The notes under the pieces are model-generated. The model ran no database searches. It was not told the DNA's origin and saw only the letters and a list, made by a program, of their open reading frames with translations. From Omphalotus guepiniiformis (lineage: Eukaryota; Basidiomycota; Agaricomycetes; Agaricales; Omphalotaceae), in the NCBI GenBank assembly GCA_028554645.1, contig JAQOOI010000070.1, positions 1,054,001 through 1,118,000 on the forward strand: DNA of 64,000 nt, written 5' to 3'. This document shows, one piece after another, positions 1-64,000 of the stretch. The translations under genes were made by a program, and so were the position numbers. The number at the start of each line of letters is the position of its first letter. Within the stretch, counting starts at the first letter, position 1.

Positions 1-1043
1 GATGTCTGTCTGCCTTTCGCTCCCTGCGTTCATAGCTATGCTCAATGATTATGTTCGATGGTTGTTCAGCCAATGGAATGTACCCTCGCTGACTGCTCAA
101 GCGTTCATCACTGATGCCAGCTGGGCCAGTCTTAATACTACACTGTGGATCTTGGAAATGTGGGCCAACTTCAAAGAGAGCCTGGACTACAGTATTGCGG
201 GGAGGGATTAGCGAGGTCAGAGGAAGGTCCTGACCCTTAGGTGTGCTTCGCCTAGTTTGAATTTACAGGGGTCATCCTCTGCACTAGTCTGCACTTCGCT
301 TTCTTCAAAGGTTTACAGCATATTCAATTCTCGTTGTTCGATATCATTCTGATATCGCTACCAACACTGCAACTCGAACGAAGAAAAACTTATGGATCAC
401 ATTATGGATCAATCACAACATATCGTGAAATCTTCGTCCTTCGGTCGTCAGTATGTCGAGGCGCTCATTTATCATTCCTCGTTCGAGATGCCTGTCAGAA
501 TACCTTTTTGCCGCATGGTCAGCAATATGAGTTGATCTTTCGGAATGCTGCGGCCTTGAAAAGCTTTAGTGAAGCAGTGGGGTTGACCATCGTCGGGTAG
601 CCCGGTCAGTTGCTGACGCTGGCGGGACTGGCTATGTCCAATGTATGCAGTTTCATCTTTCTCTTTTTGATGTAAGTGTGTACACAGATGTTCATGATTG
701 CACCTTGGATTTATAGGGATAAGATATATGATACATAAGCAGGCTCTACCCAGGCTCTACCTTCAAGTTTCGTGATCGTTCACTTGATTCGTTCCATTAC
801 CCTGTCACTTTTCAGGAGCACGCAGGGCTGGAGGCCTCAAAAGCGAAGATCCTGAACTATTTTGACTTGTGTCAGGCTGGCCGCTTCTTGTTTTTCTGTT
901 TTTGATCTCTTCAAGACTCTTGTCATTCGGCTTTAAAAATAAAGCCCTTATTGTCACTCCTTTTCTTCGCTCGTTCCCGCCGGCCGGTTATATATATTCG
1001 AAACATTTTCTAGGTGCCTTTCAAGGAGTTGTAGACTCCCCCC
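1..1043. other. no assignable gene; two short open frames
   Basis: This stretch holds two open frames on the plus strand (2-211 and 334-600). The first is rich in aromatic and hydrophobic residues and may be the tail of a gene that begins outside the window. Neither matches a family I recognise, and no convincing splice pair joins them. The remainder is AT-rich spacer with no clear promoter element except those serving the gene that begins near 1044. Confidence 0.3.
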
Positions 1044-2840
1044 ATGGCTGATAATTCGCTGAACTGGAACGTGGTCCGTGACTTACCAAACCCAGGATCG
1101 AGTGCAGATGAGTACTCAGCTCTAACGTGAGTGCATCTATCTATCCATTGTCTTGTAGAAGTCAGCATCGAATATTTTGTCTTTTCAGCGATGTCCCCAT
1201 TGTCAGCCTTCAATATTGAAAAACGATAAATATGCGCTCATATGCTTTCTAGTTTCTGGGATTCGTGATAAGCTTCTTGCTTCAGGGTATTTTGGTTGTC
1301 CAAATCTGTAAGCAGTTCATCTATCAGTCTATAATGTGTTATCTGATACACCCCAGTCATCTACTTTGTTTCATTCTCTTCGAGTGATCCTCGATATATC
1401 AAGATGACGGGTGTGTGAAGACTGCATGAACGGAACCGCCCTCTGACAAAAAATTAGTTACGCTCGTATTCTTCCTTGATTGTCTCTCGTCAGTTTTCGC
1501 GGTGGTTTCGGCTGCATCGAGCATCGTAAATACTGGGTACCTAGCCAAGTTCACTTTGACATGGGGTTTCAGAGCCATTGCGGCGTTATGTGGAATAGGT
1601 GCGAATTTAATTGATGATGACGTCTTTGAAGAAAGCTGAAGTCGTGCACTCTCAAGTTACACTGATCGTTCAATGTTTCTACTCCTGGCGTATACACCTT
1701 CTTGATGGCCATTGGATTCTTCTGGTCGTCATAATTCTGGTGTGGTGTTAACTTTCGGAAATTTTGGAGTTCGTTCTGACGAGTTGGGCTTGATAGTTGT
1801 CTATGGTCCAATGCGGTATGGTCATGTACTCTGGTTTCACGGTAAGAGGACCACAAAACCGAGGTTTTCCAGCATGATCAACTGACCAGTAAATAGTCCG
1901 TTTTGGGCGTGGGGTTGAAGCCGGAATTAAGTTCTACAATTCTTTCAGTGAACATTGCAAGTGTTTTGCGACTATTGTGAGACCACGTCTATTGAACTCC
2001 CCCTCTGCAGATATGGCTACTTGGTAGCGCTATCTGTGATCTCATAATCTCCTTGAGTTTGCTTGTTCTGGTGTGTAATGTATTCCTTTTGATATCGTTG
2101 ACTCATCCTTGCGAAGCTTCGTCGAAAAACCGCTCATCTCAGCAGTTCACAAGCTAAATCGACGTTGAGAACAGTCATGACTGTAGCTATTGAAACCGGC
2201 ATGATTACCGCGATTGGAGCGTGCATCGAATTGGTATTCTACCTTCTGCTCACCAACAGTTTCGTTCACTTTATAATGTCAGTTGTATTGTATCTTATGT
2301 TTTCTTTGACTGATCTTTCGCGACACATCAGGTTTTTTGTCCTCCCTAAATTGTACCCATCGTATTCGTCTCCAATACCAAGAGCTAATATTCGGTTTCG
2401 ACAGATATGCTAACTGCATGCTGGCGACCCTAAATGCACGCTTAGATGTCCCTGGACGCAGATTCCGCGAGAGCTCCATTGAGTGGCTCACCCCAGTTTC
2501 TGCCAGAGAATTTCGCGCAGATTCGCTTAGCCATCTCGAGAAGAGAGAAAGAACGGGAGGCAGAACTAAAGGCGAAATCAACGAGCCCGATGATGATTCC
2601 AGTCATATGGTAAATGTCCTCAAAACATGTGTCGCTACCATTTATTCATATTTCGTTGGGTTTTACTAGCAAGCAATCCAACATCATCGACCGTTTGCGT
2701 CGCCACCTTGTCGCGAGTTGGAAAGTCTGCCCGAATTACCGAATCAAATGATCGACTCTAGGCGAATGACTGTGTGCTTGCCGGTCAGAAATTGTGAGTC
2801 GTGGCCAATGGAACCCTTGCCGGCTCCGATGGTACTTTAA
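1044..2840 (+). CDS. DUF6534-type multi-pass membrane protein
   Basis: A multi-exon gene for a hydrophobic integral membrane protein of the agaricomycete DUF6534 family, whose function is unknown. Successive exons encode hydrophobic helices: a segment near 1288-1310 (GILVVQIC), one near 1345-1395, a long one at about 1470-1612 that includes SSVFAVVSAASSIVNTGYLA, then near 2012-2060 the family-typical WLLGSAICDLIISLSLLVLV, and at 2160-2280 the TLRTVMTVAIETGMITAIGA helix. An intron inside the codons around 2352-2404 joins LPKLY to ANCMLATLNARLD, which is the family's conserved end of the last helix (KLY...LATLNAR). A Ser/Arg-rich cytoplasmic tail follows. The start at 1044 is the nearest ATG with a good donor downstream. 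The first exons are less certain, and I could not reconstruct every junction. Confidence 0.55.
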
Positions 2841-3192
2841 TAACGAGGTTGCCAAGTTTGGCCCTGCTGAGATTCTAGTAGTAGTGTTGTCGGTCTTTCT
2901 TCTTATGTTGTCATGTATATCTTCGAGGGTTTTATATATTTTATGCTATCGGCGAAGACATCTCGTTCGATCTGTAAAGCACTAAGTATGGCATATTCTT
3001 ACTGTGCCAGGAAAGCCGCCACACAAGGCACAAGGGTTTACCCTATTTTAGCAATACTGATCCACTGCTGGACACAGCCACAAAGTATGTTGCACTGTGC
3101 CATTGTTCGTCCTCTTTCTTATATACGACCTCCTTCGTGGCCCAAGTGAGTACAATATCTCTCAGAAGCTTTCTCCCTTTTCTCTAATAACC

Positions 3193-3837
3193 ATGACTTC
3201 CCAACCTCCACAGGAGAGCCCAAGACGCATCGTTGCTAGTCACGTAGCAGCTGGTCATCCCGAGAGAAAAATGGATTCAATCTGTCAAGTTGTAGTGAAG
3301 GACCTCGGTCCCTGTATTCCCGAGGTCAAATTTGAATGGTTTAAAGATTCTGTTCTACCTCGCGTCGACGAGAAGACGCTCAAGCAAGTGTGCCAGAGTC
3401 TCAAGGACACAGACTTTTTCAAGAATAATGGGTGGGCTAAGATGGCCTTCAAGGATGCGCGTACATGAAAGAAGATGAAGGCACAAAGAGAGGAGGATCA
3501 GGAGGAGGAAGTCCAGGAGGAGGAAGTCCAGGAAGAGGTACCACCTGCGGAGGAAACACAGGGAGAACAGGTGCCCAGCGAGAAGAAACTACACGGAGAT
3601 GAATTCTTTGCGCCGTTGGCCAATTACTTCAACCATATTCTCAAATCTCTCAAGGAAGAGACTAGCGGTGCTAATGACACTGCGAAAGGGCCTGTTGACC
3701 TGCATGTTGATATCGAGTTCTCCAGTACACCTTCAACCCCCCTTATATCTGAAGGTGACCATGGTAAATACAGAGCCGATGTGAACACGTTTCTCACAAC
3801 TACGACAGCGGTTGGGCCCAAAGTAGAAGGGAAATGA
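3193..3837 (+). pseudogene. FunK1-like N-terminal fragment with in-frame stop
   Basis: One reading frame runs from ATG 3193 to TGA 3835-3837 but is cut by an in-frame TGA at 3466-3468. The first half has the conserved-looking block FEWFKDSVLPRVDEKTLKQV followed by DTDFFKNNGWAKM. After the stop come a Glu-rich low-complexity stretch (3478-3570) and the segment FFAPLANYFNHILKSL. This layout resembles the region before the kinase domain of basidiomycete FunK1 proteins, and a FunK1 kinase half lies in the same orientation at 15537-17853. My inference is that both are parts of one gene separated by transposon insertions. The alternative is an unrelated small gene whose stop is skipped by an unrecognised intron. 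Confidence 0.45.
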
Positions 3838-6394
3838 TGTTGCGTCAAAAAGTCTTTCAGTGCTGAAATCTATCAGATTGAAGTAAATATGGAATGTTCA
3901 AGCATTGGAAACTGAACATAAAGGACTAGAGTCACCCCAGACTGCTAGTTAAGACATGAAACATACTTGTACTCACAAGGCCTAAGTGTAGTGATTGCTA
4001 CAGTACTGAATCTGGTACTAAGCAACTGTGACCAATGGATTATACAAGGAGATACTAGTTATGCCTCTCCAGATGTGTTGGAATTCCAATGTTCCATACC
4101 AGATTGAGTTGGTCAGACCCACCCTCTAATAACTAGAGACTCTACCAAGTGTTGTTGACTGTAATCCAAGGGGTTGATGGATTTTCACTTCAATTGAACA
4201 ACTATCTAAGTCCTTTGGACTGATCAAAAGTTCCAGCTGGTCTTGCTAACTAAGTTGGCACTACAAGATTGAATGCTGAGAATATGGGCAATCTTGAAGA
4301 TTGTATTACCAGAGAAATATTTGTACATTGAGTACTAGGTGAACATAATGTCACTGAGATGAAATGCCAATCTGTGTAATAATGGAAGTAGATTCAAAGT
4401 TACATCTGCACAAATGAGTTAGATACTCAATACTCATGATGGAAGGAGTTAGATACTGAAAATGAGTATCTCTCTGGATCTGAGTATCTCTCTGAAATTC
4501 AGTAACCCTCTGAACTTGATAAAAGACAAAGGCACTCTAACTGGAGGTCTTAGACGGAACTATGGGATAGAATACTGTCCTAGGAGAAGCTGAGAGCTAT
4601 CCTAAACAAGAAATATAACCTGAGTACGAATCTGACCAAAAAGACATGTATAGGGGTAACACTTGAAATAAACAGCTACTGTACCTTACTGTGGCTGATA
4701 GAAACGAGGAAGCATGGTCTAGATAAGCTCTAGAGCTTCTACACAACTCCTAATGCTGCCCTAGTAGAGGAGAGTGTGCCAATTTTGGAGAAACTTATAG
4801 GGGACCAGATTTGCAATGCACTGAGGAGAATGTCAAATGTTATGATACTGGTTGCTATTTACATGTTCTGGACCTTCATTTAGATACCCTGGGCACGCCC
4901 TAACACACCTAGAACGCGGACAAAGCGATATATTTCTGTTTTTATACCAATCTATACCCAAAGTTCCTATATTTTTGACTATCTAACTGGAAAATTACCT
5001 AGAAAACTACCTAAAAAGAATCCAATCTCTGCTCAATTGATACTTACTTACTTTTGACTCATTTACTGTTCAGATTACTCTTATAATTTTGAGATATATG
5101 TTTGATTTTATGATTTAGTATATATAGCTTACAGAGTATCTATTTAGATTTCCTTAAGCAAGTACTGCCCAAAGCTACAAGCCAAAGCAGGAAACCCTTC
5201 TTAGACAAAATATAGCCTGGCTCTTTAGAGTTCAGTTTGAGAATATCCAGTTGTGAAAACTTCTGTAAAGTCCCTTGTGGCAGATAAATTGAAAGAGATA
5301 CTGAATCTTTGCTGAAACTGCTGTTCTGTCTGTGCTGAATCTGCCTGCTGTAACTGTCTGTGCTGCATCTGAAACTGTTCCCTGCATTGTCTGACCATTG
5401 GATCGAGTTTAACTTCGAGATTGATTGTCCTGAAACCCTCCTGAACCCTGAAAACCATCCTTACCTTCTGTCTGAATCTTGTGTTTTGAGATACCCTCTG
5501 CCATTTTTCACCCAGATTGAGATAAAGACATCTGTAACCCTGCAGATTCGAAGTTCAATTGTTGCATCTAACTGTGCAGAATCTCTGACAACGCCAGTCA
5601 CACCTCACCCTACATCATTTTTGATTTGAGTTGGATTGTGCTTCTTTGAGTATCTCTCTCGTTCATTTCATAGTCACTACAACGATACGAATGTGACCTC
5701 GTTGATGAGAATGAAACGGGGAAATGAACTGCTAAAGGGCTAATGAACAAAAACCCCAAAACAACCAAGTCACTCGAAAGGTGCGAGTTTGAGGGGGCGT
5801 TGTCGAAGGTTCCGCACGACCAAACTTATGGCTTCTTTATTAGAACTTTATATCTTTATCACAAGAACTTTATAGTTGAGCTTTTAAAATGCACTAAGGC
5901 AAAAAGTAGCACAAGACGGTTTTGAACAAGACAGGTGTTCACTGCACAATCACAACCAATTGACCACAAGATCAAACAACCAATTCCAATAACACAACCA
6001 GTTCAATTCAACCAACAATGATCTTTCTACAATATCACAATAAACACCGGACTATAAACAGACCAGGGCAACTTTATGTTTTTGGTAGGATTTCCCTTCA
6101 CAGGCACAATTCACGTTATAAAGACGATCCCCAGTGACCCTGTGACTCTATGGTACTCTCCTGGATTTTCTCTCTCCAAGTTACTGCCCTTTTATACATA
6201 CTGCCAGTCCAAAATTAATAAAAACAGAAATTATAGCTAAACTGTCCTGTTTTATATATATACCTATATTCGTGTACGTAGGTTGTAAGTATCTGTGTCA
6301 AGTATGTCCATTATTACTTGTTATAGATCTATTTTATGAGGCAAACCTCAAAAATGTGTTTTAATTCCATTATTTTTATTGTGGGCAATATTCA
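3838..6394. other. decayed transposon-like, CpG-depleted sequence without a gene
   Basis: There is no gene-length coding frame here. About 3960-4860 is almost free of CpG dinucleotides (three seen in 900 bases) although it is not extremely AT-rich. That is the expected residue of long-term cytosine methylation and deamination of an old repeat. Around 5785-5803 a purine tract (GAGTTTGAGGGGGCG) is followed by TTGTCGAAGG, which looks like a polypurine tract/3' LTR junction of a Copia-type element. I could not find the matching 5' LTR, so that reading is weak. The stretch 5930-6394 is AT-rich and continuous with the sequence beyond the young retrotransposon (from 14885). Confidence 0.5.
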
Positions 6395-6399
6395 GCCCC

Positions 6400-6937
6400 T
6401 GTTACGGCTATGCGCCGGAACTCCGGGTCAGACCTCCGGTTTCTAGAACTTCTTTGATTTCTTCTTCCTGACATCTATTCAATCTTTCCATATGGTTCAC
6501 TTTACAAATTCACGCTTTCCTATTCGCTTTTATTATTCTTTTCTACTCCGGACATCCGAACGTCGCCAACGTTCCATGTTCTTATTGTTCTTTAGTTTCA
6601 TTCTTCTCACACTATTGTTTTATTACTCCGAGTATCTCCGGTAGAATACTCATATAAATACTTCACGCTTATACTGTATATACTTTAGTTTTAAATCAAT
6701 TTAGTCTCCGGACTACTATCTTGAATTTCTCGTCTGAACTCTCATCTCTCCTCGGACTTCCAATCCGGGTGCAGCACGGGGGGCAGTATCGAAATAATAC
6801 TGCCTACCGGGTGAAGTCTTGTTGCCGGAGCAATTCGGAGCTCCTGGTTCTCCTGTCTTGTTCCTTTCGACTCCTTCTCTCGGACCTCCTCGGAGGTCCT
6901 CGCTCTCTTACCGTCTCTAGTCCGCACGGACTTAACA
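6400..6937 (+). repeat. 5' LTR of the Ty3 chromovirus
   Basis: A 538-bp terminal repeat with TG...CA ends. It contains a TATA box (TATAAATA, 6653-6660). About 27 bases after that box lies AGTTTTAAAT (6687-6696), which is the predicted RNA 5' end because it is the exact complement of the primer-binding site. The distal part holds several inverted repeats: GGCAGTAT/ATACTGCC around 6782-6805, GGACCTCC/GGAGGTCC at 6882-6899, and AGTCCG/CGGACT at about 6919-6932. The copy at 14342-14879 is identical except at 6550 and 6837. Confidence 0.95.
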
Positions 6938-6949
6938 GTATTTAAAACT
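6687..6949 (+). promoter_or_regulatory. self-priming pair: transcript 5' end and primer-binding site
   Basis: The ten bases ATTTAAAACT at 6940-6949, starting two bases after the end of the 5' LTR where the primer-binding site belongs, are the exact reverse complement of AGTTTTAAAT at 6687-6696 in the LTR. The LTR copy sits at the expected transcription start, just downstream of TATAAATA. This is the arrangement known for Tf1 and its relatives, where the first nucleotides of the element's own RNA fold back and prime reverse transcription. No canonical tRNA-derived primer site (such as the TGG start complementary to a tRNA CCA end) follows the LTR. Confidence 0.7.
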
Positions 6950-6986
6950 CTTCTCTGTGCTGCCATTAATCAGGTCACAACATCCT

Positions 6987-8594
6987 ATGAACCCCTTACT
7001 TGAGGCTTCACAGTCTCATGCATCATTTTACCAAGGTCGTGATCCCAATGCTCTTCGTGAGCGGCGGAGATCCGGTCTATACTCAGTTCGCGCAAGTGAA
7101 TTCGTCTCACCAAGCCGAGGCTCACGCCTTTCTCAACAACCTCCGGTCCTATCGACCCTATTCTCACCAGGACACCTGCCTGGTTTCCGAAATCCTCCGG
7201 TAACTCCGACTCGTCGAACTTCCACAATGCCGGGAGTATTACCGATACATGAAGACGTTTCAGATACTGCTCCTGAAGAGCAGAATGACGAAGACGATGA
7301 CATTATCGCAGCGGCGACGGAAGGAGAGGCTGGAGATCAGCCAGAAGGAATAGAAGGTAATGGTGGGGATCCTGGAGAAGGCGATGAAGGTAATGGTGAT
7401 GGTGGACCAGGCCATGGAGGTCCAGGTGGACCTGGCGGGCCTGGAGGACCAGGTGGAAATGGTGGCGGTGGACCGGGTGGTCCTGGAGGTCCTGGGGGAC
7501 CTTCCGGGGGTACCGGTGGCACCGGTGATGAAGATTTTAGGCGGATGATGCAGGAGTTTCTTACCACTAGCATGGCTGGTTTTACTAACATGGCTAGGGC
7601 ATTTAATACACAGGCATCCGCAGCTCCGGAGAGCAAATCGCGCTTGAAGGAGCCAGACGTTTTTGACGGCTCGGACCCGCGGAAGCTCCGAAACTTCATC
7701 ATTTCCTTGGCCCTTCACCACTCAGATCGGCCTCAATATTTCTCTTCTGACGATCGTAAGATCACTTTTGCGCTCTCTTATTTGTCTGGATCAGCTCTGG
7801 AATATTTCCAGCCAGAGCTTCTGAACCCGGATCCGGACGATCCTCCGGCATGGATGGTCAATTATCAGGCCTTCATGCAGGAGCTGATGGAAAATTTCGG
7901 AGAGTATGATATGGAAGCGGAGGCTGAGCAACGCCTCAGTGGGCTCAAAATGAGGGATACGGATCGGATCCGTAACTACAATGTGAAATTCGGAGCCTAC
8001 GCAGCAATGGTTCTTTGGGATCAAGCTGCTTTACGTTGGGCCTATTATCAAGGTTTGCCATCTCGTATTAAGGACGAACTAATGCGGATCGAGTATCCGA
8101 AAACCTATCAGGGGACCCGGAAAGAGGCCACCAAGATTGACGCTCGCCACTGGGCTCGCTCTGCTGAAAAGCAGCGAGAACAGCGAACGTCCGGTGGAGG
8201 CTCCGGTAACTCCGGAAGTGGATCCTCTACTTCTCAATCCGGTTCGCAGAAGAAGAAGAGTGGCAGTTTCAACAGGCCCTCCTCTTCTTCTAACAACCGC
8301 TCGAACTCCGGAAACTCCGGATCTGGTTCTGGTTCTGGCTCCGGTTCTAACTCCGGCAAGACAAATTCCTCTTCGACCACGCCAAAACCATACGCGGATA
8401 GGCTAGGGAAGGATGGGAAGTTGACGCAGGCGGAGAAGGACAGGCGCCGGAAGTTGAAGTTATGTTTCTTTTGTGGAGGTAATCATACTATGGATAATTG
8501 CGATAAGCGGAAGAAGTTGAACGAGGCTCGTGGACGAGCTTCGGAGGTAACTTCGGAGGACTCCAAACCGACTCCAAAGGAGTCGGAAAAATAG
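6987..8594 (+). CDS. gag: Gag polyprotein of the Ty3 chromovirus
   Basis: A 535-residue structural protein that would form the virus-like particle. I chose ATG 6987 as the first in-frame ATG after the leader. After a Ser/Arg-rich N-terminus there is an acidic stretch, then a collagen-like Gly/Pro run (7366-7525). The retrotransposon gag core follows (FDGSDPRKLRNFIISLALHH near 7660-7715, then YLSGSALEYF). Next come a Ser/Gly/Asn-rich linker and a zinc knuckle at C493 (CFFCGGNHTMDNC). The knuckle spacing is CX2CX3HX4C, one residue shorter than the usual CX2CX4HX4C. The stop codon TAG (8592-8594) follows a run of five A, and the protease frame is already open in the -1 frame at that point. Confidence 0.92.
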   Translation: MNPLLEASQSHASFYQGRDPNALRERRRSGLYSVRASEFVSPSRGSRLSQQPPVLSTLFSPGHLPGFRNPPVTPTRRTSTMPGVLPIHEDVSDTAPEEQNDEDDDIIAAATEGEAGDQPEGIEGNGGDPGEGDEGNGDGGPGHGGPGGPGGPGGPGGNGGGGPGGPGGPGGPSGGTGGTGDEDFRRMMQEFLTTSMAGFTNMARAFNTQASAAPESKSRLKEPDVFDGSDPRKLRNFIISLALHHSDRPQYFSSDDRKITFALSYLSGSALEYFQPELLNPDPDDPPAWMVNYQAFMQELMENFGEYDMEAEAEQRLSGLKMRDTDRIRNYNVKFGAYAAMVLWDQAALRWAYYQGLPSRIKDELMRIEYPKTYQGTRKEATKIDARHWARSAEKQREQRTSGGGSGNSGSGSSTSQSGSQKKKSGSFNRPSSSSNNRSNSGNSGSGSGSGSGSNSGKTNSSSTTPKPYADRLGKDGKLTQAEKDRRRKLKLCFFCGGNHTMDNCDKRKKLNEARGRASEVTSEDSKPTPKESEK

Positions 8595-8596
8595 TC
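8583..8596 (+). promoter_or_regulatory. candidate -1 frameshift site between gag and pol
   Basis: The gag frame reads TCG GAA AAA TAG. Slipping back one base on the A run gives AAA ATA GTC, which opens directly into the protease frame with no stop before 9356. The run GGAAAAA is not a perfect X XXY YYZ heptamer (the first slot would mispair), so slippage would depend mainly on the AAA codon. A small gag-to-pol shift is common in Ty3 elements, but use of this site is inference. Confidence 0.45.
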
Positions 8597-11500
8597 CGCA
8601 GCCCAGATGCCTCGACACGAAATTTGGGTTGCGTTGGCCACGATCGTGTCATCTCCGAGGTTACTCTCAACGCGTCCGCTCTTTTACACCACTCTGATTC
8701 GCTTGTATTACCACTTTGTATCAATCGGAGCTCCTCGGGCCTCAAGGGCCTCGTTAGGGAGCCCGAAAATGAGTCTACTTCATTTTTGAAATTTTCTACG
8801 TTACTTGATTCTGGTTCTTCTCATAGTTTCCTCGATTCAAAATTTGTTCATGATTATTTTCTTCCGGTAACTCCGGTTCCTCCGGTTCGACTACGCCTTC
8901 TTGATGGTTCAACCGCTTCTTCATTAATTGAAGAGCTTGTTACTTTACCTGTTCAATTTCCTTCCGGGGAGACCTTGTCTCTTGACTTTTTTGTCACTTC
9001 TTTGGATTCGTCTTGTAAAGCTGTTTTAGGATACAACTTTCTCACCCGCTACAACCCGTTGGTTGACTGGGTCACAGGAGTTATTTCATTCCGAAACACT
9101 GATCAAACAGTTCCATCTCCCATTCCGCAGGCTGCATCTTCAACTCCGGTTGAGGTAGCGTCCATCGACGCATCTCCGACACCTACCTCTCGTCCTCGGA
9201 AGGCGAACTTTCCCTTTGAACCCATCTACTCATATCCAACCGTCACGCAAATGGGAGCAAGAATTTTGGACCCGTCGGATCCGGATATTGCTTTTATTGG
9301 TGCTGCAGCATTCATACGGGCTTGCAAGGAAGCTGGACAAGATCCCATTGTGATCTAACGGACGTCCGGTTACCTCCGTTACTGGTAACGCAGCATCTAT
9401 CCATTCACCTGTTGATCTCTCCGGAATACCGGAAGAGTATCACGATTTTGCTGACGTTTTTGATGAAGGTCTTTCAGAAGTCTTACCACCGTACCGCCCT
9501 TACGACCTTAAAATCGACTTAGAGGACGGTGCTGAACCTCCCCTCGGACGTGTTTACCCACTGTCCGCAAAGGAACTAGAGGCCCTTAGGGCTTTCTTGG
9601 ACAAGCATCTCGCCAACGGATTCATTACGACCTCTTCATCTAAACACGGAGCTCCGGTATTGTTTGTTCCTAAAAAGAATGGCTCACTCCGTCTCTGTGT
9701 AGATTTTCGTGGCTTGAACAAGATTACCCGCAAGGACCGGTATCCTTTACCATTAATTTCCGACCTCCTCGACGCTCCTAAAAAGGCGAAAATCTATACC
9801 AAGCTTGATCTTCGACATGCTTACCACTTGGTCCGGATCGCCGAGGGAGACGAATGGAAAACTGCTTTCCGCACCAGATACGGCTCTTACGAATGGAAGG
9901 TCATTCCCGAGGGACTAACCAATGCTCCGGCGGCTTTTCAACGGTTTGTAAATGAAATATTTGCTGACTTACTAGACGTCTACGTTATTGTCTACCTTGA
10001 CGACGTTCTAATCTATTCGGACAACCGAGCAGACCATCGAAAACATGTCCGCGAGGTTCTCCGACGCCTCCGGAAGCACGGCTTATTCTGCAATCCCAAC
10101 AAATGTGTCTTCGACTCCGAAACTGTTGAATACCTCGGTTACATTCTGTCACCGGACGGTCTTCGGATGTCCGAGGAGAAGGTTAAGGCCATCGTCGATT
10201 GGCCCCTTCCTCGACCCGGACGAATCAAAGACATTCAGTCCTTCCTTGGTTTCTGTAATTTCTATCGCCGTTTTCATCTTCAACTATTCTGGTATCGTGG
10301 TTCCACTAACTCGTCTTACTCGCAAAGGTATTCCTTGGAAATGGTCCGAGGAGTGTCAACATTCTTTTGATTCACTTAAATCTGCTTTTCTTTCCGCTCC
10401 TGTTCTAACTCACTGGGAACCTGACCGACAGATAATCCTGGAAACGGACGCCTCGGACTACGCCATAGCGGCAATTCTTTCACTTCGTATGGACGATGGA
10501 GAAATCCATCCAGTCGCATTTCTTTCTCGGACCCTTCATGCCGCCGAGCTCAACTACGACACCCACGACAAGGAGCTCCTCGCCATCTTTGAATCTTTCC
10601 AACACTGGCGGCATTACTTGGAGGGCTCCGCAACGCCGGTCGACGTGGTCACAGATCATAAGAACTTGGAGTACTTCAGTACTACCAAGGTCTTGACACG
10701 CCGACAGGTTAGATGGAGTGAATACTTGTCTCACTTTAATATGGTAATCCGGTTCCGACCGGGACGCCTCGGAGCAAAACCTGACGCTCTGACTCGACGT
10801 TGGGACGTCTACCCAAAAGAGGGAGATAGCACTTACGCTACGGTCAATCCACAGAATCTGAAACCGATTTTCACCCAAGAACAACTATCGACTTCACTTC
10901 GAGCAACCTTCCTAGAAGGTCCAGTCCTTCGCGCTAGTATCATTATGGATCTCGACAAACTACACCAGTCGATCCGGGAATCTCTAGCTTCAGACCCGGA
11001 GTCCAAGGCAGGTATGTCACTTGCCAATGATGATGCTAACAAACGTTGGACTTTAGACAACTCCGGACAACTCCGGCTCGACAGTCGCATTTATGTTCCA
11101 GACTCGGGTGACCTGCGGCTTCAGGTACTTCGATATTTCCATGACCACCCACTTTCAGGACACTTTGGGCAGAACCGGACACTCGAGGTCATCCGAAGAC
11201 AGTATACCTGGCCTCGGATCCGAGAGTTCGTCCGGTCCTACGTGCAATCCTGCACTGTTTGCGGTCGCAACAAGAGCCGTAGACACCGTCCTTATGGTCT
11301 TCTTCAACCTCTCCCAGTTCCGGAACGTCCTTGGGATTCCATATCCATGGACTTCATTGAACAACTTCCGGACTCTCATGGCTTTACAGCCATTCTAGTC
11401 GTGGTAGACAGGGCATCTAAGCAAGCCATTTTTATTCCTACTTTTGACACCATAACCTCCGAACAGCTAGCCCAACTTTTCGTCCTTCACGTATTTTCCA

Positions 11501-12432
11501 AACACGGTGTTCCTCGGCATGTCACCTCCGACCGGGGCTCCGAGTTTGTCTCGCAGTTTTTTAGGGCTTTAGGTAAAGCGTTGCAGATGGAACTTCATTA
11601 CACCTCCGGTTATCATCCGGAGGCTGATGGACAAACTGAACGAGCTAACCAAACTCTGGAACAGTACATCCGAATTTATTGCTCTTACCAACAGGATGAC
11701 TGGGATGAACTATTGGCCATTGCAGAGTTTGCCTACAATAACGCTCCGAACGACTCCACTGGCATTTCACCCTTCTTTGCCAACAAAGGTTATCACCCAA
11801 ACCTTTCAATACATCCGGAATACGACCTCGCATCCGACCGGGCTCGACAGTTTGTGGTCAACCTTGACGAGCTCCACACTTTTCTACGCAATGAGATTAC
11901 TCTTGCTCAGACTCGTTACAAGGAACAAGCTGACCGGCGGAGGTCCTCGGCTCCGGAATTTCCCATTGGCTCAGAAGTATATCTTAACGCTAAGCACATT
12001 CGTTCTACCCGTCCTACAGCTAAATTTTCCGAGAAATATCTAGGACCATTTAAAATTCTAGCTCGACCTAGTAACCTTGCCTATACACTACAGCTTCCGG
12101 ACTACCTCCGGTCCGTACATCCAGTATTCCATGTCTCTCAACTCGAACCAGCACCTCCCAACACCATTCCTAACCGCACACAACCTCCGCCTCCTCCGGT
12201 TGAGGTCAACGGCGAAGTTGAATACGAGATCGCTCAAATACTGGACTCCAAGTTGGATCGGAGACGCCGGAAATGTCCGCTATTGTACTATGTCCAATGG
12301 CTTGGTTATGAAGGAACAGATGAAGAATTCTCGTGGGTCTTAGCTGATGAACTCACGGCTGAAGACTACATCCAGGATTTCCATGTCCGATATCCGGACA
12401 AACCTGGACCTCTGTCGAAGTTGACAATCTGA
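8588..12432 (+). pseudogene. pol: Pol polyprotein (PR-RT-RNaseH-IN-chromodomain), broken by two frameshifts
   Basis: Pol is legible in three successive frames. The first (open from 8588 to 9358) has the aspartic protease motif LLDSGSSHSF near 8801. A one-base shift near 9356 leads to the reverse transcriptase frame, with [11 protein letters not shown] and the catalytic YLDDVLIYS (about 9991-10017). A second one-base shift near 10270, in a TTTT run, leads to the last frame. That frame carries RNase H (LETDASDYAI, about 10437), the integrase HHCC region ending CTVCG, the integrase D,D,E residues (SMDF about 11345, TSDRGSEF about 11524, GQTERANQ about 11632), and a chromodomain (YYVQWLGYEG...FSWV, 12285-12340). 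Both shifts behave as single-base insertions. They could be real mutations or sequence errors. The chromodomain would direct integration into heterochromatin. Confidence 0.9.
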
Positions 12433-12637
12433 TCGGACGTCCTCGGACGTTGACGGTCTTGGTGTTTCTTTCTTTCTCTCTATCCCTTTTGCTCTCTCTC
12501 TTTCTATCACGCTTATCTCGTTATAAAAAACAGACATTTCTTTATACAAAACAAAACAAAAGCTATCAAGAAAAACAAAACAAAAGACATATTATATACA
12601 AGTTCTTTTTCTTTTCTATCTACAACTCCTTCTCTAT
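12433..12637. terminator. convergent 3' region of pol and the antisense gene
   Basis: These 205 bases separate the stop codon of pol (plus strand) from the stop of the antisense gene (minus strand). They contain a C/T-rich stretch and an A-rich stretch with repeated AAAACAAAACAAAA motifs (about 12525-12590). This composition would suit polyadenylation signals for both directions, but no single signal can be assigned. Confidence 0.35.
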
Positions 12638-14119
12638 TCATGTCCTACTCGGACCTCCTCGCTCTTCCCGTCGTCTTTCAATTTCTTTTCGCCTTTCAGC
12701 GAACATCTTTCGCTCCTCCGCGGTATAGCGAGTATTCGTTTCCTCTTCTTCTCTGATCCTCTCTGCCGGTACTTCTCGGAGCCCCGTACAGATCTCGTCC
12801 ACCTGCTCAAAAAACTCAGTCAACTGAGCGGCCTCTCCGCCCAGTACTCCTTGCACCATCCTACTGTTCATGACACTAGGCAACGTCGGCTCTCGCACCT
12901 CCGGACGGGCATCCGATCGCTCTGCTTGGTCGCGCTCCCAAGCAAAGTGTAATTCCCGGCCCATTTCGGCGAGCCGGATCGAGGCGTTGATTATTGCCTG
13001 GTTCATGATATAGGACCCCTGAACAGGAGTCGTGGCACCCATTGCCATTCCCAAGGCAAGGGCCCAGTCGCGGGTCCGTTCCGCCAAGAATACACCCCAA
13101 CTAGAGACCTCTTCTCTAGTTGAGTAGACGGCGGCGTCAACGTCATCGATCCGCCGGTTCACCAAGTCCAAGTCGGAGAGCTCCGCGGAGTCCCGAGGCT
13201 CTCCTGCTCGTCCCTCTACTTTCTTCTCCAACTTAGCTAACCTAGAAAGGATTTCTTCATTTTGCTGCATAAGCAGCTCGAGGGAAGCCGGAGAAAAAGA
13301 AGTGGTGGTGCTCGGAGCACCGACTCGCTCCGAAAACGAGCATTTTGATTTTTGTTTCCTGCATTCGTCGCAGGAGGTAGACTTGGTGTTCCGAGGGCGC
13401 CCGGAACAGTGGTATCGTCGTGCCCGGCACTGCAGGCAGGCGGGTCGGGAGCTAGGAGCTCCGGTTTCTTCTTCTTCGTCCTCTTCATCTGAAATGACAA
13501 TAGACTAATATTTTGTTATAACTCAATTCCAATACTGGTATTCATTTACTTACCGCTGAAATCACATTTTTTCTCTTTTTCTTAGGAGACCCACCGGCCT
13601 CCGGTTCTTCTTGCGCCTTCCGTTTTCCATCCCTCTTCTCTTTCCTTCTCCTCGCCTCCTCGGCCTTCTCAATAGCCCGCCTGGCTTTCCTCTCCTCCTC
13701 CGCCTCACTTTCCTCCTCGGCCCTCCGGTTCTCCTCATCCAGAATCCTTTGCGCCTCCTCAACTTCTCTCCTCCTCCGCTCTCGCTCCTCCGCCCTCCAC
13801 TTTTCTTGCGCCTCCTGACGCCACTCCTGAATCCTCCGGACTTCCTCTGTCCACTCATTCTTTGCCTTATCGTACTCAGCCCACTCCCTATCTTCTTCCT
13901 GTTCAACTAAAAGAACATTGAGTATCGGACATCCGCAGACAGGATAAACTCACCCAAGGCAATAGCCACTTTTATTCTGTCAAACTCCTCCGCATTCTCC
14001 GGTGTCTTCCTTCGAGGTAAGGCTGGTTTGACCCTTGGCTCGGGTTCCGGACGTCCGAAGGGCGCCGGTAAGGGGTACTCCTCCTCAAAGCTGGGGGTGG
14101 TGGCGCGGTTTGATGACAT
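12638..14119 (-). CDS. antisense three-exon gene in the retrotransposon: Zn2Cys6-like, coiled-coil nuclear protein
   Basis: On the strand opposite to gag-pol, three exons join cleanly: 13954-14119, 13554-13906 and 12638-13504. The introns are 47 nt (13907-13953, GTGAGT...TTTTAG) and 49 nt (13505-13553, GTAAGT...ATTAG). The product is 461 residues. Residues about 58-160 are a highly charged Glu/Arg helix, ending in the nuclear-localisation-like PKKKRK (163-168). An acidic stretch follows. Six cysteines at 196, 199, 206, 218, 221 and 228 have spacing CX2CX6CX11CX2CX6C, which fits the fungal Zn2Cys6 binuclear cluster. A Ser/Thr-rich linker and a heptad-like helix starting near residue 252 come next, the usual order in zinc-cluster DNA-binding proteins. 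The C-terminal part is helical and unrecognised. A TATA box lies 66-73 bases upstream of the ATG. DNA binding is inferred; the target and role are unknown. Confidence 0.75.
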
Positions 14120-14184
14120 CGTTGTGTTGGGCCTACGGGGTGGATTTGCGCGGGGTTGAGGAACTTAGAGGTTTGCAGGCTAGG

Positions 14185-14192
14185 CTTTTATA
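14185..14192 (-). promoter_or_regulatory. TATA box of the antisense gene
   Basis: Read on the minus strand this is TATAAAAG, a consensus TATA element. It sits 66-73 bases upstream of the antisense start codon (14119) and outside the 3' LTR, inside the element. This suggests the antisense gene has its own promoter rather than relying on the LTR. Confidence 0.55.
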
Positions 14193-14261
14193 TCTATCCA
14201 GTGTTTGGCAGGATTTGGTCGATGTTGAAAATTCGGACACATCTCACTCCGAGGGGCAGGG

Positions 14262-14341
14262 TCGGACTTGGGACTTCGGACCTGGGACTTGGGACTTGGG
14301 ACTTAGGGTTCTTGAGGGCAAGAACCCTAAGAGGGAGATAC
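14262..14341 (+). other. short GGGACTT repeat, perfect hairpin and polypurine tract before the 3' LTR
   Basis: About 14262-14304 consists of imperfect 7-base repeats of the form GGGACTT. It is followed by a perfect hairpin: AGGGTTCTTG (14305-14314), loop AGGG, CAAGAACCCT (14319-14328). Directly after it comes the purine-rich AAGAGGGAGATA, the expected polypurine tract that primes plus-strand DNA, ending at the LTR start (14342). The hairpin has no standard role in Ty3 elements that I can name. Confidence 0.6.
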
Positions 14342-14879
14342 TGTTACGGCTATGCGCCGGAACTCCGGGTCAGACCTCCGGTTTCTAGAACTTCTTTGAT
14401 TTCTTCTTCCTGACATCTATTCAATCTTTCCATATGGTTCACTTTACAAATTCACGCTTTCCTATTCGCTTTTATTATTCTTTTCTACTCCAGACATCCG
14501 AACGTCGCCAACGTTCCATGTTCTTATTGTTCTTTAGTTTCATTCTTCTCACACTATTGTTTTATTACTCCGAGTATCTCCGGTAGAATACTCATATAAA
14601 TACTTCACGCTTATACTGTATATACTTTAGTTTTAAATCAATTTAGTCTCCGGACTACTATCTTGAATTTCTCGTCTGAACTCTCATCTCTCCTCGGACT
14701 TCCAATCCGGGTGCAGCACGGGGGGCAGTATCGAAATAATACTGCCTACCGGGTGAAGTCTTGTTGCCGGAGCAATTCAGAGCTCCTGGTTCTCCTGTCT
14801 TGTTCCTTTCGACTCCTTCTCTCGGACCTCCTCGGAGGTCCTCGCTCTCTTACCGTCTCTAGTCCGCACGGACTTAACA
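14342..14879 (+). repeat. 3' LTR of the Ty3 chromovirus
   Basis: Direct copy of the 538-bp 5' LTR. Only two substitutions separate the copies: G at 6550 is A at 14492, and G at 6837 is A at 14779. Both change a CpG to CpA. It is followed by the target duplication GCCCC (14880-14884). Confidence 0.95.
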
Positions 14880-14884
14880 GCCCC

Positions 14885-15536
14885 TTTATTTCATTTTTAC
14901 GGATTTCCTTGACATTTCTCGGGCATCCGGGTTTCATAGGATTAATCACCTGATAGAAATTATACCCCTCACAGTATCACATTGTTTCGTCACAGAAACT
15001 CCTTCAATTCAGTAGTATTCCGAGAAATTTTACTGATCGAGTTTTTACACCTCCTAACCGATTTCTTGTCAAGCAATTTTCACCGGACAATTAATCGAAG
15101 CAAATTTCCTCGATCAACTTTTGTTCCTGGCAATTAATTAAGGAGTAAGTACCCCAAAACTATTCTAGATCCATTATTTCAGCTCTATTTCGTGTTCCAT
15201 CCATTTTTAGTTTCCGCTGGGTTTTTAATCTTTATTGACCGGAGGAAGATGTTTCCCTAATAATTATATGATGCAATTGATGTTGTGATGTCAGAGTTCT
15301 CGTTACGAGATTGGGTGAGTCTGATTCAACAGTGGATGGCTATTGAACAATTCTCTACATCACAACTATACTGACTAGCCTAGAACCTTGATACACATGT
15401 TGTACCGTAGGTAATAGAACATGCTTTATTACTCAAATCACAACACATTTTGATTGACAAGGCGGGCACCTTTCAAACCCTCTATATCTCTCACTGCAAA
15501 TGCCTAAAGTGATTAATCACCTGGCTTTTAATGCAG
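14885..15536. other. AT-rich spacer, continuation of 5930-6394
   Basis: No gene is visible. With the retrotransposon and one copy of GCCCC removed, this sequence continues directly from 6399. It ends in a plausible intron 3' end (TTTAATGCAG at 15527-15536) in front of the first legible FunK1 exon. Confidence 0.4.
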
Positions 15537-17853
15537 GTGCCGAAAATTGGCGCATCATCGTCATGACTGGGGAGTATAAGTTGACGGCAACACCTGGCGA
15601 CCAGGATAATGTGAGTTGTAAAATTCTTCTGGCTTATTGATTGGGCACTTAACGCCATCGTAGAATGTTCGCAAACTCATTGGAAACGTGAATCACCTCA
15701 TGGGCAGTGATCCCACACGCAGGTTTATGTTTGGCATGACAGTTGAGTGTACAGACACCAGGTTTTGATTCTTTTTGAGATCACATGTTTTTGTAACGGA
15801 GGTTCTTGACCTTCATAAAGTGCGTCATACTTTGTCCCGTCATACCCATACATTCTGATCTATTTTTTTTGCTTAACAGGATGCTGAGGCCTTGGTATAT
15901 TTCATTTTTTCACTCGGTTCGGCCCATAAAGTGGAGCTTGGATTCGACCACACAGTCAGAAGAGTGGCAGGCAAGAATGGCAAACCCCGATACAGGTACA
16001 GAATTGGCAAGGAATGGTATGAAGCTATCAAAGCTATCAGCATATACAAAACGAAATTTCTACTTGGCCGTGCCAACTGTGTCTTCAAGGTTAAGTGTGT
16101 GCAAAAGAAAGGCAAAAAAGGCAAAAAGGAGAAATTAGGCAGAAAGACATTTTTCCTAAAGGATGCATGGATTTCAGAGGGAGGGAAAACAGAGCTCCAG
16201 GTGCTTCAAGGCATCAAGGCGAAGATTAACCAAGTCAATCCTATCACACTGCCAACAATTCAACATAAATCCCACGGGAAAATATTACAAATATGGTGAA
16301 ATAACATGAAAAATTACACTTTTTCATGTTATTTCACCATATTTTTAACATTTCCCTGCAAAATTTATGTTGAATTGTTTGCAGTGTCAAAGACTTGGAT
16401 GCGGAAGATTTTGATGACTTTTTCGTGCCCATCAGAGCATGTGAGTTTGTCAAAGTACCTTCGATGACAGACTCGCAAGGAGGACTTGTTGTCGACAACT
16501 CCAGCAATTTCCTGTGGTCCCACAAGCTTCCTCCCGAAAGGACGCCGTTCCCCCTCGAGCGCGACTCGAATGAATACACCAGAGGATCTCGTACGCAGCG
16601 AGAGTCTATGATGGCAACGTCGACGATTGGCACGCCCTCGAGATATTGTGTACCTCCTGAAGGATTGAAAGAGATGAACAGGGAGCATTATGGAAATAAA
16701 GCCCATTGTCGTATGTTGATGGACGATGCTGGCAAACCCCTTGAGGAGATTTGTAATTGGTGGACGATACTCGCATGTATCACCCAAGTCATAGTAGGTG
16801 ATTAATCAGTGTTAGAAAACTCCTGGCCAGAACATTAGGTCTGACTTTTTTCTAGCATTGCAGTATATGCACTCGGCAGGATATGTCCACAGAGACATTA
16901 GCACCGGAAACATACTTGTTCATACGAAGCCAAACGGAGACATTATCTGCAGGCTGAGCGACATGGAGTATGCGAAAGATCTTTGTCAGCCTTCCAGCTC
17001 GAAAGGCAGTGTCAAAACAGTGAGTCTTGCTGTCTTCGAGGTTGTATACTCGCATTCAGTGATTACCTTAATGCAGGGGACCCTGCTATTCATGGCTATT
17101 GAAGTTGCAGAGAATAAGTATAAAGTTGGTGCAGAGAAGTCTGTGACTCAGGAATCTGCTGGTACGAATGCTTCGTTACGCAAGACCAAGCATGTGCGGA
17201 ACGCCAATTGGCAGGGGAACTTGAGATCACAGGGAATACCCAAACAAATTGATCATCAGGAAGGGGGTTCGGGGAAACGCAAGCCTCCATTCCGATATAA
17301 TTACCTTCACGATATTGAATCTGTATTTTGGGTGCTCGTGTTCTTCCTCACTCTCATGCAACCTGAAGGGGCGGCTGACCCAGAGGAAGAAACGGAAAAA
17401 TTTTGTTGGGACTTATATTCAGAATTGTTTTTCTCGGACACTAGGCGGCGTTTGGATCTCCTCACATGTGTACCCGGCGAATGGGACGAGATTCGTGCAC
17501 AGACACACGACTCTTTCATTGCAACGTGGAATTTGGTTTTCTTCTGGGCCGAGAAATTACTGGCGGAACATAGGAGGGTACAGCAAACGATCTCCATATC
17601 ACCTGCCGATTCATTTTCGGTGCGCCTGTATTCACTGATACTGGATCAGGTGGCAGATACTTTCCCGCCCGATAGGGACTGGGATGGTGAAGTTACTCCG
17701 CAATTCAAGCCGCACCGGATGCGGATGCATTTCAAGCGCCTGAGAAACGAAAGGTTGCACCGGGTCCGGATGTACCTCGAGCGGGTTCACTTTCCAAGAA
17801 AGCGAAGCATAGTAGATAGGATGCGGAATTTTCATGCACTCTACTTATGGTGA
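15537..17853 (+). pseudogene. FunK1 fungal-type kinase, C-terminal part; nonsense codon and MITE insertion
   Basis: FunK1 proteins are a family of kinase-like proteins expanded in agaricomycetes. Legible exons start with ENWRIIV...GEYKL (15540-15611), then NVRKLIGNVNHLMGSDPTRR (from 15664), then VFVTEVLDLHK just before a donor at about 15817. The next exon begins DAEALVYFIFSLG (15880). The kinase part follows: YMHSAGYVHRDISTGNILV (HRD motif, 16865-16921), RLSDMEYA (in place of DFG) and HDIESVFWVLVFF. An in-frame TGA at 15766-15768 stands where FunK1 relatives usually have Trp. A palindromic MITE lies in the exon at 16247-16386. The only N-terminal candidate is 11.7 kb upstream, beyond two transposons. 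A full-length product is therefore unlikely. Confidence 0.75.
16244..16389. mobile_element. 140-bp palindromic MITE in a FunK1 exon, TSD TCA
   Basis: The segment 16247-16386 is nearly one complete inverted repeat. It starts CACTGCCAACAATTCAACAT and ends with the complement (CACTGCAAACAATTCAACAT read on the other strand). The centre is an almost perfect hairpin around GTGAAATAACATGAAAAA. TCA flanks it on both sides (16244-16246, 16387-16389). Removing the element and one TCA restores the host frame (AAT CCT ATC AAA GAC). It has no coding capacity, so it would need a transposase from elsewhere. Confidence 0.8.
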
Positions 17854-18414
17854 TTATGTATAATAGTATATCAATAATTTACTGAGGCACTGCATTCGAA
17901 ATCTAAGTCCGTCGCTGCTCGCCCCGCCCCGCGTCGAGGAGTACGCTCCGAGGTGAATGAGAGGAGAATTAGACGGATACAGTTCTTGGAGTCAATGCAA
18001 GCACTATCAGAGGTGTATACATTCACGTACTATGAGTGCAATGTAGCATTCACTTCATACTACGTGCTTTACTTACATTACTTCTTTCTCTGAATCAATG
18101 CAATCCGACTCATCTCCCCAGACTCCTACCACATAAGTAGCAAAAGTCATCTTTACCTGGAGAGCCGTCCATCCGAGAAGAAAGCAACACACACGACCGC
18201 TGGAAAGGTAGCTTAGTCGTAGCAGTACGACTCGATCGGCGCAAGTGTGATTGCTGCAAAGATCTCGGACGGATCAGAGAGGAAAGGTTCGAATGCCCAA
18301 CTAGGCAAGGCAGGCAGGCGGGGGGGACAACCAACGAGTCGTGGCGGTAGAGGGGCTTGACAAACGAACCCTTGGCCTTAGGCCTTAAGCTTTGTCCGAA
18401 AGAACCTCTGATTC
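17854..18414. other. spacer between FunK1 and recyclin-1 3' ends
   Basis: No gene-length frame is convincing. The part nearest recyclin-1 (about 18140-18414) has patchy similarity to 40170-40470, so it belongs to the duplicated block that includes the recyclin-1 3' end. Confidence 0.4.
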
Positions 18415-21400
18415 TCAACAAACAACACAATCCTCCTTAAAACTCAAGTTATACATCGTCTTATCTACCGTCTTCTCAATCTTCTTCCAATCCGATCTCC
18501 GCTGAATGAACTCATAGATATCCTATGCAAAAAAATTCTCAGCATCAGCCAGCAGCATACCGTAAAGATGAATGGATAGACACCCACCTCAGGTCTATAC
18601 GCCCCACCATACCTGGTAACATCTCTAACAATCTGCGCCAAATCCTTCGCATCTTCAACAACATACACATGTCCCAGCATCTTCAAATGTGAAAACTCCT
18701 GTGCAATTGAAGGAACTTTGAGCGTATTTATGAACGCGTGGTAGGCGTTTAGATCAGCGATCACTTGGAATCCACCGTTGAGAGAGATGATTTGACGTTT
18801 GAGATGTTTCTGGATGATTCTAGCGAGGTGGTTCAGTGATGGATTAGGATGGCAGTGGGTGATAGATAGATGGTTATGTGTACGCACGCAATTAACCTTA
18901 TCCCAACCTCCTGATGGAATACCTCCAAAACCTCCTTGCTCGTGCTTCCCTTGAGCAACTTACAATGCATCTCGAGACACTTGATCGCTTCCGTGCATCC
19001 TTTCGTAGGACCAAGCTCAAGCGCGGCGTCCTCTGGTGGGTAGTACTCGCGAGGCTTGGTCTCCTTCCAGATAATGTGCTCGACCTGTGACAAGAGCGTT
19101 CAGTCGACCCACCTGCGGAACAAAATAGTACTCAAACCACACCTGATTCATCAACACTTCCGTACCAGCGTTTAACCCGCCAGCAACCGAATCATCCAAC
19201 GCGTTCTCGAACCTCTTTTTCTCACGCACGACGGCGTTCAAGAAATCTGTCTTGTCTATATGCGGTGCCTGTCGTGGGTGGTGTGCGTTATTAGTTTCGA
19301 TATTGACGATATTTGGATGGCAAAATGAAACCATTCGACGCCGAGGAAAAGTACTCACCAGCTCTTTATCAAAGTACACTTGCACCATACTCTGTATCGT
19401 ATCACCTAAATGCACAAGCTCGAAAAACTGCAAGAGCGGAGCTACACTCGTCGTCTCTTCATGTTCCGCAGGCTTATATGCTGTCATCTGTTCCGTCGCT
19501 CTACCGACCGTATGAGGTATAAGTAAGTGTCGAGGGCACTAATCAAGAAAAATAGAAACCCCACCTATCAAACCCACCCTTAACATGATTTTCCCCAAGC
19601 GCCTTCAACATCAAAACAAAAACCTCCTCAATTGTATCCCTGACTCGTACTCCATAATTAGCACCCCCTCCAACTCCCAACCCTCCCCCAGAGAAGGAAC
19701 CTCCGCCAAAAAGCTCCCCAGCACCTTGGCTCCTGGACCCTTTCCCCACAACTGTACTAACACCTGCGCTCGCTGACCCTGACCCTGACCCCTCTTTCCA
19801 CCCACCGTACCCAACAAACGTCTCGACCCTCTTCAACGACTCTCGGGACGCATGTACGAGCTGCAGTGCAACATCTAGCGAGAGCAGTAGATCCATTTGG
19901 TCTAGAGCGCTATTGGCTGATGTAGACGCTGTTGAGGTTAGCGGTGTGCGTTGGCTTGATTTGAGTGAGGGTACAGGGGTCAATGAGGTCGTTGAGGGTG
20001 GTACAGTTATTTGTGGAAGATTTGATGAGTCTAATAAATTCCGAAATTAGCGTTGTGTTAGCGTTGGTGTGGGTGTAATACACCCACCATCATTGGAAAA
20101 TTTGCCCGGTATCATCCCAAACACCTCCTCTTTTTCCTTTTCCTCATCTTCATCGTCTCCAATCTCAAAAACCATCCCTTCCGCGTGACTCTGATACCCC
20201 TGATACTCCCTTTTTCCCGCCGCACTGCCTCCTGCAGCTGCTTCACCTCCCATAGCCCCCGCGACACTCCACAGCGCTCCGCCGACTTTACCTACTGTAG
20301 CGCCAACGGTAGCACCTACGCTCGCAGCTGTGCGTGGGACGATGGTTACGGGGAGTAAGAGGATATCGGTGAAGGATGCTAGGACGTTGCGTTTAACTTG
20401 GGCGGGATTGTGGGATGTCAAGAAACGTGGGGCAGGGGCACTGGTGGGGGACGATGCGTCGGCGTTGGTGAGGCTAGGTGCGAGGGCGGATGACTGAGTA
20501 GATAGATTAAATATTAATACCAAGTATGGGATGAATGTCAATTCACCTGTCGTTCCCAATCTTTACATATAACATCGAAAGCCTGTTTTACAGAATCAAT
20601 TTCTTCATCTAGATACTCGTCCATGTTGACTTGAAACATTCGGTATCTTATTTACCATTAGCTGTAGGTGATATAAAGTTGCTCAGACGACTCACACAAC
20701 ATCCTCGGCCATCTTCCTTACTTCTTCCTGATTCGCAATTTGCACAATAGCATCAACCATCCTCCAAGCTTCTTTGAAGCTAGCCGCAGTAGCCTTTAAA
20801 TACGTACTAACTGAAACCTCCCTCGCCCTCGCAAGCAGGGAAGAAATATACTCCCCAACAACCTCACCCGCTACTCTATCCGCAAACGCAATAAACACAA
20901 ACGATTTTGGTGGAAACACACGCACAGCACGCGATCCATTGGTTTGTATCGAGTCAAGGATAGTAGACATGAACTCATCCATAGGCGTAAAATCTAGCTG
21001 GCCGGAATTGGTCAGGTTCTTGAGTGGATCAGGATGGTCGGCATAGAATATTTCTCGTTTTTCAGCCCAGACTTTTCCCATCTCCCAATCTGTTGTGCGG
21101 TCCCAGACGAGCCAGCTAGACTGGGCTGCGTCACGCATGGTTTGCTCATCAGAATTGGAGTCGGCTTGGTCGAATGCGGCGAGGAGGTTGGCGTCGAAGC
21201 GATCCATTGCTGAACGGAGGTTGGCTGAGAGAACGGACCATTGTATCACTGGTTGGACGACTTGGGAGAGATAGGAAGAAAGTAAACGCAGAGTGAGGGC
21301 TTCGAGGCGGAGGGAAGGGGATACTGCTGCGGCGAGGTCTGTAAGGATTACGTGGGGCGGTGAAGAGAGAGATTTCGTGAGGGGTTTGAGGAGATTATGA

Positions 21401-21807
21401 GCTCTGATAAACTTTGATTTGAACTTCCCTGCAGCAGGAGGGACGTTTTGAAAAGATACAGCTGATCCCCCTACGAAATCACCGAAATCATCATTGTCGA
21501 CGGCGAGTACAGTAGGTTTGCTCGCATGTGCATGTTGATCCAAGTCATCCAAGACGACATCCAGACCGTATTCCTCGACCCGAAGAGCTTTCCAGCGAGT
21601 CTGCCAGATGGTATCAGAGTTTGCGAGAGTATTTGCAGCACGAGAAGATCTAGTGTAAGCAGGAAAGTCGGGAAGCGGGAGATATGAAAGAATGAGAAGA
21701 TGAAGGTCAGAAGGAAGTGGACCGATGAATTTAGGAGGAGTGAGTGTCGGTTTCTGAGCTTGGCTGCTGTACAGACGCAGCGGCTCGAGCGTCGCAAACC
21801 TCTCCAT
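18415..21807 (-). CDS. RCY1: recyclin-1-like F-box/Sec10 protein
   Basis: A recyclin-1 (yeast Rcy1, fission yeast Pof6) homologue: an F-box protein with an exocyst Sec10-like domain, expected to act in endosome-to-surface recycling and polarised growth. Nine exons can be joined in frame: 20696-21807, 20547-20646, 20089-20493, 19565-20030, 19359-19500, 19143-19268, 18897-19084, 18588-18819 and 18415-18522. The F-box is near the N-terminus (IGPLPSDLHLLILSYLPLPD, then IWQTRWKAL). Sec10-type helices run through the rest, for example NMDEYLDEEIDSVKQAF, ATEQMTAYKPAEHEE, QVEHIIWKETKPREYYPPED and the end DWKKIEKTVDKTMYNLSFKE. Low-complexity Ser/Ala and Gly-rich linkers lie between. The donor of the seventh intron (GTTAAT) is weak. 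The gene is divergent from CDC20, 105 bases apart. A broken copy of its last two exons lies at about 40470-40772. Confidence 0.85.
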
Positions 21808-21912
21808 AAAGACACAGCCACATCACACTCTGCATAACCCACGGATGTCGGCCCGGCTTGCCGCCAGATCAAAGGCAGAGACGCGGTCACGTGTTGTTCT
21901 ACACCTTTCACG
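21808..21912. promoter_or_regulatory. 105-bp bidirectional promoter, RCY1/CDC20
   Basis: Only 105 bases separate the start codons of the recyclin gene (minus) and CDC20 (plus). The stretch must hold both core promoters and 5' leaders. No TATA box is evident in either direction. Confidence 0.5.
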
Positions 21913-23629
21913 ATGAACGCAAAGACACCGACCAGACAGCGTACTCGCTCAGAGGCTCTAACGCCCTCTGTCCTCGCCGGTCTCAGCAATTTGTCTCTTG
22001 ACAATCGTCGCTCGGCGCCGAGGGCAACGACGACACCTAATCCGTTCGTCCAGTCTCGCTCGCGCCCTGCCTCGCCGGTCAAGTTCACGAGCACGATACC
22101 CGTCTCCGAGGATCTGCACCGCCAGGCAGCTTCTGGTGTCGTCAGACGAGGCGGGGTAGAGAGCAGACTGGATGTTGTAACTAGAGACTATGTGCCGCCG
22201 CCGAAGCCAGCGGTGAAGAGGTCAAAGTCTAACCCGGGCTCGCTTAGAGACACCCGTGATAGATTCATCACGCATCGTTCAGACCCTGTAGATGGCGTAG
22301 CGGCTACTCTTGAGCAAATTCACCTCAACCCTAAATCTGCTTCACCAGGCCACACTGCTCGTCTTGTCGCTGCCACTGGTGTTCCGCTTAACCGTCGTAT
22401 CCTTGGCTATCATGAACCACCCCCAACAGCCTCTTCGTCCTCCTCTTCGTCCTTCCTAAACCAACAGCGTGAATTCGCTAAACCTCTCTATGCACGCCCT
22501 GGCACTGTCTCCTCATCTACTGGTTCAACTACCAACAAATCACGTAAAATTCCTACACAGCCCGAACGCGTGCTAGATGCACCAGGCATGGTAGACGACT
22601 TCTACCTCAACCTCCTCAGCTGGTCCTGCCAAAATGCCGTCGCCGTTGCTCTCGAGTCATCCACCTACATCTGGAGAGCAGATACCGGTGCAGTGACCCT
22701 GCTCGGCGAAGCCCCAGAAGGTTCATACGTTTCTTCCGTCGATTTCTCTAACGATGGGTCTTTCCTCGGCGTTGGAATCGGTTCCGGCGACGTTGAGCTG
22801 TGGGATATCGAGACTGGGCAGAAACTACGTACGATGGCGGGTCATCAGGCGCAAGTGGCGTCACTCTCGTGGTATCAGCATATATTGTCCTCTGGTTGTG
22901 GTGATGGGAGTATTTGGCATCATGATGTTAGAATTCCGAGGCATAAGGTTATGGAGCTTGTTGGGCATACTGGAGAGGTTTGTGGGTTGAAATGGAGGAG
23001 TGATGGAGAGTTGATGGCTAGTGGGGGAAATGATAATGCTGTTAATATTTGGGATGGGAGGCTTGGTGATGTTGGTGAAGGTGCCAGAGGGACTGCGAAG
23101 TGGACGAAAAGAAATCATACGGCTGCGGTAAAGGTAATGCACGTGGTTCCTTTGCTGCTTATGCTCTTGACTTACAAAATTTACCTAGGGAATCGCCTGG
23201 TGTCCCTGGCAACCTAACCTCCTCGCCTCTGGCGGCGGTACCAACGACGCCACAATAAACGTTTGGAATTCAACCACTGGCGCACGCCTACACACCACCA
23301 AAACGCCTTCCCAAATAACCTCACTCATCTGGTCTCCCTCTCGCAAGGAGATCCTCAGCACGCACGGGTATCCGACCAACTCAATCATGCTTCATGCCTA
23401 CCCCAGCATGGAACGTGTTGCGGAGATTCGTGACGCGCACGATTCAAGGGTGCTGTTTAGTACAGTCGGGCCGGCCGGTGATGTGGTATGTACTGGTGCT
23501 GGAGATGAAAACCTCAAATTTTGGAGGATTTGGGAGGTCAAGTCTGAGGGGAGTAAGAAGGGGAAAAGGGTAGAGGTTGGTGAGAGGAGGGTAAATTCCA
23601 CTAGTGAGAGGGTTATGGCTATTCGATAG
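21913..23629 (+). CDS. CDC20: CDC20/Slp1, APC/C activator (WD40)
   Basis: A mitotic activator of the anaphase-promoting complex that recruits substrates such as securin and cyclin B. Two exons, 21913-23133 and 23189-23629, are joined in phase 0 across a 55-nt intron. The disordered N-terminus contains the C-box-like DRFI (about 22258-22269). The WD40 propeller begins at ERVLDAPGMVDDFYLNLLSW, followed by LRTMAGHQAQVASLSW and GHTGEVCGLKWRSDGELMAS. The protein ends in Ile-Arg (MAIR), the IR tail that docks on APC3. Similarity around the first blade and DDFYLN points to the Cdc20/Slp1 branch rather than Cdh1. A decayed copy of its 3' end lies just downstream. Confidence 0.93.
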
Positions 23630-24136
23630 TTTCTTATGTGTTTACTAGATATGGAATTATGATTCGTTTACTGTCCTACATATCTCAGTTCACACCTAGA
23701 GTCTAGTACTCAATTCTTTGAGTACCAGTGGCATGCCAATGTGTAGAAGATTCCCCGCAATCACGGAAGCTCCGTCATAGCAGAGTAGTTGGGACTAACT
23801 ACCCTTGTACTGAAGGACTCGGAGCGCGTCGCGGAACTTCATGACGCGAACGATTTCAAGAGTGCCTTTTAGTACTATCAGGCTGGTATGTGGTATGGAC
23901 TGGAGCTGCGAATGAGAATATCAAGTTTTGAAGGATATGGAAGTCTAGCTTGAAGGGGGGGAAAAGGTTTATTATTATGACTATGTATTCAATAATTTGT
24001 CTATCAAGTTTACTGTCCAATCTAGTTTGCATGTAGAGATTGACTGTCTAAAAAGACCCAAAAAAGATCAGTGAAAGTAGATATCTATTCGGTATAACGA
24101 GTGGCAAAAAACGATCTGTCGAAATATTCTGCGCAA
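23630..24136. repeat. tandemly duplicated CDC20/peptidase junction with two gene-end relics
   Basis: The spacer contains degenerate copies of both flanking genes' 3' ends. About 23747-23800 resembles the last bases of the peptidase gene (CGCAATCACGGAAGC...TCATAGCAG). About 23815-23960 resembles the end of CDC20 coding sequence from GGAACGTGTTGCGGAG onward. The order is intact CDC20 end, broken peptidase end, broken CDC20 end, intact peptidase end. That is what a tandem duplication across a convergent junction leaves behind. Confidence 0.7.
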
Positions 24137-26316
24137 TCACGGAAGCCCCGCTGCCTTCCTCATAGCAGGATAATTGGGCGAACCCACCCCAGTAACCGGA
24201 TCCCACCCTACCTTCGCGGGAAACCCATCTGTTCCACATCCGGGGTTACTTCCTGTAAAAACAAAGACGAAATTAACTCCGAGTACCACAACATGCTAAA
24301 CAAAAGTAACACTCGCCTTCGGTAATATCATTAAACGCCCATGTATTCGCATAAATCCAAGGATTCAAAAATCCCATCGGAGGCTTACCCAACCTCAACC
24401 TCTCATCGTTCAGCAACGCAATAATACTCGCGAAAATAGGCGAGGAGCAAGACGTCCCGTTGACAGGAGTTTCCTTGCCGTCAACGATGATCGTGACTAG
24501 CACGCCCTGGGCGGAAACGTCTGGGTAGGCACGTCCAGAGGCATTATATCGACCGGCGTAGAGATCGCCGATTTGGTCGAGGTAGCCTGAGACTGCGGAA
24601 GATTCTAATAGAGCAGGGGGGTTAGTGTGTAAGAGAGGATGGTTTTGAGAGGGAAGGGAAGACTTACGCCATGATTGTCGCGGGAAGTAATTTGAGAATC
24701 CACCGGCGGAGAGGTCAGCACCTTTCTCTGGCACACTGCCTGTTGCACCGACAAGTGTCGCGCTGGAACAGAGAAATAAATAGATAGTCGAGGGGGGTTA
24801 GCACCCAACTCACTAAGGACAAGTGGGCCACGCAGCCTGGAATGGCTCGTTATCACACTTGACTCCTGGCGACGACGCTACGCCACCATCTCCCGTAGCA
24901 TACAAAATTGATACACCTCGTGCGGTCAGCTGTAAGAACGCATTGCATATTGCGCTAAAAACATCATACATGAGGGTGATGTACAAATGAAACAAAGAAG
25001 CAAAACATACTATGTCATTTTCATCGACAACGAAGACTCGAAGGGTCCAACACCATAACTCGTTGTCACAACAAGCGGAGGATTTTTCTCATTAATCAGG
25101 AAATCAGTGATATCCAAGAATCCTTTGTCATCACCGTCTTCTATATTGTCCCCGACATCTATGAATGTCGTAGGAATGCCGTTGGCAAGACCGACAGTAT
25201 ATTGAACATCCAAATTCTGCGCCGAAAAACTTCAGCTATCAAGATGAAAAGTGATGGAAATGTTGAACTGACAGCTTCCATACCAGCAAGAGACGCATTC
25301 TGGTCGTTGACACCATCATCAATGAGTTGCGTATCGAAAGTCGTGTCGGGAGACATATCAGGTCTGTAAGTCTTCAAGAAAGTCTTCAAGTCATCCTTTT
25401 CCCTCTACGTCAGTTGGATGTTAGCTATAAATCTTGGATCAGACGGACCTTGTTAGCATTCTGCGTTGTAAAGCCAGAAACACCGATGCTAGATTTGGTG
25501 TCGGAACCGATAGGGGTGGTCGGGAGTAAGTATAAGTCTTGAAGACAGGCAGGTGTGATAAAATTATTGCAGCTTGCGGTCTTGTCATATCCAGCCCCGT
25601 TCCTGCGACCAACAGTGCGTTGCTGGCCAGTGATAGTAACTTTGTTGTGTCCAGCTTGGATAAACCTAGGAGGTAGTATTGTTAATCAATACGCTTCTGG
25701 ATGAAAACACGAACGTACGAAGTGGTAGGGTGGACCACTATGATATCATCTTGTAGATCCTCTGGTACAGAGTACTCGAGCGTCTGAACGGATAACTTCC
25801 CACTGTCGTCGTCTTTGTACACTGCATAATTCGTACTAAGCATCTTGTTCGCTATACCGACCGTAATGTTGAATTTGAACCCGTCTCCAATCGCTGATGT
25901 AGCAGTGGGTTCAATACCGTACGACTTGAGCCACTTGCTGACGTTCCTAAAAGAAGCCAGAGATGGAGCAGCATAAGATGCGACCTAGAATTAGATAGGG
26001 TTACATTGCAGACCCTTTTACTTCGCTATGAAAATCGACACACCTCATCTTGGGAAAGCCACTGCCCATAAGTAGGACTGCTTGGGTCACTAATCTTAGC
26101 CAATGCGTCTTCCAGGCCAGCTTGATTGCCCATCGCAAGGTTCACACGCATTTGCAGCACATAGTCATCGGCTGCGACCCCAACATAAGTGTATCCTTCC
26201 GGTGCGGAGGCCCGACGTTCATGCACCACCCGTGGTGGTACCGTTGAGCCCCACGCATTACTGAATAGGGATGTTACAACCAGACAGCCATAGAGAGACG
26301 CCGATAGGTAAATCAT
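24137..26316 (-). CDS. secreted sedolisin-type tripeptidyl peptidase (S53)
   Basis: A serine-carboxyl peptidase of family S53, secreted and active at acid pH, which removes tripeptides from polypeptide ends. Many short introns. I chose ATG 26316 because it begins a signal peptide (MIYLSASLYGCLVVTSLF). An upstream in-frame stretch lacks an ATG. The pro-domain contains DPSSPTYGQWLSQDEV. The catalytic parts are GMEA joined across an intron to NLDVQYT (Glu and Asp of the active site), ATGDGG (oxyanion Asp) and NGTSCSSP (nucleophile Ser). The C-terminal calcium site is seen in NDITEG and GWDPVTGVG. The last residues are KAAGLP. It converges on CDC20, and the shared 3' spacer carries a broken copy of its end. 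Confidence 0.9.
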
Positions 26317-27315
26317 ATGCAAGCGAGACGGATCAGGAATAGTGACCAAAAACGATGCCACCTTTTATATACGTGTTGGTGTTGGTCTTCATGTTCGCAG
26401 AAATCACTGCATTGATGCGAGCCGGTCTGACAATCTGAACCAATCCCGTCCGAAACTATTCCACCCGTTTCCGCGTTTTCCGACCGCAAGTAGTCGTGCG
26501 GTCCCATACTATGAGACCCTCTCCAACCAAACCAACCAAACAGTCAGCGACTGTGTTCCCGAGACAATTTGAACGCGGTGTGGAATAGCCCGAATCGCTT
26601 TTCTTCGACTCGGAGATGGAAATTTGAATTCAGGGGATTTGCTGAGCGAAACCAGGTGCCAAGTGCTTGCTGTGCATTCAACTGTGCCGTTGCGAAAACA
26701 CAACTTCGAAAGATCCTGTACGGTGCCGCTGTAGATGTACGCAAATGGTGCGAGGTTGGATTGTGTCTGAGGTCCGTCGATCATTTGTAACCTCGGGGGC
26801 GTTCGTAATCACGTATTAGGGGTTGTAGGAGGGCATTTGGTGCACTCAGCATGAATCGTAGTAAGAAAGAGGCGAGTGCAAGGGATGTTGGAGAAGGCCA
26901 TCTTTATGCGTTGTAGAGACGTTTCGCGAGAAGAGACATAGTTTGCTCGTATAACACAGAGCGATTGAGCGATTTCTTTTCTGGGTCAGAGCAAGCTGAA
27001 GAGATTCCTCCCTGACCCAACGGCTAAAGCTGTTGTTTACCAGGACGCCTGATGTGTTATGTACGTGTACAAGCAAGTTCTGCGAATCCTGGTGGCTTGG
27101 CCTAGTGTCCCTACTAGTCTGTTCTTTGCTTGCGCATCTCGGATGCGTTGAGTGACGATTGTATAAACTTGCAACGAGCCTAATGGTTCTGTACCGAACG
27201 AAAATAGTGAAGGCGATGGGAAGATGATGGAAATTTCTCGAAACGTCAAATTATGGGTTTATAATATTCTTGGACTGGTCCTACTTGGGACGAGTTTCTT
27301 TCTCCTCACGACGCA
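26317..27315. other. about 1 kb intergenic region without a gene
   Basis: This region lies between the divergent starts of the peptidase and cyclophilin-40 genes. Several short frames exist on both strands but none has gene-like composition or recognisable motifs. It presumably contains both promoters. Confidence 0.4.
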
Positions 27316-28798
27316 ATGTCAGAGTCAGACAGACCTATAACTTACTTCGATATCTCAATCGGCGGTTCGCCAATTGGACGTGTCATTTTCTCTCTTTACT
27401 CTGATCTCGTCCCGAAGACAGCAGAGAACTTTCGTGTGTCCTGGTGAATATCTGTTGCCAGTGAACATCAACTAATGCCCGTTTCTTGAAATTCAGGTGC
27501 ACTATGTACTGGAGAAAAAGGCATAGGGCAATCGGGCAAGCCTTTGTGCTATAAAGGCTCTGGGTTTCACCGAGTTATAAAAGGGTGAGTTTGCCTGAGC
27601 ATTCTCAATGTCTAGGAGGAGGTTCTGGAGTCGAGATTGGCAGGTTCATGTGCCAAGGAGGCGATTTTACTGCTGGAAATGGTACTCAAATTACTTCATA
27701 CTGTCGCTCAGCTACGACTTTTGTTGAAGCTTAGGCTCACGACTCAACAGGGACTGGAGGCGAATCGATCTATGGCGAGAAATTCAAAGACGAGGCGTTT
27801 ACCGTGAAGCATACCAAGCCCTTCCTGCTTTCAATGGCTAATGCAGGGCCCGATACAAATGGATCGCAATTTTTCATCACTGTCGCACCTACTTCGCACC
27901 TTGACGGCAAGCATGTCGTGTTCGGTGAAGTCATTAAAGGCAAATCTATAGGTTTGTGTCAGTCAATACACAGGGAGAACGCTGCTGACAGTAAGATCTA
28001 TAGTGCGTCAAATCGAGAATTATCCTACGTCTCAAGGCGATGCCCCCACTTCACCTATCACAATCGAATCCTGTGGTGTACTCACTCCGGATGACCCTTC
28101 CCTCACTGAGCCACCAGTTGGATCCGAGGGCGATCCATACGAAGATTATCCTGATGACGAAGACCGCGACATCTCAAAGCCCGAGGTTGCACTTGAAATT
28201 GCTAAAGCTATCCGGGAAGTGGGTAACAAGCTCTTCAAGGAAGGCAATACATCTCTGGCATTGGCCAAATATCAAAGTGAGCTTTAAATACCAACCATAC
28301 GAGTAATCACTTATTCATTTCTTCTTTCTACCTCGCTCAGAGTCCATTCGCTATCTTGATGTGCATCGCATCCTCCCAGATGATACTCCCTCTGAGATTA
28401 GCACCTCATATAAAGCCCTTCTTGCACCTCTGCTTCTGAACTCTGCTCTCGCTGCTGTCCGAGCTCAACCGTCCTCAACCTTATATGTGGAGACTGCTGT
28501 CAAGAGTGCTACTCGTGCGCTGGACACTCTTGATCTCAATACTGCTGACAAGGCTAAGCCGCCTTCAACTTAGGAAAAACTTCTTAAACTGAAACCTAAA
28601 TTAGCTAAAGCTTTGTATCGTCGGGCACTTGCTCGCGTTAGTCTCAAAGATGATGAAGAAGCCGAGAAGGACCTCGTTGAAGCCAACAAGCTTGTTCCAG
28701 ACGACCAGACGATTGTACTTGAACTTTCCCGGGTCAGGCAGAAGAAGAAGGAGAAGCGAGACAAAGAGAAGAAGGCGTACAAGAAGATGTTCAGCTAG
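27316..28798 (+). CDS. cyclophilin-40 (PPIase plus TPR), with unspliceable-looking in-frame stop
   Basis: An Hsp90 co-chaperone with an N-terminal peptidyl-prolyl isomerase and C-terminal TPR repeats (yeast Cpr6/Cpr7, fungal CYP40). Exons joined in phase give [77 protein letters not shown] and VFGEV, which includes the family's Arg and Phe/Met active-site residues. Then come the acidic linker [13 protein letters not shown] and TPRs. At 28571-28573 an in-frame TAG interrupts the last TPR. Removing 28554-28604 (51 nt, ending AAATTAG) restores [11 protein letters not shown] exactly, but that segment starts with CT instead of GT. Either the intron donor is mutated or mis-sequenced, or the protein is truncated. 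The C-terminus [17 protein letters not shown] is typical. Confidence 0.88.
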
Positions 28799-29541
28799 GG
28801 TCGTGTAAGCATAATGAAAATAAAGGTAGACTTGTAGCATTACATGCAATATATAGGGCGGATCACCCCCGGCGCCGACTAGAAGAATAACGTTTGTGAA
28901 GCCTCTCAAATTATCTACCCGAGCATTCTTCTCAAGCCTCGATGCACAAATACTAACTGCCTGAAGATTCTAACACTCTAGTGTCTGAAAATACTAATAC
29001 TCAAGCAACGAGAATGAAAATCCTGGACACACTGTCAGTAAGGATTTTCTACTATGCCAGTCTCTGGACGCTAACAATATATAGTTTAAGCTCTACAGCT
29101 CTGAGACGGCTGTTTCTTCATTACGACGGCGGCGACATTTTCTTTGCCTTGATCTTTCCGACCGCTTCTACAATCTGAAGTATCGACCCTCAACTTTGGG
29201 ATTCCTTCAAGCCTCGCGGAGTCATGTCTTCCCTGCGACTGTGATCAGGCCTCTTTGAAACCCATGTTTTTGTCCGTCTACCCATCGTGACCTTAACCAG
29301 TTTCATTGAGCCACTTGGGGCGCTGTGGACCACCGGTAACATGTGGCTAAGCACTGCGACCCATTGTACCTCGGGTCAAAGTTTTATCTGCAAATCTTCT
29401 ATGTATGGTAATGCACGCAAAAGGTTTGGCCCTGCCCACTCGATGGCTATAAATTGAAAGTCTTTGCAAACGAGGAAGGCGAATTCATACCCCCTACAGC
29501 ACTTCGTATTTATTATATATACGCTACACCTTCAGTATACG
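28799..29541. other. intergenic region with a TATA box for the next gene
   Basis: No gene is visible. CTATAAATT at about 29447-29455 is a likely TATA box, roughly 90 bases before ATG 29542. Confidence 0.4.
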
Positions 29542-30231
29542 ATGTCCACAGAAAGCTATGTCTCCTCCCTCGACTTCGCACCACTCTTGCCACCGGGGTT
29601 GGACACGGAGCGCTCCCCATCTCCTTCCTTATCGACTCGCGCCATCCACACCAGCTCCCGTCCCAACTCATACAATGAGTTGAAGACCCCTTTCAACTTC
29701 GCATCTCTCCGAGTCGCTGAGGTCGCCGGCGTGCAAACATCCGGCAAAATGACTGCATGTGCGGACACGGCACAAAGTGACGCGCAGAGTATCTTGTCCA
29801 GGACCAGCCGACGATCTAACGGCACCACAGCGACTTTTCGTTCTCGCCTGGCAAGGCGATCTGACAGGGCACAGAACCTGCCTGTCCTCCAAGACGATGA
29901 GGAAAGCGAACGACAAGTCGCAACGACATTGAAGGAGAAGAAGACTTGGACCGGATCTCGCAAGTTGAGACGGACGATGTCCCGGATCTTCCCTAGCATG
30001 AAGGAGAACACCAGCCGGGATCTTTCAACATGCCCGTTGAAGGATTCCAAGGCTGATTTCCCTGCACGCGGGCCGGCTACTCCTGCTGTCACAGTTGGAG
30101 TTAGCCATAACGCGGACGACGAGACTGTGGAGGAGGAAGAGATCATTGATGGGCTCGACGATGTCACCCGGGAGGCGATTGCTGTCTCCCGTAGTGTCGG
30201 GGCCGAGTGGGCTTATGTTGAGGAGGAGTAG
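29542..30231 (+). CDS. hypothetical protein, disordered, single exon
   Basis: A 229-residue protein that I do not recognise. It is rich in Ser, Thr and Arg with no membrane segment. A basic central part (SRTSRRSNGTTATFRSRLAR and SRKLRRTMSRIFPSMKE) is followed by an acidic end (DDETVEEEEIIDGLDDVTRE). Codon use looks coding throughout, and the TATA box at about 29447 supports this start. It could be a small regulatory or adaptor protein, but nothing in the sequence says which. Confidence 0.6.
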   Translation: MSTESYVSSLDFAPLLPPGLDTERSPSPSLSTRAIHTSSRPNSYNELKTPFNFASLRVAEVAGVQTSGKMTACADTAQSDAQSILSRTSRRSNGTTATFRSRLARRSDRAQNLPVLQDDEESERQVATTLKEKKTWTGSRKLRRTMSRIFPSMKENTSRDLSTCPLKDSKADFPARGPATPAVTVGVSHNADDETVEEEEIIDGLDDVTREAIAVSRSVGAEWAYVEEE

Positions 30232-30851
30232 AGGTGCCTTTCGGGTCATCTCTGTATTTTATTCTTATATATATGGCCTAAAGGGCACTCAATGCTGCTA
30301 TCTGCCTTGTGGTGCTTTGGATTGTAGTTGTTCACTCCCTTTGCCATTCTTTGTATCCATTCACAAGTGCTCTCGCTTTCTTGACTCTATTGTATTTGTA
30401 TGGCTTTTGCTATGTCCTCTTTGTATGTCTTGTCGCCCTTGCTAATTTCCTTTCTGTTGCATTATCATCGAAAATGTATTCACTCAATCAATTTCATTTG
30501 CGCAAACTGCACGCGTCACTCTCTTTGTCCTCGTCCCTACCAATCAAGCTTCCAATTTGACTCAGACGGTATTCAATGATGTTGCTTCAGGGGTGTTCGC
30601 AGTCATGTCCTCACCTGTCAGGTGTAACACTCAAATTTCTATAATCAGAATCAAGTCGTGATTGGACTAAAAAACGGAAAATAGCTGCAAAGAGTCCAAT
30701 AATCAGATGGGCTGCCCGTTAGCACAACAAAGCAATCATATATATGGAATAGATTAGGGTATCTGTACAGTCAGTCCATTGTTCCATTACTGTCAGTGCA
30801 TTGAGTAACGCCGCGGGGAACCTCAGTCCCCAAAACCGTATTGCCATGATG
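30232..30851. other. convergent 3' spacer
   Basis: Pyrimidine-rich, T-rich sequence between the 3' ends of the hypothetical gene (plus) and the inositol phosphatase gene (minus). No gene is visible. Confidence 0.4.
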
Positions 30852-33800
30852 TCAATGAATGAAATATAATATGAATGCATGATACCCCAAAGGTGTGACC
30901 GTTGACGGTGGTGGAGATGATGAACTAGTTGGAAGAAGTTCAAAAAACACGGGAGCGAAAATCGCCGCTGTCAAGTTGTTGAGTTTCAGCAAACAAAGGG
31001 GAAGTGCATCTGGTAGAATTTACCAATCTTATTGGCCTTGACCTCAGGCTTGGGAGAGGATTGGACGAGAAAATGTAGGAACGCAGTGACCGATATCCAG
31101 ACCTATTATCAAGTGTTAAGATAAGCAAGAAGTTACTGCATTCGAAACTGGACTGACATTCACAGATGCCGGAGGAAATGAGCCTAAGACCTGTAAAGAC
31201 AAGACAAGGGTAGAAGGGTAGTTTAACATCTATGCAGGCGATGACCTACTTCGAAAGCTTCGTCGCGGTTCGCAGCTTCTGCACACGTTGCATGCAGTTC
31301 CTTAGGAACAAGACATTCCGGCAGCGACTTGAGCAGCTGGATGAGGGTCTCCCCAAATGCCACGAGAATAGAACGATCCTTGCACTCAGGTGAGTACAGG
31401 AAGTCATCGCCTGTGTCGAGACACTACCACTTTGAAATCAATTACTGATACAAAAGGCACACATAGGACGAAAGTACTTCTCGGATACTGTCCACCATAT
31501 TCGGATCAGCTTCGGCCATGAAAAGTTCATCCTGGAACAGTAACAAGTAAGTCATGAGCACGTCGGAAGAAAGCTGAACGACATACGACGGAATGGCTGC
31601 TCGCCATCATCCAATTCACTAGCCGCACAATCTCTCTTGGTGCATTGATTGCCCTCTCCTCTCCCAAAAGATCATTCTGATCTTTAATCGAACGAATCGG
31701 TCCGGGCAATTGTGTTAAACGCGAGAGCCTATTCCCGAAGCAGGTGTAATCTACAGAAAACACAACAAGTCAAGACACAGAAACACGGAAAAACATACTG
31801 TAAGACTCACGATACTTGGCAGAAACAGGGATAAAGTGATCCTTCCCAAGCACAGTATGCAGTATGAGAATGCAATCGAGGTTCCGTGGGCCAAGGTTCA
31901 GATGAGAGGCAACCTCATTGTTGACAAAAGCCGAAAGGCTTATTTCGACAAGCTCATTGGGCAGCAGTAAGCCGGTCATGGGTGAAATGCTTAACCATTC
32001 TGGATCTGTATGGAGCGCATTGAATAACATATTCAGTGAGCAGGTGAAATTGAGATCTTACGAACTTCAGTACCCATTTCGATGGGTACAAATCTGAAAG
32101 CACAAGGAACCTGTAGTACAATATTACGAACAACAGCTATAGTCGCGGCAGCAAGACATACCTTCCCCATATTGCGAAACGTGATTGTTTTAATCGCTCT
32201 ACGCTGATAGCTGCACCAAGCCAATTAAACACTTGTCTCAACCTTATGAAGCTGCACGTACTAGATGTCACCCATTTCGACAGACGCCTGACTAACCTGA
32301 GCCTTGGATCTTTCCTGCTCATCTTCCATTCCATGTACCTGCCGGAAGAGATTTGCAGCAGTAGCTTGGAGTCGATGTCGGTCGTACAAATCGACCTGTA
32401 ATGCAAATGAAACAATGTCTATGGCACGCATCTCAAGTCATGCAAAAAGACTGACATCGAGAGTGAATTGCGCAGAAAGCGGTCGATGGTCACTCATCGT
32501 AATCTCTGGGTGACCGTTGTAGGAATGTTGCTCAACTTGGGCAACCAAAGGCGAATAGGTATGCAGTACGCGATCAGTCCATGCGGGCCTTCGTCTAGTG
32601 GCGAAAACGCCAATATAAGACTCCGAAAGCATTTTAACGATGCTCACTTACTTTATGTCATAGCCCAACTCGTCAGTGAGAATGCCAGTGCTAAACCGAT
32701 ATGTACTGAAGAGCATCGACACTGAGTAACGTTGTTTATCAGCACAAAAAGGTAAACTGACGGCAGGTGTGTTATTGGATGCTCTTGGAAGATTTCAAAG
32801 GCTTTCTGATCTCGAATTGAACACTTCAACTAAACATCAACACATACGTTAGAGGTAGGCAAGACTTGAGAGGACGTCCGCTGGTACCTGATCATACTTC
32901 AACAGAATCTCGAATTTATTCTTCCAGTCTTCTGAGCCCAATAGAGTACGGACATCAGAGTCCGGAAGATCGATACGATAGTTGAGATCTACGTGGGTAA
33001 CAATGGGTCAAGTGAGCTATGGTCTAGCCGAATGTCGTCCTTCACTCACCGCCCTAGCAGGACAAATAAAATAAGAAACCAACGAAAGCATTATTAAGAG
33101 AAAAGCTCACCATCCAGAATAACACATCAGTCTCAAATACCCCAAACTTCTCCGGTAATGCCATCTGTGACTGCGACGAAGGCATGGCACCAGGCATCTC
33201 TTCACCTTCTCCACCAGACCCATCTGGTTTACTGACTACAAGCCTACTAGTGTCGAACACCAGCCGCTTGCACAGATCATGAAAATCAGCATTCCTCCGA
33301 TCTACCATCTCGTCGAACGCCGCCAGATGCGAGACAACAAACGTAAGCGTTGTCCACCCAGGGGAGATGATATCGTGGGTCTTGGCCTCAGCGGCAGCAT
33401 CAAGGGCAGAGAGACTTGAAGCAGGCGGCGTAAACGTAAGACGCACCCCTGTACCGCCCTTGTTGCCCTAAAAAGCCATGCTGACATCAGGAGGGAAGAA
33501 TATGCAACAGGATACAAAGAATCCATACCATAACGCCCATAATACCAGAACCTACTGCAGAAGTCATGACATGTGAGAAACAGTCCTTCAAGGATTTCTT
33601 GACAATGACTATTATCAGCATGCCTACAAGCTGTTTGGATGCCAGCTACACAAGAGCTGAGTGACCAGCATCATTTTTCAGCTACACCATAACCGAACCT
33701 TTTCATACATCTCTCCCTTCTCGCCCAGGGCGGCAAAGATTGCTGTACACCATGCTTCTTCCCTGACCGTACTCGTGGAATATAGCAGTGCCTCGGTAGA

Positions 33801-35402
33801 AAGGTCGAGCTCTTCGAACCCCAAGACGAGCAGATCTGGGTCTGAAGGATCTGAATGGTCTATGGGTATAATAGGTACATCTTGTGGATTGGAGATTGGA
33901 GTTGGGGTTGTTGCTGTAGCCTCTGCGCTTTCCGTAGTAATAGTAGTGGCTGACGTTGAAAATGCCAAAGGCGAGTTGGCAACGGATAACCCGGAGTGGA
34001 AGGAAGAACGCGAACGGATGGTATCCGTGGATGAGGTAGATGAATATGACATTGACGAGAGTGAAGATGAGGTCGGTAGAGGTAGATGTTCATTTGACTT
34101 GGCCTCTAAATGGACAGAGTTAATGACGAAAGCAGCAGAATTAAACACCTGCCTTCTACTCGAGTATCAAACGGATTCCTGACAATTTCACCCATCGAAA
34201 GAGGTGAAATCTCCTTCAGCGCAGGAAGCAAGGTCTCGGTCGCTCCCCCTCTAACCCACGTCGCCAGATCTTGAGAAGGAAATTTACCGTTGACGTTGAA
34301 GGTACCCAAACGAAGGCTGCTCTTCCAAACATGAGCGCATCTCTCTACCACTGAAAACACCCAGACGTACTTCAACCGACCTCTTCCCTGCCTACACTGA
34401 TTCCGCGCATTTACTCTCACCCAGTCATCCCGTATTAATATCAAGTCATCAACATCGTCGCCCGGTATTCCAGCACTTGCTGCTGATAAGCGTGTGTATA
34501 GTGGTTTATGAAGGACGCGCAAGTCAGGGAATAATGAAGTCACTGTGGGTGCGAACAACTCAGCAATCAATCCAAAGTCCATATCATATCAAAACGTACG
34601 GGGTGGTATATAAAGGTTATTGCTTGAGGTATACGGCGCGAGCCACGAATAGGTCTGCGTCGGAGAAGCACTCTCTGGGACAAGGTCTGTTTAGGAACGC
34701 CTTTTGAGTACATTTTCGGAATCAGTAGATGAAGTGGTATACCCGAAATCTCCTTAAGTCGTCTGCACTCTGCTAGTACATCTTTCAAGCCTTGTACGTC
34801 GTAGGTGACCAAATCCATCGGTTCACTGCCAATCAACGCATGCCCGGGACTTATCGTCAATTTCAAACCTGTGGAATATACAGTCAATACACCGACGGTT
34901 CGTCTCGAGCTGGAATTGTGTCTTTCGTACCTGTCCGCTGCTGGTTAAGACTAGACTGGGAGGAAGCGCGAAGGTCCAATGTTTCGCGCTTCATTTGGGC
35001 CATTGAAATCGTAAAATCGCCATATACAGGGAACACGCGATGTATTTCGAGCTCGTTTGTTACGAATGGTTTCTGCTTGAAGATGAACACACTACGGTGC
35101 ATATCAGCATGATCCCTCCCCTAAGGGCTTAGGCACATCCTTAAGGAAAAGCTCACACTGCCTTCTTCAGTACCGTTCACCTCATCTCTGTGAGCAACAA
35201 CTGCAACAATCCTCCTCAGCGCAGAGTTCTTTGGCGCGTTGATGCTTCCTGGACTGATTGGTGTTGGCGTGGCGTTTGGAGAGGTTGGCGAATCCAAGTT
35301 GGACGAATCAACGATCTTCATGGAGAAAGCTTCTAAGACGAACTTTATTTCGTCTGAAGCTCGTAGCAAGAGCCTCAGAGAAGACTCCAGCTGCGCGGCC
35401 AT
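30852..35402 (-). CDS. OCRL-like inositol polyphosphate 5-phosphatase with RhoGAP-like domain
   Basis: A homologue of the OCRL/INPP5B class, which removes the 5-phosphate of phosphoinositides on endosomes and Golgi. The gene has many introns. From the start (MAAQLESSLRLLLRASDE): a PH-like N-terminal region, then FNVNGK (motif opening the phosphatase fold), LLVLGFEELD, MGVMGNKGGTGVRL, VSHLAAFDEM, DLNYRIDLPDSD, RRPAWTDRVL and MSDHRPLSAQF, the canonical 5-phosphatase motifs in order. After it come an ASH-type beta domain (SISPMTGLLLPNELVEISL) and a RhoGAP-like domain (REIVRLVNWMM, LLKSLPECLVPKEL, AAIFAPVFF) that probably lacks GAP activity, as in OCRL. The last residues are PLGYHAFILYFIH. I did not resolve every exon boundary. 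Confidence 0.88.
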
Positions 35403-35905
35403 GGCGAGTAAAGCAAAGATAATAAGAACAATTGTCGACACACGAGCGTTTTCAGAAGAGTCGGGACGCCCAGCAGTGCCTTCCTAAATATGGAAATAGC
35501 CCCTAACTGGCGACAAATACTATACTGCAGCTACATATACCGACATAACTTACTATTGCAACTGTAGATAGGTATGCAATGGTTCTCAAGACTTTGCATT
35601 GTCGTACGAATCCCGGAAAATCATGTGCGCTGAAGCCGAAAAAACATTGTACTCTATTTCAACCTCGAGTAGCTGAATGACGCCCAAGACGATCTGCAAT
35701 GGAAAACTCTCCAGCGGGAATTTGAAACTTCTTTCACCATTGTACATTGATATATTCTTGTATTCACTACTTTGATTTACTTGACACTCCTCAACCTTGC
35801 CATCGTCCAGTACGGGTCATGTTGTTTGTCAATCTGATTTAGGCGAAACGTCATAAATTCTTCCATGGCACTTTGAGTGAAAAGCTTTTGAGTTCGCGGC
35901 TAGTT
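35403..35905. other. intergenic region between two minus-strand genes
   Basis: Upstream region of the phosphatase gene and 3' end of the next minus-strand gene. No coding frame stands out. Confidence 0.4.
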
Positions 35906-37276
35906 CTACTTGGTCTTTTCCGAATCCGTAGCCGCAGCAGTCCTTGAGCCGATATTTAGCAACGTCTTCGTCCCAAACGGAAACAACGAAGCAGAGGACG
36001 CTATAGTCGTCGTAGCCAGGTCTCCTTCCACGCTGCCTTGATTCGAGAAAGAAAACGTCACGCTGAGAGTAGAATCCGCATCAGATTTGCTGGCACAAGA
36101 ATCACCCGAAAGGCGCTTCGAGTACATGCTGAAGTCGAAGAGATCGGGGTAAGGCATTCGACTCGAGCGCAGACACGTTTCACCACCAACACAATCAGGC
36201 GAGCTCAGACTTGAAGAAATGACTAATCGGTTTGAGGGAGAGCAAACAGCGGAAACTGATTTGCGATGAAAAAGAGATTGAGAGGGCAGTGGGGCTTGAG
36301 GCAAAAGAACAGACTTCAAGGTATCATGGGCACTCGTGGTACTAGGTGCGTCCCAGAGCAATCCACTAACCGCAGAAAGAGCACTCGGAGGCTCGGATGG
36401 AAGAACGAATCGCGTAATTGGAGGAGTGACGTTCGAAAAGAGTACCCGAGAAGCTTTCTGTGTGCGTGGCTGCAGTCGATGATCGTTATTCGCAGAAGAC
36501 TTGAGCAGAGTAACGGAGGTTTTAGGAGGATCTTCTGGATACGCAGGCGTTGGCGTTGTGTTGGAAACACTGTCATTCTTCGAACAGGATTGTTGTAAGG
36601 CAGATCCCACCGCAGAATCCTTTGCTTGTGGAAGCGGTTCAGGGCTTGGTGTTTCTGGCATGTCGGGCGATGTAGGAGTCCATTCTTGTGTATCGAGTAT
36701 AGACATGGTAGGGGTAGATTGTAAATGAGCACCAGCGTGGTTCCTGCTCTGCATGTTCGGTTGAGTAGATTGTGTCCTGGAATTACGTAGAGGTTGCAGA
36801 TGTGCCGCGTTTCGATTGCATAGAAAACGTTCCCTCTCTGCATGGTGAGTTTCCAGAAAAATGTTTTGTCAGGAAAGTTCAAGTTACGCGTGATAAGCAT
36901 GGTCACCATGATGAACGCCTTTTGTCTGGTGAGCGATGACTACTTCGATTATTTCCTCGCCTTGTATAGGATCAAGCGAAACAAAGGCATCCTGTTGACG
37001 AAGGTTGCGTACCTGCTGGACGAAAGACAAAAGCCAGGTCCAAAGAGCGCCTAGGAGTTTACAAAAAGAGACCCATGGAGACAGCATTAGAAGAAAAGAG
37101 ATAAGAGTGAACTGAACCTTGGCCGCTGTTGTACCATCTTTTGCACGTGGCGCGTTGTCAGTTAACCTGAGCTTGAGCTTGGAGTGTACAATACGTTCTT
37201 GCACCAACGTCTCGTATGTAGCGAACATGTCCACCAATTTGAATGATTGTGCTTTATGGTGTGATAGTCCCGTCAT
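35906..37276 (-). CDS. hypothetical protein, three or more exons
   Basis: Exons read from ATG 37276: MTGLSHHKAQSFKLVDMFAT..., an intron (GTTCAG...TCCTAG) leading to ALWTWLLSFVQQVRNLRQQD, then a GTGACC...TGCAG intron leading to ERERFLCNRNAAHLQPL and a long Ser/Pro-rich tail that ends at 35906. The first 140 residues look folded and helical. The remaining 280 or so are disordered (TPTSPDMPETPSPEPLPQA, many SP and TP sites that could be phosphorylated). I do not recognise the family. Phases match at both introns, so the gene is probably real. Confidence 0.6.
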
Positions 37277-37885
37277 TCAAAACTTTCTAGCTCACGAACT
37301 CGGTTGAATATATTGAAATCACTGTAAGCTTTGAAGTCCCGGCCGAATCAACAGAGAAAGAATACAATTGGTTGTAATAACCCCGGAGTCCGTACAAGGA
37401 GACGGTCACAGACGCGTTTGCTCCTGACTTTGCGACGCATTGACCATGGTCACATGAGAATGACGTCTAAAATTCCCAGGCTTCCCCGCATTCATCCTCA
37501 GGAATGTTCCGTATTGAAGTCAAAGCAGTTCTGGTCCTTTCTGGGCCTCACCGACGCTTCTCGTCGTCTTCAAGCATGGGAATCAGTAGCGTCCAGGGCC
37601 AGAAAGAGCGAAGGGAAAGTATAATATTAATCAAGGAGGTCAAGAGAAGGCTCTAGATTGTTCGTCGAATGAATTCGCGTTTTTGTTGTCACGCGACAAA
37701 GCGGCAAAGGCCAAGGTTGCACCACATTTATCCCTTCTTTCCAATAAGGGGGTGGCGTAACCACAGTCCTATATAAATACTCGTCCTTTCCTCTCTTTCT
37801 CTCCATTCAGTACTACCACAGTCTCAGCAATCTCCAATTCTACCTTTCCACTTCACCACTTCATCAATTCTTCCATCTCCTCATC
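37277..37885. promoter_or_regulatory. divergent promoter region with CCAAT, AGGGG and TATA elements
   Basis: The right half, upstream of the small gene at 37886, contains CCAATAAGGGGG (about 37742-37753), which combines a CCAAT box with an AGGGG stress-type element. A TATA box (CTATATAAATAC, about 37770) follows, then a C/T-rich leader. This looks like a strong, inducible promoter. The left half, upstream of the minus-strand gene, shows nothing distinctive. Confidence 0.5.
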
Positions 37886-38475
37886 ATGACCCGCACCGAG
37901 CGCTCTGCTTTCCCTCGTGCTGTCCTTAAGGACCGTTCTATCTCTCGGTCAGGATTCGACAAGTCCGTTCGAAAGGACGGCGGAGGTCCTCATAACTGGG
38001 GCCGTCTCGGAGAAGAAGCTCAACTTGAGTTTGCTGCTCTCGACGACGAGTCTTACGAGTTCGAGAATGACACAGAGAGCAACTCGAGCTCTAGTGGCTC
38101 TGATGGTGAGCCCCATATTTCTTCTCCGGATAACTAAGTATTTAGTACTGACTATGACTTTCCTCTTCAGCCGGAGATCTAGTCAAGAAACCAACCATAG
38201 ATAGATCCAGCTCTTCTCCCACTCAGGAAGAGCTACAGGCTGCTAAACAATTCAGGAAGCACGCTTTGAAGGGACAGAGTACGTGTTCTCTGTGAAGGTG
38301 CTCACACGTATATCTGATCATCATCGGTTAATAGTCGACCTCGCTGCCATTGCACGCACCTCGGGTGCTGTTTCTACTTCTCCAATCACATCGGAGGTCC
38401 ATGTATGTTGTTCCTTTTCACATCTTCATGCTAAATCTCATAACCGTCTCTCTCCAGACCTCTGTCTCTTTCTAA
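37886..38475 (+). CDS. small basic/acidic protein with Stm1/SERBP1-like HNWG motif
   Basis: Four exons join in phase: 37886-38105, about 38171-38281, about 38336-38402 and 38458-38475. The product is about 138 residues. The N-terminal part (RSGFDKSVRKDGGGPHNWGR) resembles the Gly-rich H/R-NWG motif of Stm1/SERBP1-type ribosome-associated proteins, followed by an acidic Ser-rich stretch. Strong promoter features upstream fit an abundant or stress-induced transcript. The family call rests on one short motif. It may simply be a basidiomycete-specific small protein. Confidence 0.6.
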
Positions 38476-40150
38476 TTTAATTGTAATAAGCACAAGTTTT
38501 CAGTTCATCCGTCATCGCATATCATCTTATCCTCTGTTTTGTCATTGGTCGAAAAGTAATTCACCTGTATCTCAAAATCCAAGAATGTTTCATTGTACAT
38601 TATCCTGCTCTGCGCTTTCAATATAAAAGATCTTGCTCTACGACGTCCGCAGCTCTAGTGTAGCTAGTGAGCACTTTAGTTCCTCCGAATGTAAACCAGA
38701 AGCTTTCTCGGTGACGTTGTCTACGTTCACTTCCTGATCATATGCTTCCATGCCGTGCGTTTCAGGACGTTTGCGCTCAGAGCTGTTAACCGGTCTAAAC
38801 GATTTTTGGCAGGATCAGAGATTCCAAGATTTGATCATGCCCTGAAGCACTGGAAGATATCACAGTGACTCAACACCATCTGATATCTAGGTTTCGAGCT
38901 AAACGTGTTCAGCATACGCACGATCCTTGCAGACGGAGACCAATGGAAACCACAGTGCCTTGACGTTGGACCTACACAGTATTCTGTGATGCAGAAGGAA
39001 GTACATGCACTCCCACCCGAGTCAGAAAGCCTGCGAAAGGAAGTCATTTAATGTTATAGAGATCATCATGACGCCTAAAGAGGGTACTTAGGTTTTTCCA
39101 GCCTGGGAGGACCCGGTCAAATGACACCCACAATCAAGCCGAGGCACAAGATTTTTCCAAAATCGTCGCATGTATAGGCTCTGGCACTGCCAACACTGCC
39201 AATGACGCTTCCATAACATCTATAGCGGAACCGTCGGCGGTCGGATTCGCAGGATGTATCAAAACGAAGGGTATTTCCAGGGTTTCTTCACAGAAGCATC
39301 TCGTTCTCGGAAGCCCAAACTTCACAGATTCTTGCCAGGTCAACCTGTTGGAGAACCGGACCCGGGGGAGTGAATGTGGCACGGATGTGCGTATAGAACG
39401 TTGACGGTCACTGTTTCAGTCAAGATGGGTGCAATTGGGCCATACCACTCGGCCTTCTCTGTTGCTGCGGAGAGGTCTTGTTCACTCTGGGCCATGACTT
39501 CTACTACATTCTCGGGCTTGCTGAAAGCAGTGAAGGCTTGGCGAATCGCGAGGGCGAGCCTCTGCGAGCCTACACGGGTCGCGAGCAGCGGCGTCGTCAA
39601 GAGTTTCGGTCTTCCATTTGAGATCGACTAATCACTGGCAGCGCGTCTGGTAAAAGGAACTTGACAAGTGTTCATATTCCCTGCAATATTCCCTGCAACT
39701 TCTGGCTTTCCCCATTTCCGTAGAGAGCCCACGATACTACAAACGAACGAAGGTAAGTTCTTGATAGATGTGACAAGACACGAAAATAGAAGACCGACCT
39801 GATTGACTTGTCGAATGGCGTGAGCAGATTGATGCACTAACTCGCAACATATGCAGACAAGTAATCTTGCACCGAAGTCTTCAACTAAACTCTTCTGTAC
39901 ATTCTGGGGCAAGATGTTCGCCTCGGTCCGTGGATTTATCCAGTGTACTGAAACATTAGGCTCCCCCACACGAGCAGCCATCGGGGGCCTTCGGAGGTCA
40001 CTCCTGGGGTTTGCACGAAGACGACATCGTCTTGCAGCTTCGACGAGCTACCCTGATACTAGGAGCTGAAGAATGGTGGCGCGTAAAGGACGGTAAAGGA
40101 TATAGCGGATCAAGGTCTTGATAGTCTCGAGAGAGAAGGAGGCTAACCAC
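38476..40150. other. gene-poor region with unassigned minus-strand coding relics
   Basis: 38476-39130 shows no gene. On the minus strand between about 39134 and 39981, several frames look coding (for example RLALAIRQAFTAFSKPENVV and ETLEIPFVLIHPANPTADGS), but they shift frame and contain stops. I do not recognise the family. It reads as a decayed gene, or as a multi-exon gene whose introns I cannot place. Confidence 0.35.
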
Positions 40151-40169
40151 TGCTGATCACCTCATGAGG

Positions 40170-40775
40170 AGCACAAGTCATCTTTGGCAGAAGTGAGCGT
40201 AGTAAGTATGAGGGTTGGACTACCCTGTCATCGAGTTGAGATAGACTGTCGCATCCAACGACCTCGATAGGTAACGGAGAATCTGCGAGGAGAACCTGTT
40301 GAGCATTGGGAAAAACCACTGCACGAACGAATCAGAAGGAGGATCGGGGCATAAGTAGGCAAGGTATGCGGTGGATAACAACCAACGAGCAGTGGAGGGA
40401 GCTTGACAGAAAATAGCCCAGACTGCAGGAGCCAAACGCTCCTATCAGCATCGAAAAAACAAAGAACCCAATCCTCCTTAAAACTCAATTTATACATCGT
40501 CTTACGGTCTTCTCAACCATCCTCCAATTCGAAGTCCTTCATAGATATTCTATACAAAAGGAAAAGACTCAACATCAGCACAGCAGCGTAATATCGTAAA
40601 GATGACGGGACACCCACCTCAGGTCTATAAGCTCCACCATACCTCAAGTCAACACCTGCAAAAACCTGCGCCAAATCCATCGTGTTTTCAACGACAAACC
40701 CATGTCACGGCATGATCTTCAAATGCAAGAACTCCTGTGCAATCGAGGGAACTTTGACTTTACTTATGAAGGTAG
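40170..40775 (-). pseudogene. duplicated 3' end of recyclin-1 (RCY1)
   Basis: This stretch is a diverged copy of 18140-18735. The last exon of RCY1 is recognisable (MYKLSFKEDWVL against MYNLSFKEDCVV), as are the intron before it, the end of the preceding exon (ACACCCACCTCAGGTCTATA on the plus strand), and parts of the downstream spacer. Similarity stops abruptly near 40772 inside the penultimate exon. Because an intron is included, the copy arose at DNA level, not from mRNA. Changed codons and lack of a 5' part make it non-functional. Confidence 0.75.
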
Positions 40776-41080
40776 TCAATTCGAGCCGGCAGGCGGAGAG
40801 CGCTATACGAGTCGTTAAGCTTTAAAGCTTTAAGGGTTTATCACAATCCTTTCCAAGCCTTGCGAGCTGAGGAGTGCACATTGAAGAACGATTGCAAAGT
40901 AGAACATTTCACTATCATGGACCGGTAGATTATTTTCGGCGCTTGTACCGGCGCTTGTATACTTTGTATGCGCACCGTTTATCAACAAACTGTCAAAATC
41001 GAGTGATCTCCTAGGCTCAGTAGTAGACAACTAGTAAATTGCCTCTCTGTAAACTGTACAACAATGATTGCAGTATCCGT

Positions 41081-42404
41081 CTATGCTGGTCGATTCCTGC
41101 TTCTCTTTCCAACCTGGGCCTGGAAACCACTCTTGATAGGGTTCACACTACGTCTACTTCCACAGCTCTCGCACGACATGAAGAAGATACGGTTCTCCTT
41201 CGTGAGCAGGGTATCGGGTGATTTACATGTTTTGCATGTGACATATTCGACTTCAGGGGTTTATTGGAAGTAAGTTACCATACTTGATCGGGAACATGCA
41301 TAACATACCAATGTATCGTCGAAGCACATTTTCGACCTGCTTCTGCTGGAACCGACCTTTGATGACAAGGCGGCCAGCACCATCGACACTTCCCGTGGTA
41401 CCCATTTCAGCGAATAAGAATTGTATGACATGTTCGGGCTAAAAAAGCATTGCCACTCAATTTCCAGGACATCACATAGAGCGACGTCAACGCACCTGAC
41501 GATGCATTTTCTTGCAGATATCAGTGACGTTGGCGAAAATAGACCTCTTGTTACCCTCACGATGGATGGAAGGGGGGGCGATAGTATATCGTTTTTGAGA
41601 AGAAGTTGAAAGCAAAGCAGGGTTTGCGGCATGAAGAAGAGAGTAGAAGCGAGTTAGCAGCTAGAAACAGATATACGTTAAATCAGTGATACGTGAATAT
41701 CTGACTTCAATGCCAACCTCTGGATACATGTAATCACGGTCACTCGTTAACCAGGGCTCATTCCCAGCATCCACGCCCACAGGAGCATCAGGTTGAGCAA
41801 ATGGGTCGTCACCAAGGTCCGCATCATCGATATCAAGGTTGGGGTTCGGCTCAACGTCGTCATCCTCCTCATCGTCGCCGCCTGTCTTAGCTTTTGATTC
41901 GGTAAGTTCCTTCTCGAATGCCTCCATATCCAACGCAGCCTTTTTCGACTTTTTCTTCTTCTTCTTAATGTCTGAGAAATCGAGATCTTCGGTTATCGCA
42001 GGAGCCGCGGGCGCGGTTGTCGGTGTCGATGTACCAGAGTCATCTCCCAGGTCCAATAGATCGAGGAGATCAGATACACGAAATACGTGGATGCTCTGCA
42101 CACTAACCAGGTCCATCGGAATGTCTTTCTTCTTTTTCTTTTTCTTGAGGTCACCGAACATCGCTTTGAAGTCATCGTCTTCCTTCTTATCCCCGGCCCC
42201 TTCCTCCGCACTCAATTTCATCTGTTCATGGGCGGTGGTTGGCCCTAGATCTACAGCCACTCCATTTGTTGTAGTGCTCTCGATGGTCTCGGGCGCGGGC
42301 GCGGTGGGATCTGCGTCTGCACCTAACGGATCTTCTGTGAAGGCAACTGCCTTCTTCTTTCGTTTCTTGAGCGAAGGATCAAAAAGTGGTTCCTCTGAAG
42401 CCAT
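41081..42404 (-). CDS. translation initiation factor eIF2 subunit beta
   Basis: The beta subunit of eIF2, which helps the ternary complex carry initiator tRNA and binds eIF5 and eIF2B through its lysine blocks. Starting at ATG 42404 ([18 protein letters not shown]), three lysine runs are visible ([25 protein letters not shown]), the hallmark of the N-terminal domain. The conserved core follows ([68 protein letters not shown]), then the C4 zinc finger CKTC...CESC near 41185-41250. The protein ends about 41081 with [10 protein letters not shown]. Several introns are present. A possible short intron near 42060-42114 is not resolved. It is divergent from ATP3. Confidence 0.92.
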
Positions 42405-42545
42405 AATGATAGTAGAGAATAAAGAGTGTAAGTGCCCCACTGACTGATTTACGAAGTCGATTCAAAGTCCGCCACGACCGTGAGAACGTTTGAGGAAGGC
42501 AAGCCGAGAGCGTCCGACAGCAAATAATTCATCCACAGTCCCTCC
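42405..42545. promoter_or_regulatory. 141-bp bidirectional promoter, eIF2-beta/ATP3
   Basis: The start codons of the two housekeeping genes are only 141 bases apart on opposite strands, so both core promoters share this stretch. No TATA box is obvious. Confidence 0.5.
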
Positions 42546-43679
42546 ATGCTCGCTCGACAGAGTCTTGCCCGTGTCGCTGCCCAGCCTTCGCTGCGGGCAG
42601 CGCCTACCAATGCCAGGAATATGGCTACCCTTCGGGAAATCGAATTGCGTCTCAAGTCGGTTCGTAACATCGAGAAAATCACCAAGGTATGTTCCTAAAA
42701 TTATGGAGACCTTCAGGTATAGACGCGAAGTTCTTGCTTTCTAGTCCATGAAAATGATTGCTTCGACTAAGCTTAACAAGGCTCAGAGAGCTATGACGGC
42801 TGCTAAGCATTACGGTGAAGCAAACGCAGGCATGTAACAAGTCTTTCCTGTACTAGAATGATGGAAGTTCATATATTCTCTAGAGGTTTTCGAGACAGCC
42901 AAGGACGGTACTTCTGGATCCCGCAAACTCTTCCTCGTTGTCTCTTCCGACAAGGGTCTCTGTGGTGGTATTCACTCGTCTGTCACTAAAGCGACTCGCC
43001 GTGCATTCAACAACGCACCGGACTCTCCCCTGCCAGGCTCTACCATTGATTCCGACTCTCCTATTATGGTCGTTGGTGACAAGTCTAAAGCACAGTTGTC
43101 GCGTGCACTACCCGACAACCTCAAGTTGACGTTTAACCAAGTCGGAAAGGACGTGCCTACCTTTGCTGATGCAGCTGGCGTAGCCGACCTCATCTTCAAA
43201 AGCGGTGTTGAATATGACTCTGTTGTCCTCGTGTACAACAAGTTTGTCTCTGCCATCTCTTACGAGGCTGCTGCATTAGAAGTCAAGGGTGAGAAGGGAT
43301 TGAAGGAGAGTGGTGAGTACGCTTATATGAACCAGCCGGTTTCTGTCTGAATTCTTTGGCAGAGGGCTTCAAGAAGTATGAAATGGAGGATGATTTCACC
43401 AAAGACCTTGCTGAATTCTCACTCGCTAACGCCATCTACGCTGCCCTTGTCGAGGGTCACGCTTGCGAGATTAGCGCTCGCCGAAACGCCATGGACAATG
43501 CATCCAAGAACGCCTCTGACATGATTGGCACTCTTACGATGCAGTACAATCGTGGTCGCCAGGCAGCAATCACTAATGAGCTTGTCGATATTATTACTGG
43601 TACGAAATTTTCACTTTCTCCGTATGCTCGAAATTTACCTGACATGTATTTTCTCTTCTTAGGTGCAAGTGCTCTGTAG
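42546..43679 (+). CDS. ATP3: mitochondrial ATP synthase subunit gamma
   Basis: The rotor shaft of the F1 motor. The N-terminus [19 protein letters not shown] is a typical mitochondrial presequence. The mature protein starts around [20 protein letters not shown], joined after the first intron (exon 1 is 42546-42686) to [17 protein letters not shown], the conserved N-terminal helix. Further exons carry [14 protein letters not shown] and the conserved C-terminal helix [37 protein letters not shown] and VDIITGASAL, which is split by the last intron (GTACGA...TTAG). Length and motifs match the family. Confidence 0.95.
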
Positions 43680-43932
43680 ACGTTGTTACTGTCTTTATAA
43701 AACGTCAATAGATATTTGCCTCGGAGCGGGCATCTGATAAATGTGCACGGTAGATAAGGAGTTTGTGAGCTGCATCGGACCTGCAAGGTGGTTTAGGTGT
43801 GAGGTAAATCACACACCTGCCTTGATCATATCATGAACTTCAAAAATCGTGTCTACGTCGCGATATCTGGTCTTGCATTAGAACTCCCGCAAGATTTAAC
43901 GTCCACAATTTGATGGCGGAACTTGATGAAAG

Positions 43933-46103
43933 GTGGTGTTTTGCTCCCCACATCGAGCACCTCGGCACCCACTGCGTTGGTACATGTTCATCATCCTGAC
44001 ACCGTCTGATCTTCCTTTCGAGTTGCTGCAACTAATGAACGCGTTTCCATTTGGATTGAGGGATTGTTCGTACACCAAGTTGCTCTTTGTTCCTTTCGTT
44101 CCTTCGCAAGATGAAGCAATGCGTCTAGTCGGGTTGTATCAAAAGTATCAATGGTAAATGGTCCTTTAAAACAAACCGTATCACTGACCTTTTTGTAGGG
44201 CCGACCCGTTCTATCAGAGCAACCTTCAACACACCGTAGAGGCCGTCTATCACTCTGCTGGTTTTATGGCCATCGACGAACTTCATTCTCATGAAATTGC
44301 AGTATTCTTTATGATGATGGCTTGGGGATCGCTACATGGTACCGTGGGTTTCTTGCCAGACTCTGCTACGAAAAAGTATTTCGCACTGGCAAAGGCGGCT
44401 ATCTCTCTCCAATCCACCCCGCAGGAAGTCAACTGTTATACGGTTCACGCGCTTATATTGATGATAAGATTCATCTATACTTCTGATAAAACAAGCAACG
44501 AGATTAGATGGATGCTACTAGGTCTTGGGGCAAAAATTGCTCAAAGAGTGAGAATTACATATTACGTATCAGTCGAGCTACTGTTATTGACCCCACCTTT
44601 TGATTATTTCCAGCTTGGACTTCGTGAGTCGTGGACGTGGTTACTGGCAAGCGGATGCACTGAAGATTTCAACCACAGATCGTGAGTCTCCAAACCTGAA
44701 ACTGAGCTACGATGAACGACAGTGGCGACGTCAACTTTTCCGGGAGCTCTTTGTCCTTGATTCCTGGATGGTAGGTCAAGTATTAAGTAGATGGACTTCC
44801 TCTCTCTGATATGTTCTAGAGTCTCGTCACCGGAAGGCCACCTTCGATGATGCTGCAACATTCTGATTGCAAATTCCCAGACCACTTTGAGAATTTAGTC
44901 ACAGCTGACGGAAAGAGCGAACAGGTTTATGGGTGTATGTTCTAACCACGATTTATGGCTAATACTGTTGCTTATGACTTACCGTAAGGTATGCTTGGAG
45001 GTATAGATTTGTCGCCAGTTGTCTGTCACTTGTCGTCCAGCATTGTTTCAACATCAGGCAACATTCTTGTGCCGCAATCCTGAATATGGACAAGAACATC
45101 CGTCAGTTCCCGATCCCTCAATATCTTCTGCCCTCTGCATCTCATGCGGAGGCACACCATTGCTGGCCATCAGATCCTCATCGAGCTATGCAGCAAGATG
45201 TCGGAGCTAGCATGAAAGAACCCAGTAAAGCAATCCGGCTTTCCGTCAAAGGTGGAACTGACTACTCCCGTAGCGCTTATCTTCTTACATAGGCCTTATT
45301 TTTCGCAAGCTCTGAGAACCCAAGTGACCCACTCAAACATGAATATTCACCATCCTTGATGGCTGTTCATAGTAGTGCTGCACGCATATTCACTTTCGCA
45401 AGAGAAGCATACTCACCCGAGGTGTCCAGCCGAGCATGGATTCTTTGGTCTAACGTCTTTGCTGCTTGTGTACATACACGAGTGTTCTCTCGACGATGTA
45501 GACAACTGATGTCGAATACAGGTCACGTTGGGGGCTATCGTTTTGAAGAGTCCTGGCTGTTCGCTGGCTTCGAATGCCTTGAATGGGCCCACTAAAGCAA
45601 GGCATATCACTTTTCGCGGAGGGCTCTGTACTTTGTTGTCCGATTAAGAGCTTAGTATGTGTTTATCGCCTTGTGCTATGACAGATTCCTTACCTACCAT
45701 TCAGCCTACACTGGAAGGTATCCTCGAACGTGCTAATGCATCCTATTCCAGATTTTGCGCCAGTTGTACAATAATACACTTGCCAAATAGTAATCTCGAG
45801 GATGAAGGCCATAGCAATACAAGTGCGAATAAGGTTTCCCTCTTTCCTTTTCCCAATCAGGCGTACATGGTCAACAATCCGCATTTTCCTGATTTTGGAC
45901 CCGATGTTACTGCTCCTTTCTCGTCCCTACCTTATAAAGCAAACGTAGACACTCAACCTACGGCTACCATATCATCCGACGTCAACGTGTATTTCAGTTC
46001 GACGTTCCAGTCTGGCAATATCGGTAGCTCTGCGGACACATTCGAAAGCTCGGAAGACTTTTGGAAGCAGATTGCAGCAGAGATTGGACTGGAAGGGATG
46101 TGA
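43933..46103 (+). pseudogene. fungal-specific transcription factor (Fungal_trans), probably damaged
   Basis: The middle homology domain of zinc-cluster transcription factors is legible: SDLPFELLQLMNAFPFGLRD, AVYHSAGFMAIDELHSHE, YALAKAAISL-type helix (FALAKAAISLQSTPQEVNCY), ELFVLDSWMSLVTGRPPSM, NMDKNIRQFPIPQYLL. The C-terminus DFWKQIAAEIGLEGM is also typical. The N-terminal Zn2Cys6 domain is missing upstream (the ATP synthase gene ends at 43679). Near 44630 the frame changes by one base (LGLRES then GYWQADALKIS), and the stretch around 45580-45680 has stops in the expected frame. I judge it a truncated, decaying copy, though some breaks could be unrecognised introns. Confidence 0.6.
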
Positions 46104-46922
46104 CGAGCTTCGTTAGCAACGTGTGGTGTTTCTTGTACTTGTGATTGTATACTTTCGCTGCTCTGCTAATTTAGCATATGACTTATAGGAGACTACGGGT
46201 AAATGCGCGAAACGGCTGATTTCGTTTGTTGGGGTTGACTTTCTGTGCAACCACCCCTGTTGACAATGAGGGCTCGTTATGTCATACTATAAGCATCCAA
46301 ACGTCAGGATTCCCAATGCCAGTGGGGTCTGCTGCTGTCACTTCTCCAGATTGGCAGCTGGATTTACTTTGAGAGCCTTTGGCGATTGGAACCGAAGCAA
46401 GTACGTACCATTCTATCATCTCAGTGCGACTCTCAAGTCCACAGGTAACCACATCCACTTAGCTTGGTACTGCATAGTTGACTACCGCGTGAAATAAGCA
46501 TGCATATTTGTATCTCTTTCAGTGATTGCCTAGACTGGTCGTCAGTGGTGCAAGGCTACATATGAACAGTTACCGACCCCGACCCCCTTTTTGAAATAGC
46601 GCTATGTTCGGCTAGTGACGTATGCACTTGATAAATAGTATTGGCAGATTGGTACTTGCAGGTAGTTACTGTTTAATATAAAGTCCAGTGCTCAAGAGTG
46701 GATTTGAGAATAGCAGAATTCACGCTTCGCCGCTAGTTGGCCGACCTTATGCATTCGAGCGCTTAGAGAGCGTTTTCCAACCTCGTGCCTGCCACGACGT
46801 CATTTATTTGGTTCCAGAGCTGGGGTCAAGCATATAGAATCAGGGTGTCACGAGACATTTATTGTTCAACGTTGTCGTCGACGACCAGCTTTCTTTCGTT
46901 GTTTTTGGTGGCGACGAGCTCA
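46104..46922. other. about 0.8 kb intergenic region
   Basis: No gene is seen. It precedes the F-box/WD40 gene. An in-frame extension of that gene upstream to 46785 exists but lacks conserved character. Confidence 0.4.
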
Positions 46923-49859
46923 ATGTCTGCTCCGATCACGCCACCCCGTCGTACAACGTCTAATCCTGCATATCATGCACTGGTGCATAGCGGCACTGTT
47001 TCTCATGGCCCCGCAAGACCCAATTCTCCATCTCCAAGTACCTCTGGCTTCTCCTTAATTGGAGCAGACGAGGCAGAACATGCTAATGACTATGAATATT
47101 GGAGCTACAATACAAGTATACCATACAAAGGCTTCGGATCGTTTGGAAGACGGGCTGCTATCCATTCAACTCCAACTTTAAATTATTTCTCCTCATCCAC
47201 ATCGTCACCATCGTCTAGCTCCGGTGTATCGGCTCAGAATTCTTCTTTGAAGACCCTTTTCCCCCGGCTTTGGGACGTCTTGATTTCGTCTCCTACTCGG
47301 AACATTCTCTCCACTTCTTCTCCTCGCTCTGCCTTATCTGTTTCCCCCACCGCTTCATGCCCGCATCGCCGACATTCGACGTATAATGGGTTCAACTCTC
47401 ATTCGCATCCGCATACTCCTCCGCTGGGTCGCCTTACTAAGGGGAAAGCGCGCGCATGCCAGTGTGCCTGTAGGATGTACAGTGCACCTGACAATGATTT
47501 TCCCGATAGCGAGAGCTCTGATTCTTCCTCCGTACGGCATTCTATATCGTCACAGTATTCATATATCAATTACTCTGACCTCCCTCCTCTTGATGGGGAG
47601 GAAGGCGAACTCGTTGATGTGGATGATGAAGCTTGCTTCGTGCCGTTGAATCATATTCGCTACACTTGGAGAGGAGGTTCAAAACAGAGCTTCAGTAGAG
47701 CTAGGGTCGTGACAGGTATCGATATCTTGTCATTGCTACCCACCGAATTAGCATTGCACGTTCTCGTTCTCCTGGCGTCTGAACATGTCGTTTCTTCGCC
47801 ATCTCATCGTACTCCGCGTACAGCTCGTGCATCTCAGCTCTTGTTTCAAGTAGCGACAGCTACACCGGAGCATCGTCTCCAAGATATACTCGCTTGTTCT
47901 CTAGTCTCCAAAAGCTGGCGACATCTCGCCCTTGACAATAGCGTTTGGCGCGTGCTGTTCGAGTTCAGGTGGGGTGATGGTAGGGTTGGTGGTGGTATTA
48001 CCAAGGACACCGAATGGGTTCAGACGTACTTGAGGCGAAGAGACATGGTAGTGGGGGAGAAAAAACTACCTGCTCTGCCTGCAGGCGAAGGGTAGGTATT
48101 TACGTCTTCGGAGTATTTGCAGTTTCTAAATTTTCTCGTGTAGTGCATCATTTCCCGAGGTGGCTTCGATGACGACACTTGACTATTTCCTGTTATACCA
48201 AGAACGTTTGGAGCTTGACAGACGATGGGCTGGTTCTGCTTTCACGAAGCGCATTTCTGTTACCCCGACATCGTCGCCTATGCCGTCCAATGCCCAGCTC
48301 ACTCTTCCGCACTCTCGCACTGCCTCTCTTACTCCTATCTATACTCCCGAATCGAGTCCTATGTCATCCTCGTCCTCTTTCCGATATTCTACCTCCACAT
48401 CTACCATAGTAGGTGCTTCGGGCACGCGGCACTCTCGGTTATCTCCTAACGACGCTTTCTCCATAAGTGAACACTGGGACAAGTGGGAACCAGAAATACT
48501 GAAGCTTAGTGGTCACAACGATAGGTTTGTGATGTCTTCCTCGTTACTTACTCCTGTTGATGTTCTTGATTATGATCTAGTGTCTATTGCATCGAGCTTC
48601 CATCGTCTACTACGTTTGCAGCCGATAAATATTTCATCACCGGCTCTCGCGACCGCACGATCAAGATGTGGAGTGCGAGAACTGGTCGATGCATAGGAAC
48701 CTTCAGTGGGCATTCTGGCAGCGTGCTGTGTCTCAAATTCGTCTGGGACGGTGAGGGTGACGAATTAATGGCTGATGATACGAACATTGACGAGAATGGG
48801 CTTAATCATGAACTCGAGCTGGAAGATGTCGCAAGAAACAGAAACAGGTATAGATATAGCAACGGTTCTCAGGATGTCATGGGCAGAAGAGGGACGTTGT
48901 ACTCCGGCTCGAGCGACTGTACAATCTGCGTTTGGGATGTTTGGGTGATTCCTCGTGGGTCTTCTAATCAAGCCTCGGACACAGCTTTGGCAGACCAGGA
49001 TCAATATGAAGCCAAAGCTCACGTTCACACGGTGTTGCGAGGTCATACCAGTGGCGTTCTTGATTTAAGAGTGGATAATGACTGGGTCGTTAGCTGGTGC
49101 GTTAAATGTATAATCTTATGAATTCAAAGCTGACCCATGCCCCAGTTCCAAGGATACGACTATCCGTGTCTGGGATCGACGGACATTGAAACCCCACAGG
49201 ACTCTGCGAGGACATGAGGGACCAGTCAACGCAGTTGGTATGGAGGGCGGTCGGGTAGTGAGTGCTAGCGGTGATGGAAAGATGATTTTATGGGACGTGT
49301 GCAGTGGTGAGAGATTGAGGACCTTCGAAGGCCACGATCGTGGTTTGGCGTGCATTGAGTTCCAGGTACGCCTTCACAGCATGCGCACATTACCGTCCGA
49401 ATTAACTTTATTTCCAGAATGGACTCATTATATCTGGTTCGAATGACTGGAAGATCAAGATTTGGTCGGCATACACTGGGGAATGTTTGCGCACGCTCCA
49501 AGGGCATGAGGCTCTTGTAAGGGCTTTGGCGTTTGACCCGCGTAGCGGCTTGCTGGTCAGTGTTAGCTATGACAAGAGTGTGAGGGTCTGGGACGTCAAA
49601 GATGTGCTGGATGGCAGAGATTCCATAAGGGATGAGGCAAATGATAATAGTTCTATGCTGAGGGTGTTCAAGAACGCGCATACCAGTCACATTTTTGATG
49701 TAAAGTTCGATGTGGGAAGGATCGTCAGGTAAGTCATCGTCGTCTTGTTGAACAGTTACTTGGCTGACCTCTTGGATTTTCCTTAGCACATCGCACGATC
49801 AAAAGATTGTCGTCGCAGATTTCTCTCGCGGATTGGAGAGCGCTGAGCTGTTTGTATGA
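46923..49859 (+). CDS. F-box/WD40-repeat protein (SCF substrate receptor)
   Basis: A substrate-recognition subunit of an SCF ubiquitin ligase, similar in layout to beta-TrCP/Pop/SconB-type proteins. ATG 46923 opens a long Ser/Pro-rich disordered region. The F-box is at about 47720-47960 (GIDILSLLPTELALHVLVLL...ILACSLVSKSWRHLALDNSV, then WRVLFEFRW). After further disordered sequence the WD40 propeller runs from LKLSGHNDR joined by an intron to VYCIEL, through TGSRDRTIKMWSARTGRCIG, GHTSGVLDLRVDNDWVVS, SKDTTIRVWDRRTLKPHRTL, SASGDGKMILWDV, SNDWKIKIWSAYTGECLRTL and SYDKSVRVWDV to the end, AELFV. About seven repeats are visible, with a long insert in the second or third. Introns are in phase. Confidence 0.9.
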
Positions 49860-51733
49860 TTATTTGTTGTAAGGGTATAGGAGAAAGGTTGAGTTTCTTT
49901 TGACGGCATGAGGGGGATTTTGTATGTATTGGCTACGATCCATCGAAAGCCGACTGAGTTTCATTTTCAATTGTTGTTTTGCCATCCTTTATCCGATATA
50001 TGCGTTCGCTCTCATTTTCTTTTTTGCTGATTGCACAAATCATTTACCCTGAATGCTGTCAAACTCATAACTGTAACAGCATAAGTATATATATATGTAT
50101 ATTATCTACCATACCATTTCCTGCAGCCACGAACTTCCACTTCTCTTGCACAACTACTACTTCTTCCAGTTTCCACATGACCCTTTACGAACGTGACGTC
50201 GATATACATATGGAGGACGTGGCCGTGTATCTTGCACGGTTGCTGGCCAAGTTCCAGATATCCGAGACTTCCATACATGCTGCCATACCTTTGCGATGTT
50301 CAAGGTAATTAGATCTTGTCGTCGAAATGAATCCTGTGAGAAGTAGCGGATAGTATCTAAAATACTAGAATCGTCCCAAGGGTTTGCTCCTAGACTTGCA
50401 AATTCCATGGAACGGGTATAGCATACCGCAGTGAGAATAAGCTTGACCGTTAACGGCGACTCCTTAGTAGATAGAATTGCAAGGCTGTACGTTTTGTACA
50501 GTGTTCCTCGGCGAGCAGGTGAGCAGTGCAGTTTGTGGCGAAGCGAGTCTGCTGGCGTGTGGTAGCATTTAATGAAGCGCAGCATGAAGAAGTTTACGCA
50601 AGTGCATGGAATTTTCAAGCCTCCGGGTCATAATTTTATGAAACACTCCTTGAAGACTTCTTGAATACTTCTTTCTGTGAGAACATGAAAGATTCCACCT
50701 GGAGTCCACCGACGCGGAACGCTGAAACTGTCCGTTGGACGGAGTCATCGACACACCATCACAATGATAATTTCAGACTTCAAAACCTCGACATATTCAA
50801 GTAAGTTGAAATGAACCTCGACATATTCAAGTAAGTTGAAATGATAACTCGAAATGTGTTCATTCACCTTGTCACCGAGCCACAGAACAGAAGATGGGCA
50901 CAATTTTTGAAAGTTCTTGAATTTTAGACGTAATTCCGTCATGCTACTAACTTGAATGGGTCCAAGAAGAGCGCTCAAATTGCACATTCATATCCAGCCC
51001 CACTAAAGCCCGTCGGCGTGACCTCTCCGGTACAACGGAGTGCTTTCCCAGTGGTTTCATACGAAGACGACTTACGGTGCAAGCGGTCGATTTGTCACTG
51101 TGGGTCCTTTTTCAACCAACTGCGCACTCGCCGTTGTATCATGTATGTATGCCAACCTTTCCTGCGCTTTCCCCGGTTCCGGTACATCTGTTCGATGACT
51201 TGTTTCAGTTATCAAACTGCGAGAGTTTTCTGACTCGGCGATGGACTTGTCAGGAAGTCTAGAGGGCGAGCGCCGAGATGAAATGTGACAGTGGCGCGCG
51301 CCGGGCAGAGGATGATGCCTAGCTGGTGGAGGAAGCAAGCTGCTTGATCACACAGAGCAAGTCCTTGGCAATGCATGAAGGGATCGTGAACAGAATGCTC
51401 CTGACAGCTCCTGACAGTGATAGGAATTATTCGTGTCCTGTTCGTGTCCACTCAAAACGTCCGAAAGGCAGCGGATCCTTGGAGCACAGCATACAGCCGG
51501 CGATAATCACTTTCGATTTCTGGTCATCTATACAGCCTCACTGCTGGGACGTAGATCAGATCGTAAGGATAGTGATGATGACTCGAGATGGATCAAATGT
51601 ACGTTCTACGAGACGAGTCCCTGTACATAGGTGACTTCTGCCCTGTTGACAGCATTGATATATATAAACCCCGCAGGAGAATCCAACATATGGACGTCCA
51701 TACGTTTCGTAAAAACGCTTTCTCATCTTCCAC
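49860..51733. other. 1.9 kb without a recognisable gene
   Basis: Short frames occur on both strands but none shows splice-linked extension or a known motif. It contains a 30-bp perfect tandem duplication (50784-50843). A TATA-like TATATATAAAC at about 51658-51668 lies some 65-75 bases before the next gene. Confidence 0.4.
50784..50843. repeat. 30-bp perfect tandem duplication
   Basis: Two adjacent identical copies of a 30-base unit (AACCTCGACATATTCAAGTA followed by ten more bases). A third copy is not seen. It is probably replication slippage. Confidence 0.85.
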
Positions 51734-53222
51734 ATGTCATCCCCCTCCTCCTCCTCAAGTAAAACAAAAGCTCTCTCGTACCCAGACGCGATCAAGGTCT
51801 TCAACGACGAGGATGTGATAGCGCAGCTAGGGGATACATGCCTTAAATTAGCTCAAACGAGTTTCGAGCTCCTGAAGGCCTTTGAGACCATAAGCACCCA
51901 ACTGCATACCTTTGATATGCAGGGGCAGACCGCTCCTCTCAAGCCACGATGGGCCAGCCTTCAAAAGGTAGGAAGGTTGTTTTGTCAAGAAACGGCACGT
52001 GTTGATACGATGGCGTATCACTCTAGGACTTTTCTGACCTCCTGTGGCAGCACAGGGCTAATGCTGGTTATATTTCAGGACGCCTCAGAAGTGAGTCGCA
52101 GTGGATACGATGCCTGCCTGATTTCTTTTATTAAGTTTTTCCTCTAGTGTTCTGCACTGTCATTCTGCCCCTCACAATTCGCAATACAGGCCAGTATGAA
52201 AGTGCGTCTGGCTCCTCTTATGAAAAGGCACAAGTCCTTCAATCCTACATGAACGTAAGACAGATAAGTGCCGCGTATTTCGGTTAACCCTGATAGAACT
52301 GGGTTTAGATATCTTCCGATCATGCTGCGTTAACACAAAAGTTATCGGAGCATGCCCTGGATTTCAACTCCAACTTCAATTCCTTTCATACGGAGTTTGC
52401 TAAAATTGCTAGTCAGCGGGTGACATCTGGACAGCGTGAATTGAAAGACTTGGTCCAAAAATTGTCTGAGCTGGAGACCGTGGTCAAAGAGTAAGTTACT
52501 CATCCTTAGTCTGTATTGACGACTACTCACCTCTTGGTTTTAAGAATCCACCTTGCAGTAGGGTTGCTTTCATTCGTTAGCTATGCCGGACACTGACCAT
52601 CGTAGAGTGGCCAGGTATCGGAAGCAGATGTTACGTATCTGGCATTTGCTGCTCTGAGAATGTGCGCATCCTCGGGGAAGAGGGCAACCCGGATGAAAAT
52701 ATCTCATAAACAACTGGTAACTCCATAACATACACTTTGAGCTGAGCAGCTGACATATGATGGTGTCAGGCACTTCATGGGACAGACCTTAACGCAATCG
52801 CCAAGTTGTATAACCGTTTAGACTGTCGGTACATTTTCATTCGTTCAAGCTCGTACTAATCGTAAACTTAATCTAGACACAGAAACGGAGATGGCTCACG
52901 CTCACTACGCGTCACAAGTCAGTCAGCGCAAGACTGACATAACGACGACCATTCGGACGGAAATGTCAAGCTTGGTCTCCGATGAGATGCTCACCATCGA
53001 GACCACCCTAAGCTACTTCATGGCTATATGGTCCAGATTGCAAGCTGATTGCTACAGTATCTTTCAGTGGCTTCAGACATCGTCCGATTACACAGTACGT
53101 GTTCTTTCATTTCAGTGCACCTTTTCACTGAAAATTGTTGGAATGTACTTCACTGAAGCACACACCGCCATGCGTCAGGATTTATCAGGAATCAGGCCGC
53201 ACCCTATACATGACCATCGCTG
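51734..53222 (+). CDS. hypothetical alpha-helical protein, several exons
   Basis: From ATG 51734, exons encode long amphipathic helices: LGDTCLKLAQTSFELLKAFE, ETARVDTMAYHSRTFLTSCG, then after introns KLSEHALDFNSNFNSFHTEF, ELKDLVQKLSELETVVKE and EMAHAHYASQVSQRKTDITT. Heptad-like spacing suggests coiled coils or a helical bundle. I see no catalytic motif and no clear signal peptide. The overall look recalls the large basidiomycete group of helical-bundle proteins that are sometimes compared with bacterial alpha-helical pore-formers, but I cannot support that assignment from these exons. Exon boundaries after 52090 are tentative. Confidence 0.45.
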
Positions 53223-55387
53223 AAACCCTTGATGTGTACATTGCCGCTATGGATCCATCGCATTTCCAGCACTGAATAGTGCTAGTGAACGCACATCATT
53301 CAGCTCGTCATTATTCAAATCCACTTCATCACCCCGAGTTGTATTGACCTATTGCACAATATCAGGCAACGTTCTCATCATCCAAACTTTGCGATTTGCG
53401 GGGGATCAGTGTCCCTGACGCAGTTAAGATGCCATCGACTGATATGCTCAACAATTTTGCTGCCCCAGTCTGTCATGCCCTGAAACACATTTGAGGGGTG
53501 TATGATGCACTGGCGAGTTTTTGATAGCACAGGCGTGGATTATGCGAGTAGCATATGTTACATTCTCTTCTTGCAGCTAATTGCCGCAGGAGAGTGGGAA
53601 CAGGATTTTGAGGTACCCGACAAGGCCATAGCCTACTAAAAACACGCGCCCCCGAAGACCATCTAGGATGCCTTATGCACATTGGCCGCCAATCGAGAAA
53701 AATGCTGGACACAGTTGCTGAACTTAGTGGCATACCAATTGTAAGCGCATTCGCAAACTCCGTATGGAATTTCGGGATCCATCTTGTGGAAGACGTCGAT
53801 GAGCCATTTTCACAAACCGACAGACCTTGGGAAGAGAATCGTTCCTGGGGCCACTTCATCAAGAGTTGATGCCTACAAAGAAGGCTTTGCCTCAGAGACA
53901 GACTGAATTGTCTAGGCAGTAATTCGAGAGGTTTGACCCAAACTGTACTGCCTGGATCATTGCGTTGATGCTGACGACCATGGGACAATGGAAGGCCAGC
54001 TGAGTCAGGCGTTGTAAAAAACTGGCAGCCTTGATAGAAACGATCCAGATCACCAAAAGCATCACTAAAGATGTTGAGCAATGAATGATTTCGATCAAAT
54101 CCTGAAAGATGGAGCGCCTCAGCCTTCGGGAGAAGATTTTAGTGATGTAGTGGCTGAGCTCGTTACGAACTTCTCCTGCGGAATAGCACTTGTCACCCAG
54201 AATGAGGCCAATCTTTTCCCAAGGGCAGGTTACGATACACACTGCAATTCAGGAATCGTAGGTTGAATGCCATCTCAGCAAGTTTGGAATCCTGCCATAC
54301 TGCCCAAGTCACGACGTCGACATGCAATGACAGCCTGAGAGAGAGGGAATCGATTCAGCTGCTGAAAAGCGTGCTGAATATAAATGACTCGGAGGCGGCG
54401 GCGATGGTCACATATAATGCATGTGATGACTCGTCTTTCAGATTATTCAACGTTCAACGCGAAGGTAACGTTGCAACGTTGAAGCTTGGAAGACGCGTCC
54501 CCATGGTATATACCGATGTGGTCGGGAAATAATGCATTAATGGCCCGGTGATAGCCGTTGCCTAGGCGCCCAACTGGAAGCCACATACTGGCAGTGGCAG
54601 CAGACAGCGACAGATGAAAGACACGGTAGAGATGTATTCAATTCTTTCTCAAAGGTATACATACGTAGATCCTTGATATTTGTCGTTCGGCGCGGGCGTG
54701 GTACACATACAACCCAGTGTCGGTGTGGAACTTGAAGCTTGAGACTTTCCGAGTTTTGACAGTCGGAATCCAGAATCTTGGGAGGGGAGCACACCTGAAA
54801 GCGCCACAAGATAGTGTGTAGAGTAATATATGCAGAATTGTCAAATTTTGTACAGCAGCCAGTTTCTAGCGGCAGTGATAAGTAGTGAGACTGAGTCAAC
54901 GGCACCTATGTAACGGCTAGTCAGTTACAAGCAATGTGATTGTAGATAAAGCAAAGAGTATTGCATGAAAATCATGCTGACTCGTATGTAATACAGAAAG
55001 CAATATATAAGAGGCAAAGCAACACCATATAAAAGTACAGAATATTCCCTATATTTACTCGCAAAATTTATCAGAGAACTATGCTCAAACTATCCTGGTC
55101 ATCACCAAGGCCATCGTATCGTATTAAATCTGTTAGCTCCAGAATCAGCGACAAGTTAATCAAACAATATGAGCGGCCAAAGCAGAACGTCGCAGTGCCC
55201 GAATTTGGGAAGAAGCACGTGAGTGCAGACCAAGTCTCGGCCCGTCGGAATCCGTGGTTGCGGGTTGGTAACTTGCTTCAGTTGCGGACAATCAAGAAAT
55301 AAGCATATCAAGTATGAATGCAACGGGTCCTGACAAACATCCATAGTGACCTCCATTTTTATGAAGGTCGAACTGATATAAGATGCA
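53223..55387. other. unassigned region with possible plus-strand coding pieces
   Basis: Plus-strand frames at 53675-53869 (LSGIPIVSAFANSVWNFGIH) and 54081-54532 (SDVVAELVTNFSCGIALVTQ, then ESIQLLKSVLNINDSEAAAM) look mildly coding but are separated by stops and do not join convincingly. They may be exons of one unrecognised gene or a decayed copy. The rest is AT-rich with no gene. Confidence 0.3.
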
Positions 55388-56743
55388 TCAGTGGTTATCA
55401 AGAGAATAGAAGAGGTATAACATACAGAATATGATAAGCACAGGGATGCTATCAGCATAAGCCCCAATTTCCACGAAGCTGACCTTCTCTGCCCTGCACA
55501 GAGATTTCAATGGAAGAAGGTTTCCGAGTTCCCAAGAGTCTCCAGGTATCGCACCATACGTCTTGACTCCAGCAAGTCGCAGAGACGATGCAGACAGACA
55601 ATCTACAATGGATAAAACAAAATCGCTCTTGCTTCTCTCCGATGTCTTATTCGGGTTAAGGCCGTATAGGGAGAAGGAGATAGAGCGTATACCGGATGGC
55701 AGATACATGAATGCATGGGATGGGAGATTTTGTGAGCAAATGAGATGGAGATGGCGGAGACTTGACATCTCCGAGAAAGAAGGACGTTCAGTTTCGAGTT
55801 TATTTATAGAGTTGATATTCTTTAAGCAGAGATAGCGGACCTTTTGGCAAGTGGTCTTGTTAATCAAAGGCAGCGCCGGAAAACGTTCTGTAGCTTTGAT
55901 TCTCGTAGCTTCAATACACAGGTCCTCAACTGTGTTTCCCGCGATGGCTAGTACTCTTTGACACAAAGCAGGAAGCATGCGCATCTCCACATCCAGCTTC
56001 ACGCTGAATCGAATCAGATTGTGGACCTTGAGCGTCGTGAGCTTTGAGTTGATCGACCCGTGAAGGGTGAGCTGAAGATCTTGTAAACGAGGGAAGAGGG
56101 ATACTATTTCATCCATATACTTGGCTGCGCATGATGCAGAGAGTGTGGTGATTCTAGGTGGCAGCCCGGTGAGAGCCCTCTGCAGTAGAGACTCTGTCAG
56201 TTCTGAAAAGGATATGCGACACAGTTGGGGACAGCGCTCCAGAAACTGACGCAGGTCCGTATAAGGTTGCATGCTGTCAATAGAATCATCGCACCATCTC
56301 AAATACACGCCTCGAATGTGATGTCTTAAGTCAGGTCGGGCATCTAGGGTGCGAAGTAGCAGAGGTAAACTCGCTGCAGGCCATGCATGATGTTTGGAAG
56401 TAGTCCACGTCCTGCGGGAAGGTGATATCCACCCGACATTATCCACGTGTATGTCTCTATATAACCACCGCTCTACGGTCGGTCTGAGAGAACGACACAC
56501 AGAGGAGAAGGCGCTCAAGTGAAAACGGGCAGTGGAGAATGTGGTGTAACCTTCCGAAAGAAAAAATCCAGCTGCATCCGCAGTGCGATAGATAGGGTAG
56601 CAAAGTCGTTCCGCGATCTCCTCAATTATATCATGAGGAAAGTCGGAAAGCGAAATTGGATGGACTACCTCGATTTATTAGTGAGATCAACCAAAAATAT
56701 GACTGGGACTGCATGACTCACCCTCTTCGACTCTGTTGGCCAT
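55388..56743 (-). CDS. F-box protein with leucine-rich-like repeats
   Basis: The start at 56743 (MANRVEE) is joined across a short intron (GTGAGT...GGTAG) to the F-box, ISLSDFPHDIIEEIAERLCY...FSSVCRSLRPTVERWLYRDI. The rest is a series of leucine-rich segments: SLPLLLRTLDARPDLRHHIR, FLERCPQLCRISFSELTES, ITTLSASCAAKYMDEIVSLF, LQDLQLTLHG and MSSLRHLHLICSQNL. Agaricomycetes have hundreds of such F-box genes, thought to select proteins for ubiquitination. The substrate here is unknown. The last part (after YADSIP) becomes hydrophobic and may be read-through of an intron, so the true C-terminus could lie further downstream. Confidence 0.75.
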
Positions 56744-57139
56744 TTTGTCGTATTTTCTTCGTTCCATATTGCAATTGTGGATGTCTTTATGAAAATCATT
56801 GCGGTGAGCAGGTATAGAACACGGTGAATGCAGAGGACGCATATATGGTAAAGTGGCTCCTGAGCAACAGTTAACGCGTTGAATATTATATAGAAAAACA
56901 TCGTGTTAGCCATGCTGCCATCAATGACAATGCACTTATACAGCGAGAAAGATTGCAGTGTCTGCGATGCTGAATAAAGCCTGAGGAGGAAAACATTGTT
57001 TCACTGTTGTCACGACTGGCAGCGGGTATTCGGTCCGACATCGCCGTCCTCCCGCGAACCTGTCCTCATCCACCGCAATTTCGAACTAGATCATCAATTA
57101 TAACTACATACCACACTCTAGTTTCTCCTTCTCTTTACC
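56744..57139. promoter_or_regulatory. divergent promoter region, F-box/HAD genes
   Basis: About 400 bases between the start codons of the F-box gene (minus) and the HAD gene (plus). A C/T-rich leader precedes the HAD gene. No defined element is recognised. Confidence 0.35.
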
Positions 57140-58172
57140 ATGAACCAAAATCACGGCCTACAAACCTGCGCACTCATCTTTGACTTAATGGGGACGTGCA
57201 CGAACTGGTCATCTTCTATCGTGTCGGAGCTGAAAGCTCAACCTACAGCCCCGGGACTTGACTCTGAGCAGGCTTTAAAATCTCTGGCGGCTGATTGGAG
57301 AGCTGGGTTCTTCAAGGAAATTCACTACAAGTTTCAGTCGGGCGCACCCTTTGAGGATATAGATGTTACTCATCGTCGGGTATTGGATCAACTGTTGCTT
57401 CGGGACGAGACGTTCGTTGAATTAGATGTATGGGACGATGTTATCAGGGCAAAACTTGTTCAAAGCTGGCATTCCCAAGAAGGCAATACACTTGAATCTT
57501 GTTCCTTGAGTTCTCTTGGACTAATAGCTAGGAACCATCTGTAGCCTGGCCCGATGCTGTTCAGGGAATCGAACGACTGAAGAAGAAATATTTTGTGTGA
57601 GTTGAAGGTTTGGTCAGCCTACAGGTGAAACACCTTCACCGAGATTGTAGAGTTAATGGTCCATGGTGTGATTGTCACTGATTGATATTTACAGAGTGGT
57701 ACTAGCCAACGGTACTACCCGCCTTCAGTTGGATATCGTTAAATCATCACAGCTACCCTTCCACACACTTCTGTCTTCACAGCTTTTAGGAATGACGAAG
57801 GTTTCTTTGTTTTCTCTGTTATGTTCTTGTTAGTAATCTTATTCCTGTATTTTACAGCCTCATCCCCAAATATATCTCAAAGCTTTGACATTGCTCAATC
57901 TTAAACCCGAAGAGTGCATCATGGTTGCTGCTCACGCATATGACCTTCGAGCTGCCTCGAAAATGTGAGTGCTCGGTGCGTAGTATCGGTTAGTGTCCTA
58001 AAATAGCCCTCTATTATGCAGCGGTATGAGAACAGCTTACATTCAGCGAACAACAGAAGACCTTGATGAAGACATGGAACAAGTCCGGAAAGATTGTGAT
58101 TTGTTCATTCAAGGACTCGATGGTAGTCAAGTTTGCGGTTTGAACACTTTGGCTGATGTACTGAATGCCTAG
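57140..58172 (+). CDS. HAD-superfamily hydrolase, haloacid-dehalogenase type
   Basis: A hydrolase of the haloacid dehalogenase superfamily, of the fungal type-II 2-haloacid dehalogenase-like kind. Motif I is FDLMGT (57181-57198), where the usual second Asp-like position is Met-Gly-Thr. Motif II is VVLANGTTR (about 57694). Motif III Lys is in KPHPQIYL after an intron. Motif IV is MVAAHAYDLRAA (about 57921), followed by GMRTAYIQR. Exons join in phase. The first intron (57483-57544) would start with GC, not GT (AAG|GCAATA...TGTAG), a GC-AG intron. The physiological substrate is unknown. Confidence 0.85.
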
Positions 58173-58442
58173 TTCCTTTGAGTTTTTGGTCCTAGCGTGA
58201 TGATATTACACACAAGCGAACCTATATACCGCCTTACATTCGATTTCTACGACTACTCACGACATGTGTATAGTCCCACACTCTACACGTCTCCATATCT
58301 ACACTGAGTATGAATCAAGGAGATGGCTGGGGTAACAAAATAGTCTAGTGGGTATGACACGAAGGCTCCAGCAGATAGCGAGTCCCAAATTAAGTATAGA
58401 TTTGTTAGTACGAATTCTGAATGAAGTATTGCATTCCATCCT

Positions 58443-59813
58443 TCATTCGCTCTTGTCCGAGTCAAGGTCTGCGCCGTTTTCCACGACTTTAGCCTTGGCG
58501 CTGGCTACACTGCTCTTAGCGAGCCTTTTGGCCCTAGCGAAGAGACCAACCTCCTTGTCACGTATGAAATTAATGATAACCATGGGCCACGATGGATGCG
58601 AAGGAAGGGTATCATAAAATTCAGGCGCCAGAGCTCGAAGAGCAGGGAGGCGAGTCCATGCAACGGAGGGAAAGTCGTGATGCTCGTTGTGGTACCCAAC
58701 CTTCTTTAGATTAGCGAAAGAGTGGTTGTTGAAGGAGAGGTAATTACTTACATTGTACGCAAGGAGGTTCAATGGCCCGTAATAGCTGAATGTTTCTTGC
58801 TCCATCCCATCCCAGAGATAATGCTCCGCGATGAAGTGGCCAGCACAGGGATGGAGGCTGCCAGCAAAGAAGCTACTAGCAATAAGATATATAAAGGGTC
58901 TTGCGCCAAACGTTTGAACCAGCACGTAGTCGAAGAGAATCTGGATGACTAAGTTCGATACGTGCCACATCGTCAACTTCTGAGAGCGAACAAAGGTAGG
59001 ACGTAGAGCGTAGAAAAGGATCTGAAAGGTTCTAGATTTTCAAGGTATCAGCCATTCTAGCACTGTCAAAACAGAAGAAAAAACACGACGAACGCGAAGA
59101 AAACCTTGCCCAGGACATTATTTAGGCATAAGAGCTCCAGACGAGTAGGTAGATCGGTATCAATACCGTCTTGTCCGAGAAATTTGTGATGCTCAATATG
59201 ATACCTCTACGATACGTTCAGACGTACGTGAGTTATGATGGATACAACACGCCAGTGGACACTTACCTTGAACGCGGCAGAGTACGGAATTCCAATAGGC
59301 AGATTGGCAAAGACAGCCAGCGCTTTGTTGGCGAAAACGCCCTTGAACGCGAGATTGTGTGTTATTTCATGAATGGCAAGGAAAAGATTGTGATTGGCAG
59401 TCCCGCCGATGGCATAGGCACAAAATATAAACAAGGGTGATAACGGACGTGTGTTTCGCAAACCAAAAGCGGTGACAAGTTGCAGCAAAACAACACAGAA
59501 TACAACGTATTTCGTGAGGGGTTCGTATCCCATTAATTTTGTGACCTTCAAGATGTATGATTTGAGGCAGGGAATTATGTGAAGAATCCTTGCGACGTAC
59601 CTCAGGATGAGCCTTCATAATCGCCATTCTGCGTGAACGATGAGGCTCTTCCGTCATAAGCCATAAGAAATCAGTCGGGTCCTGCGGTGGTCCAGGATAC
59701 GACTTTCCGTTGTCTTTGGCGGTCGGAGAGGCGACAACAGTTCGACGTGGCGACCTTCCTTCTTGCAAGGACTCTGCACCTCCGTACAGACTGAAATTTA
59801 CGTCGCTCGTCAT
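58443..59813 (-). CDS. sphingolipid delta-4 desaturase (dihydroceramide desaturase)
   Basis: Introduces the 4,5-trans double bond of sphingoid bases in the endoplasmic reticulum, a step toward fungal glucosylceramides. The start at 59813 ([12 protein letters not shown]) is the first ATG; the open frame continues upstream without one. The N-terminus carries [20 protein letters not shown], typical of the DES family. Three histidine boxes follow in order: HEITHN, HIEHH (in [20 protein letters not shown]) and NEHHDFP. Hydrophobic segments span between them ([29 protein letters not shown]). The Lys-rich, acidic C-terminus ends DLDSDKSE. There are several short introns. Confidence 0.93.
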
Positions 59814-60234
59814 CTCGTTTTGCAACAGGCCAACGACTCCTTGGCCCAACTTCGACTATTTCAAGGGATTCAAGACCGAAAGGCGCGATCTGGTCTACGC
59901 AGGTCCGGATTGGACCGAGGATGGCCTAGTTAAGTGCGCGAGACAAAATTCAGACTGCCTCTGGACTGCCTTCCTTGCAAGTTGAAGACTTTCTGACTCC
60001 CGCTCCAAGTTCTTGAATCTTGACCGTCCGAGTTGGGTGGGTCAAATAGAAATCGGTCGATAAGCAGTACGTGAACAAATGTGCGCTACGGGCCGCTACC
60101 GTAGCTGCAAAAATCAAAGCCGACGGCAGTTCTAGAATGTCCAATCGCTCTTACTGTAAGTATGTAGTGCTGAGTGCTCTCACTATACGAAGTAACAAGA
60201 ACTTCTCATGTCAATTTCTTCAGCTTATCTAGCA
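59814..60234. other. intergenic region
   Basis: Between the desaturase start and the threonine synthase 3' end. Short frames only, no gene. Confidence 0.4.
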
Positions 60235-62096
60235 TTAAACTAGGTTTTCTATTACCTGCTTGACGAGCTCGATATTTGCACTCTCCACATCCACCACCCG
60301 CCTCTCTTTCTGAAGAAGACCTTTGAACTCCTCCGGCATGACATCCCTCTCAAAGCTAAACTGAGGAATATTTTGAACTGCTTTAGACACTGCCTCGGAG
60401 AACTTAGCCGGGTGAGCCGTAGAAAGAATGATCTGGTGGACTGTTGGCGGGCTGGCTTCTACGTCAGGGATGAATCACAATCAGAACGCGGAAAACATAC
60501 TTGTGCGGTGCCATTCTAGCAGCAGCACATAATCCAACAGCTGTGTGGGGATCAACGACATAGGAAGGCGTTCTCAAAAAATATGATCGGATGATCTCAA
60601 GAGTCTATGTCAATGATTGAGATCAGCTTCATCACAGGCAAGAAGATGATGTCTTCTTTACCTGTTCGTCACTGACACGCTCCGCACAAAAATCTCGCCT
60701 TGCAGCATCAAGCACAGCTACAGGAACCTCTACCTTCCCATCGCTCTTCATCTTACCCATCCAACCATTAACGATTTCTCCCGCTCTGCTTCTCCGATCG
60801 GACTCGCTTTCCGATACATTTTCGTAAGCCAGATACCACAGCAACCTCTCGAAGTTACTTGATACTAGGATATCCATTGCGGGGCTCAATGTCTCTTTGA
60901 CACCGCTGCTATCCTGTGTTGCTTGTTTTCCGTCTGATGATCCTGCTGCTGGTTCCATTGAAGGTGCGGCGTCGAGGGGAGAAGAATCGACCTTTTCATA
61001 ACGGCCCGTTTGCCAGAATCGTGCCAGGATGTCGTTGGCATTGGTGGCGACCCCCAGCTTCCCCGTCATAGGCAATCCCATCTTACGAGCATAGTATCCA
61101 GCAAGGATATCACCAAAATTTCCTGTCGGGACGACAAATTGTATATCCGCCTCGTCTGTTTCTGAGAGGTCGAGGGACCGACGAAGGTGGAAGTAAGCGA
61201 GGAAGTAATACACCGTTTGAGCCAGGATACGGGCCCAGTTGATCGAGTTGACCGCGCCTAGGCGGTGCTTTGAGTTGAACTCAGCATCGGAAAAGAGAGC
61301 TTTCACGATGTCCTGAAGACAGGAATTTAAATGAGGACATAGCATATAATGCCTGTATCTTACCTGACAATCATCGAAAGTGCCTTTCACTGCCAAGTTG
61401 TGGACATTGGCATCAGTAACAGTGGTCATCTGTGCCTCCTGGATGGGAGATACGCGGCCTTTTGGATGTAAAATGAATATAGAGATGTTGGCCTTATTCC
61501 GTAGTCCGTAGATAGCGGCACTGTGTCCTGATATTAGTGAAGTTGTCAACAACCTATCTGAATAGAATACAGACCTTCCGGTGTCCCCGCTAGTAGCTCC
61601 GACCACAGTCAATTTCTCGGTGTCAGCTTGACCGCGCTGACGCCGTTCTTCATTCCTTCGTTTCAGGAAGAATTCAAACAGATTGCCCAAAAGTTGCAAC
61701 GCAACGTCTTTGAATGCCCATGTCGGTCCGTGCCATAGCTCCAGCACGTACTTATTCTCCCCGAGTTTTTTCAGTGGTGTGACGTCTGGATGCCGGAAAC
61801 TGGCATAAGACTTGGTTACCAGCTCTCGAAGCTCGGCCTCGGAGAGTTCATCGCGTGCGATGTAAAGCGATAGAACAGCAACGGAGAGATCGACGAAAGA
61901 GTAGTCCTTCCAATCACTTTTCCAATTCTCGGGAAGTTGTGGAATAGTAGTAGGAATATAAAGACCACCGTTGGGAGCTAGACCTGTTAGAACAGTCTGA
62001 GAAAGATGAGAAATGTTTGATAGGGACTGGGGTTTGCAATCTAACCTCTTCAAAGGATAGCTCTTGTGCACCTCCTCGTGTCGAGAAATACTTCAT
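60235..62096 (-). CDS. THR4: threonine synthase
   Basis: A pyridoxal-phosphate enzyme that makes threonine from O-phosphohomoserine, the last step of the pathway. The first exon, MKYFSTRGGAQELSFEE, is the fungal consensus N-terminus, joined to TVLTGLAPNGGLYIP. The PLP lysine lies in LWHGPTWAFKDVALQLLGNL. The phosphate-binding region is VVGATSGDTGSAAIYGL, and FVVPTGNFGDILAGY is the conserved glycine-rich loop. NANDILARFWQTGRY, SSNFERLLWYL and the end SANIELVKQVIENLV match fungal Thr4. At least five introns are present. A Ser/Ala-rich insert after SSPLDAAPS is longer than in yeast. Confidence 0.94.
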
Positions 62097-62162
62097 GATT
62101 GCTAGGGCTTAGGCTGTTCAACAGCCTAGCTTTGAGTTTGTCTTGTATGTGGTAGAACTACA

Positions 62163-62168
62163 TGACTC
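62163..62168 (+). promoter_or_regulatory. possible Gcn4/Cpc1 site upstream of THR4
   Basis: TGACTC, the core of the Gcn4/CpcA site (TGASTCA), lies 67-72 bases upstream of the THR4 start codon. Amino-acid biosynthesis genes are classical targets of this general control, but a six-base match occurs often by chance. Confidence 0.3.
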
Positions 62169-62332
62169 CTTTATCGGGCCGACGCAAATTTGCAGCCACG
62201 ACCGATTGATGTCGGCCGAAGTCTCCGATCCTTCAAATTCAAATTCAAACCTCCACTGTTTATACGCTCACTTCGACTTTGTCCTTCACGTTCCCCGGAC
62301 ACCTCGCTCAAGACTACATTCATTCTATCGCC

Positions 62333-64000
62333 ATGTCCTTAGCCTTGAAGAACGCCATTACTACTCACCTTATGAAAACTGCACAGAAACATTCAGAATC
62401 CTTCATCAAACTTCCTGTTTTTGTAGAGTCCTGGACCACCGCAATTGAGGATCGACGAAATCCTCTCAGTGCAAACTCTCTTCGTGCAAATGGACTTTCT
62501 ATTATGGAAAAAACTATCATGAAGATGCTGGCTGACAAAGGGATTACTGAATCTCCCTTTATCAAAGTTCGTGTCCACATACAATGCGGAAGCAACTGAC
62601 CAAGTGTCGCTCCTTGCAGCATGTCGTCAACGCCATAATGTCAAACGAAATTGCACGGGAAATCTTCAACTCTTTGAGACACTCTGAACAGAACAGCCAG
62701 ATGAGGCCTCAACGCGGGATGCGTTTCACTATTCCCATCGCCATTGCTCGTGGTCAGCTTGAGCGACCCAAAGGTGTTCAAGAAACTTTAGAGTGGATGG
62801 AGGAAAAATTTGGCCTTCTTCTTGAGGGCATTGAAACACTCTATTTGGAAATGTAAGCGACCCACTCTGGAACCACCACACCTTATTGAATGCGTGCTAA
62901 TCTATTACATAGGTACGGAAAACCCAGTGTGTCCGCTCATCTTTATATATGTGCTCATTATAATATGATCATGCATATAGAAGCCATCTCTTCCTCTTTT
63001 CCGCTCAAGCAAATCAATAGTCCCAAACCACCCGCCTCCGTAAGTATCTGGGAGCTCAGTATACGCCTTCAGTTAACCCTTTGTAGGCTACCGGGCATTC
63101 TAAACGCTCATCATCTGGTCAGTTACCCAATATATGCATATCACAACATCACTCATGAATGCCACGTCTTCGTTTTAGACATCGAGACTTCTTTTAGACA
63201 GGTAAAACGGAAGAGGACAATGGAGGCTGCGAAAGAGAACACAAGACCTTTAGGTAAAGTTCTCAAACAAGGTAGCAAATCGAAGAGTCAACGCGGCGGT
63301 ACAAGAGCAACGACACGCAACCAGGCAGGTCGCAACGTGGTAGGCTCGCTTTTGATATCTTATGCTCATTGGATCACCAATACCTTCTCAGCGACAAAGA
63401 AAACTCAACTCCTCAGATCAGGTTCCCTCCGAGGGACTACAACCTAATGAGGATTGCCAGGTGACTAAACCGCCCTATCATTATTGTTACACTCACCTTT
63501 GTTTTATCAAGAGCGATTGTTTCTTGCCTGCATTCGTGCCGAATTCCCCTCTACCAGATCTCTATGTTTGGCATGATACTCAACCGCAAGTTCCCGGGCA
63601 TTTGTATAGTTCATCTCATTTGCTTGACGATCCTTTTCAATCTGTCCTCTCGTCCTCAATATTCGCGCCCAGTGGTCCTTTGCAATATCAATCTCCGGTG
63701 TTGGAAGTAAACACTTCTTTTGCTACTCCATCACTCTATCAAGGCGATGACTCTTCATTGTCCCAAGTCGATGACTTCTCCCTTCCCTTCGATTGCCCAC
63801 TTGATTCGTCTCTGCAAGTCCACGAGTTCAATCTTCAATTTGCCCTGCCTACCTCCCCTCCACTTTGTGTAGCACCCTGGAGGTTGCTTCATCCACGAGG
63901 CCATCAAGATCCAATGCTATCAAATGGTTCAAGCACCTATTTTGACCACTCTGGCTCAACCGATTTTCTCTCAGGGTTATATGATGCTGCAAAATCGTCA
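62333..64000 (+). CDS. unidentified gene, runs off the window end
   Basis: ATG 62333 starts MSLALKNAITTHLMKTAQKH. An intron (GTTCGT...CTTGCAG) leads to HVVNAIMSNEIAREIFNSLR and FTIPIAIARGQLERPKGVQE, then EKFGLLLEGIETLYLEM before another donor. Further exons seem to include a basic Lys/Arg/Ser-rich part (63219-63340) and a long Ser/Leu/Pro-rich part from about 63530 to the window end (SPLPDLYVWHDTQPQVPGHL, open to the last base). A folded helical N-terminus, basic middle and acidic/Ser-rich tail would suit a transcriptional regulator, but I recognise no DNA-binding domain. It is divergent from THR4, 236 bases apart. Confidence 0.5.

Follow-up and report, generated by a model that had tools for sequence, protein, structure and literature searches.

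A conserved antisense zinc-cluster gene and candidate binding sites along a Ty3 chromovirus family of Omphalotus guepiniiformis

The locus described here raises the question of what a spliced gene encoding a putative zinc-cluster protein is doing on the antisense strand of a retrotransposon, and whether its product may act on the element that carries it. The window, which is the whole 64,000-nt stretch analyzed in the present study, corresponds to positions 1,054,001-1,118,000 of the forward strand of contig JAQOOI010000070.1 of Omphalotus guepiniiformis (GCA_028554645.1). It contains an element at 6400-14879 (Table 1), the 538-bp LTRs of which differ at 2 positions and are flanked at both sides by the duplicated GCCCC. 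Pfam matches in pol were RVT_1 (3e-41), RT_RNaseH (2e-35), rve (9.8e-12), and Chromo (1e-5; 25.8 bits against a cut-off of 25.1), with a protease match (PF12384) just at its cut-off. The order of the pol domains with a C-terminal chromodomain identifies the element as a Ty3/Gypsy chromovirus, and its TG..CA LTR ends and 5-bp target-site duplications are also those of chromoviruses. In a comparison set of 20 copies that included the window copy, two LTR matches were found in the fetched stretch for 15; 14 of these had 5-bp duplications, and the fifteenth had a truncated LTR match. The LTR pairs of the 15 differed at only 0-4 positions, and the family therefore moved recently. A pol frame of 1303 or 1307 residues was kept in 10 of the 20 copies; in the window copy pol is split over several frames, whereas other copies retain the long frame. 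Elsewhere in the window, an ORF at 16816-17853 matched the fungal protein kinase family PF17667 (E 3.1e-12), and an inverted repeat at 16236-16397 consists of two 78-nt arms that are 83% complementary and 6 nt apart.

Table 1. Positions of the features discussed in the text (window coordinates unless a piece is named)
Feature	Position	Strand	Basis or remark
Target-site duplication GCCCC, left copy	6395..6399	.	sequence
5' LTR (TGTTAC..TTAACA)	6400..6937	+	LTR comparison
gag ORF (DUF4939 + Retrotrans_gag)	6987..8594	+	start taken as first ATG of the longer open frame, by eye
pol region: protease, RT, RNase H, integrase, chromodomain	8507..12432	+	Pfam; frame interrupted in the window copy
Nine CGG-N4-CCG dyads in gag-pol	7065..11542	.	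starts 7065, 7466, 9359, 9422, 9647, 9834, 10018, 10164, 11533
Exon 3: acidic stretch, zinc cluster, leucine-rich helix, C-terminal domain, TGA	12638..13504	-	gene model, Pfam
Eight CGG-N4-CCG dyads within the antisense gene	12777..14057	.	starts 12777, 12906, 12967, 13186, 13313, 13718, 13926, 14048
Coiled-coil-like stretch SLELLMQQNEEILSRLAKLEKKV	13217..13285	-	by eye; low-confidence helix in the structure model
Zn2Cys6 cluster CX2CX6CX11CX2CX6C, residues 196-228	13340..13438	-	cysteine pattern, Pfam
Intron 2, 49 nt, GTAAGT..TAG	13505..13553	-	gene model and copy comparison
Exon 2: charged helix-like region ending in PKKKRK (13569-13586)	13554..13906	-	gene model
Intron 1, 47 nt, GTGAGT..TAG	13907..13953	-	gene model and copy comparison
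Exon 1 of the antisense gene	13954..14119	-	gene model and copy comparison
TATAAAAG box of the antisense gene	14185..14192	-	sequence; identical in 20/20 copies
Polypurine tract adjoining the 3' LTR	14329..14338	+	by eye
3' LTR	14342..14879	+	LTR comparison
CGG-N4-CCG dyad in the 3' LTR	14358..14367	.	matching dyad of the 5' LTR begins at 6416
Target-site duplication GCCCC, right copy	14880..14884	.	sequence
Antisense gene of the sister clade	L035:751-1902, L034:803-1952	-	apparently four exons

The antisense gene occupies the slot between the end of pol and the 3' LTR, and reads on the minus strand from an ATG at 14119 through three exons to a TGA stop, giving a protein of 461 aa. A clean three-exon, 461-residue gene with splice sites had been claimed in the first-pass annotation of this DNA, and the gene model arrived at the same coordinates and length. 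A CAG acceptor at 13491 was also considered for intron 2 and rejected because it breaks the frame; the TAG acceptor at 13507 restores the 461 residues. The Zn2Cys6 consensus is CX2CX6CX5-12CX2CX6-8C, which the six cysteines of the antisense protein fit. The cluster claimed at first pass was likewise recovered by Pfam as a member of Zn_clus (PF00172; E 8.9e-5, 22.9 bits against a cut-off of 21), and the PKKKRK stretch and the gene's own TATAAAAG box were found as described (Table 1). PKKKRK is a basic stretch resembling a nuclear-localization signal, and the helix after the cluster is a likely dimer helix. No further Pfam domain exceeded its cut-off in exon 2 or exon 3, and when residues 190-461 were searched against a large protein collection, none of 2289 candidates qualified as a homologue at E 1e-3. 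A single-sequence structure model had a mean pLDDT of 47, too poor for a fold search, and comparison with solved structures gave a weak match to LEU3 over half of the zinc cluster (E 0.07). According to the available description of Zn2Cys6 factors (PMC5559640), most of the group comprising Gal4, Leu3, Put3, Ppr1, and Pho7 bind paired CGG triplets as dimers, while Pho7 recognizes TCG(G/C)(A/T). The antisense protein shares the six-cysteine cluster with these factors, but differs from them in that its cluster lies in the middle of the protein behind a long charged region.

The gene is a regular component of the family. A DNA search of the host genome returned 35 matches, 27 of which covered at least 1389 of the 1555 bases. 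In a second search with the pol end as query, which scored its best candidates, every full-length match listed was followed approximately 200 bases on by the antisense gene (26/26, one gene being interrupted), such that the homologues sought in other copies are present. The gene is intact, with an ATG and a single terminal stop, in 18 of the 20 copies compared, and exon lengths among these 18 differ by multiples of 3 only. GT..AG borders both introns in all 20 copies, intron lengths shift by single bases (46-48 and 49-50), and TATAAAAGCCTAGCCTGCAAACCTC, a TATA stretch, is identical throughout. The first-pass proposal that the introns would survive retrotransposition is consistent with their presence in 20/20 copies; it is the antisense arrangement that allows an intron-bearing gene to ride an element that moves through RNA. 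dN/dS was 0.06-0.10 between subfamilies, far below the value of 1 against which it had been proposed to be checked, and 0.27-0.28 in two lower-divergence comparisons (L021 vs L027 and L021 vs L028); one near-identical pair was too alike to inform the ratio. For pol it was 0.05-0.12 in the pairs compared. The antisense gene is under purifying selection, and is plausibly a regulator that would work from the integrated DNA.

As a separate observation, the synonymous divergence of the antisense gene was several-fold above that of pol among L010, L017, L020, L024, and L027, with dS between subfamilies of 0.25-0.47 for the gene and 0.04-0.075 for pol in the same pairs. In the L017/L020 pair, the values were 0.010 for the antisense gene, 0.060 for pol, and 0.229 for gag. 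Due to this mismatch, the copies are regarded as mosaics of mixed ancestry, in which old versions of the gene are exchanged among backbones that differ little.

Regarding the occupancy of this slot in related elements, a sister Ty3 clade with an RT approximately 62% identical to that of the clade of the window element carries an unrelated antisense gene in the same place between pol and the 3' end. Modelled with four exons, its protein has 330 residues in L035 and 327 in L034; other in-frame combinations are possible. The sister gene was found at 13 places, at 12 of which a sister-clade RT lies within approximately 4 kb on the opposite strand, and TATAAAA was noted by eye upstream of its ATG. 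Its C-terminus contains acidic VIDL-type stretches, which we take to resemble SUMO-interaction motifs. The zinc-cluster protein had no match in two sister-clade pieces. Pieces of three further Ty3 families held no antisense ORF that could be assigned to the element, a search that a short spliced gene could escape and in which the element end of L040 was unmapped. The CpG observed/expected ratio was 1.01 in the window element and 0.29 in the sister element (L041+L035), as if only the sister element had long been methylated; this contrast is suggestive at most because two gene-less Ty3 pieces of approximately 700 bases each, with ratios of 1.62 and 1.29, were not depleted either.

A protein search of the same genome revealed, besides the element copies, clustered matches of 36-51% identity. 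At least seven of these paralogue matches lie in C15:178-194 kb and form a tandem array, near-copies of parts of which sit on other contigs, several near contig starts; the pieces examined were L030-L031 (C15:176001-196000), L029, L032, and L033, and a scan of the fetched pieces for telomere repeats found none. The 28 kb of array sequence in L029-L031 lacked any match to element DNA, and the paralogues are thus stand-alone; in L032 the sole element match was a 54-base stretch inside the cluster region. The paralogues align with the antisense protein from its first residues to its C-terminus, with 30-50% identity to the window protein over exon 3, and all six cysteines are present in every paralogue piece that spans the cluster. 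Inspection by eye placed intron 1 of four paralogues at the position that it has in the element's gene, in phase 1; intron 2 agrees in position, in phase 0, in the best-preserved paralogue. The most economical origin would be that a host gene entered the element in antisense together with its introns, and this direction is preferred because of the absence of element DNA from the 28 kb of array and of the gene from the two sister-clade pieces searched. In a midpoint-rooted tree, the Ty3 rows and host A appeared without resolved branching, which also allows the reverse direction.

If the product is a zinc-cluster factor, CGG-based sites would be expected to indicate where it acts, considering the preference of the family. 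In the element, 18 copies of the dyad CGG-N4-CCG were counted where 4.0 were expected (N14 spacing, 12 times), and each LTR holds one approximately 17 bases from its start. The host array contains it 23 times against 4.8, above every other CGG-CCG spacing, and this signal is not merely that of shared coding sequence because array sequence outside the gene-family matches still held 14 against 2.5. No excess was found in 55 kb of host flanks (4 vs 4.9), and other Ty3 pieces with their flanks (27.7 kb) contained the dyad once. Order-4 Markov simulations reached the observed maximum at any spacing in 0/200 cases for the element, 0/200 for the array, and 20/200 for the host flanks. Within the element, gag-pol alone showed a modest N4 excess (9 vs 2.8; some spacing reached 9 in 8/200 simulations), and gag showed none (2 vs 1.0-1.1 in two copies, 0 vs 1.2 in a third). 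When all trinucleotide pairs were ranked at spacings of 0-20, CGG-N4-CCG came eighth and CTC-CGG itself came top. The element and the array, which have no mutual DNA match but carry homologous zinc-cluster genes, thus have one dyad at one spacing in common; this shared N4 dyad is the best evidence for a candidate cognate site, which we infer to be that of the antisense protein from its co-occurrence with the gene and the CGG preference of Zn2Cys6 proteins.

Shorter words of related composition also accumulate. CTCCGG occurs 44 times in the element against 6.8 expected and CGGA 213 times against 89.4 (0/100 dinucleotide shuffles each), while 20 kb of host sequence in the same window gave 2 vs 6.2 and 98 vs 122.4, respectively. 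The excess persisted when synonymous codons were shuffled: CTCCGG in gag (11 vs 3.3) and pol (15 vs 5.3; 0/300 each) and in the antisense gene (7 vs 2.7; 2/300), and CGGA in gag (49 vs 28.4), pol (97 vs 54.3), and the antisense gene (33 vs 18.0; 0/300 each). CGGAC was not in excess in gag by the same shuffling (4 vs 4.8). Base composition was considered as the source of the CGGA excess and was ruled out by dinucleotide shuffles, codon-preserving shuffles, and order-4 Markov simulations. Six further copies show the same words, L014 less so, with only part of its stretch aligning as element. The sister element (7.6 kb) had no excess (CGGA 17 vs 16.3), and is a weak control because it is CpG-depleted; three further Ty3 pieces (1.4-2.3 kb each) contained CTCCGG 0-1 times, and one of them had CGGAC 7 times against 1.9. 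Genome-wide, paired CTCCGG within 30 bases gave 336 matches where the reversed control pattern gave 169, and these pairs are not confined to the element family, many places elsewhere being among the matches listed.

In the antisense gene, synonymous third positions within CGGA/TCCG were changed in 32 of 452 cases, whereas identical codons outside these words predict 62.6, a count over non-independent pairs; two roughly independent pairs gave 6 changes in 75 such positions against 10.9 (z -2.2). Synonymous-site conservation was not significant in pol and gag. Among control words, GGAG was also conserved and CGGT partly so, while CGAG, CGAA, GAAG, and GAGG were not.

A gene product that binds the LTR and its own promoter alone, with the sites in the coding body being incidental, is the strongest of the alternatives and nonetheless an unlikely one. 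In its favor, each LTR has a dyad near its start, TCGGAC occurs 3 times against 0.1 expected between the gene and the 3' LTR (0/100 shuffles), and the TATA box is conserved; against it, CGGA and CTCCGG remain overrepresented in gag, pol, and the antisense gene after codon-preserving shuffles. The spread of the sites through the body suggests, by analogy with VANC21, an action on chromatin along the entire element and not at the promoter only. An element studded with such sites that also encodes a predicted DNA-binding protein suggests that the protein may recognize and regulate the element's own copies.

The mechanism that we propose begins with a chromodomain Ty3/Gypsy element that would have captured a host zinc-cluster gene in antisense, host introns included. 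The gene's own TATA promoter would drive its transcription, and would do so in no other than integrated copies, since splicing clears the introns from the antisense transcript alone. The protein would then enter the nucleus, dimerize, and bind CGG-N4-CCG dyads and CGGA half-sites along the LTRs, the gene, and the body of its own element, and this binding, acting in trans over the family, would activate transcription or hold silencing off in the manner of the VANC proteins of plants. We regard the evidence as evenly balanced on whether a captured factor made from integrated DNA binds the sites of its own family and keeps it transcribable in this way. The fuller reading is held more tentatively, as somewhat less likely than not: that the element took over a host regulator with its introns and tagged its body, coding sequence included, at synonymous positions, that the outcome is family-wide self-recognition and anti-silencing, and that the antisense slot is modular, with the sister clade holding a different spliced gene.

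Further alternatives were weighed. The protein, or the antisense transcript through double-stranded RNA, may restrain the element and limit its copy number. Antisense genes could pair with genomic RNA in this manner (PMC7264820, in the part available), and retention of the gene at every complete pol end among the matches listed is compatible with such a role; however, a purely RNA-based function needs neither a protein with dN/dS of 0.06-0.10 nor exon indels in threes, and we consider self-restraint rather improbable overall. It is more doubtful still that the proteins of the array bind the shared dyad in order to repress or use the element, with the element's copy serving as a competitor or decoy: the same dyad is enriched in the non-coding DNA of the array itself, and the paralogue pieces spanning the cluster have all six cysteines, but a decoy is not expected where the element itself gathers such sites. 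Most CTCCGG words are on the strand of the genomic RNA (38 vs 6), a bias that symmetric dimer binding to DNA does not explain and that would suit an old passenger gene of other use beside words reflecting RNA packaging, another RNA-level role, or the composition of a past host, but this is the least probable reading, given that the excess withstands codon-preserving and Markov controls and that the same dyad spacing recurs in an otherwise dissimilar host array.

VANDAL elements, with which the preferred reading of self-recognition and anti-silencing invites comparison, are DNA transposons. The VANC proteins of Arabidopsis VANDALs are element-encoded and act with short motifs concentrated in their own family, and VANC21 is directed to its own family by motif density, according to the available parts of two reports (PMC5735166, PMC10398659, the latter point in PMC5735166). 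Motif concentration in the element's own family was also found here by site counts. VANC motifs are described as lying mainly in non-coding tandem repeats (PMC5735166), whereas the sites of the window element are interspersed and many are coding, and the comparison is therefore limited to the mode of action; moreover, binding and loss of methylation have been demonstrated for VANC in these descriptions (PMC5735166, PMC10398659), while binding by the window protein is predicted from its sequence. Sireviruses resemble the window element in having palindromic motifs with CGG-CCG cores in a retrotransposon near the promoter, but are plant Ty1/copia elements with the motifs in the LTRs and near env, and the available description does not mention an element-encoded zinc-cluster protein (PMC2829016).

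The host paralogues and the site enrichment go beyond the first-pass annotation. Its claim that a gene of this type was unknown from described fungal Ty3 elements did not hold, because an antisense gene, brtn, has been published for the Boty-like Ty3 elements of Botrytis cinerea (Zhao et al., 2011, as described in PMC8365987, PMC7264820, PMC4227169, and PMC5987419). In these partial accounts, brtn is likewise an extra antisense gene in a fungal Ty3 element, the Boty-like pol product has a chromodomain, and a brtn-like sequence was also reported in a Monilinia transcript; compared by description alone, a zinc cluster, introns, a host origin, and site accumulation are not mentioned for it. In plants, Grande (gene23), RIRE2, PvRetro13, and Retand (TRP28 domain) have antisense ORFs between pol and the 3' LTR, as in the window element (PMC7264820, PMC11963269). 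Gene23 is reported there to have its own promoter and a nuclear product, and TRP28 of Retand is predicted to bind DNA, but the proteins are different ones and a matching site accumulation is not mentioned in the available parts. A literature search over titles and the starts of abstracts, with subscription papers mostly outside its coverage, found no zinc-cluster gene with matching sites in a fungal retrotransposon. Genes in the antisense slot are thus already known from plants and Botrytis, while the combination of a zinc cluster with sites in the element itself was not found in the literature searched.

A review, as far as its available part goes, states that the functions of the antisense accessory genes of LTR retrotransposons are unknown (PMC7264820). 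The present family makes this question testable because it offers a predicted site, approximately 27 near-complete gene copies in several subfamilies, host paralogues, and the gene of the sister clade. If self-binding is true, the family would represent a convergent counterpart of plant VANC anti-silencing, in a retrotransposon and in fungi, and would be a case of selection for binding sites that lie within coding sequence.
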